A stretch of 64,000 nucleotides of DNA, taken from the NCBI GenBank assembly GCA_012934845.2, contig WNNJ02001952.1, positions 176,718-240,717 on the forward strand, in the 5' to 3' direction. Under the pieces are notes generated by a model, which saw only the letters and a list, made by a program, of their open reading frames with translations, was not told where the DNA came from and did not search any database. Below are positions 1-64,000 of the stretch, piece by piece (the stretch's first letter is position 1; each line of letters opens with the position of its first letter). This stretch comes from Pomphorhynchus laevis (lineage: Eukaryota; Acanthocephala; Palaeacanthocephala; Echinorhynchida; Pomphorhynchidae). The position numbers and the translations under genes were made by a program.

Positions 1-710
1 AAAATGTGAACATATTTTTTTCATATGAAATTTAAAAGGCTATCTTTGGCGTAAAATGTAATTCAAATTATTTATTGAATACCACAAAAACATTTTAATA
101 TAAAATAAAATAATTTACTTTAATTTATTTTTAAAAGTAAAAATAAATATATTTAATGAAAGAAGCTTTAAACTGAAATTTATATTTAAATATATAAATA
201 TATCAAAATTTATATTTGGTATTAATAAGAATTTTGTCATTTGATGAACGGATGATAACTTTAGTAATTGATTATGTTGAACATAGCACTGTCTAATATG
301 CTTTCTTTGGTACGCTTTTAACAAAACTGTTTGTTGTTTTACTTAAATCGTGTAACTTTTTTATATAAAGTTATTCCTTATCGTTATTCGCAAAGTAGTT
401 TCTACTATCTGTAACGCTTTCTGCAGCTTCAATTGCTGTTACAATTACTGTCGTTAAAAAAAATTAACTTTTAAATTTATAATTCCTTTGTAAATAAATA
501 TTATTTTGTAATTTACTAATATTCTCTACGGGTATTTATTTTTCGTATATTCTATTGCGGTGAATTTTCTAAAGACGCTTAAGATACTATTGAAATAGGC
601 ATGGATCAAAAAGACGCAATCGTCATACACGATTCAAAAAAGAAACTATACTACAGGTAATTTAATGAGCAAATTCTTAATTTGCAATTGTATACCTTAT
701 AAATTATTAT
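1..710. other. AT-rich sequence without a recognisable gene
   Basis: Low-complexity AT-rich DNA with frequent stops in all frames. I see no coding signal, RNA gene or transposon end here. Confidence 0.5.
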
Positions 711-3031
711 ATTGTGAATAAAGGCGTTTCCGACACTTTGCTTAATTGTCCAAGGCTTACGCTCTTTATCAGATCGAATTGCTGTGCGGACCATTCTTAA
801 ACACTAGGCAGAGGTTGTTGCTGAATTGTCGCTGCAATCGTTGGATCTTTAATGGATAGGGCATGTATAATAGTAGTGCACGGATGTGCTGAGTAGACAA
901 CGGTCCAGGATTTATTTCGAAATACGACATTTAACACAATGGTGTTGCTTGATAGACTATACTTCGATTCAAGACTTTCAGTCACCATGTCACTTCTAGA
1001 CGATCAATGAGTACCCGGCAACACTCATCAGTAGAATGAAGTACTCACTGGCCGTTTCGGTTGCCTGTGTGACATTGTGAATAAAGGCGTTGCCTACACT
1101 TTGCTTAATTGTCTGAGGCTTACGCTCTTTACCAGATCGAATTACTGTGCGGACCATCCTTAAACACTAGGCAGAGGTTGTTGCTGAATTGTCGCTGCAC
1201 ACGTTGTATCCTTAATGGATACGGCATGTATAATAGTAGTGCACGGATGTGCTGAGTATACAACTGTCCAGGATTCCTTACGAAATACGGTATTTATACT
1301 AAATGGTGTTGCTTGATAGACTGTACTTCGATTCACGACTTTCAGTCACCATGTCACTTCTAGACGACCAATGAGTACCCGGCAACACTCATCAGTGGAA
1401 TCAAGTACTCACTGGTCGTTTCGGTTGACTGTCTGGCATTATAATAAAGGCGTTTCCGACACTTTGCTTAATTGTCTGAGGTTTACGCTCTTTACCAGAT
1501 CGAATTGCTGTGCGAACCATCCTTAAACACTAGGCAGAGGTTGTTGCTGAATTGTCGCCCCACTCATTGGATCCTTAATGGATACGGCATGTATAATAGT
1601 AGTGCACGGATGTGCTGAGAAGACAACGGTCCAGGATTTCTTACGAAATACGGCATTTATACTAAATGGTGCTGCTTGATAGACTGAACTTCGATTCACG
1701 ACTTTCAGTCACCATGTCACTTCTAGACGACCAGTGAGTACCCGGCAACACTCATCAGTTAAATGAAGTACTTACTGGTCGTTTCGGTTGACTGTGTGGC
1801 ATTGTGAATAAAGACGTTTCCGACACTTTGCTTAATTGTCCGAGGCTTACGCTTTTTATCAGATCGAATTGCTGTTCGGACCATCCTTAAACACTAGACA
1901 AAGGTTGTTGCTGAATTGTCGCTGCACTCGTTGGATCTTTAATGGATAGGCCATGTATAATAGTAGTGCACGGATGTGCTGAGTAGACAACGGTCCTGGA
2001 TTTATTTCGAAATACGACATTTAACACAATCGTGTTGATTGTTAGACTAGACTTCGATTCACGACTTTCAGTCACCATGTCACTTCTAGAGCAATTCGAT
2101 CTGGTAAAGAGCGTAATCCTCAGACAATTAAGCAACGTGTCGGAAACGCCTTTATTCACAATGCCACACAGTCAACCGAACGACCAGTAAGTACTTCATT
2201 CTACTGATGAGTGTTGCCGGGTACTCATTGATCGTCTAGAAGTGACATGGTGACTGAAAGTCGTGAATCGAAGTCTAGTCTATCAAGCAACACCATTTAG
2301 TATAAATAAAGTATTTCGTAAGGAATCCTGGACCGTTGTCAACTCAGCACATCCGTGCACTAGTATTATACATGCCGTATCCATTAAGGATTAAACGAAT
2401 GTAGCGACAATTCAGCAACAACCTATGCCTAGCGTTTAAGGATCGTCCGTATAGCAATTCGATCTGGTGAAGAGCGTAAGCCTCAGACAATTAAGCAAAG
2501 TGTCGGAAACGCCTTTATTCACAATGTCACACAGGTAAACAAAACGACCAGTAAGTACTTGATTCCACTGATGAGTGTTGCCGGGTACTCATTGATCGTC
2601 TAGAAGTGACATGGTGACTGAAAGTCGTGAATCGAAGTCTAGTCTATCAAGCAACACCATTGTGTTAAATGTCGTATTTCGAAATAAATCCTGGACCGTT
2701 GTCTACTCAGCACATCCGTGCACTACTATTATACATGCCCTATCCATTAAAGATCCAACGATTGCAGCGACAATTCAGCAACAACCTCTGCCTAGTGTTT
2801 AAGAATGTTTCGCACAGCAATTCGATCTGATAAAGAGCGTAAGCCTCGGACAATTAAGCAAAGTGTCGGAAACGCCTTTATTCACAATGTCACACAGGTA
2901 AACAAAACGACCAGTAAGTACTTGATTCCACTGATGAGTGTTGCCGGGTACTCATTGGTCGTCTAGAAGTGACATGGTGACTGAAAGTTGTGAATCGAAG
3001 TCCAGTCTATCAAGCAACACCATTTAGTATA
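711..3031. repeat. 363-bp tandem repeat array with internal orientation switch
   Basis: Four units lie in one orientation (starting near 714, 1077, 1440 and 1804). The fourth is cut at about 2090, and from there the same unit continues in the opposite orientation (boundaries near 2158, 2521 and 2884) until about 3031. Units are roughly 90% alike by eye. Each carries the words CTGATGAG and, about 30 bases away, CGAAACGACC on one strand, as in hammerhead-bearing repeats, but I could not fold a convincing ribozyme. Short ORFs inside (about 63 codons) merely repeat with the unit. It may be a retrozyme-like element or a satellite. Confidence 0.85.
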
Positions 3032-3050
3032 TATATTATGTTTTTTTAAT

Positions 3051-3121
3051 AACGAGCTAAGAGCAGAAAATATTCAGTGAATATTTATTATCCATTTAAT
3101 ATTTTCCGCTCTTAGCTCGTT
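3051..3121. repeat. Hairpin of about 24-bp arms
   Basis: AACGAGCTAAGAGC and the adjoining GAAAATATT recur as a near-perfect reverse complement about 25 bases downstream (mismatch at one position). It lies just beyond the end of the 363-bp array. It could be a foldback remnant; no gene is nearby for it to terminate. Confidence 0.7.
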
Positions 3122-3656
3122 TTTTGAAGAACATGATATGTATACGGTATTCTATTGAAGGATCTGAGCTAATGGTTATTTTGGATATTAACACATATAT
3201 ACATATATATAATTTATAACTAATTCATATATTATAACTAATGATATTTTAAATTAAAATTATATTATTAATTTAATTATGTAATATCATTTAATAATGA
3301 AATTATTAAATGAAATAATAAATTAATAATTATATAATTTAAAAATAGAGAAAGCATTTATTTGTTGAAATAAGTGTTTTACTATTCTATTGTCAGAGTA
3401 TTTTTATTATACGACATAAAACATTTAAATTGTTTTTACGTTTAAATTAAATAATTTTGAAAAAAATTCCATGCCAGATTTACCCGTTACGGTCAATAAT
3501 ACATGGACTCGTACTGCATTGTACATTAATCATAATATCTCTATTTAATGTCTAATTTTGCAGTGTATAAAACATCATATTTTACATCAAAGAAAATTTT
3601 GAAGCTGATTTCAATTCCTATACATTCTGATTTTAAATCTAATGTTTAGTCCAGCA

Positions 3657-4964
3657 ATGGCTGATATTTATCTTGCTTCCTATTTGTTAACATTCTGCAA
3701 GCTGTCTCCGCTTAAAATCGGTCGAGTAATTCAGGAAAGATATCAACTTTTATATTCTCGAAGTCTACGGATATTCCCCGAAGCTATCGGTAAATAAATT
3801 ATTATCGCTAAATTGGGTATAATATTAAATTAATATTATATTTAATATTAATATTAATATTAAATTAATATTATATTATATTTAATATTTTATTTGCAGG
3901 CTATTAACGCATAAAATGATGTTCAAATTTTGTAACAAAATAGTATTAATTCAAAATTGCATTGACATCTGTATTACAAATATTTAAAAATCCGTATTTA
4001 AAAGTTTGAAAACAAAATGATCGTGACAGGCTTATCATGTTGTCGCTTCTTAATCGATTTCATTATCATTATTAAAGAAATGAAATAATTTGTTCCTTTA
4101 ATTTTTTATAAATGTTTTTATTTTATATTATATATTATATAATTATATAATATATAATACAATAATATAATATATTAATTATTTATTATAAGTAAATAAA
4201 TATTTCTTATTTAGCTTAAATGTTAAAATATTAACATACACTTTAAGCAGAGTTACATAACCAATAAAATAAATATAAAATTGATGAACCTGCTTGAATT
4301 ACCTTTATGAATGAATACTCAAAGTCACAAGCAAGATCCAGAATTCAGGTTATACTCTATTACTGGTCAGGTATATGGTATTTTTCATGCGCGAAGTGCA
4401 ATCAATCTTGTCATGCATATTTAAATATCTTCTCTTATTCTGATAATTTCATTGTAGTGCTTTTATCGAGTTATACGTTCAATGCTGGTCGTTTAAAGCA
4501 TTATTACTTCAGTAATAATGCAGATGAATTTATCAGCCATTTAAACTCACCGAGTGAGTAAAATATATACATTTTTGTAGGAAAACTATGTATCAGAAAG
4601 ATAGGAATTTTCAAACTATTGCATAACATCAATTTAGGTTGAGTCCTTTACGACAGATACGGACAATATATTTATAACAATTTAATAATCTATCTAATGA
4701 TTTAATTAATCCATTTCAAGATTTGCAAACGTCTAATTTGTGAACTTTTCTACAATAACACCATCAATTGTTGGTGATGTCAGTGATTCTGCCTTCGGAA
4801 TACTAATTTTTTCAATAAATTTTATATTTTTATTTTAAGATAATTTACAGAGTAAGAATGAGGATAAAAGCCATGCACACTTTTACAAGTCAGCCGTTTT
4901 CTTAGCATTTACAGCGTTTGCTATGATTTGGTATGGATCAACTAAACGAATATTACAAAAATGA
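3657..4964 (+). CDS. Possible four-exon gene for a small membrane protein
   Basis: Proposed exons are 3657-3789, 4332-4370, 4458-4553 and 4840-4964. They join in phase to 393 nt (130 residues plus stop). Support: exon 1 opens with ATG and stays open to a GTAAAT donor; exon 2 ends at GTATAT; exon 3 follows TTGTAG and ends at a consensus GTGAGT donor; exon 4 follows TTTTAAG and ends at TGA. All junction phases (phase 1) agree. The product starts MADIYLASYLLTFCK, is rich in aromatic and basic residues, and ends with one hydrophobic segment (around FLAFTAFAMIWYG) followed by a short basic tail, as in a tail-anchored protein. I do not recognise the family. The acceptor of exon 2 has a poor pyrimidine tract and is the weakest point. 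The structure is inferred from splice signals only. Confidence 0.35.
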
Positions 4965-6322
4965 CATTGTGTTATTACAAATGTTTCAACAAAAAGAATA
5001 ATCTGTTAATTATACACAAACTGCTTTGCTATTTTTTTTTATTAAAATATTGAATATTTAAGTCCTTATTTTCGTGAGGAATTGAATATTTTGTACGACA
5101 AATATGATGTTAATGATACGTAACAGTTTACGAAATTGATTGCATAAATGATTCATTGATATCAATTATAACTGTATCTGTGATAAATTATCAATTATTA
5201 ATCGGAAATACTGTATTATTACAAATATGTTCTGTCTAATATAATTGAACTGTGTGTTTATTAATTGATTTATAAACACGTATGAACAGTTATGATAAAA
5301 CACGATAACCAGTTTGCAAATGGCGCATTATTAAATTCAATGCATAATAAACCTATTTCATTTCATTAAATATTTAATATTAAATTTTAAAGTATAAAAG
5401 AAATTATTATTTATGAATTATGAATTATGAAATTATTATTTATTTATTATTTATTATTTAAATGTCTTGATTATACTAAGTTCTTACAATTTATCCTGAC
5501 GATGTCCACAATTGGTGGAAGAAATATTGATAACAAAATCTTAAACGTTTTTAACGTTTTTTTGGCTGGGTTTGGCTCTAAAACCATTCACAAATATTTC
5601 AACCCAGCATGTCTTATTCCGATTCAATGAATATTCAACTGATATACAAAGTAAATTTTTAATCCACACGGGACACTCATGTTTACAGATAGCAAATAAT
5701 AACGATAAATAATATATTGATATATTGATAATAATACTTTGTTTTAAAGACATGCAATTTTCACAATGGAAGCAGCGAATCAATTGAAATTTGAAATAAT
5801 AACAATAATTTATATATAATATAATATGTAATATATTTATATTTTTTGTTGTACATGCTGCTGGAATCTCTGAAAGCGTTTTATATATTTATCATAGTAA
5901 CATAATCGTAATAATTATATTACCATGATAATATAATATTTGATGTTGTTTATAATGAATACATCAGATCAAATATAATATCATTTATAATTCAAAAATT
6001 GTTTATTTTTTATGCTTTTATATTTAAAGTTAAAAAGTTTAAAAAAGTATTAGCTAGCTATGCAATATTTTTAAAGGTATTCAAATATATTTAATAGATA
6101 GAATTCGCCTAACCTCATCTCGTAACTATTCTTTATGAAGTTTCCGCCAGCTATGAATGTCACTTGTTTCCTGGTATTGCTTTCAACTATTGCTAATCTT
6201 TTAAGGGCAATGTACTTAAAAGATGTACTTACAATGCCATAATTGAATGCGTACGATGCATGCTTGCTTTGATACCAGGAAGACTTATTTTGAGTGAAAG
6301 TAAACGACTAGTGTAAACGACT
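4965..6322. other. AT-rich intergenic DNA
   Basis: No coding region I can support. Short ORFs near 5430-5780 overlap on both strands and look like chance. Confidence 0.5.
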
Positions 6323-7400
6323 AATGTTAACAGAATGTAAAAAGTTTTAAATTTAAAAAACGCCAGCAAATAATGTTATGTTATTATAATGTTATAATAC
6401 CGTTAATGTATTTTTGCTTTTTCAAATAATAAATTTTATTTTGTATAGTAATCGAAATAAATATTAATTTTTGAATTTCAATAATTAAGTTGTCTTATCT
6501 ACGCAACCCTTTAGTGACCATTTATAAATAAACTCTGAATTTGTATTAAATTTTAATATTCATAAATGTTTAAAAGTAATTTTGTAAAATCGCAATGCTT
6601 TATTTTTTAATAAGTAACGTTTTGTTTGATTAACCAAAAGTTATCTGTATAGTTAGGAAAAAAGTTATTTCTAAAAGTTATCTTGATAGTTAGATAGTTA
6701 ACAACTTAGAGTAATTAATATAATATAATTTATAAGATTTTGTATAACTTATATTGTTAATATTGTTATGCACGTGTTTTACTCATATTATTCATAATTT
6801 ATAATTATCAAATCAGCTAACTGAGTCCATGTATTTAATATAATTATAAAATTAAAAAATATATATGTAATAATGCTTAATCAAAATTTAATAATTAAAT
6901 AATAAAATAAATAATTGTTAAAAGATTTTTTATAATTTAAATCAAGTTAAAATAAAAAATTGAAATTTAAAAAAGTCAATTGTTATGAATAATAAATAAC
7001 ATACGTTGTATCAGAATAAAGATTAGAGGTCATCAAGAGGAACTGCTATGCTATCAGGTTTCGGCCCCCAACTTTTCCGTAGATGGAGATTAGGCAGTTT
7101 TGAATCGAAATGGGCTGCAAATCGTTTGAAGTTTGGCGGAGTTTTCTTTGCTAGAACTTCTTATAATATTTTATTTTAAAACGTTGATATTTATGAGATC
7201 TTAATATTTATTGCATTTTTACAAAATCTAAAAAACACATATATTTTGCCTTGTTTTCAAAAGCTCTCGTTAATCACAAATCCGAGAAGGAAGTTAAATA
7301 TCCTCTCTGGTTTACCTTTGTGTATCTTGTAACCAAATTGTAATTTTATTGTTTTGATACATTAAAATATTTTTCAGAATTTGTTGTAAATGACCCGTTT
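6323..7400 (+). repeat. Left arm of a 1.1-kb inverted repeat
   Basis: This stretch reappears as its reverse complement at 13279-14346, with about 95% identity by eye and a few small indels. It includes, near 6990-7090, a member of the dispersed AT-rich family whose core reads CTATGCTATCAGGTTTCGGCC. The two arms enclose about 5.9 kb containing the EI24-like gene and a hammerhead array. The short ORFs in it are not conserved as coding. Confidence 0.9.
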
Positions 7401-8456
7401 AATATAAACTTCAATATTTTATTTATAACATATTTTGATTCTCCTTTGTAAGTATCCATTTCTGTTTCCTTTTCCAAATGTGATAAAAACCGTGACTTGA
7501 GTGATTAATTGGCACTGCTAACAGAACAGAAAAATTTACAAGGAAATTGCATGTACTCAATTTACAATAAAAAGTCGATATTTCGTAACCAAGGTATCTA
7601 TACTTTTCCTCCGAAGAGGAGAAAATATATTTCAAGTAAAATTGATCGATGGTTAGTATTTAATTTTATTTGTGGGATTTATTTATCTCATATGATATTT
7701 TACGGTCTGAATTAATTAATTGAATTGAAATTAAATTATTTTAATTTGATTTAATTTATTTCTTATTTTGAAATTTTATAAATATAGACATCGAAATTAT
7801 AAAAATGTGCTCGATATTGTATTAAATACGGACTACAGTTACTCTAATAAGATTGTCTAAAGGACGAATCCACAAGATTTCCATTCTCCTTAAAATTAAT
7901 TTTCATTTTTTCACAGCTGATCAATTAATTCAAATTTTTTACTTGTAAAAAAATGTTGGCAAGTCAATCATATCAAACTCTGATATTGTAGAATGAGCTG
8001 CGCTGTAAATAGGAAATTAAATTAAAAAAATTTAATTTAAAAAGCTTTTTAATTTAATTAAATTTAAATCAAATTTATAATTTGATTTATTTAATATATG
8101 CCGTTCGAACATCGAGAGGAATAATAAAATAAGAAATTTTTGACTAATAGTATTTTTTAATTGTTATGTTTTAACGCATAAAAGTGATTATTCAAATCTG
8201 TCCTTTTCAAGTCCACTTGAAAAATACTATTCAAGTTATGAATACAACATGACACTTGAAAATTTAAGAGCACATCTAACATATCATTGGACAACATAAA
8301 AAATATATTATAAATAAGATTGTTCATTCATTTAAGAATATTTATAATTAGGAAAGTGACAAATATTTATTTGAAGTCAACATTTTTGATAACGACTGCT
8401 ATCATCACCAGGATAAAGTATTACATTACAAGAATTGCTGTTCAAATTAATTTAAT
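7401..8456. other. AT-rich intergenic DNA
   Basis: Overlapping short ORFs on both strands at 7423-7715 show no family signature. Nothing else is recognised. Confidence 0.45.
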
Positions 8457-8546
8457 GTAATAAACAAATAAATCACTTTTCCCGCTTATTTTTATATTCT
8501 GATTGAAGGAATCGGGAAGACTCAAACAGCATAAACTGATTCTATA

Positions 8547-8621
8547 CTGTATCAACTTTTGAGTCTCATCAGTAGGGGTTGCTACACAACTAGATTGAAG
8601 TGCAACAACCCTAGACAGCTC
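8547..8621 (-). ncRNA. Hammerhead ribozyme, unit 1 (probably impaired)
   Basis: On the minus strand: GAGCTGTC (cleavage triplet GUC), stem I 5' strand TAGGGTTGTTGCAC, loop, stem I 3' strand, then CTGATGA, stem II GACTCAAAAGTT, and GATA in place of the required GAAA, followed by CAG pairing with CTG before the cleavage site. The A-to-T change in the GAAA box should reduce or abolish cleavage. Confidence 0.6.
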
Positions 8622-8858
8622 AATAAGTCTTCCTTGTACACATCAATGCACTAATGATTAATACTGGTGAGAGTATTCATCAAGAATAATAATCTCAGTA
8701 AGACCTAACATATAGGTTTCAAACGCACTCTTATCGAGTACATACACCAAGCCCCTTCATTGCTGGTTGTAATGAAATAAATGGATTACTTTTCCCGCTT
8801 ATTTTTATATTCTGATTGAAGGAATCGGGAAGACTCAAACAGCATAAACTGATTCTAT

Positions 8859-8934
8859 ACTGTATCAACTTTTGAGTCTCATCAGTAGGGGGCTGCTGCA
8901 CAACTAGATTGAAGTGCAACAACCCTAGACAGCT
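8859..8934 (-). ncRNA. Hammerhead ribozyme, unit 2 (probably impaired)
   Basis: It has the same layout as unit 1: GUC before UAGGG; a stem I of 5 plus 8 bp with a small bulge (UGUUGCAC pairs with GUGCAGCA); intact CUGAUGA; stem II with a CAAA loop; GAUA instead of GAAA. The bulge in stem I is the place where natural metazoan hammerheads make their loop-loop contact. Confidence 0.6.
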
Positions 8935-9207
8935 CAATAAGTCTTCCTTGTACACATCAATGCACTAATGATCAATACTGGTAAGAGTATTCATCACGAA
9001 TAATTATCTCACCAAGATCTAACATATAGGTTTCAAACGCACTCTTATCGAGTACATACACCAAGCCCTATCATTGCTGGTTGTAATGAAATAAATGGAT
9101 TACTTTTCCCGCTTATTTTTATATTCTGATTGAAGGAATCGGGAGACTCAAACATCATAAACTAATTCTATGTTGTTTCGCTCAAACAGCATAAACTGAC
9201 TCTATGA

Positions 9208-9283
9208 TGTTTCGACTTTTGAGTTGGAAATCAGTAGGGGGCTGCTGCACAACTGGATTGAAGTGCAGCACCCCTAGATAAAA
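9208..9283 (-). ncRNA. Hammerhead ribozyme, unit 3 (core damaged)
   Basis: This unit keeps GTCGAAAC and a near-perfect stem I (TAGGGG with CCCCTA, then TGCTGCAC with GTGCAGCA, two-base bulge). CTGATGA has decayed to CTGATTT and the cleavage triplet reads AUC. Together with its neighbours it shows what the ancestral ribozyme looked like. Confidence 0.5.
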
Positions 9284-9401
9284 CCTTGTACATATCCCTG
9301 TACTATGTAGGAATTAACACTGGTGAGAGTATTCATCACGAATAATTCACTCACCAGGACCTACAAGTACGGTTTAAATGATGTGTACTGGGACTTATTG
9401 A

Positions 9402-9476
9402 GCTGTTTCGTGGTGCTGCACTTCAATCAAGTCGAACAGCAGTCCCCTACTGATGAGACTCAAAAGTCGAAACAGC
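9402..9476 (+). ncRNA. Hammerhead ribozyme, inverted copy with intact core
   Basis: On the plus strand: GCTGTT (NUH triplet GUU), a partly mismatched stem I around GGTGCTGC and AACAGCAG, then CTGATGA (9450-9456), stem II GACT-CAAA-AGTC, GAAA (9469-9472) and CAGC, which pairs with GCTG before the cleavage site to give a 5-bp stem III. All core bases (CUGANGA and GAAA) are present. Stem I is weaker than in unit 3. Confidence 0.65.
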
Positions 9477-9492
9477 ATAGGGTTAATTTAAT

Positions 9493-10103
9493 TTATTAAA
9501 TTAATTTAAATTTAATGAATTTTTCATTTAAATTATTTAATCCAAATATTAAGCTGAATTAGTACTCCAAAATTGAAGATCTTAATTATAGACTAAAAAT
9601 TAAAATTTATGACGTGCACAAACAATATTTAGAGACGTACACCCATTATTTTTTTAAATTACATTAATGAATACCATTAAATTGCATTAATGAATATTAA
9701 GATCCAGTACATTTTTAGATTTAGATTCATTTCAATTGATATTAATGATTTGACAAAATTTAATTCATGCATTGTTCAAATTTCAACTTTTTTGACGTCG
9801 AAAATTTAACGGCAATTCGAAAGTAGAAATATGGATGCAATATAGTTTTTGCAATTATTTTATACATTTAGAAAAATATGTAGTTAGTAAATAATATTTT
9901 TCTTGTGATTTCGAGTCATTTTACAATGAATCGAATAAAAATCAACATCTGTAATTTAGTTTTAAGTTAATTAGCTTAAGATTGGAAACTGAACATCAAA
10001 GGGGGAAATTAAAATTTAATTTTTATTAAAGTTAATTGGATGAAATTGATCTTTAAAATTTAGGTAACCACAATTAAGATGCGTTGAAATCTTAAAGGAA
10101 ACA
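9493..10103. other. AT-rich 5' flank of the EI24-like gene
   Basis: No coding signal or recognisable promoter motif. It presumably holds the promoter and 5' UTR of the next gene. Confidence 0.4.
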
Positions 10104-11081
10104 ATGCAGAATAAAAATTACCCGTTTTACAATTGCATTGTATTAGCGCTTGATGTGCTAAATGGTTTTTTAGCAGGGTTAAGGCATTTTTTAATCGGAT
10201 TCACCACTGTTGTTATCTTTGAATTAAAACTGTTAACTAATATTCAAAGCAGATCCGCCTATTATAGTGAGAAGCTATCTCGAACAATTTGGATTGCACT
10301 TATCTGTCAATCACTGCTGTTCGTTATTGTATCCTTAACGTACGACTATCTCTTAATTCCCTTAAATATCAAAGTGCACGAAACCATAATAGGGAATTGT
10401 AATTTGATTGATAAGTATCAACTCTTGATAAATGTAATATATACAGTGTGTTGGTCCGTACCTGCGTTTATCCTAAGTAAAATATACGGAGGAAAGATAG
10501 CTTTGCTTATGTTTAAAAGAACACAGCAAGAAATATCCGCTAATGTCGCTGAAGCGAAAGGTCAACAAAAATTGAATGACAAAAGAATAATTCCAATACA
10601 AAAAAAGTTTGAACAAATGTTCACACTCAGTGGTACCTATGTACTTATAATCGTTATTAAATTAATCACGGCTGATTATCTCATATGCAGAGGGATAGTG
10701 AATGCATGTCTTTCACTTCTCTATGCATTCTATGCATTTGATTTTTCGTGGACTTTAAATGGTGAAGATCTGAAGAACCGATGCACCAAGCTTGCTCAAT
10801 ATTGGCCCTACTTCACCGGCTTTGGAATCACCTTCGTTGTTGTTCTCGGAAAGGCGTCAGCAATAAGTTTTCTAACAAGCACAGCTGTATACGTGGTCAT
10901 ATATCCGCTATTGGTCATGGTTGCTACGAGAATACAAAATGAAAAGATGTATATTAAGTATAAAGCGCCATTCGGTTTCTGGATATTACATCCTGCCAAC
11001 TATATAATTAACGTATTGATCAACAATTGGAACCTGTTTTATAAGTGGTTTGTACAAAAATATGAGCCCGTGAGTATTTAA
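10104..11081 (+). CDS. EI24-family ER membrane protein (etoposide-induced 2.4 homologue)
   Basis: A single uninterrupted 325-residue frame, close to the 340 or so residues of animal EI24. It has several hydrophobic segments (around residues 8-40, 61-85, 108-130, 172-210 and 236-275). The family hallmark is clear: an aromatic-rich stretch LLYAFYAFDFSWTLNG is followed by a charged linker and WPYFTGFG at 234-241, matching the YxFEY...WPYYFGFG region of known EI24 proteins. Upstream, WSVPAFILSKI resembles the WVLPLFVLSK segment. EI24 is an ER membrane protein linked to autophagy and p53-induced cell death in mammals; that role here is inferred from the family. The N-terminal part is diverged and lacks the long basic stretch of vertebrate EI24, so an upstream exon is possible, but the ATG at 10104 fits. 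No intron is visible. The gene lies between the arms of a 1.1-kb inverted repeat. Confidence 0.85.
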   Translation: MQNKNYPFYNCIVLALDVLNGFLAGLRHFLIGFTTVVIFELKLLTNIQSRSAYYSEKLSRTIWIALICQSLLFVIVSLTYDYLLIPLNIKVHETIIGNCNLIDKYQLLINVIYTVCWSVPAFILSKIYGGKIALLMFKRTQQEISANVAEAKGQQKLNDKRIIPIQKKFEQMFTLSGTYVLIIVIKLITADYLICRGIVNACLSLLYAFYAFDFSWTLNGEDLKNRCTKLAQYWPYFTGFGITFVVVLGKASAISFLTSTAVYVVIYPLLVMVATRIQNEKMYIKYKAPFGFWILHPANYIINVLINNWNLFYKWFVQKYEPVSI

Positions 11082-11419
11082 AGGAAGAATAATTTGATTT
11101 TAAAATTATCCTTAGCAACTTTATGTAAAACTAAATCTCCTACTATCTATTTTAGAAAATAAAGCTAATTTGTCAAACTTAAATACATCAAACGCATGTC
11201 AAAATTATGAACATGTCAAATTATAAAACTGGCAAAGTTATGTTTGTGAACATCTCAAACATATTACGTGTTAATAATGTTCAATTTCTTAGTACAAAAA
11301 TCTAAATTTTAAAATTAGCAAAGTGTAATCTATATTTTTATTAATTTGGAAAATATAAAGTTTAAATTGGGAAAATTCGTTTCCAATCCGAATTATTACA
11401 ATAACGCTAGGAAACAGAA
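11082..11419. other. 3' flank of the EI24-like gene
   Basis: AT-rich. AATAAAG at about 11158 could act as the poly(A) signal of the EI24-like gene. Nothing else is recognised. Confidence 0.35.
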
Positions 11420-11622
11420 ATATTTATTTGATTAGAAAAATCCAATATTTCGACGGCACTACGGCACGTCATCTTCAGGGTTGTAATTTGCTTGAACACT
11501 TATAAATTTTCTAAGAAAATTTTTAAGAAAATTTATAAGTGTTCTAGCTTATTACAACCCTGAAGATGACGTGCCGTAGTGCCGTCGAAATATTGGATTT
11601 TTCTAATCAAATATTCCTGTTT
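11420..11622. repeat. Foldback element with about 95-bp arms
   Basis: A near-perfect palindrome: the left arm (about 11420-11520) contains TTTCGACGGCACTACGGCACG and the right arm (about 11524-11622) its reverse complement, with a loop of only a few bases. On each strand the arm reads CCTGAAGATGACG, a GC-rich stem, then GTCGAAATATTGG. A related motif occurs at 17376-17405. It resembles a hammerhead core (CUGANGA...GAAA) but has an extra U before stem II, so I do not call it a ribozyme. Confidence 0.85.
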
Positions 11623-11729
11623 CCTCGCCTTCTTGTAGTAAAGTTTAAATTATTTGGAAATTTATAAAAATGTATGGATAAGTCGAAGCAATTAGTGTTT
11701 TCAAAAGCAATAATCGTTTTGAAATCGTT

Positions 11730-12640
11730 TATTCAAATCAAGAAACCGTCTCTAAATCCTATGCTTCCATCTTCATACCGCACAATTTATCTTCTTCCGA
11801 CCTCATCTAAACTCCTTGAGCGTATTGTGTTATATCAAGTCAATCGATACCTTGTTTCCTCAAATTTGTACCCTCCTTTCCAATCTACCCTCCGTTCTAA
11901 TCTGAGCTGGTGTGTCAAAACGTTTTCAGCGATTTACTTCAAACCCGCAATATTAAACTATGTAATGTCGTAATTTCTCTTGATCTGTCTTCTGCGTTTG
12001 GCATATCCATCATTATATCCTACTCTCTCGGATTCGTCACGACTATTCGTCACGGTTTCTCAGTTCCTACTATGGCCTGGTTCACATATTATCTCTACTA
12101 ACTCTTTTCTGAGTTAACTCAAATTCCTATTTATCTATCTTCTTTCATCTCGCACGGTGTTCCACAAGGCTCCCTTTTAGGTTCTGAACTTTTTCTTTCT
12201 CAGAAACTTGTCTGTTATAACTCGTGACTAAAACGTTCATCTGATATAGTATGTCGATGATATCATCCCAATCGTTAACACTCGTTGACAATCTTATTTT
12301 ATTGGGTTTTCATTTCGACAATTCCCTTTCTCTCAAACTTTTAGTTTATGACAAAGCTCGCACCTTCTTATTATTTCTTCGTAAACTTCGTCACATTCGT
12401 AAGGTGATCGACTTCTGCTCTTGTCTCGTATTCCGTAATTGATTATTGCCTCAGCCTATTTGTCAACTCTTCAAATTCTGCGCATTTACCTTCGTGTTGA
12501 ATATCATTTGTGTCGTTACCTTTTCTCCCAACGTCTTGTAACATTCCGCTCGTATACTTCCTTCACAAAATTCATCTAATAAACAATAATTTTCAATATC
12601 ACATATCCAGGGCCTTCCTCGACACATCACATCGAGAGTT
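11730..12640 (+). pseudogene. Decayed CR1/L2-like LINE fragment (RT and C-terminal parts)
   Basis: Broken frames match the intact LINE ORF2 at 37282-40179. Examples are a segment with SSYRTIYLLPTSSKLLERIV (about 11770-11830), then NLYPPFQSTLRSN, then HGVPQGSLLGSE near 12153, then LGFHFDNSLSLKLLV near 12300. Multiple stops and shifts. An old copy, not capable of activity. Confidence 0.75.
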
Positions 12641-13062
12641 GCTACCGAATGAAGTGTACATTTTCGATAACGTTTCTTTCTCCACTCCAATCACTCAACA
12701 TAAAAGTCTTGCAAGGTGACCCACTAAGTCCGCTCATTTTCGCACTTTTTGTTGGAGATTTACCAGCTTACTTGCAAACGACACCACCACACACCAAAGT
12801 TATTATTTTCACCGAAGACCTGTCAATACCTTCTGATTTTATTCAAATCGCACAATTCATATTTGATCGACTCTACCTGTTCGATATCGACAACGGCCTT
12901 ACTGTCAACATTTTGAAGACCAAAGCAATTAATTTTCGTCGTGGAGGACGTCTTGCTAATTCCGATAAACTTTCACTAGACTGTCGACCCATTAAATATC
13001 TAGTTGTCCATATAACCTCCATATGGTTATTTCGTTTCTATTTTGAACAAAAGTCATGTTAA
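12640..13062 (+). pseudogene. Reverse transcriptase fragment of a second LINE lineage
   Basis: The 137-codon frame contains VLQGDPLSPLIFALFVGDLP followed about 25 residues later by IIFTEDL. This matches the RT pattern (hydrophobic)-QG-(D/S)-(P/V)-LSPLLF and the YADD box, here degraded to FTED. The second catalytic Asp pattern is lost, so it is inactive. The sequence differs from the CR1/L2-like element before it and probably represents a different LINE family inserted next to or into it. Confidence 0.6.
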
Positions 13063-13278
13063 GTATTATCGGCCACATCCGCATATCGAAAACTTTCAAG
13101 TTTATCCTTACACGGTGTCACAGGATAACTAATACAGAGTAATATAAACTAAATCTAAACAAACCTTTTGGTAATGAATAAATCAAACAAAACATTACTT
13201 ATAAAATTATAACATCTAATTATATTAAGTTAAAACGAAACTTATTAAAAAATGAAACATTGCGATTTTACAAAATTT

Positions 13279-14346
13279 AAACGGGTCATTTACAACAAAT
13301 TCTGAAAAATATTTTAATGTATCAAAACAATAAAATTACAATTTGGTTACAAGATACACAAAGGTAAACTAGAGAGGATATTTAACTTCCTTCTCGGATT
13401 TGTGATTAACGAGAGCTTCTGAAAACAAGGCAAAATATATGTGTTTTTTAGATTTTGTAAAAATGCAATAAATATTAAGATCTCATAAATATCAACGTTT
13501 TAAAATAAAATATTATAAGAAGTTCTAGCAAAGAAAACTCCGCCAAACTTCAAACGATTTGCAGCCACATTTCGATTCAAAACTGCCTAATCTCCATCTA
13601 CGGAAAAGTTGGGGGCCGAAACCTGATAGCATAGCAGTTCCTCTTGATGACCTCTAATCTTTATTCTGATACAACGTATGTTATTTATTATTCATAACAA
13701 TTGACTTTTTTAAATTTCAATTTTTTATTTTAACTTGATTTAAATTATAAAAAATCTTTTAACAATTATTTATTTTATTATTTAATTATTAAATTTTGAT
13801 TAAGCATTATTACATATATATTTTTTAATTTTATAATTATATTAAATACATGGACTCAGTTAGCTGATTTGATAATTATAAATTATGAATAATATGAGTA
13901 AAACACGTGCATAACAATATTAACAATATAAGTTATACAAAATCTTATAAATTATATTATATTAATTACTCTAAGTTGTTAACTATCTAACTATCAAGAT
14001 AACTTTTGGTAATAACTTTTTTCCTAACTATAAAGATAACTTTTGGTTAATCAAACAAAACGTTACTTATTAAAAAATAAAGCATTGCGATTTTACAAAA
14101 TTACTTTCAAACATTTTTGAATATTAAAATTTAATACAAATTCAGAGTTTATTTATAAATGGTCACTAAAGGGTTGCGTAGATAAGACAACGTAATTAGT
14201 GAAATTCAAAAATTAATATTTATTTCGATTACTATACAAAATAAAATTTATTATTTAAAAAAATACATAAATGGTATTATAACATTATATTATAACATTA
14301 TAATAACGTTTTTTAAATTTAAAACTTTTTACATTCTCTTAACATT
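13279..14346 (-). repeat. Right arm of the 1.1-kb inverted repeat
   Basis: Reverse complement of 6323-7400. A short duplicate of its inner part (AAGCATTGCGATTTTACAAAAT) also occurs just outside at about 13225-13278. The arm holds one member of the dispersed AT-rich family. Confidence 0.9.
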
Positions 14347-14960
14347 TTTATATTATTTTTTAATAAAAATATTATTTTATTATTTAATTTTTATTCAGTC
14401 TAAAATATTATAAAAATAATATATTATTATATTATTTTATTTAGCTTATTATTATCTTTTTTTATTATTTAATTTTTTATAAATTTTTATTTTATAAATC
14501 ATCTAAAATAAGTAGACTATGCTAGCTGATCTGATTAAGTTAGCTAATAAAGTGTATTATTGTTTGGTGTAGTAAGAAATAATTAATATTAATAACTAAT
14601 AGTATGGCTAATTGAAAAACTAATGACTAAGAACACGCTTGTATTTCCTCATTGAATTATCATTGATGCAATAGATTGAATTTCACTGAAACGAATTATA
14701 TGAACAAAGTAACAGATACAAGTAAGTTGTTGTTTTAATGCAAACACCACCTTTATACTAGAATATGGTAATATTGACCGTTACGAACAACAAAAAAACG
14801 ACCCGGGTTATATTCCCGTTATGGAAACAACTAAGAACGTTATATTTTAATCTCGAAACGTTAATAAATCAAAGGACTTTGCCTCATTATAATTTGATAA
14901 AAATATAATTCAAAAACGAATACAATTTTATTTTTAGCGGTAATACAACAATAGTTGAAA

Positions 14961-17900
14961 TTACTCTTCTTCGTCTTCTTCCTCCCCTTTGTTCTTCCTT
15001 TCCTGATTCTTGAGATTCTTGCGCTTTACGCGACCTTAACAGTGTGCAAACCTCAAGCATTAAACTTTTTAGAAAATTAAATATAAACCTGGCCTGCCGC
15101 TTAGATAAGGAGATCGTAGGGATAAGTCGATATGCTTTTCACTATCTATACGTACGATGAATGATGGTACGTTAACTACTTGCTTTCTTACACTAAAATA
15201 CAAATATAATTGAGAAATCAAAAATTCTTGCTATAAAAACGATTTAAGATGAAATTATTAAGGGTAATGATTATAAAGCATTTTTAATAATAAATAGTAA
15301 AATAATGTAAATAAAATATTAATTATAATATAATTATATTATATTAATATTACTGGAATATTATCATAATTATAAAAAAACAATATATCACAAGCATTTA
15401 AATAAACTTTTAAATTACAGATCTTGAAGATTTCACCATAGTCGATAAGATAGCAATAATCTAGACATTTCACTCTAAGATTTTATTTTAGTCAAATATA
15501 ATAATAACGGTATTTTAATACCTTAATCTTCGAGGCATTATTTGCAAATAATAACATACTATCATTTCGGACATAATACTAAATTAAGAACCATAAAAAT
15601 ACGTCTACAAACTTCTGTACTTTTTATTTCCGACCAGGATTACAAATGCTAACGGGTTTCTAAGCGTATGCCATCTGGTAAGGAATTATTCCGACCAAGT
15701 TCCTTCCCTAGTTATCTAACTGTTTAAGACATTATGAATAACCAGAAGATAACATCCTACAAATACCTGTCAAGTCAACATATTTCGCATATTATATTTC
15801 ACTTACTTAATTTTGTTTTATTTATTATTTAATCATTACAAAAAATTAACTATATTGTTTTTTTCAAATTTCCTTTACAAAGACTTTTTCAAATCGCATT
15901 CAAAAAATTTAATGGTGAATACCGCAATTTTAATATTAAATATAGAGTATTTATATCTGCATTTAGTTTGTCATTTTTATAGATAAATTCAGAAGCAATT
16001 AAGGCATTTTAAAATGCCCAGCATTTTAAAATATCGAAGTTAAATAGTAGGCAACCAGTCTCATCCGCAACTAAAACAATGTCTATTCTAATTCATCTTC
16101 CTCCCTTCCCATCCCTATTTTTTTGCGGGGCCCATCAAGGTAACGTCCTAGGTCCCCTGCTTTTCTCTCTTCTGCTTGGCGATATCTCTCCGTTTAGTAA
16201 ACCTTACTCCTTTAACGTCATGCAATACGCCGATGACATCATCTTCTGTGCTCATGCACACGCACATCGCATACACGATATTGGCATTTCTGCCTCCAAC
16301 TGTTCCTCAATCCTTTAACGAATTAGGTCATAAACCGGGCAAATATTCTCCCTCGAGCTGCAACGCCAAATAATTCCTCAGCTGATTATCGCGAAGTTCG
16401 CTCAAATATGGGCACAAACAGTGGTCGAGATCAAGCAGTTATTGTAGCGAATGTTGAGGAGTCATCATCTGTGAATTGTCAGCATCGCATGAATGACGAT
16501 CTCTAGCATACAATCTCACTTTCTTAGGCTTCCATTTCGATAATCATCTTTCCCTTAAACCCTTCGTCCGTGACAAGGTCCGCTCGTCTATCTTAATTAT
16601 CCGTGACATCCGCCGTATCCGCCCCCTTATCGACTTCCGTTCATATATGTCTCTTCTTTCATCGCTTCTTTTCCCTAAAATCGATTACTGCCTTAGCCTT
16701 TTCGCCAATTCTCCAAAATCTATAATCCTCCCCTACAACGAATAATCAACACCGTCGTTCGAGTGCACTTTCGTCTCCGTCGCTTCGACCACACATCCAC
16801 ATATTTTCCCCAACAATCCTGGCCCACTATCCACATCCGCATCTAACTCCGCCTTCTTCTCGTTACTTTTCGTCTCATCGCTGTTGACTCCCCATCGTTC
16901 ATAAACCTTCCTTTCTTAGACGACACTCGCCCCACCTCGCTATCGTTGCGTTCCCGTCATACCCTCTTACTCCACGTTCCCAATTACTCCAACAACTATG
17001 GTATCCGATCCTACCTCGTCGCCGCCGCCTCACTCGCCTGGAATCAACTCCCTCTCGACGTCCGCCGCGCCCTTTCCTTTATCACATTTAAACACCTCCT
17101 CTCACACCTTCTCGACACCTGATTTACAGTTTTGTTTTGTTGTGGTCATGTAAGCGTGCGTTGGCACGCATTTGCCACGTTAAAATAAATTCTTTTGTTT
17201 TAAGAATTTTTTATAACATACAAATTATAACACAAATTAGATATTTATTGAAACTGGTATAATTAAAATCATAATTATACTATAATTTAAATTTAGCTAT
17301 AATATAATATCAAAATAATCCAAAGTTTAATAATTATTGGAGCTGGATCAAAAAAAAAGAAGTATATTTTTGATATTTCGCTAACTTCTGCTAGCATCTT
17401 CAAAAAATAACTTTGATCCAATAATCCAATAATTATTTATCAAAATTGGATCATTATCAACTATTTAAAATCCAAAGTTTAGTAATCTTTTAACCAGAAG
17501 TGAACTCCGGTTAGAAGCCGATAAACTTTGAGTATGATCCAATTTATAAACCAATCGGGTTTTCATCATCTATAACCCGATTATATCAAAAAGTAAACTG
17601 CATTTAGTATTAAAGCGGCTTAAAATCACTTATGTTGGTTTTAATAAACTAACCGAATATGACGCTGTCGAATAAGCACACGGGCGTGATGAATGCTTTT
17701 AGCGAGACCACGTTGCAATACTAATGTTTGTAAGCGTCTGTTAAGAAAGTCTTGTGGCTTCAAACTCAACACGTAATCAAGTTTCATTCGATTTTCATCC
17801 AATATTCCCATTCGAACAAGTCGTCGTAGCAACGCATTACCTGAAAATAAAATTGAATTATGGCATTTATATTAGAATTTAATTATTCATCCATTTATAA

Positions 17901-18523
17901 AAAAATTTCAAAAATAAAAGACATCTCTCTGTTATATGTTTATAAAAATAAAAATGAACAGTTACTTCATCTTGACCGCTTCTCAAAATTGCCTTTATCA
18001 TATTCCCGCCATGTTTCGGTATTTTACCATGGACCTGGACAACGGTGAATCCTCGCACATTCATAAATACATTTTAACAAGCAAGCTTATATTTCAAGTT
18101 GTCTATTAAGTTGTAAGATATATGACATATCTTTTAGTTTTGTGTTATGTTGAATCTAAATTCAACTCTTTTTTTTACTCAAAGCATTGCAAAAAAGAGT
18201 AGAATATTTTACATAAATTTTGTTCTTAAGTGCATATTTAATTATTCGCTAGAACTTAAAAACGTAGCTAATCATCATTAACGATTGACAATTTCTAAAA
18301 ATAGTATACCTTGAAACAAACGACGTGGGTCCTTTTCTTCAAGTGTAAGTAAAATTCTTGCCGTTTTCCGGATGTGTGCCAGTGCAAATTTCACTCTCCA
18401 TAATTCTTTTTTGTTTCTTAGTCCATATTCGCCAACTAGACGAAGTTCTTGATCAAGACGTTCCTTCTCAAACGGTCGTCTTGGTGTGGTATATACCTTA
18501 CTGTAGACAGGAGGCAATCGCAT
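14961..18523 (-). CDS. RPS9: 40S ribosomal protein S9 (uS4), four exons
   Basis: Exons on the minus strand: 18310-18523, 17654-17840, 15089-15192 and 14961-15034, joined to 579 nt (192 residues), the usual RPS9 length. All introns are GT-AG and phases agree. Exon 1 encodes the [15 protein letters not shown] region, exon 2 the S4 RNA-binding domain with [19 protein letters not shown], exon 3 continues [20 protein letters not shown], and exon 4 the tail RVKRKN with an acidic end. The protein binds 18S rRNA in the small-subunit body near the mRNA entry and decoding region. The start at 18523 is preceded in frame by TAA, and the N-terminus resembles the RIPSVFSK form of insect RPS9. The third intron is 2,461 bp because it contains a LINE copy and a foldback; the others are 468 and 54 bp. 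CCT4 lies about 1 kb upstream on the same strand. The coding sequence is intact. Confidence 0.95.
16083..17200 (+). mobile_element. 5'-truncated CR1/L2-like LINE inside the RPS9 intron
   Basis: This matches the 3' part of the intact element at 39220-40245: [20 protein letters not shown] and QYADDI, then after a replaced block (about 16318-16505) the [18 protein letters not shown] segment through to the end, with the 3' hairpin GCGTGCGTTGGCACGC near 17155 and TTAAAATAAAT tail. 5' truncation is typical of LINE insertion. It is antisense to RPS9 and lies wholly within intron 3 (15193-17653). Stops and a frameshift make it a dead copy. Confidence 0.9.
17330..17450. repeat. Foldback with TGAAGATG-stem-GAAAT motif
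   Basis: ATAATTATTGGA occurs at both ends in inverted or direct form around a core which on the minus strand reads TTGAAGATGCTAGCAGAAG followed by TTAGCGAAATATC (17376-17405). The core has a 6-bp stem with an AGAA loop. It shares this design with 11420-11622 but not the flanking sequence. It lies in RPS9 intron 3. Confidence 0.5.
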
Positions 18524-18996
18524 TTAGCAAATTTAAATCTACACAATAGATGTTTGAAAGAAAATGTATCTTATTTTAAAAGAAAAAATCAATTGTAAAA
18601 CTTTTAAAAAACTATCATATGAATATTTAAATGCTTGAAATTTTTTGAATGCTATATATTAAAGTAAAATTAATAAATGATGTACTCCATCTAGAATTTA
18701 ATTCAGTATTTTGAGTATAACTTGAAATTCATCAGAACAAAGTAAAAAATATAGGGCAAAAGCAAAAATCATATCATCAATAAAGTTGTATAAATCTATG
18801 CGCCGTTTTCTTCATATTGAATTCTAAAACTTCAATGTTAATAAAAGTTATCAACGGTAAGTCAAAGCTAGACACGATGGCAGAGTATAAAATTTAACAA
18901 ATTTGCTCTTAAAAAGGGTGGATAAAATACGAAAAATTTTCAATTTTAAAATTTATATTATCTAAACAAATAAAAATTAAAACTTGGTTCAAAACA

Positions 18997-19094
18997 TTAT
19001 ATGGTTTCCTCAATGGCTTTTTCTAATGTGAAAGAGAAAATATAATCCACAATTATGGCAGATAGCCTAGCTGCTAATATCCGAGCAGAGCTTT
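18997..19094 (-). other. Possible terminal coding exon of an unidentified minus-strand gene
   Basis: After a good acceptor (TTCTTTTTCCAG) the minus strand stays open for about 32 codons (SARILAARLSAIIVDYIF, then an acidic amphipathic stretch ending EET-I-stop). The composition looks protein-coding. I could not find a matching upstream exon between it and CCT4; a short ATG-led piece near 19285-19320 is out of phase. It may be chance. Confidence 0.22.
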
Positions 19095-19483
19095 CTGGAA
19101 AAAGAATAAATAATTTAAGGATACAAACAAAAATTCAAAAATATAAATAAATTTAAGGTTATTGTCTCGTAATTATTAAGTCAAAAAATGTAATTATTAA
19201 ATTAATTCATTAAATAAAATCAGCTCTAAGAGTTCATTTAAAACATCTAATCTAACAGAATTTAATTAGTTTTTACTGACATTGTTGAGTCAATGATGAC
19301 GATGTGTAGCTTCATCTTAAACGCTAAAAGGCTAACCTTACTTTTCATCAAATGAGCAAGAAACAACACTTTATCGAAAATCTTTGAAACATTAAATCAC
19401 GTTCTAGAACTGCAATGTATTAATAATCAATTTGTTAAACAGGATTTTGTCATCCTCATTACGTCTCGGTATTATTACTGAAT

Positions 19484-21247
19484 TCACATGTGTGCGGCGA
19501 AAATAAAATCATCGATCTTTAGAATCTGCATGATAGTTTCCGTAGCAAGCAGAACAGCACTTGAGCTAACCAGTAAAGGTTGAACAACGTTTTCTTCCCA
19601 CATGTCAGCAACACCACCGCGACGGACACTAACACCGGCTGAACATTTGGAAGGATTTTCATTAGCATGACGCTGTCGTAGCTCAGTAATAATATCGATT
19701 GAATTAAGACCCGCATTCTCGGCTAATGTAAACGGTATAATTTCCATGCTTTCAGCATATGTCCTTACACAATACTGCTCGAGACCACTTAATTTTGATT
19801 CTGCGTATTGTGCTAAACGAACAGCCATTTGAATTTCAGGAGCACCACCTCCAGGTAGAAGAGCACCCTGTTTTACTAAGCACCGAATAGTGCATAATGC
19901 GTCATGAAGACTACGTTCGGCTTCGTCTAGTAATAATTGATTGCTCGCATGGAGAATCACAGTGACAGCCTTTTTACCGAGACCAACTCCCGTGAATCGA
20001 ACTAATCGACCAAGATCGGTAGATTCGCCTGAACGTTCAACGAGTTCGGCGTACCCAAAAGCATCCGGTTTAAAGTGGTCAAATGAAGCAATCGGACGAC
20101 AACCAAGACAACGACAAACACTTTCAACGTCATCTCGTTCAATGTCTCGAACGACCATAATCTTGGCCTTACCTAGCATGTGTAATGCGAGCTCACTAGC
20201 CGCATCACGTAAAATCGACTTTTGAATCAGCAGAACATTACATCCCGATTTCTTGATGCCTTTAATCATTTCTAGGATATAATCTCTTTCTTCACGTAAA
20301 GCACGATCGAGTTGTGTGTGATCACTTAGAATTACATTGTGCTCAATATCCGTCTTTGGAGCGCTGATACAAAACTGTATTAGGGCTACCTTCGCCTTTT
20401 CCATGCGTGTCGGACCACCATAACCAGCGCTGTCCTGGTCAAGGACTAAACCTTCTACGAGCTCCGTATCGTCGATTGTTCCAGATAATCTTTTTATTAT
20501 TCTAACTCTTTTAAGATTAACACTTGGACTTCCGACCAGTGTATCATCGTTTCCTCCAGGTAAAACCTTGAGCACCGCGTTGACAGCAATCTCTGCTAAT
20601 AAAGAGCTACACTGACTGACGACCTTGCTGCTTAGCGAAGTTACCGCACTCTGCAAAAGAGCGGATTTATCACTTAAGTCTACAGGTTTGCTCATCGCCT
20701 GTAAGATATTATTCGCCTCCTTCCCAGCCTTTTGGAACGATTGACTAATTATACTTGGATGGATTCCTTTTCTCAACAGCTTCGATGCGGCGTCTAGCAT
20801 TCCTCCGGCTAAAATCACAACTGTGGTCGTACCATCGCCAGCTTCAACATCCTGGCTACTGGAAAGTGACGCTAGTAACTTTGCAACTGGATGGAGTAGC
20901 TGAAATACATATAAAGAGAAATGATGTAAAAAGCTAAATCGATATTTTGATGAATAAAGATTTTTTCATATGAATATAGCTATTAGTACCTGCATCTGTT
21001 TGAGGATAGTAGCACCATCGTTTGTGATCGTGACATCCTTATTAGACGCTACTATCATCTTGTCCATACCACGAGGACCAAGACTGGTACGAACAGCATC
21101 CGCAACAGCTTTGGCAGCAGTTATGTTAGAATCACGAACCGCACTGGGTTTTTTTCGATTTGTAAAACGGGCTTCGCTCGTTGTCGCGGAACTAACCGAC
21201 GCATATGACTTAGATGTGGGTGCTTGCAATAAAGTTGCAGTCGCCAT
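19484..21247 (-). CDS. CCT4: T-complex protein 1 subunit delta (CCT4 chaperonin), two exons
   Basis: Exon 1 is 20990-21247 and exon 2 19484-20899, separated by a 90-bp GT-AG phase-0 intron, giving 557 residues (family about 540). It is one of eight subunits of the cytosolic TRiC/CCT chaperonin that folds actin, tubulin and other proteins using ATP. Seen directly: [11 protein letters not shown] at 54-64, NDGAT at 76-80 and the ATPase motif GDGTT at 107-111. Further on are [25 protein letters not shown] and GGGAPE, followed by TLAENAG and VQPLLV near the C-terminus. CCT4 fits better than other subunits because of [10 protein letters not shown] and DNA-encoded spacing typical of delta. The middle and the C-terminal tail (FIFAAHM) are diverged, suggesting a fast-evolving lineage, but no key residue is missing. 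The ATG at 21247 is the only upstream in-frame start before stops. Confidence 0.96.
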
Positions 21248-21594
21248 CTACAAAAAGCAGTCAAAGTCCAAACTATGAAGCGAAAATTGAAAATAGTGAT
21301 GAACGAAATGTGACCAATTCGGACTTACAAACATCGTTCATACATTTTTTAAATTTTCTAAAGTTTTGTCTTTGCAACTAGCACAAGTATTATTTTGATA
21401 TTTAAAATCGAATATTTTAACATAATCGTTTTTCGAAATATGAAACTTGTACTCTAATATACATGGCTAGTAATCAAATTCATTAGCAGAGGAAAATCAA
21501 ACAAATAGATTTCAATAGTAGATATATAATAGTAATATTTGAATATTACAATTACCAAGTTGTAATACAATTAAATTTATTTTAGTAAACATAT

Positions 21595-21676
21595 ATATAC
21601 GTATATATACGTATATACAGTTATATATACGTATATATATACGTATATATACGTATATATACGTATATACAGTTAT
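21595..21676. repeat. (ATATACGT)n microsatellite
   Basis: About 80 bases of repeated ATATATACGT units with two CAGTTATA interruptions, upstream of CCT4. Confidence 0.9.
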
Positions 21677-21779
21677 AATTACAGCTATCTTTGAATTTTG
21701 ACGTCGTGAGTTAAAAAGGATATCGCCGCGTTATCCTTTGACAGAACGCTCAAATATTGAAAAACGATTCGTATTAGTC

Positions 21780-22160
21780 ATTATTAGTCAAATCATAAAA
21801 ATTGACTTTTGTATTAAATTTCAACTTTATTATTTTAACTTAAATTAATTATATAAGATTTTATATAATAATTATTTATTACAGTATTTATCAATTTATA
21901 AATATTTATTGATATTTTCAATTTATAAATTTATTAAATAATAAACAATAAATTATTATAAATATTAAATAATTGTAATATAAGATTTTATATAATTTAT
22001 TTCAAATTAAAATAAAAAATTGAAATTTAAAATAAACGTCATTTTTATGAATTAACTAATAAATAACATACGATGTATCAGAATAAGAATTACATTAAAC
22101 CAGGAGGTCATACCAGCAGGGCCAAATAACGTAGACTTAGCTGATCTGATTTATACCAGT
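21780..22160 (+). repeat. Member of the dispersed AT-rich repeat family
   Basis: It contains the family's ordered words: TCATTTTTATGAATT, CTAATAAATAACATACG, TGTATCAGAATAAGAATTA, then GGAGGTCAT, here with the end diverged. The same series occurs in both arms of the large inverted repeat and at 33250-33480, 55900-56540, 61400-61715 and 63480-64000. Non-coding; class unknown (SINE- or MITE-like). Confidence 0.7.
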
Positions 22161-22374
22161 ATAAATTTTGATTACCCTTCAATATTTTCTAAAATGTTTC
22201 AATTTACTCAGTTAGGTGATCTGATTTATTAGAATTATGGTATCATGTATCCCACAATGCGTTATCTAAGACTCGCATTGTAAAATTCTAGCAATAATTA
22301 TAACATTATTGAATAATGACAATAACATTCTAGCAATAATGTTACAATTCTGTAACATTAACTCGCGGTGTAAT

Positions 22375-23230
22375 ATTCTAGCCAGGACCTTGAGTTTTGT
22401 TGGAGTCACCTGAAAATGCGACTTTTAATAGTTGAAAGAATCACGGTAGCTTGCTGAAAAATAGGAATAAAATCAGGTCAAACTCGTATTGCCAACAATG
22501 GAAAATAGTCCAATAGCCGCCTAAAACAAGGTCTCTCAGATTAAATAAAAGTGGAATCTCCTTTGTAGTAGGGTATATCCCTCTAACCGCAACCAAAGTA
22601 GATCATGTGAGGTGAACAGTTGTTGGCGCGACTGATCAATACATAACAGTTAAAGTAATCACTTTTGATGAATCAGTAAAATGCCAAGAAAATAGTTTGT
22701 TGTTGTGCAATGTAGAGTGGGGCTACTGATATAAAAATAAAGTAATCGTTTTCTTAATCTGTGAACTGCAGCTTATATCCAACTACCAATTATATCGTTG
22801 GAGTTACCAAGTATTATATCATAACCACTCCCGACTCTTCTATCTAGAAGGCGAATTTTGTGTATATCCAATTGTCAAGTATGGATATTGGCTAGGCTAA
22901 TGCATTTACCGTCATTGCATTGTTATATCTAAACAACAAAGGGCTGACCAAGAATAATAAAATAGAAGGTATGAACTTAAGTAGCATTTATCTAGAGTGA
23001 AGGGACTTTATATAGAGAATTGTGAAGGCTTTATATACATGTTATAGAGGGTAGTTGTGTTGTGGTAAAAATCGAGTAATGCCCAAGGAAAACTGATCAA
23101 TTTAGACTTCTCAAGAACAACGTTTGCATACCGACCAGATAGAAGAAGAGCATAAGTACCTCCCATATTACGCTTAAGAATGTTTAATTAAAAATTGCCT
23201 TGATTACTTCCCACTGCAGTTTTCCTTTAT
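22375..23230 (-). pseudogene. Decayed jockey-group LINE, endonuclease part (copy D)
   Basis: It parallels 43880-44700 (minus strand) and 53050-53950 (plus strand) over most of its length, for example CTTGAGTTTTGTTGGAGT followed by the block with ACGGTAGCTTGC. These correspond to the 5' half of ORF2 in that family. All frames are broken. Confidence 0.65.
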
Positions 23231-23860
23231 GCAATGCATCAACGAAATGCCGAAACGCTAAACGCGTCCATTATGTAAAGCATCATTCCAGGATTCATAT
23301 TTCACTAAGATCTGTTGAAAGCTTATCGTGACGTGCAAATCTTGGAAGAAATTTGCTTTGAGCATAGAGCAGTCAATCAATATATCGAGTGGATCGATAT
23401 ATCGATCAAAGTTAAAATTCTTAACTAATAGTGGCAAATTGTAAATTTGCCAAATAAAAAATCGTTTTTCTTGGTAATTAACAATTACAATTGAGTGAAT
23501 TACAATTTTATAACGAGTTAATTGCAACTATCTCATGTGGGATAATTTCAACATATTGTGATTACAATGATTAGGTTAAAAACAAAATATTATAATTAAA
23601 TTATAATATAAAATAATAAATTAACACTAAAGTTACATATCATTCTTAATGAAATATAATTTTAATCAAATAATAAAAATTTTAAAATCCCTTCTGGACA
23701 CTGCGATGAAGTATATGTGAATCAGACAGAACAAGGCTTAGAAAAGAGCATTTAGCAACATAAATGCTTTGTTAGAAACATGTATCCAGTGAAATAGGAA
23801 GTTCCAAGCTAAAGTAATTAGGAAATTAGTACTTAATTAGAAAATTTCAGTTTATTTTTT
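23231..23860. other. No gene recognised
   Basis: An 89-codon ORF on the minus strand (23258-23527) shows no family feature. Otherwise AT-rich. Confidence 0.4.
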
Positions 23861-23861
23861 C

Positions 23862-24010
23862 TTTCATCCTATCCGGTGTTCCATAAGGCTCCGTATTAGG
23901 CCCTTTGCTTTTCTATCTTCTCCTCGATGATTTGTCTTATCTCTCATACATTAAATTGTCATGATACGCAATATGCTCATGACATTCTCATATATGCTCA
24001 CGCACCTGCT
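23862..24010 (+). pseudogene. LINE subfamily E, RT fragment (left part, interrupted)
   Basis: It reads GSVLGPLLFYLLLDDLSYLS and then a degraded YADD region (CATGACATTCTCATATATGCTCACGCACC), as in the intact LINE at 39250-39380. It breaks at about 24010 and resumes at 25205, so another element has landed in it. Confidence 0.75.
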
Positions 24011-25204
24011 TATTATTAGTATATAACAGCCGATAAGCGGTGGCTCGTTTGGATGGATCTCAATGTAAAAAAGTACAATGTCAGTAAAACAAAAAAAATA
24101 AAATAAAAAAATCCAAATCAGGTTCGACTTCCTATGAGAGCGATACACTGTTCAGCGCACGGCAAAATTCTCGAATGTTCCGACATTCAATTGCAGATGA
24201 CGGGAGCGTGTTCCAACTATTTATTACTCGATCTCTGATATCTTGTTAATGTCGATGGACTTTTCTACGATGTTTGAGCGTTAGTCGATGTCCACGTAAT
24301 TTCTCGGAGTTGCGGAGGCAAAACATGAACTTAAGGGGAAGAGTGGGCGATAAAACTGCCCTCCATATAGCATAAGATCAGCTTTTACCAAACTTTTACA
24401 AGCTGTTGAAACACCTAGGATTTCTAACTTCTGGTCAAACGGCAGGTCTTTGACAGTGGGAACAAGACGGGTAGCCGACCGGAGAATTGATTCGTAAGCC
24501 ACAATGTTCTTGCACAGATGTGGATACGCTGCGGGAGATGCGTATAGCATTCGAGATTCGCTGAGGGCCTTGTATATTATTCTGAAGCTACATGCCTCTA
24601 GTGATCCAAATGATCGTCTAATGATGCCAATAGTACGACGGCAATTGGCCGAAACTTTATTTACATGAGCGCTCATATCGAGCGTATTAAGCGTAGATAA
24701 CCCTAAATCATCGATTTTATCTGTAGAATCAATCGATGTTTCCAAATTTATAAGAGCAACGAATGTCTGGGAGGCCGATCTGCAAATGTCTACATTTAGT
24801 CGCATTTATCATCAGCCCATCACATATACACCATTTAATAATGGAATCCAGGTCTTTTTGAAGAGCGCTAACATCGGAATCATCAATAATTCGCCTTCAA
24901 AACTTAATATCATCTGCGTAAGTAACACATTCCGACGTTAAGTTGTTTGTAATATCATTTACATATATATTAAAGAGAGTCGGACTAATGGCCGATCCAT
25001 GGGGGACGCATGTCGTCATCATTGGGTAACCAGAAAGATAATGGCTTATGCGTACTGCAAACGAGCGGTAGCTTACGAATGATTGAATTCAGCGTAACAA
25101 TGAGCCCCGTACACCAATGTTAGATAATTTGTTTACTAGCAAATTGGGAATAACTCTAACGACTGCTTTCGATAAGTCTATAAATATCACATTCATGATC
25201 GTAT
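24011..25204 (-). mobile_element. L2-type LINE fragment nested in another LINE
   Basis: On the minus strand, broken frames give an RT of different lineage: FIDLSKAVVRV, then VPHGSAISPTLFNIYVND, then YADDIKF. The 174-codon frame 24281-24805 follows, with MSAHVNKVSANCRRTIGIIR and KDLPFDQKLEILG, as in L2/CR1 C-terminal regions. The VPHGS and a stop near the YADD box show it is dead. It interrupts the LINE at 23862-25925. Confidence 0.75.
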
Positions 25205-25927
25205 TCATGATCTTACGGTTTCTGCTTCCAACTGTCTTGTCTCAATTTTCAATCATCTTTCTTCTATCCGACTTTCTCTGAATCCTAATAAATCAAAAAA
25301 AATGTGGATCATTCCTCGATGCCCCGACAATGAACCTCCCTCCGTATCATTAAATTCTACAATTCTTCCTATCGTCGACAATCTCGTTTTCTTAGGTTTA
25401 ATTTCGACAGTCGAGTTTCACTTAAACATTTTGTTAGAGATAAAGTAAGCTCATCTACCTTGATTCTCTGCAACCTCCGCCAAATTCGTTGATTTATCGA
25501 TTTCCCTTCATGTATGACTATCATATCTTCTCACATTTTAAATAGATTGATTACTGTCTTAGTCGATTTTTAACTCACCAAAATCTACTCTACTTCCACT
25601 ACAACGCACCATCAACGAAGCCGTTCGAGTTCTCATCCGTATTCGTTGTTTTGATCATGCATCCCACCATCTTGCTTACCTCAATTTGCCTAACATTTAT
25701 TCTCGTGTTCAAATTCGTCTTCTCGTTGCTTTCCGTCTTGTAACTTTTCATACACCATCATTTATCAAGCTTCCTTTTCTAAACAATTCTCGTTCTGTTT
25801 ACTGTTCCTTGCGTTCCCGTAATTCCCTTCTTTCACATGCGCAAACTACTCTACCTCTTTTGATTTCAGCTCCATCAACGTAGCTGCTCCTCTCTCGTGG
25901 AATCATCTGCCCATTCATATACGCCCG
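25205..25927 (+). pseudogene. LINE subfamily E, continuation after nested insertion
   Basis: It continues the interrupted copy: SASNCLVSIFNHLSSI, then KKMWIIPRCPDN, a segment like [12 protein letters not shown] with a shift, and the C-terminal stretch ending SLRSRNSLLSHAQTT. It is about 70% like the intact LINE, so an older subfamily. It is cut at about 25927 by the next element. Confidence 0.75.
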
Positions 25928-27895
25928 ATCACCGTCTATCACCGCTCTCACAGACGCGATTTCCGCCCGATCACTCCGTCTTTCCGTGATTCCTATCTTG
26001 CTCTACGCCGGTCTCATCTCAACCTACTACGTATCAAATGTAACTCCTTCTGGCAGCATAAAATCATCACTTCATTCAACTCTAAGACTCTCTGGCATAC
26101 TTTTAACTCAATCCTGGCTCGTTCCTCTACACCGTGCAAAATCAATGCTAATGATTATTCGTCATTTCTCCAGACCAAAGTATCCACGCTGCTCTCTCAC
26201 ACCCCGGTCTCCATCCTATCCCACTCTGCCCCGCCTAGCCTCATCCTTCCGGAACTCTTTCATCTTCTCCCTGTCTCACCTACAGAAGTATCATCTGTCC
26301 TCATGTCCTTGCCCAACAAAACCTCACCCGCCGATCCCCTGCCTACCCACATATTAAAATCTATATGCTCATCGATATCCCCATTTCTCACAACCTTGTT
26401 TAACTCGTCCATCCGCAGTCGTATCTTCCCTTCACACTGGAAATCCGCAATCGTTCGTCCCCTCCTTAAAAAACAATCGCTCGACCCCTCCCTTCCTTCT
26501 AGCTATCGCCCCATTTCGCTACTCACTACTCTTTCTAAACTCTTAGAACGCCTCATCTTAATACAAATCAACGCTTATCTCTCCTCATCCAATCTGTACC
26601 CTCCTTTCCAATCCGCTTTCCGCTCTAATCACTCGACAGAAATCGCATGCATAAAAGTGTACAACGACTTACTCATTTCTCGAGACAAGGCTCTATATAG
26701 TGTTCTCATCTCCTTCGACCTCTGCTCCGCATTCGACATTGTCGACCACGCCGTCCTCCTTTCTCGCCTTCGTTATGATCACGGATTTTCTTCCTCCTCC
26801 GTAGCATGGTTCGCCACATACCTATCCGACCGTTCCTTTCGCGTCTGTTCTAATTCATCATCCTTCTCTCCATACATATCTTTTGCGGGGTCCCACAAGG
26901 TTCAGTCCTAGGTCCAATGCTTTTCTCTCTTCTGCTTGGCGATCTATCTCCGTTTATCAAACCTTACTCCTTTAAGGTCATGCAATACGCCGATGACATT
27001 CTAATCTATGCTTATGCACCCGCACATCGGACACACGATATCGGCATTTCTGCCTCTAACTGTCTTTCTTCAATCCACAAACGTCTCTTCAATCTCCATC
27101 TCGTTCTAAACCCCAAAAAGTCCAAAATAATGTGGATCCTTCCCCGTAAACAAAACATATCTCCTCCCATTGTTTCTTTTGCCTCATCGACCATCCCTAT
27201 AGTCCACAATCTCAGTTTCTTAGGCTTCCATTTCGATGATCACCTTTCCCTTAAACCCTTCGTCCGTGACAAGGTCCGCTCATCTAACTTAATTCTCCGT
27301 GACATCCGCCGTATCCGCCCCCTTATCGACTTCCGTTCTTGTATGTCTCTTCTTTTATCGTTTCTTTTCCCTAAAATCGATTACTGCCTTAGCCTTTTCG
27401 CCAATTCTCCAAAATCCATCATCCTACCCCTACAACGAATAATCAACACCGCCGTTCGAGTGCTCTTTCGTCTCCGTCGCTTCGACCACACATCCACATA
27501 TCTTGCCCAACTCTCCTGGCCCACCATCCACATCCGCATCAAACTCCGCCTTCTTCTCGTAACTTTTCGTCTCTTCGCTGTCGGCTCCCCATCGTTCATC
27601 AATCTTCCTTTCTTAGACGATACTTGACCCACCTCGCTATCGCTTCGTTCCTGTCATACCCTCTTACTCCACGTTCCTAATTACTCCAACAACTACGGTC
27701 TCCGATCCTTCCTCGTCGCCGCCTCACTCGCCTGGAATCAACTCTTTCTCGACGTCCGCCGCGCTCCCTCCTTTATCACATTCAAACACCTCCTCTCACA
27801 CCTTCTCGACACCCGATTCACAGTCTTGTTTTGTTGTGGTCATGTAAGCGTGCGCTGGCACGCATTTGCCACGTTAAAATAAATCGGTGTTTTAC
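25928..27895 (+). mobile_element. 5'-truncated CR1/L2-like LINE, RT region (copy 3)
   Basis: It starts at the equivalent of position 38290 in the intact element and runs to the 3' end, closely similar throughout. Two long frames remain (26303-26911 and 26917-27627). They include LLKKQSLDPSLPSSYRPISL, DLCSAFDIVDHAVLLSRL and QYADDILIYA. A one-base frameshift at about 26890 just before GVPQGS and a stop at 27628 break it. It ends with the GCGTGCGCTGGCACGC hairpin (27847-27862) and TTAAAATAAAT. Confidence 0.9.
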
Positions 27896-28204
27896 TCTAC
27901 CTCCTTTGGAGTCCGCTCCTTCATTGTGGCTGCTCCTCTATCGTGGAACTATATGCCCATTCATATACGCCAATCAACTTCCTTGACGTGTTTCAAACGA
28001 CAAATCCGATCCCATTTAAACAATTTATCTACTTGACTTTTAAATTTTTGTTTGTGGACTTGTAAGCGTCCAGCTTGTACGCATTTGCCACATTAAATAA
28101 ATTTGTATTATTATACGCCAATCAACTCGCTGTCGTGCTTCGAACGCAAAATCCCATCCCATTTAAACAATTAACTAATTTATCTGTATGACTTTTGCTG
28201 TTTT
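27896..28204 (+). pseudogene. LINE subfamily E 3' ends, two partial copies
   Basis: The sequence after 27896 matches 25850-25927 (CCCATTCATATACGCC) and then continues to a 3' terminus with the hairpin AAGCGTCCAGCTTGTACGC (about 28060) and ATTAAATAAAT. A second, shorter copy of the same end follows (28115-28200). Confidence 0.65.
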
Positions 28205-31200
28205 TTTTTATTAAAAAACGATTTATTTTAACGTGGCAAATGCGTGCCAGCGCACGCTTACATGACCACAACAAAACAAGACTGTGAATCAGGTGTCGAT
28301 AAGGTGTGAACGGAGGAGGTGTTTGAATATGATAAAGAAAGAGGCGCGGCGGACGTCGAGAGGGAGTTGATTCCAGGCGAGTGAGGCGGCGACGAGGAAG
28401 GATCGGAGACCGTAGTTGTTGAAGTAATTAGGAACGTGGAGTAAGAGGGTATGACAGGAACGAAGCGATAGCGAGGTGGGGCGAGTATCGTCTAAGAAAG
28501 GAAGGTTGATGAACGATGGGGAGCCGACAGCGATGAGACGAAAAGTAACGAGAAGAAGGCGGAGTTTGATGCGGATGTGGATGGTGGGCCAGGAGAGTTG
28601 GGCAAGATATGTGGATGTGTGGTCGAAGCGACGGAGACGAAAGAGCACTCAAACGGCGGTGTTGATTATTCGTTGTAGGGGTAGGATGATGGATTTTGGA
28701 GAATTGGCGAAAAGGCTAAAGCAGTAATCGATTTTAGGGAAAAGAAGCGATGAAAGAAGAGACATACAAGAACGGAAGTCGATAAGGGGGCGGATACGGC
28801 GGATGTCACGAAGAATTAAGTTAGACGAGCAACCTTGTCACGGACGAAGGGTTTAAGGGAAATGTGATCATCGAAATGGAAGCCTAAGAAAGTGAGATTG
28901 TGGACTACAGGGATGATCGATGAGGCAAAATATACAATGGGAGGAGATATGCTTGGTTTACGGGGAAGGATCCACATTATTTTGGACTTTTCGGCGTTTA
29001 GAACGAGATGGAGATTGGAGAGACGCTTGTAGGTAGAAGAGAGACAGTTGGAGGCAGAAATGGCGATGTCGTGTATGCGATGTGCGGGTGCATGAGCATA
29101 GATTAGAATGTCATCGGCGTATTGCATGACGTTAAAGGAGTAAGGTTTGATAAACGGAGATAGATCGCCAAGCAGAAGAGAGAAAAGCATAGGACCTAGG
29201 ACTGAACCTTGTGGGACCCCGCAAAAGATAGGGATGGAGAGAAGGATGATGAATTAGAACAGACGCGAAAGGAACGGTCGGATGGATATGATGCAAACCA
29301 TGCTAAGGAGGAAGAAGAAAAGCCGTAATCATAACGAAGGCGAGAAAGGAGGACGGAGTGGTCGACAATGTCGAATGCGGAGCAGAGGTCGAGGGAGATG
29401 AGAACACTATATTGAGCCTTGTCTCGGGAAATGAGTAAGTCGTTGTAAACTTTCATGCAGACGATTTCTGTAAAGTGATTAGAGCGTAAAGCGTATTGAA
29501 AAGGAGGGTACAGATTAGATGAAGATAGATAAACGTTGATCTGTATTAAGATAATGCGTTCTAATAGCTTAGAAAGAGTAGGGAGTAGTGAAATGGGGCG
29601 ATAGCTAGAAAGACGGGAGGGGTCGAGCGATTGTTTCTTAAGGAGGGGACGAACGATTGCGGATTTCCAGTGTGAAGGGAAGATACGACTGCGGATGGAC
29701 GAGTTAAACAAGGTTGTGAGAAATGGGGATATCGATGAGCATATAGATTTTAATATGTGGGTAGGCAGGGGATCGGCAGGTGAGGTTTTGTTGGACAAGG
29801 ACATGAGGACAGATGATACTTCTGTAGGTGATACAGGGAGAAGATGAAAGAGTTCGGGAAGGATGAGAGTAGACTGGGCAGAGTGGGATAGGATGGAGAC
29901 CGGGGTGTGAGAGAGCAACGTGGATACTTTAGTCTGGAGAAATGACGAATAATCATTGGCATTGATGTTGCACGGCGAAGAAGAGCGAGCAAAAATTGAG
30001 TTTAAAGTATGCCAGAGAGTCTTAGAGTTGAATGAAGTGATGATTTTATGCTGAAAGAAGGAGTTGCATTTGGTATGTAGTAGGTTGAGATGAGACCGGC
30101 GATGAGCAAGATAGGAATCACGGAAAAACGGAGTGATCGGGCGGAAATCAAGTCTGAGAGAGCGGTGATAGACTCAAAAAGCATGGCGGAGTCGACGCTT
30201 TGAGAGTAGGCATTGGATGTCAAACCATGGGGCACGGTGCAAGCGACGGTGTGGGTGAGACTTTAAGGGCAAGAGAATATCGAGAGTGGATGTAAGTTCA
30301 GAGTCGAAAAGAAAGGCGAGATCGTGAGGAGATGAATATGTTATTGTGGGTAATGATAGAGATGATTGGAGTAAGGCAGAGCGGAGAAGGGAGAGGTCAA
30401 GATTTCTCCAAGGGCGACGTAGGATTGTAGGTGTGTGAGGAGGGGTGTGATTGTGAGTGAGATCAAGGGTGATAAGAAAGTGATCGGATAGACCAGGATC
30501 AGAGATGGACAGTGAGGTGTAGGCAGCAAAATGATCGGAGACAGCGATGATGTCGAGTGCCCCACCAAGTATATGTGTGGGGGCAGTGGAGATTAGTTTG
30601 TAATTGTAGTTGGATAGAATGTTAATGAACCGGATAGAATCCGTAGAAGAGGGGCTGTCTAGACGGATATTGAAGTCGCCTAGAACGAGTGGAGGAATTG
30701 AGGACAAAGAACAATGAGAAAGGATGTCAGCGAGTTCGGTAAAAAATAAGGCTGTAGGAGCTGATGAACCAGGACGGTATACAATGGCGAGATCTAGAGT
30801 GATCGGGTTAGAATAACGACAAGTGAGCAATTCAAAAGAGCAATGACTGAAAGGGGGATTGATTTTGCGAAGAGACGCGGGGTGACGCGCGAATGCGACG
30901 ATGCCGCCATGATTAGAGAATTTAGAAGGGCATGAGCTGAGGGGGTGGGCGGATTCGACTAGGGAGCAACCGTTAGAGAGCAGACGGCGAATGGAAAGGT
31001 CGTCGGAATCTGAGTGCCAAGATTCGGTGAGGCAGAAGATATCGATGGATTGCTTAGTGAATAGGTTGAGGATAAGATCGGATTTATTGAGAATAGATCT
31101 AGTGTTGAGGAGACCGAGGCGGAAACCGTGTGTTGTGATGAAAGAGTGTAGTGAAGACACATAGGAGAGATGGAGCGCCATCGAATTTTTGGACGGGAGT

Positions 31201-32465
31201 GGACAACTTGAAAATTTCCGTCGATGTTTCGGAAAGAGAGAGTTTTTTCGCCGTTTTCCTCGCGACGGCGTTTTTCGATGCGGGCTGAAGAGATTTGAGC
31301 GATTTCAGAAGGGGCGCGATCGGGGAAAATTCGAGTGGTTGAAGATGACATGAGTTTGAATCGTTGAGAGAGGACAGAAGACGCGTGAGAGCGATGCTTG
31401 AAAACAATTTTTAGGAGTGGGTGCTGGAAAGGATTAGATTGAGAAGATTTGTTTAGACGGATGAATGCGACAGGAGAAATGTCCTTGAAAAAGGATGGTT
31501 TATCCGCAGGGACAACGACTGACGTGAGTAGGTGAGATCTCGATAGAAGAGCTGGCAGTTGATGATTTGGAGGGATTTGGTTTGACGACGGGAGACATAG
31601 AGGATAATGATAAGAGAAGGGTGGCAAGCGATGTGAGGAAAGGTTATGAGTAGAAGGATAGTGAAGGTTGGTGGAGGTGATTTTGATTAATGGAGGCAAG
31701 GTATTGACAAACGAGACGGGAAGGACGGGACGTGGGGTGTCGGGGAGTGAAAATACATTAGTTGTAACAATTTGCGGCTCCGTCACTGTCTCGGTAGATT
31801 TATCATAAACTTGACAAAATCCATCTTGCTGCGATACAATTTGCGGATCCTTCAGATTATCTGATGATGGATTATCTGATGATGACGTAGAAACGCAATG
31901 AGGGGTAGAAATGTAAGGTGATTTATCTGATACGACTAAAGAAATACTGGGTTGCAAATGGTCAATGACAGTAACATCAGAAGATTGAGCTGATTGATTG
32001 GGCAAAATTGAAGGATGTATAGTAATACCTGTAGAAGAGATGGGAGATTTGGCATTCTTAGAGGCAATCGAATGCGGAAGAATTGGGCATCGAGGTTGAA
32101 ACTTATTACAATACGAAGAGGCATGTGTGGACATCGCTGCATTGCCAGATAGTTTCAATATATTTGTCTTGAGACTCTCTATTTCACTGTTCATCGTATT
32201 TATCATCTTAGCCAAACAGTAGCCACAGTAGAATTCGTTGTCTGCAAGACAAGATGCCTGGGATTCTGAAGTCCAAATACTTACCCACGTGTGACAATCA
32301 TTGTGTGATCAAAGGACTTGTTGTTCAGATCCATTGGAAACATCTCTAACATCGGTGTTGGACGCGACATGGTTGGGAACTTGAGACTTTTGTTTTTTCT
32401 GACCCATTTGTATATAGTCGTCTGATTCGTGATTTTATTTTCCTCGTTGTATGTATATTAGATTG
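28205..32465 (-). mobile_element. Near full-length CR1/L2-like LINE, decayed copy
   Basis: A sister of the element at 35865-40245, in opposite orientation, sharing 5' leader (CGTATGTATATTAGA on the complementary side), ORF1 and ORF2. ORF1 starts near 32406 but is broken early. A 418-codon frame (30959-32215) covers most of it, with a deletion of the RRM-like start. ORF2 starts at 31181 (LGLLNTRSIL, LTESWH, LVLGDFNIRLD, LSDHFL), shifts near 30200, and continues in pieces 29196-29918 (RT palm start), 28816-29190 (QYADDILIYAHA) and 28289-28648 (C-terminus). The 3' end (28205-28265) carries the hairpin and a TTAAAATAAAT tail. At least four frame breaks: inactive. Confidence 0.92.
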
Positions 32466-32539
32466 TATGTTATTTATTGTATAGACCTTAATATAACTAA
32501 ATATAAGCAATTGTATGTTTATTAGAAACCAAAATTTTT

Positions 32540-32825
32540 TAAGGTCCGTGGACTTGTAAGCGTGCAGCTGGCACGCACTTGCCACTTAAAATTAACTATT
32601 ATTATCTTGAATTATTAATTACTAAAACAACTACGGTCTCCGATTCTTCCTCGTCGTCGCATTCGCCTTGAATAAGCTCTCACGACGTCCGCCGTGCTCC
32701 TTCCTTTATCACTTTCAAATTCCTCCTCCGTTCCCTTGTTCACGTAAGCGTGCACCGGCAGCAACAATAATAATTTAATTAAAGTAGCAAATGCGTGCTA
32801 ATTTCAAGTTTACAAGTCCACTAAC
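32540..32825. pseudogene. LINE 3'-end fragments in both orientations
   Basis: A 3' terminus (TGGACTTGTAAGCGTGCAGC, 32547 on) is followed by a fragment of the ORF2 C-terminal region (about 32620-32750). A reversed 3' end comes next (32765-32822, AAATGCGTGCTAATTTCAAG and TTTACAAGTCCAC). They are remnants without coding capacity. Confidence 0.6.
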
Positions 32826-33490
32826 TAAAAAATCAATTCAGCTAACTGAGTCTACGTATTTAATATATAAAAAAAGCAAAACATAATAATGCTATATCAA
32901 AATTTAATAATTAAATTAAAGCGTGACGGATTCCGGTCGACTGTATTCAGTGAAGTCAGCGAACTACTACCCGAGGTCACTATCATACTGTGAGAACACT
33001 GCATCACGGCAAACTCTGAAGACTATATCGCCTTTCTAATTGAGCAGTGAGGCTTTGGAACAACTTCCAGTGAATATCGTCAACACATCAAATAGAGCGC
33101 ACTTCAAGAAAACGCTAATTACATGGCATTGTACAGATTCTAATTTCAATATCCTGCATCCGAATTAAGATTTTGTTGACATTAAATTTAGTTCTACTAT
33201 GAGCAGACAAAACAGTTGCATTGCTATAGTCTTAAATGTTATAATAGTAAACAATAAAATAAATAATTGTAAGATTTCATACAATTTATATCAAGTTAAA
33301 TTATAAACTGATATTAAAAATAAAAATCATTTTTATGAATTGACTAATAAATAACAGACGATCTATCAGAATAATAATTAGAGTTCATCAGGAGGAACAG
33401 CTATGCTATCAGGTATCGGGCCATAACTCATCTACCCAAAATAACCGCGGGACCAAATACGTGCTAAGGACGTATTTTCTCTGATTAAAT
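32826..33490 (+). repeat. Dispersed AT-rich repeat split by a nested LINE tail
   Basis: The family sequence starts at TCAGCTAACTGAGTC (32838) and breaks at about 32927. It resumes at about 33246 (AAACAATAAAATAAATAATTG) and ends with TCATCAGGAGGAACAGCTATG and the CCAAATACGTGCTAAGGACG end. The inserted 320 bases are listed separately. Confidence 0.7.
32927..33245 (+). pseudogene. L2-type LINE C-terminal tail, nested insertion
   Basis: With one shift the frame reads LWNNFQ then VNIVNTSNRAHFKKTL, and ends with MSRQNSCIAIVLN. This is the RxxxLWNxLPxxIV...FKKxL ending common to L2/CR1 LINEs. It is 5' truncated to about 300 bases. Confidence 0.6.
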
Positions 33491-33530
33491 TTGATTATAT
33501 ATTATGTATTTCTTTCTAATTCAAAATATA

Positions 33531-34004
33531 TTATTTATTATCCATCCATAAAAATTTGCCACTTAAGAGTTTAAATTCATTCTTTATATTATTGTGTTGA
33601 TTTATATATTTTACTATTTTCTGCTTGATGTTATTTTTATAGTAACCTAGTTTAAAATATGTATCTATTATATTATTTAAATGATTTTTAAGAAAGCCAA
33701 TATCATTACATATTGTTGCAATTCTTAAAATTTCATTATTTAATGTATTATATTTTATATTATATGGTATGCATGAATGCTCATGCAAAAATATGTTTCT
33801 TGTAAATTTAAATATGTCATCTTTACGATATAAATTAATAGTAGTTTTAGTTAATGTTAATTTAATGTTCATATCTAGATAAACACCTTCTTTATCATTA
33901 ATATTGGTTTTGTTAAGAATAAGGCTTTCTGGATAAATTTGTTCACTAATTGAATAAAGATTATTAGAATTAAATACACATATATCATCAATATATCGGA
34001 ACAT
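33531..34004 (-). pseudogene. Penelope-type reverse transcriptase, C-terminal fragment
   Basis: The 157-codon frame opens with FRYIDDICVF, the RT catalytic box in the RYIDDI form. IYPESLILNKTNI, VYLDMNIKL, INLYRKDD, an HEHSCIPYN block and ILRIATICNDIGFLKNHL follow. This order (catalytic box, YP..L..N, LD..I, YRK, S.IPY, LRI...C) is that of Penelope-like RTs. The N-terminal fingers and palm and any GIY-YIG domain are absent, so this is a fragment. Three related pieces lie at 54540-54860, 55025-55222 and 55714-55870. Confidence 0.7.
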
Positions 34005-34179
34005 ATTCCATTATATATCTTTATATAATTTAGATTTATTTTTTACACAGTTATGAACAACTTCATTTTCTATAATGAAGTTGATGTTTTTAATTAATGT
34101 TAATTTAATGTTCATATCTAGATATAATATACCTTCTTTATCACAGCAAAATTTATACAGATAAATTTATTAAATTATA

Positions 34180-34935
34180 AATTATCGGATTTGGCATCTA
34201 AAACACAGCATTGAGGTTGATTGGCGTATATGAATAGGCAGATGATTATACGATAGAGCAGCAGCAACCAGGAAGGAACGGAAGCCAAACGACTATGAGT
34301 AGATTTGCACATGTAAAGGAAGGGAATTACAGGAAGGCAAGGAACAGTAAACAGGACGAGAATTGTCTAGAAAAGGAAGGTTGAGAAATGAAGGTGTATG
34401 AAAAGTTACAAGACGGAAAGCAACGTGAAGACGAATTTGAACACGACAATAAATAGTAGGAAATCAAGATAGGCAAGAATGTGAGATGTATAATCAAAAC
34501 GACGAAGACGGAGGAGAATTCAGGCGGCTGCTTTGATTCGTTGTAGTGAAAGAATAGTTGATTTGGGAAAATGAAGGTTGAGAAATAAGGGAGTATGAAA
34601 AGGTACAAAACGGAATGCAATGGAAAGAAGACGAATTTGAACACGAGAATAAATGGTAGGCAAATGGAGAGAAACAAGATGGTGGGATGCATAATCAAAA
34701 CGACGAGGGTGAAGGATAATTCGGACGGTTGCGTTGACGATGCGTTACAGGGGAATAGTGGAGTTAGGTAAGTTTGAAAATAGACTAAGACAGTAATCAA
34801 GCTTGATAAAAAGAGAGAAGACATAATAGTCATACAAGGGAAATCGATAAATCGACGAATTTGGCAGAGGTTGCAGATAATCAAGGTAGATGAGCGTACT
34901 TTATCTCTAATGAAATGTTTAAGTGAAACTCGACT
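34180..34935 (-). pseudogene. LINE subfamily E, C-terminal region and 3' part
   Basis: On the minus strand a 185-codon frame and neighbours match the LINE C-terminus in shifted frames (KLDYCLSLFSNLPNSTIPLQ, RRFDYASHHLVS, and again later RRFDYTSHI, indicating an internal duplication of about 180 bases). Dead. Confidence 0.65.
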
Positions 34936-35019
34936 ATTCTAAAGACGTAGGATGCTGCCTGGTGTTTATGTCTCCTTGTGAATAGGAGGCATAGAATAGG
35001 AGTTTGCATGTATACTAAA

Positions 35020-35275
35020 GGATGTGTACTAATGGATGAATGAATATCTTATCCCTGATTATCTTTTTTTTGTTGTGAGCAGACTGAACAGCCATAACGG
35101 CTTTGTCTTCTATAATATATATTATATATAATATATACACACTATATAGTCTGTGTGGCTTTCTATTAATTCTTAGCTATATATAATAGAAGACAAAGCC
35201 GTTATGACTGTTTAGTCTGCTCACAACAAAAAAGATAACCAGGGAGAAGATATATTCATTCATCCATTTGTTCCA
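35020..35275. repeat. Foldback with about 90-bp arms
   Basis: The left arm (about 35030-35140) and right arm (about 35180-35275) are near-perfect reverse complements. Each contains GTTGTGAGCAGACT (or TAGTCTGCTCACAAC) and GGCTTTGTCTTCTAT, and the arms end in TGGATGAATGAATAT. It borders the next LINE remnant, whose 3' UTR it may be in duplicated, inverted form. Confidence 0.85.
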
Positions 35276-35690
35276 GGAACATCCGCAATCGCTTCTTGAA
35301 TACAGTCAGCATTTAAGCAACAATATTCTCGGGAAGGCTATTCCACAAATTAGCAACACGCCTTGACAATCGTGTGATCAGCGGTAGTGTCCCTGTATGC
35401 TTCTTGAAAAAAGTCATCGAATGATGTCTGTTTGATCGATTAATACGTTATGTTACAAAACTTGAAGGGTATCCATCACATTTGTCAAGTAATTTCCACG
35501 CTGCAACCAAGTCGAGAAACAGTAGCCTCACACTTATACTGAGCATTCCGATCACTTTGAGTCGACAAGGATAAGGTAATTTTTAGTCTGGACATAGACG
35601 CGTGATACGACGAAGAACCTCATCGACAGCATTCAATTAAGTTCGTGTACATGGAAAACGTGATGAAGAGTAATACTCAAGTATAGGTAG
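35275..35690 (-). pseudogene. L2-type LINE remnant, C-terminal region
   Basis: The minus strand in one main frame with stops reads LPYPCRLKVIGMLSI, then ITRLSRRVANLWNSLPENIV and FKKRLRMF. This is the hallmark LPYPERL...RVxNLWNSLPxxVV...FKxRLD ending of L2/CR1-type LINE proteins. It is a different family from the abundant element next door. Confidence 0.75.
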
Positions 35691-35699
35691 TTTGAAATT

Positions 35700-35815
35700 C
35701 TAAGCTGCTAACAAATAACTATTTACAATGTGCCTAATAAAGCTAACAAATAACTATTTACAAGTGTTTGAAATTATAAGCTGCTAACAAATAACTATTT
35801 ACAAGATTAATATAC
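35700..35815 (+). repeat. Three copies of a 22-base motif upstream of the intact LINE
   Basis: GCTAACAAATAACTATTTAC occurs three times at intervals of about 36-47 bases, with AGCTGCTAACA in two. It lies just upstream of the element's 5' leader. It could be part of the LINE's 5' UTR promoter repeats or repeated target DNA. Confidence 0.7.
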
Positions 35816-35921
35816 ACAGAGGATAAATATTACAACTAACCGCTTTGGTGTTTACGAAAATATTAATCTAATATACATACAACGAGGAGAATAAAATCAC
35901 GAATCAAACGACTATATACAA

Positions 35922-37318
35922 ATGGGTCGGAAAAAACAAAACTCTCAAGTTCCCAACCATGTAGCGTCCAACACCGATGTTAGAGATGTTTCCAATGGAT
36001 CTGAACAACAAGTCCTTTGCTCAAACAATGATTGTCACACGTGGGTAAGTATTTGGACTTCAGAATCCCAGGCATCTTGCCTTGCAGACAACGAATTCTA
36101 CTGTGGCTACTGTTCGGCTAAGATGATAAATACGATGAACAGTGAAATAGAGAGTCTCAAGACAAATATATTGAAACTATCTGGCAATGCAGCGATGTCC
36201 ACACATGCCTCTTCGTATTGTAATAAGTCTCAACCTCGATGCCCAATTCTCCCGCATTCGATTGCCTCTAAGAATGCCAAATCTCCCATCTCTTCTACAG
36301 GTATTACTATACATCCTTCAATTTTGCCCAATCAATCAGCTCAATCTTCTGATGTTACTGTCATTGACCATTTGCAACCCAGTATTTCTTTAGTCGTATC
36401 AGATAAATCACCTTACATTTCTACCCCTCATTGCGTTTCTACGTCATCATCAGATAATCCATCATCAGATAATCTGAAGGATCCGCAAATTGTATCGCAG
36501 CAAGATGGATTTTGTCAAGTTTATGATAAATCTACCGAGACAGTGACGGAGCCGCAAATTGTTACAACTAATGTATTTTCACTCCCCGACACCCCACGTC
36601 CCGTCCTTCCCGTCTCGTTTGTCAATACCTTGCCTCCATTAATCAAAATCACCTCCACCAACCTTCACTATCCTTCTACTCATAACCTTTCCTCACATCG
36701 CTTGCCACCCGCTTTATTATCATTATCCTCTATGTCTCCCGTCGTCAAACCAAATCCCTCCAAATCATCAACTGCCAGCTCTTCTATCGTGATCTCACCT
36801 ACTCACGTCAGTCGTCCTCCTTTACGGAAGCGCTTTGCTTCTCGCGATCGTTGCGTCATTGTTACTAATTTCACGCCTTCTAACTCCTTATCTCCACAAG
36901 CACGTCTGGAGCACGATGTTTCCGCCTTCAGATCCATCCTCTCGTCTATTGTTCCTGCGGATAAACCATTTTTTTCAAGGACATTTCTCCAGTCGCATTC
37001 ATCCGTCTAAACAAATCTTCTCAATCTAATCCTTCCCAGCACCCTCTCCTAAAAATTGTTTTCAAGCATCGCTCTCACGCGTCTTCTGTCCTCTCTCAAC
37101 GATTCAAACTCATGTCATCTTCAACCACTCGAATTTTCCCCGATCGCGCCCCTTCCGAAATCGCTCAAATCTCCTCAGCCCGCATGGAAAAACGCCGTCG
37201 CGAGGAAAACGGCGAAACTTCACTCGCCATCCGAAACATAGACGGAAATTTTCAAATTGTCCACACCCGTCCAAAAATTCGATGGCGCTCCATCTCTCCT
37301 ATGTGTCTTCTCCACTAG
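35922..37318 (+). pseudogene. LINE ORF1 protein with one frameshift
   Basis: The 362-codon frame from the ATG at 35922 ends at 37010. Comparison with the reverse copy shows one missing base in a T run near 36970. The original frame then continues to a stop at 37318. The N-terminal cysteine pattern (CSNNDC...C...FYCGYC, residues about 33-65) resembles a PHD-type zinc finger as found in ORF1 of CR1-group LINEs. The middle is a long Ser/Thr/Pro-rich linker. A basic C-terminal region (RPPLRKRFASRDRCVIV onward, then IRNIDGNFQIVH after the shift) looks like an RNA-binding module. Such proteins bind the element RNA and form the ribonucleoprotein. This copy would make a truncated product. Confidence 0.8.
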
Positions 37319-40179
37319 TCTCTTTCGCCACAGCACACGGTTTCCGCCTCGGTCTCCTCAACACTAGATCTATTCTCAATAAATCCGATCTTATCCTCAA
37401 CCTATTCACCAAGCAATCCATCGATCTCTTCTGCCTCACCGAATCCTGGCACTCAGATTCCGACGACCTCTCCATTCGCCGTCTGCTCTCTGCCGGTTGC
37501 TCCCTAGTCGAATCCGCCCGCCCGCTCAGCTCATGCAATTCTAAATCCTCTAATCATGGTGGCATCGTCCCATTCGCGCGTCACCCAGCGTCTCTTCGCA
37601 AAGTCAATCCCCCTTTCAGTCATTGCTCTTTTGAATTGCTCACTTGTCGTTATTCTGACCCGATCACTCTAGATCTCGCCATTGTATACCGTCCTGGTTC
37701 ATCAGCTCCTACAGCCTTATTTTTTACCGAACTCGCTGACCAAATTTCTCATTGTTCTTTGTCCTCAATCCCTTCACTCGTTCTAGGCGACTTCAATATC
37801 CGCCTAGACCGCCCCTCTTCCACAGATTCCATCCGCTTCATCAACATTCTATTCAACTACAATTACAAACTAATCTCCACTTCCCACACACATATACTTG
37901 GCGGGGCACTCGACATCATCGCTGTCCCCGATCATTTTGCTGCCCACACCTCACTGTCCATCTCTGATCCTGGTCTATCCGATCACTTTCTTATCACCCT
38001 TGATCTCGCTCGCAACCACACCCCTCCTCACACACCTACAATCCTACGTCGCCCTTGGAGAAATCTTGACCTTTCCCTTCTCCGCTCTGCCTTACTCAAA
38101 TCGTCTCTATCATTACCCACAATAACATATTCATCTCCTCACGATCTCGCCTTTCTTTTCGACTCTGAACTCACATCCACTCTCGATATTCTCTTGCCCT
38201 TCAAGTCTCACCCACACCGTCGCTTGCACCGTGCCCCATGGTTTGACATCCAATGCCTACTCTCAAAGCGTCGACTCTGCCATGCTTTTCGAGTCTATCA
38301 CCGCTCTCTCAGACGTGATTTCCGCTCGATCACTCCGTCTTTCCGTGATTCCTATCTTGCTCTTCGCCGGTCTCATCTCAACCTACTACGTACCAAATGC
38401 AACTCCTTCTGGCAGCATAAAATAATCACTTCATTCAACTCTAAGACTCTCTGGCATACTTTTAACTCAATCCTGGCTCGTTCCTCTACGCCTTGCAACA
38501 TCAATGCTAATGATTATTCGTCATTTCTCCAGACTAAAGTATCCACGCTGCTCTCTCACACCCCGGTCTCCATCCTATCCCACTCTGCCCAGTCTACTCT
38601 CATCCTTCCCGAACTCTTTCATCTTCTCCCTGTATCACCTACAGAAGTATCATCTGTCCTCATGTCCTTGCCCAACAAAACCTCACCTGCCGATCCCCTG
38701 CCTACCCACATATTAAAATCTATATGCTCATCGATATCCCCATTTCTCACAACCTTGTTTTACTCGTCCATCCGCAGTCGTATCTTCCCTTCACACTGGA
38801 AATCCGCAATCGTTCGTCCCCTCCTTAAGAAACAATCGCTCGACCCATCCCTTCCTTCTAGCTATCGCCCCATTTCACTACTCCCTACTCTTTCTAAGCT
38901 CTTAGAACGCCTCATCTTAATACAAATCAACGCTTATCTCTCCTCATCCAATCTGTACCCTCCTTTCCAATCCGCTTTCCGCTCTAATCACTTTACAGAA
39001 ATCGTCTGCATGAAAGTTTACAACGACTTACTCATTTCCCGAGACAAGGCTCAATATAGTGTTCTCATCTCCCTCGACCTCTGCTCCGCATTCGACATTG
39101 TCGACCACTCCGTCCTCCTTTCTCGCCTTCGTTATGATTACGGCTTTTCTTCCTCCTCCGTAGCTTGGTTCGCCTCATATCTATCCGACCGTTCCTTTCG
39201 GGTCTGTTCTAATTCATCATCGTCCCCTCCCATCCCTATTTTTTGCGGGGTCCCACAAGGTTCAGTCCTAGGTCCCCTGCTTTTCTCTCTTTTGCTTGGC
39301 GATCTCTCTCCATTTATCAAACCTTACTCCTTTAACGTCATGCAATACGCCGATGACATTCTAATCTATGCTCATGCACCCGCACATCGCATACACGACA
39401 TCGCCATTTCTGCCTCCAACTGTCTCTCTTCTACCTACAAGCGTCTCTCCAATCTCCATCTCGTTCTAAACGCCGAAAAGTCCAAAATAATGTGGATCCT
39501 TCCCCGTAAACCAAGCATATCTCCTACCATTGTATCTTTTGCCTCATCGATCATCCCTGTAGTCCACAATCTCACTTTCTTAGGCTTCCATTTCGATGAT
39601 CACCTTTCCCTTAAACCCTTCGTCCGTGACAAGGTCCGCTCGTCTAACTTAATTCTTCGTGACATCCGCCGTATCCGCCCCCTTATCGACTTCCGTTCTT
39701 GTATGTCTCTTCTTTCATCGCTTCTTTTCCCTAAAATCGATTACTGCCTTAGCCTTTTCGCCAATTCTCCAAAATCCATCATCCTACCCCTACAACGAAT
39801 AATCAACACCGCCGTTCGAGTGCTCTTTCGCCTCCGTCGCTTCGACCACACATCCACATATCTTGCCCAACTATCCTGGCCCACCATCCACATCCGCATC
39901 AAACTCCGCCTTCTTCTCGTTACTTTTCGTCTCATCGCTGTCGGCTCCCCATCGTTCATCAACCTTCCTTTCTTAGACGATACTCGCCCCACCTCGCTAT
40001 CGCTTCGTTCCTGTCATACCCTCTTACTCCACGTTCCTAATTACTCCAACAACTACGGTCTCCGATCCTTCCTCGTCGCCGCCTCACTCGCCTGGAATCA
40101 ACTCCCTCTCGACGTCCGCCGCGCTCCCTCTTTTATCACATTCAAACACCTCCTCCGTTCACACCTTCTCGACGCCTGA
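37282..40179 (+). CDS. LINE ORF2: apurinic-type endonuclease plus reverse transcriptase
   Basis: 965 uninterrupted residues. The N-terminal endonuclease/exonuclease/phosphatase domain has LNTRSILNKSD, LTESWH (52-57), YRPGSS, LGDFN (168-172) and SDHF (233-236), all landmarks of LINE AP-endonucleases. The RT domain begins around residue 460 with NKTSPADPLP. It carries PLLKKQSLDPSLPSSYRPIS, the DLCSAFDIVDH palm Asp, CGVPQGSVLGPLLF (655-668) and the catalytic YADD at 689-692. A long C-terminal region with [10 protein letters not shown] and [12 protein letters not shown] follows, as in CR1/L2/Rex1 elements. The enzyme nicks target DNA and primes cDNA from the nick. All catalytic residues I can check are present, so the enzyme could be active even though ORF1 is shifted. 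No RNase H domain is evident. Confidence 0.93.
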   Translation: MALHLSYVSSPLVSFATAHGFRLGLLNTRSILNKSDLILNLFTKQSIDLFCLTESWHSDSDDLSIRRLLSAGCSLVESARPLSSCNSKSSNHGGIVPFARHPASLRKVNPPFSHCSFELLTCRYSDPITLDLAIVYRPGSSAPTALFFTELADQISHCSLSSIPSLVLGDFNIRLDRPSSTDSIRFINILFNYNYKLISTSHTHILGGALDIIAVPDHFAAHTSLSISDPGLSDHFLITLDLARNHTPPHTPTILRRPWRNLDLSLLRSALLKSSLSLPTITYSSPHDLAFLFDSELTSTLDILLPFKSHPHRRLHRAPWFDIQCLLSKRRLCHAFRVYHRSLRRDFRSITPSFRDSYLALRRSHLNLLRTKCNSFWQHKIITSFNSKTLWHTFNSILARSSTPCNINANDYSSFLQTKVSTLLSHTPVSILSHSAQSTLILPELFHLLPVSPTEVSSVLMSLPNKTSPADPLPTHILKSICSSISPFLTTLFYSSIRSRIFPSHWKSAIVRPLLKKQSLDPSLPSSYRPISLLPTLSKLLERLILIQINAYLSSSNLYPPFQSAFRSNHFTEIVCMKVYNDLLISRDKAQYSVLISLDLCSAFDIVDHSVLLSRLRYDYGFSSSSVAWFASYLSDRSFRVCSNSSSSPPIPIFCGVPQGSVLGPLLFSLLLGDLSPFIKPYSFNVMQYADDILIYAHAPAHRIHDIAISASNCLSSTYKRLSNLHLVLNAEKSKIMWILPRKPSISPTIVSFASSIIPVVHNLTFLGFHFDDHLSLKPFVRDKVRSSNLILRDIRRIRPLIDFRSCMSLLSSLLFPKIDYCLSLFANSPKSIILPLQRIINTAVRVLFRLRRFDHTSTYLAQLSWPTIHIRIKLRLLLVTFRLIAVGSPSFINLPFLDDTRPTSLSLRSCHTLLLHVPNYSNNYGLRSFLVAASLAWNQLPLDVRRAPSFITFKHLLRSHLLDA

Positions 40180-40250
40180 TTCACAGTTTTGTTTTTGTTG
40201 TGGTCATGCAAGCGTGCGCTGGCACGCATTTGCCACGTAATAATAAATCT

Positions 40251-41319
40251 TTTTTTTATAGGTCGCACTAACCAATTAACAACATCCTAAGCGAATATAG
40301 AGTACACCGAGGGTGTACACCGAAGGTGCATTAAATGGGATAGTAAAATTTATTTATGGAAGACCTCACAATACAAAGTGTTGCCAATATTCTTGCTCAA
40401 ACATATAAATCATCACTACTAAAATTTTTAAAAATTCAAATAAAATGACTTTATCAATGATTTGTTGTGATAGAGTAAATAACCCTTGTGGGATAAACTC
40501 TGCATTGTAATAAATTCTAAAAATGAATTCCTACACATGAAATAGTAGATAATCTTTAATAAATTATGACATAATGTTGTCCGGTTAGAAATGAGAGAAT
40601 GGCCGTACAAGATTTGTATAGCTTCAATCAAAGCATCCTTTCATTTCATTGAAAGTGGAAATTGTGAGAATGGTATATTGATTGTGAGTGAGCAAAATAC
40701 AGGTTTGTTCGCTTAAATATTTTTTGAGTGTAAGACAGTCTTGGGATACACGTGAGATAAGTGTTCATCTAGATAAATTATTTATATCTTGGATAAGTAC
40801 CAATCGAAAATTGGTACTTAAACTTCATACCAAAAGACTATCTTGTTGTATAGATCAGCTGATATTAATCACCCTAAGGCAGTAGATGAACTGCCTTGGG
40901 TGGATCCGAGACTAGCGATTGTAATTTTATCGGCAGCAAATACTTACATGACTAGAAAAGTCTATTTGGATTTTGCTTGTCTATCGATATTCTCCCCTTT
41001 CTTCATTTGTACATTACCTGACAATCGATGGTCGCTTAAGATTAAACCATCTTAATATTAACTGTCTTCTAAACGCTCAAATTTAAAATCAACATAAAGA
41101 ACAGCGTCACATCCTTGGTGTTTACCCTCCTTTATTACAAAGAACGATTAACTTAATTTTGTGCCGTCCAGTTCGACAACTTCAAGCATTTGCGACGTTA
41201 CCGACGCTCTAATATTTAAACGTGTTAGAGCGAAATCTCAATTGCTACCATGATCGGCCTTTGACTAAATCCTTAATCATAGAGTCGATCAATAAATTTA
41301 ATCAGTCAACCGTCCGACC
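40251..41319. other. Unassigned sequence
   Basis: Two overlapping ORFs on the plus strand (40688-41055) contain PKAVDELPWVDPRLAIVILS but I do not recognise them. The inverted or duplicated phrases around 40855-40910 (CCTAAGGCAGTAGATG and AACTGCCTTGGG) suggest a small hairpin. No firm gene. Confidence 0.35.
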
Positions 41320-41505
41320 ATGAACTTTTTATGCGATTATGCGATGAATGACGATTTCTATGAATTTATATATAACATTGACGAAACTATGGAATGTTTG
41401 CGAGAACCTTTCAATGTAAACCAACTTCCAGCTACTGCAATCGTTGAACTATGCGCTGGCAAACTCGAAAGAATTGTAGACAATTTTAGAGCCCGTATCG
41501 TTTAA
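41320..41505 (+). CDS. Short ORF of unknown nature (61 codons)
   Basis: MNFLCDYAMNDDFYEF... is acidic in its first half and ends GKLERIVDNFRARIV before TAA. Composition is protein-like and the frame upstream of the ATG stays partly open. It could be a last exon or a transposon remnant. No family is recognised. Confidence 0.2.
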   Translation: MNFLCDYAMNDDFYEFIYNIDETMECLREPFNVNQLPATAIVELCAGKLERIVDNFRARIV

Positions 41506-41894
41506 TAAATGATCAAAGCGAGAAATTGATATAGATGGCTGATAAAATAATTTTGAAATAAAAATAATATTTTATAAGTTCGGCATTTCCCACTAGGCAT
41601 AATTCTATTAACAAAATAAAAAGAGAATTTAACACTTGACTAACATATTTTCTTTTTTTATAAATGATGTCTTACAAAATAATTAAAATATTTTAAAATA
41701 ATGACTTAGTAGTACTAATTATGGCTTACAAGCACTAAATCTGGTTTATCCGTATTGCTAATAAAAATAAATGCACCAGATAATATGTAAAAATACTAAT
41801 TCGTGTCCTTTCTTAGTTGTTACATATGCTTAACGTGATATAGTGTTTTCGGGTCGCCGGAGAGATCACGGTTTATTACATCGTTATTTTTTTA

Positions 41895-41960
41895 TTTTAT
41901 TTATTTATAGTGGCCAATGCACGCCTATGCGCGCTTACATGCCCCCAAAAAACTAAGTCA
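41895..41960 (-). pseudogene. LINE 3'-end fragment
   Basis: The minus strand reads GGGGGCATGTAAGCGCGCAT, then AGGCGTGCATTGGCCAC, a variant of the CR1/L2-like 3' hairpin with the (A/T)-rich tail. Only the last 60 bases or so are left. Confidence 0.6.
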
Positions 41961-42229
41961 AAACTAATATGAGAAAAATAAAATGTAAAATTAATTTGTT
42001 TATTCAGAATAGGTGTATATTGTATTTGGAGCAACGATATTATCACTTATAGGTGTCTTATAAGGATAAACTTGTGACTGAAATTTTTAATCCGAAATGT
42101 CTTAAAGGGCATAGCATAGTAACCGTTATATTTAATAATAAAGATTTTGTTAAATAGCTCTATATCCGCTAAAAAACGTTTTTTTTTAAATAAAACACAG
42201 ACTAGAAACAAAGAAAGTGAGACCAGTTG

Positions 42230-44720
42230 ATAGTAGAGCCTTTACAACGTCACGGTTTCAGATCAACAGGGATCTGAGCCATCTAGCCAATCCAACACGC
42301 GCTCTACGGCTGAACCACACAGGGTCTTTACCCCTCCCACCCCCAAAGAATCCCATCCAGGCGAACTATGCTCTGTAATCTTGAGATGGGGAGCTTGAGA
42401 AATCTTAGTCTTTGCTCTGGGGGACTAACGTCCCCCAGAGCAAAGACTCAGGATTATTCTTCTAATCCCGAGATAGCCCAAGTACCCCAGAGGTGCACAT
42501 GGGTTTTCTCGTTTAATAGCAGATGCTGAAACTGTTTCAGGCCCACCTAGCTTTTTCAGGATACGTTTCATCCCCAACTTTCGCAGACCAATTCACCATA
42601 ACGGTGAACCCCTGATATTTTACTCGACTCGTAAAGATGGGGATTGGTTGAGGATGCAAAATGGAGGAGAGTGTAGAGAGTGCTAGTATCTTAAGATTCT
42701 TTTTGGTGAAAGAGGCGACCAAAAAGAAGCTCCCGCGATTTGTACCTACAAATCGCAGGTGCTCCTAAGACCACCTGCGATTTGTTGGAGTTTAAAAAAG
42801 GATTAGATGAGGGCAACTTAAAAAGAAACGGCTGATGTCCGAGACTGCATTTTTGTACCTTCGTTCAGAAAACAGAGCTGTGGTATCATCAACATATACC
42901 ACTAGATGTTAGTCGCGTTTAAATTTTGTGTAAAGTTCAATGGAAGTAGCAATATACAAGATTGAAGTGGGGAACCTTGAGCCACACCTATAATTGGGTA
43001 GAACTAACGTGCATCAGGGTCATCTTCATGGAAGAATCTCTTGGTATACAACAATATTTCCGCCCTGTTAACGATTCTCGCAGGCAACCCAAGAGACCAA
43101 AGAAAAGAGATAACAAAATAAATGGAAATGCGGTCGAATACAACAGAAAAGTCAAAAAACAGCCACAGCAAGCTGATGACTATTATCTTGACAAAACATG
43201 AGCGCTTTATCTATTGCAGTATGGATCGATCGAGCTTTTAATAACCATGACAACCTTGTGGAATTAAATTCCGCCTTCTTATACAGTCGCCGATTTTACG
43301 AGCAAGCGCTTTTTCGTAGATGGAGATGAGGGAGTTTTTAATAGAGATAAGCCACAGATCTTTAGGACGTTAATCGATTCCTTTTTTGTATAAAAACACG
43401 ACGGCTAATATTAATGACAGCAACATCAGACGGGGAAACTAGTAGAATGTGATGTCGACCTCCTTTCTATGACTATCTGTCAAAAGCTGACAGACCCGAG
43501 TGGAAAGTGGCGCATGGGATTTAGAGGTGCCTGTAAGTGGCCACCAGGAATTTAGGATATCTGTGACAGATAAGTCACTGCTCATGAAGTCACATCAAGG
43601 CAGGATTGGTTGGGGAAATTGAGCAGCTTCATAATTATGTAGGGATAGTGATTCCTAAAAACTCTGTCAAAGCCCACGCTACTGATCCAACCCAAGGCTC
43701 TATCTTTTCAGCAGAAAAACTTCTCCTTCTTGAATATCTTGCAAAAGGAAGACGTAGACAGGTTAAGGTAAGCGATGCTTAACCTATTCCTGCTCAGCTG
43801 GAACCTATATCTAGTGATCCATTATTCATTCGAGAGTGGATGTCTGGCGGAAACAGAGAGATTGGGAAGGTGTATCATTTTGGCTAGGTTCTTGAGTTTT
43901 GTTGGAGTGGGATTGTATATGCGACCTTTATAGGTAGTCGAAATGATCGCGGTAGCTTGCAATGAGAGGTAAGAATTAAATCCGATTAAGCTCTCATACC
44001 TATTATGGGGAAGAGTTGGATAGCTGCCTGAAATAAACCCACTCTAATAGGGTCAAAGTGATATCTTCTCCTAAGCAACGCATCTTCCTCTATCCGCCAA
44101 CGAATTAGATTATAAGAGGTGGTCATAACCTAATTGATTTAATTAGGTCATGACCTAATAGGGGGAAGGTGATTTGTGCAAAAGATAGTCGTTCCGGTTC
44201 CTGCAGATTGCTGCATTAATCCAACGACTAGTTCTCTCGTTAAATTCACCGAGTAAGATGTCATAACCACTATTTAATATATGATTCATGAGGTCACGGT
44301 TCTTGTGAATTTCTCCTGGTCGGATATAGATATTGACTATGCTGATGTGTTTACCGGTTTTACAGAATGATATAGCTAAACAAGGCAGGGCTAGACAAGA
44401 ATAGTTTAGTAAGAGGCATGATTTTAAAGAGCTATTTACAAGGGTTAAAATACCTTGAGATAAAGAGGAGTGAGGTAGGGTTATGTACGAAGTATAGTGG
44501 ATGCAGATGTGCTTAAGAATATATCGAGTAATATCCTGGGGGAGCCGGTTAGACCGCGTCTCCTAAAGGACTATAACATCTGCATCTCTAACAGATAGAA
44601 GGCTAAGGGCGGAAGCACCTCCCAAATTCCACTGAAGGATATTCAGTGAAAAAGGCTCTTGACTACTTTGCATTGTGTGACGTCAGCTGGAGTGGGATGC
44701 CTACCTCCTAGCAGGAACCA
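42230..44720 (-). pseudogene. Decayed jockey-group LINE ORF2 (copy B)
   Basis: Read on the minus strand from 44720 down: endonuclease-start sequence matching 53100-53250 (the SGRDADVIVLQET region), the middle block (DFRSRDLSVTDI equivalent), and RT motifs near 42985 (GVAQGSPL) and 42885 (VVYVDDTTALF). The C-terminal region is at 42537-42722. Every frame is broken. It pairs with copies A (51865-54535), C (48500-49260) and D (22375-23230). Confidence 0.75.
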
Positions 44721-45199
44721 GGAGATTGAAAGTTTCCCTTCTCAATGATCATGTTGGTGGCAATAGTAACGATGGAAGAAGTGTTGGGGAGGAACTGACT
44801 CTCTAATCTGAATGCAAGTAGTGTTGAATTATTGCACTTCTGTTCTCGTTACAATTTATTCATAACCAACATCATGTTTGAACATAAGGAGATTAATAGA
44901 TGCACATGGCATCAGGATTCTCTCAGTCAAACATCAATGATCGATTTTTAATTGTTTCATCTGATCTGCAACGTTATGTTCTGAACACACATGTGAAGAA
45001 AATAGCTGAACTGTCAACCGATCACTATCAATTAAACTTCGATGGCAGGATTGGATTCTAGACAAGCCTTGTAAACCCAAACGTTGTGTGAGGGCATGCT
45101 AGGAGCGTCTAGCAGATGTTTCTGCCAAAGAACGTTCTTCTGACTACATCCTGGAGGACTTCTTTCGGTTGCCAGAAGAAGTGAAAAGCATTGATCAGG

Positions 45200-47195
45200 A
45201 ATATCAGGAATGAAATATGTTCGGAACCTAGCTTGCCAAAGCAACTGTGAAATTTTGTGGCTCGATGGCATAAGGTGCTTGTCGCGGAAGAAATACTCGA
45301 ATTGCTTGATGGACACCAACAATTAAAGATTTTGTCAAACAGAAGAAGCTGGCTTATAAGGCAACTTTGTCAGATCAATCAGTGGAAGATGTGGACAAGT
45401 ACCGAAGGGCAAAGAGAGCTTCAGCTCGAGCAGTTCTTGAAGCGAATAAAGTGGCTTGGGAGAAGTTTATAAAGAGCGCTTAGAACTTGATTATAGGTCA
45501 GCTTCGAATATGTTCAAGAGGACGATCAGGAACCTTCGTGTTGGAGAGCAGGAAACTCCTCAAACTGTCTATGACAAGAGATGATCTATGCTGACTGACA
45601 TTGAAGAAATTCTTGGTTGTTGGAAAGATCATTTTAGGAGTCTACTTAATCCGATTGATATGCCTTCTCGTGTAGAAATAGAGCCTTTAGAACCAACGGA
45701 AGAGCTCATCTCTTTGGAAAAGGTCATTGCAGTTGTTAAAAAACTTCGTAATGCGAAGTCTTCTGGTAGTAAACGAGATTCGAACTGAAACGTTAAAGGC
45801 TTTCGACGTTGTTAGCATGAAGTGACTAACACGGATCTTCAACGTTGCATCGAAGTCAGGCCAGATTCCTAGTGAGTGGCGTACTGGGTGGTGGAACCGA
45901 TTATTAAGAAAGGTGATTGAAGAGTGTGTTCCAATTATCGGGGCATCACTTTTCTTAGCCAAACTGGTAAGCTATTTGCTAGGATACATGAGTTAAATAT
46001 ACAGCCTATAGTTGAGGAACAGTTGCAAGATAAACAATACGAATTTCGACCAGGTCGTGGAACTACGGATCAGCTCTTTATTCTTTCAACTAACCTTGAA
46101 CGGTCATGGGAGTACGCTCAACCGGTCTACATCTGTCTTGTAGATTTGGAGAAGGCGTTCGATCGAGTTACGCGAGAGAGGTTGTGGGAGGTACTAAAGG
46201 TGTATGGTGTACCACAATATCTCCGGGTAACTTTGACTTCTTTGTATGAACAAAGTATGAGTTGTGTTCGTGTTCTAGGTAGGAAGTCTGAATCATTTCT
46301 AGTAGGCGATGTGCTTTGTCAGGGTTGCCCTTTGTATCCACTATTGTTTCTTGTTTACATGGACAAAATTTAGTGACGGGCTGCTCTGACTGATGTCAGT
46401 CTTCAGTTCGGTTCCATCAGGATACCATACCTGCTTTTTGCAGATGACGTTGTTTTGTTGGCTTCATGTATTGTGGACTTACAATGCCTACTAGATCGAT
46501 TCACGATGGAATTCTAAGGGGCAGGGATGTTGGTTAGTACCTCCAATACTGTCTCTATGTGTTCGTCTCCGATCCAGGTGACAATGTCAATTCGGATTGG
46601 GTAAAATGTACTTGCTGATACGGAGGATTTCAAGTATATTGTGATATTGTTCTCCAGGGACTGCGGGAACATCAAGAAGATTGAGAAGCGGATTTGTGCT
46701 GCTAACGCAGTAATGAGTTCTTTGTACAGGTCTATCGTGATGAAGCGGGAGTTGAGTCTTCGGGCGAAGCATTCGGTTTACCACGCAATCTTCGTTCCTA
46801 TCTTAACATATGGTCATGAGCATTGGGTTATGACCGAAAGGATAAGATCTCGAATACAGGCGACCGAAATGAGGTTTCTTCACGGTATAACCAGTCTTAG
46901 CTATGGAGATAAGGTTGGGAATTCGGTCATCCGGGATGGACTCGGAATAAAGTCGATGTTTCTTTACATCGAAGAAAGCCAGCTGAAGTGGCTAGGACAC
47001 GTTATGAGGATGTATAGTGATCGCCTTTCTCGGAGAGTTTTCCAGGCCGGATTATCTGGAAAGAGACTTGAGGTAGACCTCGTTACCGTTGGAGCGATCA
47101 AATTTCGAATCTGGCCGAAGACTGCCTTGGGCTATCTGAAAGAGAACTCTGGTCTGTCGCCCAGGATCGCGATGTATGGAGTAGGTGGTTGACAG
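45200..47195 (+). pseudogene. RTE-like LINE reverse transcriptase, decayed
   Basis: Shifted frames give KLAYKATLSDQSVEDVDKYR (about 45345-45405) and then the 149-codon frame 45924-46373 with CSNYRGITFLSQTGKLFARI, FRPGRGTTDQLF, VDLEKAFDRV and LCQGCPLYPLLFLVYMD. LLFADDVVLLAS follows near 46435, and the 183-codon frame 46641-47192 with SIVMKRELSLRAKHSVYHAI, YGHEHWVMTERIRSRIQATE and SQLKWLGHVMRM. This series is the RTE-type ORF2 (palm, YADD as FADD, and the conserved C-terminal segment). Several frameshifts and stops; the endonuclease domain is not seen. Confidence 0.85.
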
Positions 47196-47503
47196 AAAAA
47201 ATCTTGTATGTTATTTGTTTTTTCTTGTAAAGAAATTGTTGTTGTTTTTATACCTCGTCAGTTTAGTACAATATAACAAAAGAAAAGAAGAAAGGATTAA
47301 AATTACAAAAACAATTAATAAATTAAATAAACATAAACAGATAAAATTCTTAAGTTTAAAACCAAAATTTTGTTATTGCAATTTCAATTGATAAGCAAAA
47401 ATAATAAATTTTATTTAAAATTAAATAAGCCTATTCGCAAATAAAGTGAATGATTTAAATAGAAGTAAAGATAGGTTGAAATAAAATTGCGTTTTAACTG
47501 GGC

Positions 47504-48040
47504 TTAATGTAATCTTAACTCTGCACTGGGTTGGTTTCCGCTTAAATTAGTGGTTGTACTTCTCTTTATAGCTAATGCCGCTAGAAATAATCTTGTCTTC
47601 TTATCAACTCGCTTGCGTGGTATCCTATAGCTATCTATATACAATAGATGCGCTGTTTCTCGAATATGCTGTGCTACAGCACACTTTATGTTTTTCGGAT
47701 CCCTACATATGCGGGCATGTTCTAACAATCTATCACACAGAGGTCTACCAATTTGTCCTACGTAGGTCTTGCTGCAAGATAAACCAAGTATGTCATAAAC
47801 TACACCAAATGTCTCTCTCTGCGGTTTACATTTGAATTCGCTGTACAATTTAACTGCCGTACGAGTATAGGGATAAAGCTTTTTGTCTTTATTATTGTTC
47901 AGAGATCTGCATGCTCTCTTTAGATTTATATTTACTTTGTCATTGTTAGATGGTAGACGGACATAAGCTCTCTCTAATCTACTTATTTTAGACGGTACTT
48001 TTTTAACTTTTTTGGTGCCTAAGAGAATCTAATGTTCGCT
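47504..48040 (-). pseudogene. Penelope-like element, GIY-YIG endonuclease domain
   Basis: The minus strand is open from about 48000 through 47504. It contains basic PSKISRLERAYVRLPSNND, then FGVVYDILGLSCSKTYVGQI, GRPLCDRLLEHARICRD and AVAQHIRETAHLL. GVVY...TYVG is the GIY-YIG core, followed by the conserved Arg and Glu positions (GR-L--R--EH) and the H-x6-H pattern seen at the C-terminus of Penelope-like polyproteins. The reverse transcriptase part is missing upstream, so this is a fragment. It is the only endonuclease of that class here. Confidence 0.75.
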
Positions 48041-48499
48041 TAATTATTGTGGGACTAAAACCTCAATCACTCAAGACGGCTAAGGGATTCAATTAATAAA
48101 TAAACTCCAATGTTTCGCTGTAGTTTAATTATGAGGCGCCGCAGTTCCTGATATCATATACATGTAGCGAGAATTGTGCATAAGCGTTAACCTCGTCAGT
48201 TAAGTAAAATATAACAAAAGAAAAGAAGAAAGGATTAAAATTACAATAACAGTTAATAAATTAAATAAACAAACAGATAAAATTCTTAAATTCAAAACCA
48301 AACAAATTTTAATTGAAATAACAATTGATAAGCAAAAATAATATATGCCTTCTCGCTACGTACACACGACATGTGGAATTATAAAATAAAATAAAGATTT
48401 AACAAAATAATACATGAGGATAAATGTCAGTTAAAAACGAATAACAAAAGACATGTCAGAAATATCTTTTAAATTCAGTTTGTTTGAAGTCTTCAATAT

Positions 48500-49265
48500 A
48501 TCTTCATGGTCTCAGGTCCAGTGCGATCTGAGCCCTGCAGTCAATCCAACACGCCGCCTTCAGACTAAACCACCTGGGGTCTTTCACCACACGAAGAGTC
48601 CAGTCGAGGCAGACTATGCTGGGTAAACGAGAGACGAGGAGCTCGAGAAACCTTAGCCTTTGCTCTGGGGGACCAACTCTAGAAAATAAGACTAATCCCG
48701 AGATAGCCCAAGTATCCCAAATGCGCACTTGGGTTTTCCCTTTCAATGACAGGTGCTGGGCCCGTTTCAAGGCCCACCTAGCTTTCTTCAGGATACGTTT
48801 AAGTCTATCCAGGTCGGCTTTCGCCAACCAGTCCACCGTAACAGTGAACTCCAGGTATTTTACTCGATTCGAGAAGGTGGGGAGTGGTTGATTAGTCAAA
48901 ATAGAGGAGAGTGCAGAGAGTGCTAATCTTCCAAGTTTTTGCTTTGTTGCAGGTGTGCCATGGAAGATTACCACCTGCGATTTAGCGGAGTTTAATATAA
49001 GATTGGACCGGGTTAACTGATCTTTAACACTAGACGTTGTTCGCGTTTATATATTTTTAAGAGTTCAATGGATGCAGCAAGAAACAAGATAGGAAAAAGA
49101 CGGGAACCTTGGGGCACACCCGTAATAGGGTAGAACTGACGCGAGCGACCAAGCGACCTTTGATGAAATTATGGAAATCTAGTAGGATTAAATTTCGTCT
49201 ACTTAAATGATCACGGATTTTACGCGCAAGTGCTTTCTCGTAAATCGTTATAAAGTTACAAGCCT
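48500..49265 (-). pseudogene. Jockey-group LINE, ORF2 C-terminal half (copy C)
   Basis: The 156-codon frame 48504-48974 (ALSSILTNQPLPTFSNRVKY, DRLKRILKKARWALKR, DPRWFSLKAACWIDCRAQIA) matches copy B at 42250-42722. Further upstream on the minus strand, sequence near 49110 corresponds to the GVPQGS region. The copy stops near 49265 at the hAT element. Confidence 0.75.
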
Positions 49266-51380
49266 CAGTTAAATTATCGATGAATAATAAATAAACCGAA
49301 TTTGAAAAATAAATAAATAAAGAAATTTAATGTGATCCTTGGTTTTGATGTTTTTACTATTTCCTCAATTCTAGGCTTAAAGTTTGTAAGCTTCATTCTC
49401 ACGTCACCTCTCGAACATATGTTTATTCTATTTCTTTCTTTAGTTATTATTTTATTTACTGTACTAAAACCACATTCCACTAAATAAGAAGACGGAAAAC
49501 ACAGCAAAATATTGGTCATTTCAGTCCAAATCGTAGGATATTGCATTGAACATCGATAAGTTCTTCTTGAATGTTTTCTTTAACACATTCAATATCACAG
49601 TCAAAGGGGTCAATCATCCATGGCTTAATATGCAAAGAAAATTAATCCGAAAACCTACTAAGAAATTCCTGCTTTAGAGTAGACAAGTATTCAAAATAAT
49701 TGAATAAGTCTTGATCAGAAAGAAAAGACTCTACATTTTTCATCTCCTGCATATTTTTAAAGTTTCTCTTCAATAAGTTGTTCTTAAAAACTTCTGTTCT
49801 CTGTAAAGGCCTTAATAGTACGCTTACAGTCGATCAGAGTAACAAGTTTTCCTTGCAATTTCAGCGATATTTCATTAAGCTTTCTGAAAATAAATGTCAT
49901 AAAGTTTATATCGTTTTTATGGGCATTCAGCTCGTCTCTTCTATCGAATTCCTTTTCTTCTTCCAGGAAAGAAATAATTGTGTCAAATAAGCAAAAAAAT
50001 CTTGCAAGGAAATTACCTTTAGATAACCATCGTATTTCAGTGTGGAGAAGTAATCTATTGTATTGCTCATTATTGTCTTTACAGAAATCTGAAACAATAT
50101 GTCACACTTTGGATTTGTCTTTATCTTGTTTACTACCTTGGTGACAAGCCTTAAAGAAGAATTAAGAATATGACTTATGTTCTTTGCCACTAAGTATGAC
50201 GATGTATAATACAGTGGATAGTTAATATTTTTGGACAAATGTTCTTTAAAAATGAAATAAACCCCTTATGTCTTCCAATCATAGCAGGGGCTCTGTCAGT
50301 AGCACATAATATCAAATTTTTAAATGGTATTTGTTTTTCTTCGAACCAAGATTCAACACCTTCGAATATTGATGCTCCTGTTGTGTCTGTTTTTAAATAC
50401 TTCATAAATAAGATTTCTTCGTGTATTTGAAAATCGTCATCAATAAAGCGGACATATGACATCAGCAGGGCTCTACTATCGCTAACACTTGATTCGTCAA
50501 TTTAAATAGAAAACTTTCTAGTTTTTAGTTTTTCCATTAGCTGTCCTTCAACATCTTCAGCCATTTCATCGATTCTTCTTCAAATTGAATCGTTGTTTAG
50601 TGGAATTGTATTAATAATTGTTTCGGTATCTTCTATTTTTAAAACTGTTTTGAGAAGAATCTCAAATGCGGGTTTTAATAGTGTTTCAGCAACGGAATGC
50701 GAGCTACAGGTTTTATAGATTAGTGCAGCAAATTCATAGGAAGAAATCAGTCCTTTTGAACTTTCAAATATGCTTTTTAAACATACCAATAAGAGTTGAA
50801 GGTTTATCAAAAATTTCTTTTTCTTTTGGAAAATATTCAATTCCTTTATCTATTTTTTCAGCATGGACTCTTTTATGGTGTTCGAGGAGCCTTGAAGGTT
50901 TCATAGCTTCATTAGAGAACGGTTTGCGACATAAAAGACAGAATGGAATATCTTTCTCATAGGGACTTTTGATGAATCCAAAAGCTAAATACTCTACACT
51001 GTATTTGCGCCATATTTTTTTCTTCTGTCATAGTAAAGGATAATTTTTATAAAAAAAAACTTGAAAGAAATATATTAACTGTAATAAAAATCAATATGGT
51101 GCCAAAAATCATTTTTTACCATGCAATTAATAACAAATTCGACTTTATTTTATTAAAAAAAACGACTAACACATTTAAAAGTTAAAGTTTCCTGCATGTG
51201 AACATTAAAATCTTGTGTAGATTTAAAAATAAATGTTTAAGAAATAAATTTATACTTTTACATCAAAAAGTTTATAAGATTTTTCTTCTATGTTTTTACC
51301 AATTTTCACAAACAAAATCGCCCACCTGGAAAATATTTTCGCCCACTAGTGGGCGATATCGCCTAGGTTGAGAACCCCTG
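49266..51380 (-). mobile_element. ZBED5-like hAT DNA transposon remnant
   Basis: Minus-strand fragments in order: a BED-type zinc finger (YLAFGFIKSPYEKDIPFCLL with C, C, H, H spacing, about 50880-51020); SYEFAALIYKTCSSHSVAET and PLNNDSI (50580-50840); MSYVRFIDDDFQIHEEILFM, NLILCATDRAPAMIGRHKGF and LTIHCIIHR (50190-50462); and the C-terminal dimerisation segment SSYLVECGFSTVNKII, RNRINICSRGDVRMKL (49274-49546). Stops and frameshifts separate them. The plus strand at 51366-51380 reads GGTTGAGAACCCCTG, the reverse of a CAGGGGTTCTCAACC hAT terminus. The 49266 end is less clear. The element probably split LINE copy C. Confidence 0.8.
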
Positions 51381-51864
51381 CATTAGCCAAATCAGAGGTG
51401 GCAAAGGAAATTTTACCTCTGTCTCGTAGTATCTGACCGTATTAAATAATATTCTGTTTCTGTACTGCTCTGCGAAGCTTCGCAGGAAAATGTTGTACAA
51501 TTTGTGCATTTCTAAAGGCTCTGACAATTTATAAATTATAAGATTTTTAAGCTTGGGTATGGAGGAAGAACCCCATTATCCTGATAATCATTAGATAACA
51601 AATCTATTACCTTAGGTGTTGTTCCAGTCGAAATTACCTTAGAAATACTTGAATCCTGTTCCCTATTTGCTAGAATTTGAAAGTTGTTTAAAGCACCGAT
51701 AGTAACTTTTTCACTCGATATTTTTTTACATGTGGAATTGTTGCGCATTATAATAAAACTACAGCGAAACATGTGAAGCGTCAGTATATAAAGCCGCTCT
51801 CACAAATTTATTTACGAGCAATAAAATGAGTAAATTTAGCATGTCAAAGCGTTCAAAGAACTAA
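51381..51864. other. Unassigned stretch, probably 5' UTR of the next LINE
   Basis: A 78-codon ORF on the minus strand (51536-51772) is not recognised. The last 100 bases directly precede ORF1 of the jockey-group LINE and are probably its leader. Confidence 0.35.
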
Positions 51865-53031
51865 ATGAAAACTAATTTTCCTGCCAATGCAATAAACGAG
51901 GTAAGTGGAGATTTAGCTTCTCTTGAATATATTCCGGAGGGTGAACTTCCCCCGGTACCAAAATTATCCAACCTGGTGATTATCAGACTTTTGGTGCCTC
52001 TGGAAAGACAGAACATGTTCAATGTTTTTATAAGAGGCTTTGCCCATCGATTTAAAAAAAGGATATTGTTCAATGCGATTAAATATTATGAATCTGAGAT
52101 TAAAATCTCATTCTGCACTCCTGATCTCGCAATGTCGTACGTCGACTACTTTAAAAAAGAGCATTCGGAACAAGGTATAATTGCTTCCAAACCAATCCTG
52201 GCAACAATAAAGATAAATAATATGCCCACATACATTTCAGAAGAAGATATATCAGCCCTAGAAACTGATTACAACATCTCTAATGTGCGCTTTATAAAAG
52301 GGATTAAAGGCTTCCCCATTCCCGTGGCGTTCTGCAATGCCCCGGTTGATGAAGTTCTAAAACTATCGATTTCGACATGCAATCCTTTTATGGGGTATAA
52401 TTTGAGATTTTCAATAATCGAAACCGACTCACTAACGTACCCTCACTGCAACAATTGTCATCAGTGGGGGCATTGGTCCACTGGATGTTCCTTACCACAT
52501 AAGTGCGGCGTGTGTGGTACAACTGCTATACATCCTAAGAAGTGCGAAAGTAAGCCATTTTGCGCAAACTGCGGTGGTGAGCACCCCGCATGGTCAAAAA
52601 AGTGTAAAATCTTAAAGGCGTACCAAAAGAGACACAGGGGTGTGACAGAAAAACCGACTAGCTTCGTGGAAGCTGTCTCGTCTAACAAGAAAGACGACAG
52701 GATGCCGGACACGGAAATTCTTAAAATTATTGAAATGCAGCATCAGGCATCAATGATTCAACTTGAAAAATTAGTCCAAAAATTGGTTTGTCAATTAGCG
52801 GAATCCTTCCGTTCTCCTCCTTCCGGGAAGACCAACAATATTAAGAAACCACCAAAATCTAAGAAACGAAACGGGTCAGCGCTGAGCATAGCCGCTCTGA
52901 AGCTTGCTCGGAAAAATTCGATCTGGGCTATGGCTAACGAGGGAAATGAAGATATCGCCCGTGGGCAAGCGACTCCATTTGTCGTGACGGGAAGCGGTAA
53001 AGGCGACTTTTCCGCCTCTAGTTGCGACTAG
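51865..53031 (+). CDS. Jockey-group LINE ORF1: zinc-knuckle nucleic-acid-binding protein
   Basis: 388 intact residues. Three zinc knuckles follow each other near residues 197-250: CNNCHQWGHWSTGC (CX2CX4HX4C), CGVCGTTAIHPKKC (CX2CX5HX3C) and CANCGGEHPAWSKKC (CX2CX3HX6C). This trio is typical of Gag-like ORF1 proteins of jockey/I-type LINEs. Upstream, about 150 residues (FRFKKRILFNAI-like basic block, then PTYISEEDISALETDYNISN) form the usual RRM-like domain before the knuckles. A basic C-terminal tail has KKPPKSKKRNG. It would bind element RNA. ORF2 follows but is broken, so the element is non-autonomous. Confidence 0.85.
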   Translation: MKTNFPANAINEVSGDLASLEYIPEGELPPVPKLSNLVIIRLLVPLERQNMFNVFIRGFAHRFKKRILFNAIKYYESEIKISFCTPDLAMSYVDYFKKEHSEQGIIASKPILATIKINNMPTYISEEDISALETDYNISNVRFIKGIKGFPIPVAFCNAPVDEVLKLSISTCNPFMGYNLRFSIIETDSLTYPHCNNCHQWGHWSTGCSLPHKCGVCGTTAIHPKKCESKPFCANCGGEHPAWSKKCKILKAYQKRHRGVTEKPTSFVEAVSSNKKDDRMPDTEILKIIEMQHQASMIQLEKLVQKLVCQLAESFRSPPSGKTNNIKKPPKSKKRNGSALSIAALKLARKNSIWAMANEGNEDIARGQATPFVVTGSGKGDFSASSCD

Positions 53032-53039
53032 CTGGAGGG

Positions 53040-54535
53040 CGTCCCACTTCGGTAACACTTACGCAATGGGAAGTAATCAAGGGCCTTTTTCACTGAATAT
53101 GCTTTAGTGGAATTCGGGAGGTGCTTCCGCCCTTAGTCTTCTATCTGGTAGAGATGCAGATGTTATAGTCCTTCAGGAGACGCGGTCTAACCGGCTCCCC
53201 CAGGATATTACTCGATTTATCTCTAAGCACATATACACCCACTTTACTCCTTACATAACCCCCCTCACTCCTCTTCATCACAAGGTCTTTTAACCCTAGT
53301 AAAAAGCTCCTTAAGATCATCCCTCCTATTAAACTACTCTTGTCTAGCCCTATCTTGTTTAGCTATATCACTTTGTAAGAACGGTAAGTGTATAAGCATA
53401 GCCAATGTCTATATTCGGCCAGGAGAAATTCACAAGAACCGTGACCTCCTGGATCAAATATTGGGGAGCGGTTATGACATGTTACTTGGTGACTTCAACG
53501 ACAGAACTGGTCGTTGGATTAATGCAGCACTCCGAAGAGCAAGGATTGACTATCTTATTCATAAACCACCTTCCCCAACCTTTCATTGCTCTACAACAAA
53601 TTCTCTCCTCGACATATTACTGCTACATAAGATGTGGTTGTTGAAACCCATTTGCACCGAGCAGTCGCGTCAACAACAGACCACCTCTCATGACCTAATT
53701 CGCTGGCGGCTAGAGGACGATACGTTGCTTAGAAGAAGGTTTCACTTTGATCCTATTAGAGTGGCCTTCTTTCAGGCAGCTATCCAACTCTTCCCCAGAA
53801 TTGGAATTGAGAGTTTGACCGAATTTAATTCCTACCTCTCATCGCAAGCTAACGCGATCCTTTCGACTACCTAAAGAAGTTGAATATACAATCCTACTCC
53901 AACAAAGCTCAAGGTCCTAGCTAAAATGTTGCACCTTCCCAATCTCTCTGTTTCCGCCAGACATATCCTCTCGAATGAATATTGGAGCTCTAGATATAGG
54001 CTCCAGCTGAGCAGGGATAGGGCAAGCATTGCTCGCCTAAACCCTTCTCAGGCTTCCTTCTGGAAGATATTCAAGAAGGAGAAGTTTGTTTGCTGGAAGG
54101 ATAGAGCCTTGGTTTGGATTGGTAGCATAGGCCTTGACAAAGTTTTAGAGGAGTCACTTTCCTTACATAATTATGGAGCCACTCAATCTCCCCAACCAAT
54201 CCCGCCTTGGTGTGACTTCAGGAGTAGGGACTTATCTGTTACAGATATCCTTAACTCCTGGGGACCACTCCCGGGCACCTCCAAATCCCACGCGCCACTC
54301 ACCACTCGTGTCTGTCAGCTTTTGACATACAATCAGAGAAAGGAGGTCGCCATCACAATGCTATTAGCCTCCCCGTCTGACATAGCGGAAATCAACATCA
54401 GCCGTCGAGTTTTTTTACCTAAAAAGAGGTTAATCACTTGTCCTAAAGATCTGCGGCCCATAGCGATTCAAAACGCCCTCATATCCATCTATGAGAAAGC
54501 GCTTGCGCGTAGAATCCGCGTATCATCATTCTTAA
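53040..54535 (+). pseudogene. Jockey-group LINE ORF2 (copy A), broken and 3'-truncated
   Basis: Pieces of the AP-endonuclease (WNSGGASALSLLSGRDADVI, VLQETRSNRLPQDITRF; then MLLGDFNDRTGRWINAALRR at 53461 on) lie in different frames. A linker and RT beginning follow (53926-54535, with FLPKKRLITCPKDLRPIAIQ and IYEKALARRI). The sequence ends abruptly at about 54535, before the RT catalytic box, where Penelope-type RT sequence takes over. Confidence 0.8.
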
Positions 54536-55222
54536 TAAAGCCAATATTGATGATAAAGAAGGTGTATATCCAGATATGAACATTAAATTAATATCAATTA
54601 AAACTACTTTTAATTTATATCGTAAAGATGGCATATTTAAATTTACAAGAAACATATTTTTGCATGAGCATTCATGTATACCATATAATATAAAATATAA
54701 TACATTAAATAATGAAATTTTAAGAATTGCAACAATTTGTAACGATATTGGCTTTCTTCAAAATCATTTAAATAATTTAATAAATACATATTTTAAACTA
54801 GGTTACTATAAAAATATCATCAAACAGAAAATAGTAAAATATAAATCAACACAATATTATTAAAAATAAAAATAAGAATTTTTATGAATGGAAAATAAAC
54901 AATATGCTTTGTATTAGAATAAGATTCTCTAAATAATCAAAGTTCATCAGAGTAATATCAGTAAATACATCATTAGCATGTATTTGTCCCCGTTGCTGTG
55001 TTGGGCTGAGGAATATTGGCCGAAATTTATCCAAGTAGCCTTATTCTTAACAAACCCAATATTAATGATAAAGAAGGTGTATATCTAGATATGAACATTA
55101 AATTAACATCAATTAAAACTACTATTAATTTATATCGTAAGATGACATATTTAAATTTTCAAGAAAAATATTTTTGCATGAGCATTCATGTATACTATAT
55201 AATATAAAATATAATACATTAA
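54536..55222 (+). pseudogene. Penelope-type RT fragments, two partial copies
   Basis: The first (about 54536-54860) gives NIDDKEGVYPDMNIKLISIK then LYRKDGIFKFTRNIFLHEHS and LRIATICNDIGFLQNHLNNL. The second (about 55025-55222) starts at YPSSLILNKPNINDKEGVYL and breaks at the insertion at 55223. Both are closely related to 33531-34004. A dispersed-repeat piece (54870-55020) separates them. Confidence 0.7.
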
Positions 55223-55273
55223 AAAAATAATTATTTTAGCCAGACGCGGAAGAACGACGAAAAACACTGCTAG

Positions 55274-55346
55274 ATGTTGTTTCGTCATCACTATGGCTCA
55301 TCAGTGCCAGTTCCCTCCCAGTGCTGGTTGCAGAGGAGGACTAGCA
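55274..55346 (-). ncRNA. Hammerhead-like ribozyme core, minus strand
   Basis: The minus strand reads TGCTAGTCCTCC, loop, GGGAGGGAACTGGCA (stem I with small bulge), CTGATGA, GCCAT-AGTG-ATGAC (stem II with one mismatch), GAAAC. The cleavage triplet that should precede TGCTAG is lost because the palindrome centre falls there. Confidence 0.55.
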
Positions 55347-55419
55347 GTCCTCCTTTCCATCCAGTGGTGGGAGGGAACTAGCACTGATGAGTCATAGTGA
55401 TGACGAAACGACATTCGTC
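55347..55419 (+). ncRNA. Hammerhead-like ribozyme core, plus strand
   Basis: GGGAGGGAACTAGCA, CTGATGA (55384-55390), GTCAT-AGTG-ATGAC (perfect 5-bp stem II), GAAAC (55405-55409), then GACATTCGTC. All core bases are present. The 5' strand of stem I is truncated at the palindrome centre, but the partner TGCTAGTCCTCC occurs at 55648-55659 right after GTC, where a unit-length downstream cleavage site is expected. Confidence 0.6.
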
Positions 55420-55713
55420 ATTCTTTCTCGTCGAACTTATATGATTACTAAAAATTCACGCGGAATGGTATCATCATTTGAGATTAGAAGTAAGCCGATA
55501 TTAAGATACCTTGAGCTGACATTTGCCCGTGCTTGTGCTAATGATCCAAATTGGTGGAGCTATTGTAGTGCTAATTCAGCACTCTAGATGGTGTTACTAG
55601 ATATTTTCTAGTACATCATGCACTTGATTCATTCGTTGATTGCCGTCTGCTAGTCCTCCTCTGTATCCAGCAGTGGGACGGCTTTATCCACGAATCATGC
55701 TTTTTGAGAAAAC

Positions 55714-55870
55714 TTAAATAATGAAATTTTAAGAATTGCAACAATTTGTAACGATATTGGTTTTCTTCAAAGTCATTTAATCTAATATATACATATTTTA
55801 AACTAGGTTACTATAGAAATATCATCAAATAGAAAATAGTAAAATATATAAATCAACAAAATAATATTAA
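55714..55870 (+). pseudogene. Penelope-type RT fragment resumed after the insertion
   Basis: Continues the copy broken at 55222: NNEILRIATICNDIGFLQSH, then stops, ending in TTTTTATGGATAATAAATTA as does 33531. Non-functional. Confidence 0.65.
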
Positions 55871-55879
55871 AAACAAATT

Positions 55880-56560
55880 ATAAATCATTGGCGAAAAATT
55901 TTTATGGATAATAAATTATCCATAAAAATATATTAGAATAAGATACGAAATAATCAAATTTAATCAGCGGAAATACGTCCTTAGCATGTATTTCGCCCCG
56001 CTGCTATGTTGGGTCGAAGAATAGCGACCGAAATCTGATAGCATAGCAATTCCTCCTGATGACCTCTAATTCTTATTCTGATACAACGTCTGTTATTTAT
56101 TAGTCAATTCATAAAAATGACGTTTATTTTAAATTTCAATTTTTTTAACTTGATTTAAATTATAGAAAATCTAAAAACAATTATTAATTTTATTATTTAA
56201 TTATTAAATTTTGATTTAGCATTATTATGTTTTGTTTATTTTATAATTATATTCAATTTTATTTTATTATAGATTTGGTCTCACTTCTATGTTGGGTCGA
56301 AGAATAGCGACCGAAATCTGATAACAAAGCAGTTCCTCCTGATGACCTCTAATTCTTATTCTAATACAACGTCTGTTATTTATTAGTCAATACGTAAAAA
56401 TTGATTTTTATTTTAAGTTTCAATTTTTTATTTTAAGTTGATATAAATTATATAAAATCTTAAATAAATTATAAATAAATTATAAATAAATCTTAAATAA
56501 ATTAGATAATAATTATTTATTATCTAATTATTAAATTTTGATTTAAAATTATTTTTATTT
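55880..56560 (-). repeat. Two dispersed AT-rich repeat copies, reversed
   Basis: The family end CTGCTATGTTGGGTCGAAGA occurs at about 56000 and again near 56290. Each is followed by the reversed core (CTCCTGATGACCTCTAATTC, CGTCTGTTATTTATTAGTCA). The tandem pair is in opposite orientation to 61400-61715. Confidence 0.75.
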
Positions 56561-58276
56561 ATTTGTATTTATTTATTCCTATTCTGTAAACATTTTTATG
56601 CTGCCTCATTCATTTATTAAAAAATATTTATTAGTTTAAAAGAATCGGTTACTTTACAAAAGCTAAATCACCGAAACGTAATTAAATTGCTTGACTTTAT
56701 TTAATGCTAAATAGAGTCTTTTTTGTTTACATTGTTATTCATTAATGAAATTTGTTCCCCCATCAATTTTAATTTACTCTAAATAATATATTGAAAATAA
56801 TATGTTGAAAATACTGACTGATATAAAAATTGTATAAATATTCCGTTTACACAACAAATAATTATTTATTGGCTGAAGAAATAATGCTAAATAAATAATT
56901 ATTTCTTAATTATTTCTTTAGAATTATTTTTATTCATTTATTTATTTGTACTTATTTATTTATTTTTATTTTATAATTATATTAAATACGTATACTCAGT
57001 TATCTGAATATATTACGCAATCGTTATTTGCTTCGACATATTTCAACGTTTGATTTACTGTATCGGTTATCGTCTTATCAATTCAACGTTTTGAACGGAT
57101 CGGAGTTGTTATTAACTGAGTGAGTCTTATGTATTCGGAATTAGAAATACATTATATACTGGTTTCTTTCGTTGTAATAAGTTTCATCGCATATGGCTGA
57201 CCAGATAGAATTTTCATAAATTAAATTCAGTAAGTTAGTTTCCTTTTCGTTTTCTATAAGGATAGTATCAATGATTGCCCGAAATTCTCTAAACTTGTTC
57301 AATTTTAAAGATCGGTAGGTGTTTTTTTTGCAGATCAGGTACAAGTCAATTGAATATTTCGAGGTATCGACTTTACCATTTTGGTGTTTATATTGATCAA
57401 AGTGACACAACAATATCCACAAATAAATATAGATATTTCGGCCTTATCTGATGAAAGTATACTAATAGTTGTTCAGAATATTATAAATCATTCCATAATA
57501 ATTAACTTGCAGTGAAACGTACGTTTGAAAATCAAAGTTTTTCGTGTTCGTGCTTTCGATGTAAAATTCTATCATATCATAAGATCGCCTTTTTTTATTT
57601 TTATTTACTTTAATAAATTATCAATTTAAAAAAGATCGCCTGATAATTTTGTTACGTTTCAAAACGATTTAAACAAACTTCTAACTTTGTGCTCTAACAA
57701 CAAGCGGTTCATTAATGGTAAAATATTAACTGTAAAAGCTGCTTATTAATGGTGATAAATCGGAATTATTGCCTTCTGACAATTAGTCCTTCCTATCTCC
57801 AGATTCCTCTTTGCCAAAAATGTAAAATTAATAAAACGATTTTTTGTGTAGCCACGTTTGAAGTTTTTGCAATCGGATGTGCGATCGAAGACTCGAATTG
57901 CTATGTATGAATTCGCGTCAATCATACCTATTAGGATCAATTTCAGGTATTTGCATCGTATTGTTCGACAGGGAAATTGGGGTAATTTGTCGTAAGCATT
58001 TATTGAGAATTCTACTTACGTAGGATGTTTCCTTGAGCTGCATTATTCAATAGTTACAAAATCCTTAATTTACACGGCACTGGCCACCACTACAGAAGCA
58101 GTCCATGCTTCTCCAGTTAGTCCAAGTCATCTTATCGAGTAACCTTGAGGTTGATTTGTGTACACAGTACTTTAGACCTTAATGTGTGTTCAAAATTTCT
58201 TTGAAATTAAGTCATTAAAGATAAATGCGCGCTTTTTTAATTAAATTATTTTACATAGAGTTAACAGTACTTAGCA
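56561..58276. other. AT-rich intergenic DNA with unassigned minus-strand ORFs
   Basis: Minus-strand ORFs at 57141-57422 (93 codons) and 57746-57940 (64 codons) have protein-like composition and lie in series, but I could not join them by splice sites or recognise a family. No other feature. Confidence 0.3.
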
Positions 58277-58807
58277 ATGCAATCTAAGGAGCAATCACGA
58301 ATTGAAGAGATAAATACGTTTTCCGAGTTACATGATTACTACTTAAAAGAAGTAACGAAGAAATTGTATTCAGAAAATTTAAAGCCTCGTTTAACCTACA
58401 ACGCAAGATTAGCTGACGCACTAAGTGAACAATTTGTGAAACTCTTCAATCGACTAGACGGAAGTCAAGCAAGAATAGTTATCAATATATTAAGAGCATA
58501 CCGTAAGCTCGTAGTTGACAAGCAATACTCGCTGATATTATCGTGTGCCTCGTCTCTCTACAGACAAGAGATTCGACGTCAAAATGATGTGTATATGTGT
58601 CCAAGTAAGCTACACTCATTAATAGGTCTCGATCTTTGCATTATCCCAAATTCGATCGAAAACATGTGGGACAATCACATTTCAAATACACTAAATCTTA
58701 GCAGATTTTACGACGACAGCAAATTAAGGACGAATTTGGATAGTGAACTAGCATTCTTGAAAAGAATTCATAAATTAAAACCAATTGAATTTTACAACCA
58801 TATATAA
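58277..58807 (+). CDS. Hypothetical protein, 176 residues, predicted helical
   Basis: An uninterrupted frame from ATG (58277) to TAA, with stops upstream in frame. The product is charged and leucine-rich with no signal peptide or membrane segment. The N-terminal half looks like amphipathic helices (SELHDYYLKEVTKKLYSENL; ARIVINILRAYRKLVVDKQY). A cysteine-containing middle (SLILSCASSLYRQEIRR) and a C-terminal acidic-basic helix (LDSELAFLKRIHKLKPIEFY) follow. Codon use and lack of decay suggest a real single-copy gene rather than a transposon. I do not recognise the family. No intron is needed; AT-rich DNA surrounds it. Confidence 0.6.
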   Translation: MQSKEQSRIEEINTFSELHDYYLKEVTKKLYSENLKPRLTYNARLADALSEQFVKLFNRLDGSQARIVINILRAYRKLVVDKQYSLILSCASSLYRQEIRRQNDVYMCPSKLHSLIGLDLCIIPNSIENMWDNHISNTLNLSRFYDDSKLRTNLDSELAFLKRIHKLKPIEFYNHI

Positions 58808-59639
58808 AATAATAAGAAGATTGAACCTTATTTATCATTAATAAGTTATTCAAATGTATCATTTTGTTTAATAACAATTATTTTGTATCTGACAATTACG
58901 TAGATGTCAAACATATTAAGATGGATAAAATCAAGTTCGATAATTTATTCAGATTAGATAAAAAATCAAAAACGTGTTATATCCGATAATATCAAAAATT
59001 ATTTAATCTCAAAATATCAAGGTATCGATCTGCTTTGTCCTTAAAATTTCATTTTATTAAAATTTAAAACATTTAGTCGTCTAAATCGTATATATCGATA
59101 TAAAAATACGAAGATAAGCAATTTAGTAATGCCTTAATACAGATTTCCATCGTATACATGTGATCAGATATGTAAAAATTGAACGTTATATGAAATTGTT
59201 GAAAAAATATCATAAAATTCCATATTTATTAAAACCATTGATGCACCGAACCGAATTGATGTTCTTCATAAAGTGGCTACTTCAGTTTGTTAATAATTTT
59301 TATCAATAATTTTGATCAAAATCCGCATTTATATTTAGAATAAAGAGATATGATTTTTTACTTTTCTCGAGGACGAAAACTTTCCGAGACAATAACATTT
59401 TGTAGACAATAAGTGCAAATAATATAAAAGTTGCAGCTCCAAAAAAGCACTATATGTATACTACAGAACATACATGTATTTTATACATATCACGTATCTA
59501 CTAAAATATTCCATGAAAGGTTCAATATAACATTCCTGTATAATTATTCACATCATGTCAATTATTTTTTTCTTTTACAAGTATTGCTAACATTTTATTT
59601 GGAGCTGTGATATATAGCAGGTACTCCTCCACTGTCTGC
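58808..59639. other. AT-rich intergenic DNA
   Basis: 3' flank of the preceding ORF. No gene, repeat or RNA recognised. Confidence 0.4.
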
Positions 59640-60520
59640 GCTTGTACAATCTATCCATTCAGTCGGCTCCATTTACTTATGATCCATTGCCCGAATTGCA
59701 CAGTTCATGGGCGAGTTATCCTCTGACGACTTAAGCACAGTGAATGATCACGTAATCCATTAGCGGAACGAACAATAAATAACTTCCTTAACAGTTCTTC
59801 GGATATGTAAAGCTTTTCAAGAAAGACATAGGTGACGAATAACTCGGTATTTGCTCACACAATTCATGTTAAGTGATTGCAACCGGTCGTCGTAAGAAAG
59901 GTGTTTGATTACAGGAATCAACTTTGTTGAGTGGGCGGATCACATTCTCCGTTGAATTACCTCGCCCTTAAATCTCGGATACGTACATTCGTAACCATAC
60001 AATAGGTTACTCAAAATGAATGCGTTTGCAAGTAACTTAAGAGGTCGATTTAAGAGGGCAAAAATGTAAGACGGATAAAACCCCCAATCTATTGACTTTT
60101 GTGGTTATGTACTCCTTGTGTTTTTTAGCCGATAAGTCATAAGATATCCACACACCAAGATCCTTAACATGTTTAGCCTGTACAATTAACTAGTCGTTAA
60201 GAAAATAATTTGAGGACTGATTACTATTGCCACTGCTTATGCATAAAACGACGTATTTGGATGCGTTGATAGAAAGGCCGTTGTCACAAAACCCAGACAA
60301 GAGCTAGTATGAACGAAGTCTACCTTATAAGTTATTAATTATATATTGAGAAAACCAAAGGTTCTGATAATGGGCCTTGTGGCACACCGCGCTGAATTGA
60401 ATGTCAATTCGATAATACGCCATTTAAAGGAACTTTGTAAGATCGATTAAAAATATAATTTGCTACCCATTGAACTAGAAGTGGGTTAATTTCCAGCCGA
60501 TACATTTTGGCAATTTGTAC
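59640..60520 (-). pseudogene. Old LINE remnant with RT box
   Basis: On the minus strand near 60410-60360 the frame reads RGVPQGPLSEPLVFSIY. This is the (G/R)GVPQGxxLxPxLFxIY RT motif. Downstream broken frames include VLGVWISYDLSAKKHKEYIT (near 60150), typical of the post-RT region of L2/I-type LINEs. Heavily decayed. Confidence 0.55.
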
Positions 60521-61379
60521 ATACATTTTAGCAATTGGTAAATATAAATATCGTAAGTTTTTATTATCTACATTCTGAACTGTTTAGAAAATGTTTATTT
60601 GTTTTGCTGTGTGACTAAATGGTCAGTTTCAAATTAAATCATTTTCTTTATTACAAATCTTAAAATCAAGTTATAAATATAAAAGCAGGAAATAGAATAT
60701 TTTTTATATAAAAAATATTCTAATATTTTTGAATTGTTATTTCATTTCTAATAAAAAATGAACATGCATTATTTTATCCCCTTAAGAGGAAAATATTTAA
60801 ACGCCATCGATCCCTCTTCCCCCATTATACTTGCAATAGTTAATAGACTTGCAACCAAGTCTATTAACTTGGTTGCAACCTATACCATAGTAATATATAA
60901 TTACTATGAAATTAAATATTTCATATATAATTTTTCGCATTAAGGGCGGTCTTTGAGAAGATACTTGATACTTTGATAGCCACGATTCGATAATGCTATC
61001 GAGACGCTGGCTTATCTCATTATGACGCTTGAATTCGAATGGCGTCAAGCATCTTTTTAAAGATTTTGCCCCTCTCCCATCCTTTAAGGGGGTAGAAAAG
61101 CGTATCATTACATAGTATTTATTGAAATGAAAAAAATTATAACTATTTCTTACCCCAAACAAACAGGACCCCATAAATTTAATAATAGTTTATTTAAATC
61201 TAAAAAATTTAAATCAAATTAAAATAATAAAATTTTGGATAAACTTTAGAATAGAACCCAGAAACTGCACAATTTTTGATTTTTTATTTATGCTTTTCAA
61301 TTCGCAATAGCATATTTTATTTTTAATTATTTATATTAAATGATTTGCTTTTACAAATTGTCAGAGCGAAAGTACTTAT
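60521..61379. other. Unassigned AT-rich sequence
   Basis: A 125-codon ORF (60797-61174, minus) overlaps a 61-codon ORF on the other strand and has no recognisable features. A small repeat (TTGCAACC with AAGTCTATTAACTTGG, 60845-60880) forms a short hairpin. Confidence 0.3.
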
Positions 61380-61715
61380 TTTTATTGAAATTCAATATAT
61401 TGTGTTTTTTACAAATTACAATATACAACAAAACATAATAACAATGCCAAATCAAAATTTAATAATTAAATAATAAAATAAATAATTGTTTTTAGATTTT
61501 CTATAATTTAAATCAAGTTAAAAAATAAAATTTAAAATAAACGTCATTTTTATGAATTGACTAATAAATAACAGACGTTGTATCAGAATAAGAATTAGAG
61601 GTCATCAGGAGGAACTGCTATACTATCAGGTTTCGGCCCCTAACTCCCCTACCGAACATAGCAGCGGGGCCAAATACATGCTAATGATGTATTTCCCCTA
61701 TAAATTGTCGAAATA
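61380..61715 (+). repeat. Dispersed AT-rich repeat, well-preserved copy
   Basis: It carries the whole series: AAATCAAAATTTAATAATTA, TCATTTTTATGAATTGACTA, AATAACAGACGTTGTATCAG, AGGTCATCAGGAGGAACTGC, then CCGAACATAGCAGCGGGGCC and a CATGCTAATGATG end. No ORF. The 370-bp palindrome is inserted at its edge. Confidence 0.75.
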
Positions 61716-61726
61716 ATGTTCTAATG
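61716..61726. repeat. Target-site duplication, left
   Basis: ATGTTCTAATG, repeated exactly at 62926-62936, flanking the 370-bp repeat palindrome. Confidence 0.85.
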
Positions 61727-62925
61727 GAATGAATAATTGCATACACGAGCGAGTATCATCATTTGGTCGGCTTCATAAATTATCCTCGTGTGAAGTCTTT
61801 AATCCTTGATGCAGCACTGTACACTACAATCAGCGTAGGTGGACCTCATCAGCAGTGAGCCTACGCCTACCTTTCGTGTTTCGGTCCTTTAATGATCTGC
61901 TGAAATTTTCCTCTGCTGCCTTTCTGTAAAAACAAACGATACAGTTTGTAAGGAACACATTTCCACTTGTGCAAACTGTACGTTGTTTCCGTCTTTTGTA
62001 ACAAAAAGACGGAGATAGCACTACAGTTGCCGGAAACAACCGACAATCTGTCTTTTGAATTTTCTTGACAGGAAACCGGAATCTGCCAGGTTAATAGAAT
62101 GAATAATTGCATACACGAGCGAGTATCATCATTTGGTCGGCTTCATAAATTATCCTCGTGTGAAGTCTTTAATCCTAGATGCAGCACTGTACACTACAAT
62201 CAGCGTAGGTGGACCTCATCAGCAGTGAGCCTACGCCTACCTTTCGTGTTTCGGTCCTTTAATGATCTGCTGAAATTTTCCTCTGCTGCCTTTCTGTAAA
62301 AACAAACGATACAGTTTGTAAGGAACACATTTCCACGTACAGTTTGCACAAGTGGAAATGTGTTCCTTACAAACTGTATCGTTTGTTTTTACAGAAAGGC
62401 AGCAGAGGAAAATTTCAGCAGATCATTAAAGGACCGAAACACGAAAGGTAGGCGTAGGCTCACTGCTGATGAGGTCCACCTACGCTGATTGTAGTGTACA
62501 GTGCTGCATCAAGGATTAAAGACTTCACACGAGGATAATTTATGAAGCCGACCAAATGATGATACTCGCTCGTGTATGCAATTATTCATTCTATTAACCT
62601 GGCAGATTCCGGTTTCCTGTCAAGAAAATTCAAAAGACAGATTGTCGGTTGTTTCCGGCAACTGTAGTGCTATCTCCGTCTTTTTGTTACAAAAGACGGA
62701 AACAACGTACAGTTTGCACAAGTGGAAATGTGTTCCTTACAAACTGTATCGTTTGTTTTTACAGAAAGGCAGCAGAGGAAAATTTCAGCAGATCATTAAA
62801 GGACCGAAACACGAAAGGTAGGCGTAGGCTCACTGCTGATGAGGTCCACCTACGCTGATTGTAGTGTACAGTGCTGCATCAAGGATTAAAGACTTCACAC
62901 GAGGATAATTTATGAAGCCGACCAA
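61727..62925. mobile_element. 370-bp repeat in forward-forward-inverted-inverted order
   Basis: Unit starts at 61727 and 62097. The second is cut at 62336, and from 62337 the unit continues as its reverse complement through a full unit (to about 62706) and a partial one ending at 62925. Copies are nearly identical, so the event is recent. The exact 11-base flanking duplication shows insertion as one piece. The pairs of 66-81-codon ORFs simply mirror the palindrome. Each unit contains CTGATGAGGTCC and, just before it, GGACCGAAAC (62431-62477 on the plus strand), a possible permuted hammerhead-like arrangement. Confidence 0.85.
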
Positions 62926-62936
62926 ATGTTCTAATG
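62926..62936. repeat. Target-site duplication, right
   Basis: ATGTTCTAATG, identical to 61716-61726. The inserted unit ends with CCAAATG in full copies, so up to three bases may be shared homology rather than duplication. Confidence 0.8.
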
Positions 62937-63480
62937 TTTAGTACATTTCATTTTTTCACATGTATCCGCTAAAAATTCGTAATTCTTTTGCGTAATACAA
63001 AATGCTAAAATTATTAGAAATTATTACAAATGATTATCGTATGAGCTCTTAAAATATCGTAGATGTTTTATCATTTGTTGACCAACCAACATTAATCAAG
63101 ATTTAAAAATTCAGCCTGATCAAAATAATTTTAATAGTACTTTTAAGGACTATTTTATAATAATGTAAACCTTAATGCATTGAAAATTACCTCTCTGTGG
63201 GTCAACAAAATGATGACCAACAATATTATTCTTAAATTATTCGAAAATAATTTGAATATTATTTTTTAAGAACTATTTTATAATAATGTAAACCTTAATG
63301 CATTGAAAATTACCGCTATGTGAGTCAACAAAATTATGACTATGATTTCATGTATCTTGTTGATAGCCTAATGTATTTAATCGCCAATATGCCTTCCAGT
63401 AATCGGTATGAATTGGACTTTCAACTTTAACGTGGTTTTAGATTAATAGAACCAATGTATAGGAATTCCTACATCCATCA
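62937..63480. other. AT-rich DNA with a short duplicated block
   Basis: The block TAATAATGTAAACCTTAATG followed by CATTGAAAATTACC occurs twice (about 63158-63195 and 63277-63315), roughly 120 bases apart. No gene is seen. Confidence 0.5.
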
Positions 63481-64000
63481 GCACAAATCAGATAAGATAC
63501 CTGAGTCTAGTATTTTATACTATATATTAATAAAATTAAAGACAAATAATAGATGATGATATCAGATTTTATACAGTTTATATTTATTTCAAGTTAGAAT
63601 TTAAAATTTAAATTTAAAATAAAGGTCAATTTTTATGAATTGACTAATAAATAACAGACGTTGTATTAGAATAAGAATTAGAAGTCATCAGGAGGAACTG
63701 CTATGTAATCAGGCTTGGGCTCTATTCCTCGACCCAACATAACAGTGGGCACAATTCTCAATAATTCTTAAAAATCAATTTTTATGAATTGACTAATAAA
63801 TAATAGACTATGTATCAGAATAATGATTAAAATTCATCAGAAGGAATTGCTGTGTAATCAGGTTTCGGCCCTATTCCTCGACCCAACATAACAGTGGGCA
63901 CAATTCTCAATAATTCTTAAAAATCAATTTTTATGAATTGACTAATAAATAATAGACTATGTATCAGAATAATGATTAAAATTCATCAGAAGGAATTGCT
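63481..64000 (+). repeat. Two or more tandem dispersed AT-rich repeat ends, running off the window
   Basis: AATTGACTAATAAATAA, a TATCAGAATAA(G/T)-like word and CATCAG(G/A)AGGAA(C/T)TGCT recur at about 63635, 63785 and 63935. The 150-base block ending GGGCACAATTCTCAATAATT is repeated. The third copy is cut by the window edge. Confidence 0.75.

Follow-up and report, generated by a model that had tools for sequence, protein, structure and literature searches.

Analysis of a 64,000-nucleotide window from the acanthocephalan Pomphorhynchus laevis, an animal of the rotifer clade (PMC7310846), revealed a 313-bp repeat array at positions 8457-9482 with about three units, an additional inverted piece, and the parts of a hammerhead ribozyme on each unit's own strand. 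The array is probably an old and decayed insertion of a non-coding, non-autonomous, retrozyme-like element that carries a type III hammerhead and would have spread by a putative Penelope-like reverse-transcription cycle. The terms ribozyme, satellite, and Penelope occur zero times in the text of PMC7310846.

Architecture of the array and its hammerhead motifs

TRF placed a repeat of period 314 at 8456-9171 (2.3 copies, 95% matches) and BLAST laid out units 1-3 head-to-tail over 8466-9363, in agreement with the 313-bp tandem array that an earlier sequence-only reading had proposed. Model R1, whose scores are given below, was built from A1, which includes the unit 1, unit 2, and inverted copies that thus match by construction, while the unit 3 copy was not in A1. 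The following features were assigned:

8466-8776, minus strand (ribozyme sense): unit 1 of the 313-bp repeat (BLAST with unit 2 as query, 95%; TRF)
8778-9090, minus strand: unit 2, the reference unit q1-313 (TRF, BLAST; GC 0.37)
9092-9363, minus strand: unit 3, diverged (73%; TRF, BLAST)
9379-9480, plus strand: inverted partial copy, q132-236 (BLAST)
8547-8621, minus strand: unit 1 hammerhead, predicted type III, GAUA for GAAA (RF00008 27.0 bits; model R1 89.2 bits)
8860-8935, minus strand: unit 2 hammerhead, predicted type III, GAUA for GAAA (RF00008 26.8 bits; model R1 97.1 bits)
9207-9284, minus strand: unit 3 hammerhead remnant (model R1 76.9 bits)
9400-9475, plus strand: inverted-copy hammerhead (RF00008 22.4 bits at 9437-9478; model R1 85.5 bits)

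Unit 3 contained an internal 34-bp duplication at 9147-9214, and the array (GC 0.38) was flanked by TTAATTTAATGTA and TTAATTTAATTTA. Its longest stop-to-stop frame was 77 amino acids, an ORF search of the array gave no frame of 120 codons, and coding capacity for a reverse transcriptase or GIY-YIG domain was absent, making the 313-bp element non-autonomous at best. A 337-codon frame at 10068-11081, about 0.6 kb from the array, matched EI24/CysZ at 21.5 bits (cut-off 32) and CD34, also below threshold. Elsewhere in the window, a chaperonin ORF at 19484-20965 matched P. laevis GJ496_007386 at 99%.

On the ribozyme strand, the family majority sequence reads GAGCUGUC^UAGGGG-UGCUGCAC-loop-GUGCAGCA-GC-CCCCUA, followed by CUGAUGA-GACU-CAAA-AGUC-GAAACAG and, in most copies, a further C. 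Helix I comprises 6 + 8 bp interrupted by a 2-nt bulge and capped by a loop of 12 nt, helix II has 4 bp and a CAAA loop, and helix III has 5 bp and is open, with the predicted cut after GUC. With loops closing helices I and II and helix III left open, the hammerhead of the 313-bp unit is, on its sequence layout, type III, a topology also given by RF00008 alignments over the full model length. The column-majority sequence held all core letters and 22/22 pairs by inspection against the structure used for the covariation test.

A scan for complete hammerheads found none within the array, and no window copy is intact. Units 1 and 2 contained GUC, 5/6 pairs of lower helix I, CUGAUGA, and helix II, with GAUA replacing GAAA; unit 3 contained AUC and GAAA, with CUGAUGA broken and 2/5 pairs in helix III; the inverted copy contained both core boxes, with 4/6 pairs in lower helix I. 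The sequence-only reading had described minus-strand cleavage triplets (GUC or AUC), stems, and boxes together with decayed cores in units 1-3, all of which were recovered, and an intact core in the inverted copy, which holds for the letters of both boxes but not for the fold.

The genome-wide family, its insert ends, and strand switches

A DNA search of the genome gave at least 107 matches (40 of 302 candidates scored), dispersed over dozens of loci. The first set of 39 fetched loci plus the window yielded 91 hammerhead copies, including 56 with CUGAUGA, 67 with GAAA, and 43 with both, while 14 passed a loose fold test. A further 21 loci were chosen by an intact-core pattern and two duplicates were dropped, such that the extended set comprised 58 loci plus the window with 122 copies, whereof 66 carried both core boxes and 58 the whole core. 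A complete core together with complete lower helix I, helix II, and helix III was present in 9/122 copies, none of them in the window. Exact matches to a 27-nt core pattern numbered 42 in the genome compared to zero for the reversed control, and 15 of the 42 lay within the first set, which gives a very rough estimate of 250 hammerhead copies for the family (91 x 42 / 15). The family copies are old, as the median between-locus nearest-neighbor identity was 0.91 in the extended set.

At gathering cut-offs, Rfam gave zero hits in the window (RF00008 cut-off 48.5 bits). As this search gave nothing, a permissive scan over 4227 families was used, in which RF00008 matched with E values of 0.0031, 0.0034, and 0.062 (27.0, 26.8, and 22.4 bits) and no RF00008 match was listed for the unit 3 remnant. 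Across six fetched loci, five copies reached 38.9-39.4 bits (E about 1e-5) at L060 (two), L018, L017, and L043, L057 scored 25.8 bits (E 0.079), and no hammerhead was among the Rfam matches listed for L052; the best score of 39.4 bits was below the cut-off. The short helix I of RF00008 led to a 29-nt insertion in the alignments of these copies. Copies read as naturally intact include those at L017 (832-910, minus strand), L060 (1638-1715, plus strand), and L018 (1203-1280, plus strand). A genome-wide RF00008 search (E up to 1; 68 of 56174 candidates scored) gave at least five matches, all below cut-off, and below-cut-off matches also occurred in 3/14 control genomes.

No covariation was detected across 66 copies and 22 pairs, with 85.9% of cells paired compared to 86.0% in shuffles and 8 double-change pairs compared to 6.9. 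Sliding the partners by 1-3 columns lowered pairing to 28-55%, so the structure belongs to their common ancestor, while the changes within the copies themselves ignore the pairs. Decay without covariation would be expected for dead-on-arrival retroelement copies, and the case for function thus rests on the ancestral fold rather than on selection among copies. Column conservation was only slightly higher in the core (0.923) than in the rest of the ribozyme (0.892) and the flanks (0.864). The whole unit folded more stably than shuffles (z -4.1), although the minimum-energy folds of the whole unit and of four shorter fragments never contained a complete hammerhead and, in the whole unit, a competing hairpin occupied the 3' strand of helix III, so the ribozyme fold is not the predicted ground state. 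By the sequence-only reading, its claim would be refuted if no hammerhead model scored above threshold and if substitutions among genomic copies ignored the predicted pairs. Both were observed, the best window match having an E value of 0.003, and neither was taken as refuting because helix I of RF00008 is short, intact copies reach E 1e-5, and dead copies would be expected to decay without covariation.

The outer ends of 59 array clusters were mapped, with classes A and B defined after the first end distribution had been seen; 84 of the 94 outward-facing 3' ends of the unit fell into one of the two classes. Class A lies at about q283 and class B about 25-29 nt further on. Within the window, the corresponding sites and the candidate target-site duplication are as follows:

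8495-8505, plus strand: family end site A, read inward TATTCTGATTG, about q283 (end mapping; the window insert ends elsewhere)
8466-8483, plus strand: family end site B, equal to A plus the 'tail', about q312 (end mapping)
8447-8459, no strand: candidate target-site duplication, left copy (12/13 match with the right copy)
9483-9495, no strand: candidate target-site duplication, right copy (flank comparison)

The window insert itself has no clean A or B end (class x/x), its left end being placed beyond B and unclassified. The two-ended inserts (n = 35) comprised 25 A/B, 3 A/A, zero B/B, and seven with an unclassified end, including the window insert, so that 25/28 classifiable inserts had one end of each kind. 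As the one-ended inserts (n = 24) split into 13 A, 10 B, and one unclassified, A/B pairs were in excess over independent ends (binomial p 1.2e-5). Flank repeats scoring at least 7 were found in 20/59 inserts compared to 9.5% of 600 re-paired flanks, and those scoring at least 10 in 11/59 compared to 1%. The best candidate target repeats were longer than 4 bp and varied in length, with exact lengths uncertain because the ends were given six bases' slack. Strand switches comprised 38 head-to-head and three tail-to-tail cases; 17/38 head-to-head joints were symmetric, a number matched by 7 of 5000 permutations, and several joints lay, by eye, inside a palindromic stretch near q124.

The pattern of ends, tail, and duplications matches the 'tail' signature described for Penelope-like elements, and a tail of about 30 bp at one of the two inverted ends was present in the 25/28 classifiable inserts. 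Rotifer Penelope elements are described with an inverted pLTR, an optional 31-bp tail on one inverted end, 8-10 bp duplications, and palindromic head-to-head joints (PMC3846280). For the lizard Penelope protein, reverse transcription is reported to start at two adjacent internal sites bounding the tail, with a preference for AT-rich DNA (PMC11167929). Penelope-like elements thus resemble the P. laevis family in tandem and inverted copies, an optional tail of about 30 nt, duplicated targets, and symmetric head-to-head joints (PMC3846280; PMC11167929), whereas the P. laevis unit is without an ORF and their hammerheads are minimal type I (PMC7761336).

Proposed cycle, alternatives, and comparison with known systems

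In the proposed cycle, tandem units would be transcribed by read-through and the hammerhead would cleave the transcript, with ligation then giving unit-length circles, as suggested by the type III fold and the described retrozymes. A Penelope-like reverse transcriptase would cut the target DNA and prime cDNA synthesis at internal site A or B, the sites at which the inserts were observed to end, and tandem units would result as the enzyme went repeatedly round a circle or read along a multimer. The head-to-head inverted copy and the duplicated target site may then arise when the cDNA folds back on itself or synthesis is primed from the opposite DNA end, leaving the 'tail' at one outer end only; these structures are present in the genome, and their order of formation is the likely one under this scheme. 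Cleavage, circles, and enzyme are what we infer. In the window's unit, the hammerhead cut site precedes the A and B ends by about 120 and 149 nt, so copying does not start at the ribozyme-cut linear end, and either a circle or a multimer would serve as template.

The same distance between ends and cut site suits a miniature Penelope-like element templated by linear multimers of read-through RNA, in which the hammerhead would process the RNA and insertion would proceed without a circle. Hammerhead mutants of the lizard Penelope element were reported to leave insertion in vitro unaffected (PMC11167929), and symmetric head-to-head joints suit self-priming (PMC3846280). Against this, the roughly constant head-to-tail spacing of about 300-315 bp would come most simply from a circle, although array amplification also gives it, and we regard the linear route as a serious possibility that falls short of being the favored one.

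Inverted copies on both sides, seen as two outward 3' ends in 35/59 inserts, could instead belong to a DNA transposon that ends in inverted repeats and is tandemly repeated in its interior. This is improbable, as the ends differ by about 27 bp in 25/28 classifiable cases, 24/59 inserts have a single outward 3' end, and the candidate duplications vary in length. Equally improbable is a plain satellite that recombination has spread and whose hammerhead-like motif is functionless: it would account for the missing covariation and the decay of most copies, but not for short, scattered inserts that have defined ends and target-site repeats, nor for the complete hammerheads of the majority sequence and of 9/122 copies. 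Most improbable is a metazoan retrozyme of the ordinary type I kind, which fits in size, tandem array, GC of 0.37, and lack of a long ORF (PMC7229834) but whose layout is contradicted by the strand order, with helix III open and helix I closed, a type III model as the best Rfam family over its full length, and bases after the would-be type I cut that mismatch the helix I strand by inspection. These three alternatives were all ranked below the retrozyme-like element with a type III hammerhead.

Metazoan non-LTR retrozymes are described as lacking LTRs and carrying hammerheads of type I (Cervera and de la Pena 2020, PMC7229834), and a 2024 review again gives type I for animals (PMC11722881). The P. 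laevis family shares with them non-coding tandem units in the 150-450 bp range, GC below 50%, many loci, and, where present, target repeats longer than 4 bp, and differs in its type III hammerhead (PMC7229834). Of the sequence-only reading, the hammerhead, the animal genome, and the short non-coding tandem repeats with many dispersed copies were supported, but plain membership among the metazoan retrozymes of PMC7229834 was not, as those are defined by a hammerhead of type I. A second difference is that insert ends and inverted copies were characterized for P. laevis, where the element is known from DNA and its circles are presumed. Plant LTR retrozymes (PMC4918200) are described with a type III hammerhead and a 4-bp helix II, as in the P. 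laevis unit (PMC7761336; PMC11722881), although with a spacing of 600-1000 bp compared to about 313 nt (PMC7761336; PMC11722881), and their 4-bp duplication contrasts with the candidate duplications of more than 4 bp and the head-to-head inverted copies of P. laevis.

Animal type III hammerheads have been described in HDV-like agents of toad and termite, with motifs in termite and fly genomes (PMC7936874). These share a long helix I built of two stacked stems with an interruption; they occur in circles of 1.5-1.7 kb or, in termites, as isolated motifs, compared to tandem repeats in P. laevis, and have a 6-bp helix II and loop complementarity compared to a 4-bp helix II and CAAA loop (PMC7936874). 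No loop-loop pairing was seen by eye in the P. laevis hammerhead. Titles and abstracts of the open-licence PMC papers listed in the literature searches pointed to neither a type III retrozyme in animals nor an acanthocephalan hammerhead. Unpublished work on type III hammerhead elements in 'bacteria or insects' is noted in a 2020 review (PMC7761336), such that others may already have type III animal elements.

Penelope-like elements have been called 'a strong candidate' for mobilizing animal retrozymes from co-occurrence and shared features (PMC7229834). The end, tail, and duplication statistics make the question of the mobilizing enzyme testable from genome sequence alone in other species with retrozymes. 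If the proposed origin is correct, the P. laevis family would be direct structural evidence for retrozyme insertion by Penelope machinery, and a division into 'type I in animals, type III in plants' would fail. The presence of type III in tandem repeats of an animal also blurs the plant/animal split used in discussions of the origin of viroids and HDV-like agents.

A candidate reverse transcriptase was present in the window:

33531-34010, minus strand: RT-like ORF piece (at least 150 genome copies at 95-100% identity; 150 of 21853 candidates scored)

Pfam gave no domain in this ORF, nor in the related L094 with its 624-codon frame. The abundant ORF is read as a putative reverse transcriptase from a YIDD-type motif, seen by eye, and from the domains of L094 homologs, as RVT_1, GIY-YIG, or both are present in some of the 120 listed. 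Reverse transcriptase and GIY-YIG form the domain pair of Penelope-like elements. A comparison of end motifs between the RT-like element and the retrozyme gave a common 9-mer, TATTCTGAT, and a similar stretch in inverted orientation, although the search revealed no cis sequence common to the two elements that would prove partnership. The RT-like copies are about 97% alike compared to the median nearest-neighbor identity of 91% in the hammerhead family, and since the hammerhead copies are old, this RT-like family need not be the partner. A 149-bp tandem repeat at the right end of the window (63626-64000) matched the RT-like element in its 3' region. The same region in L097 contains crossing complementary segments, GGCCCC/GGGGCC and GCTGCTATG/CATAGCAG, with a CUGAUGA and a GAAAC; Rfam identified no ribozyme in the 3' region of the RT-like element.

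A 363-bp repeat family and other hammerhead-like motifs

A second tandem array, with a 363-bp unit and hammerhead blocks, lies at 711-3035 of the window and turns head-to-head at about 2090. Its blocks are ordered GAAA, CUGAUGA, and cut site, which from sequence corresponds to type GCS in the naming of PMC10085705, one of three non-circular hammerhead permutations with one weak, bacterial candidate described in that source. Among 12 fetched loci of the family, the CUGAUGA block was found in seven and the whole segment in six, while L103, L109, and L110 (3/12) had 5, 7 (one bulge), and 17 pairs in stems I, II, and III. The GCS limits (I 4, II 5, III 5) were passed by no window copy and by none of 50 shuffled windows. 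A 33-nt core string of the family had 335 genome occurrences compared to zero for the reversed control, and the copies compared look very alike.

The 363-bp family may be another retrozyme, one whose hammerhead is permuted. Its ribozyme may form between neighboring units, because in one molecule the 17-bp helix III would hold the CUGAUGA block far from its place. The family would offer hundreds of copies of an order with one weak published candidate (PMC10085705), adding a naturally occurring hammerhead of type GCS (non-circularly permuted) that is present in many copies. We lean slightly toward the broader proposal that P. laevis has type III retrozymes with a Penelope-like two-site tail together with a GCS 363-bp family, in a genome holding type III, minimal type I, and GCS hammerheads. 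If true, all three would occur in repeated elements of a single animal genome.

A long imperfect hairpin at 3029-3143 (GAGCTAAGAGC arms) marks the right edge of the 363-bp array; its matches to microRNA models were weak and below cut-off, and it is probably just a palindrome. The scan for complete hammerheads also gave one hit elsewhere in the window, at 50560 on the minus strand, with a type I layout. Hammerhead-like motifs with a 5-nt helix II loop were found at L009 (1501-1545), L011 (1501-1558), and L013 (1501-1550), the three exact pattern matches genome-wide; the L013 motif is known from the pattern match alone, and the L011 motif reads, by eye, as type I in layout, its helix III being palindromic and loopless in the manner described for Penelope-like elements.
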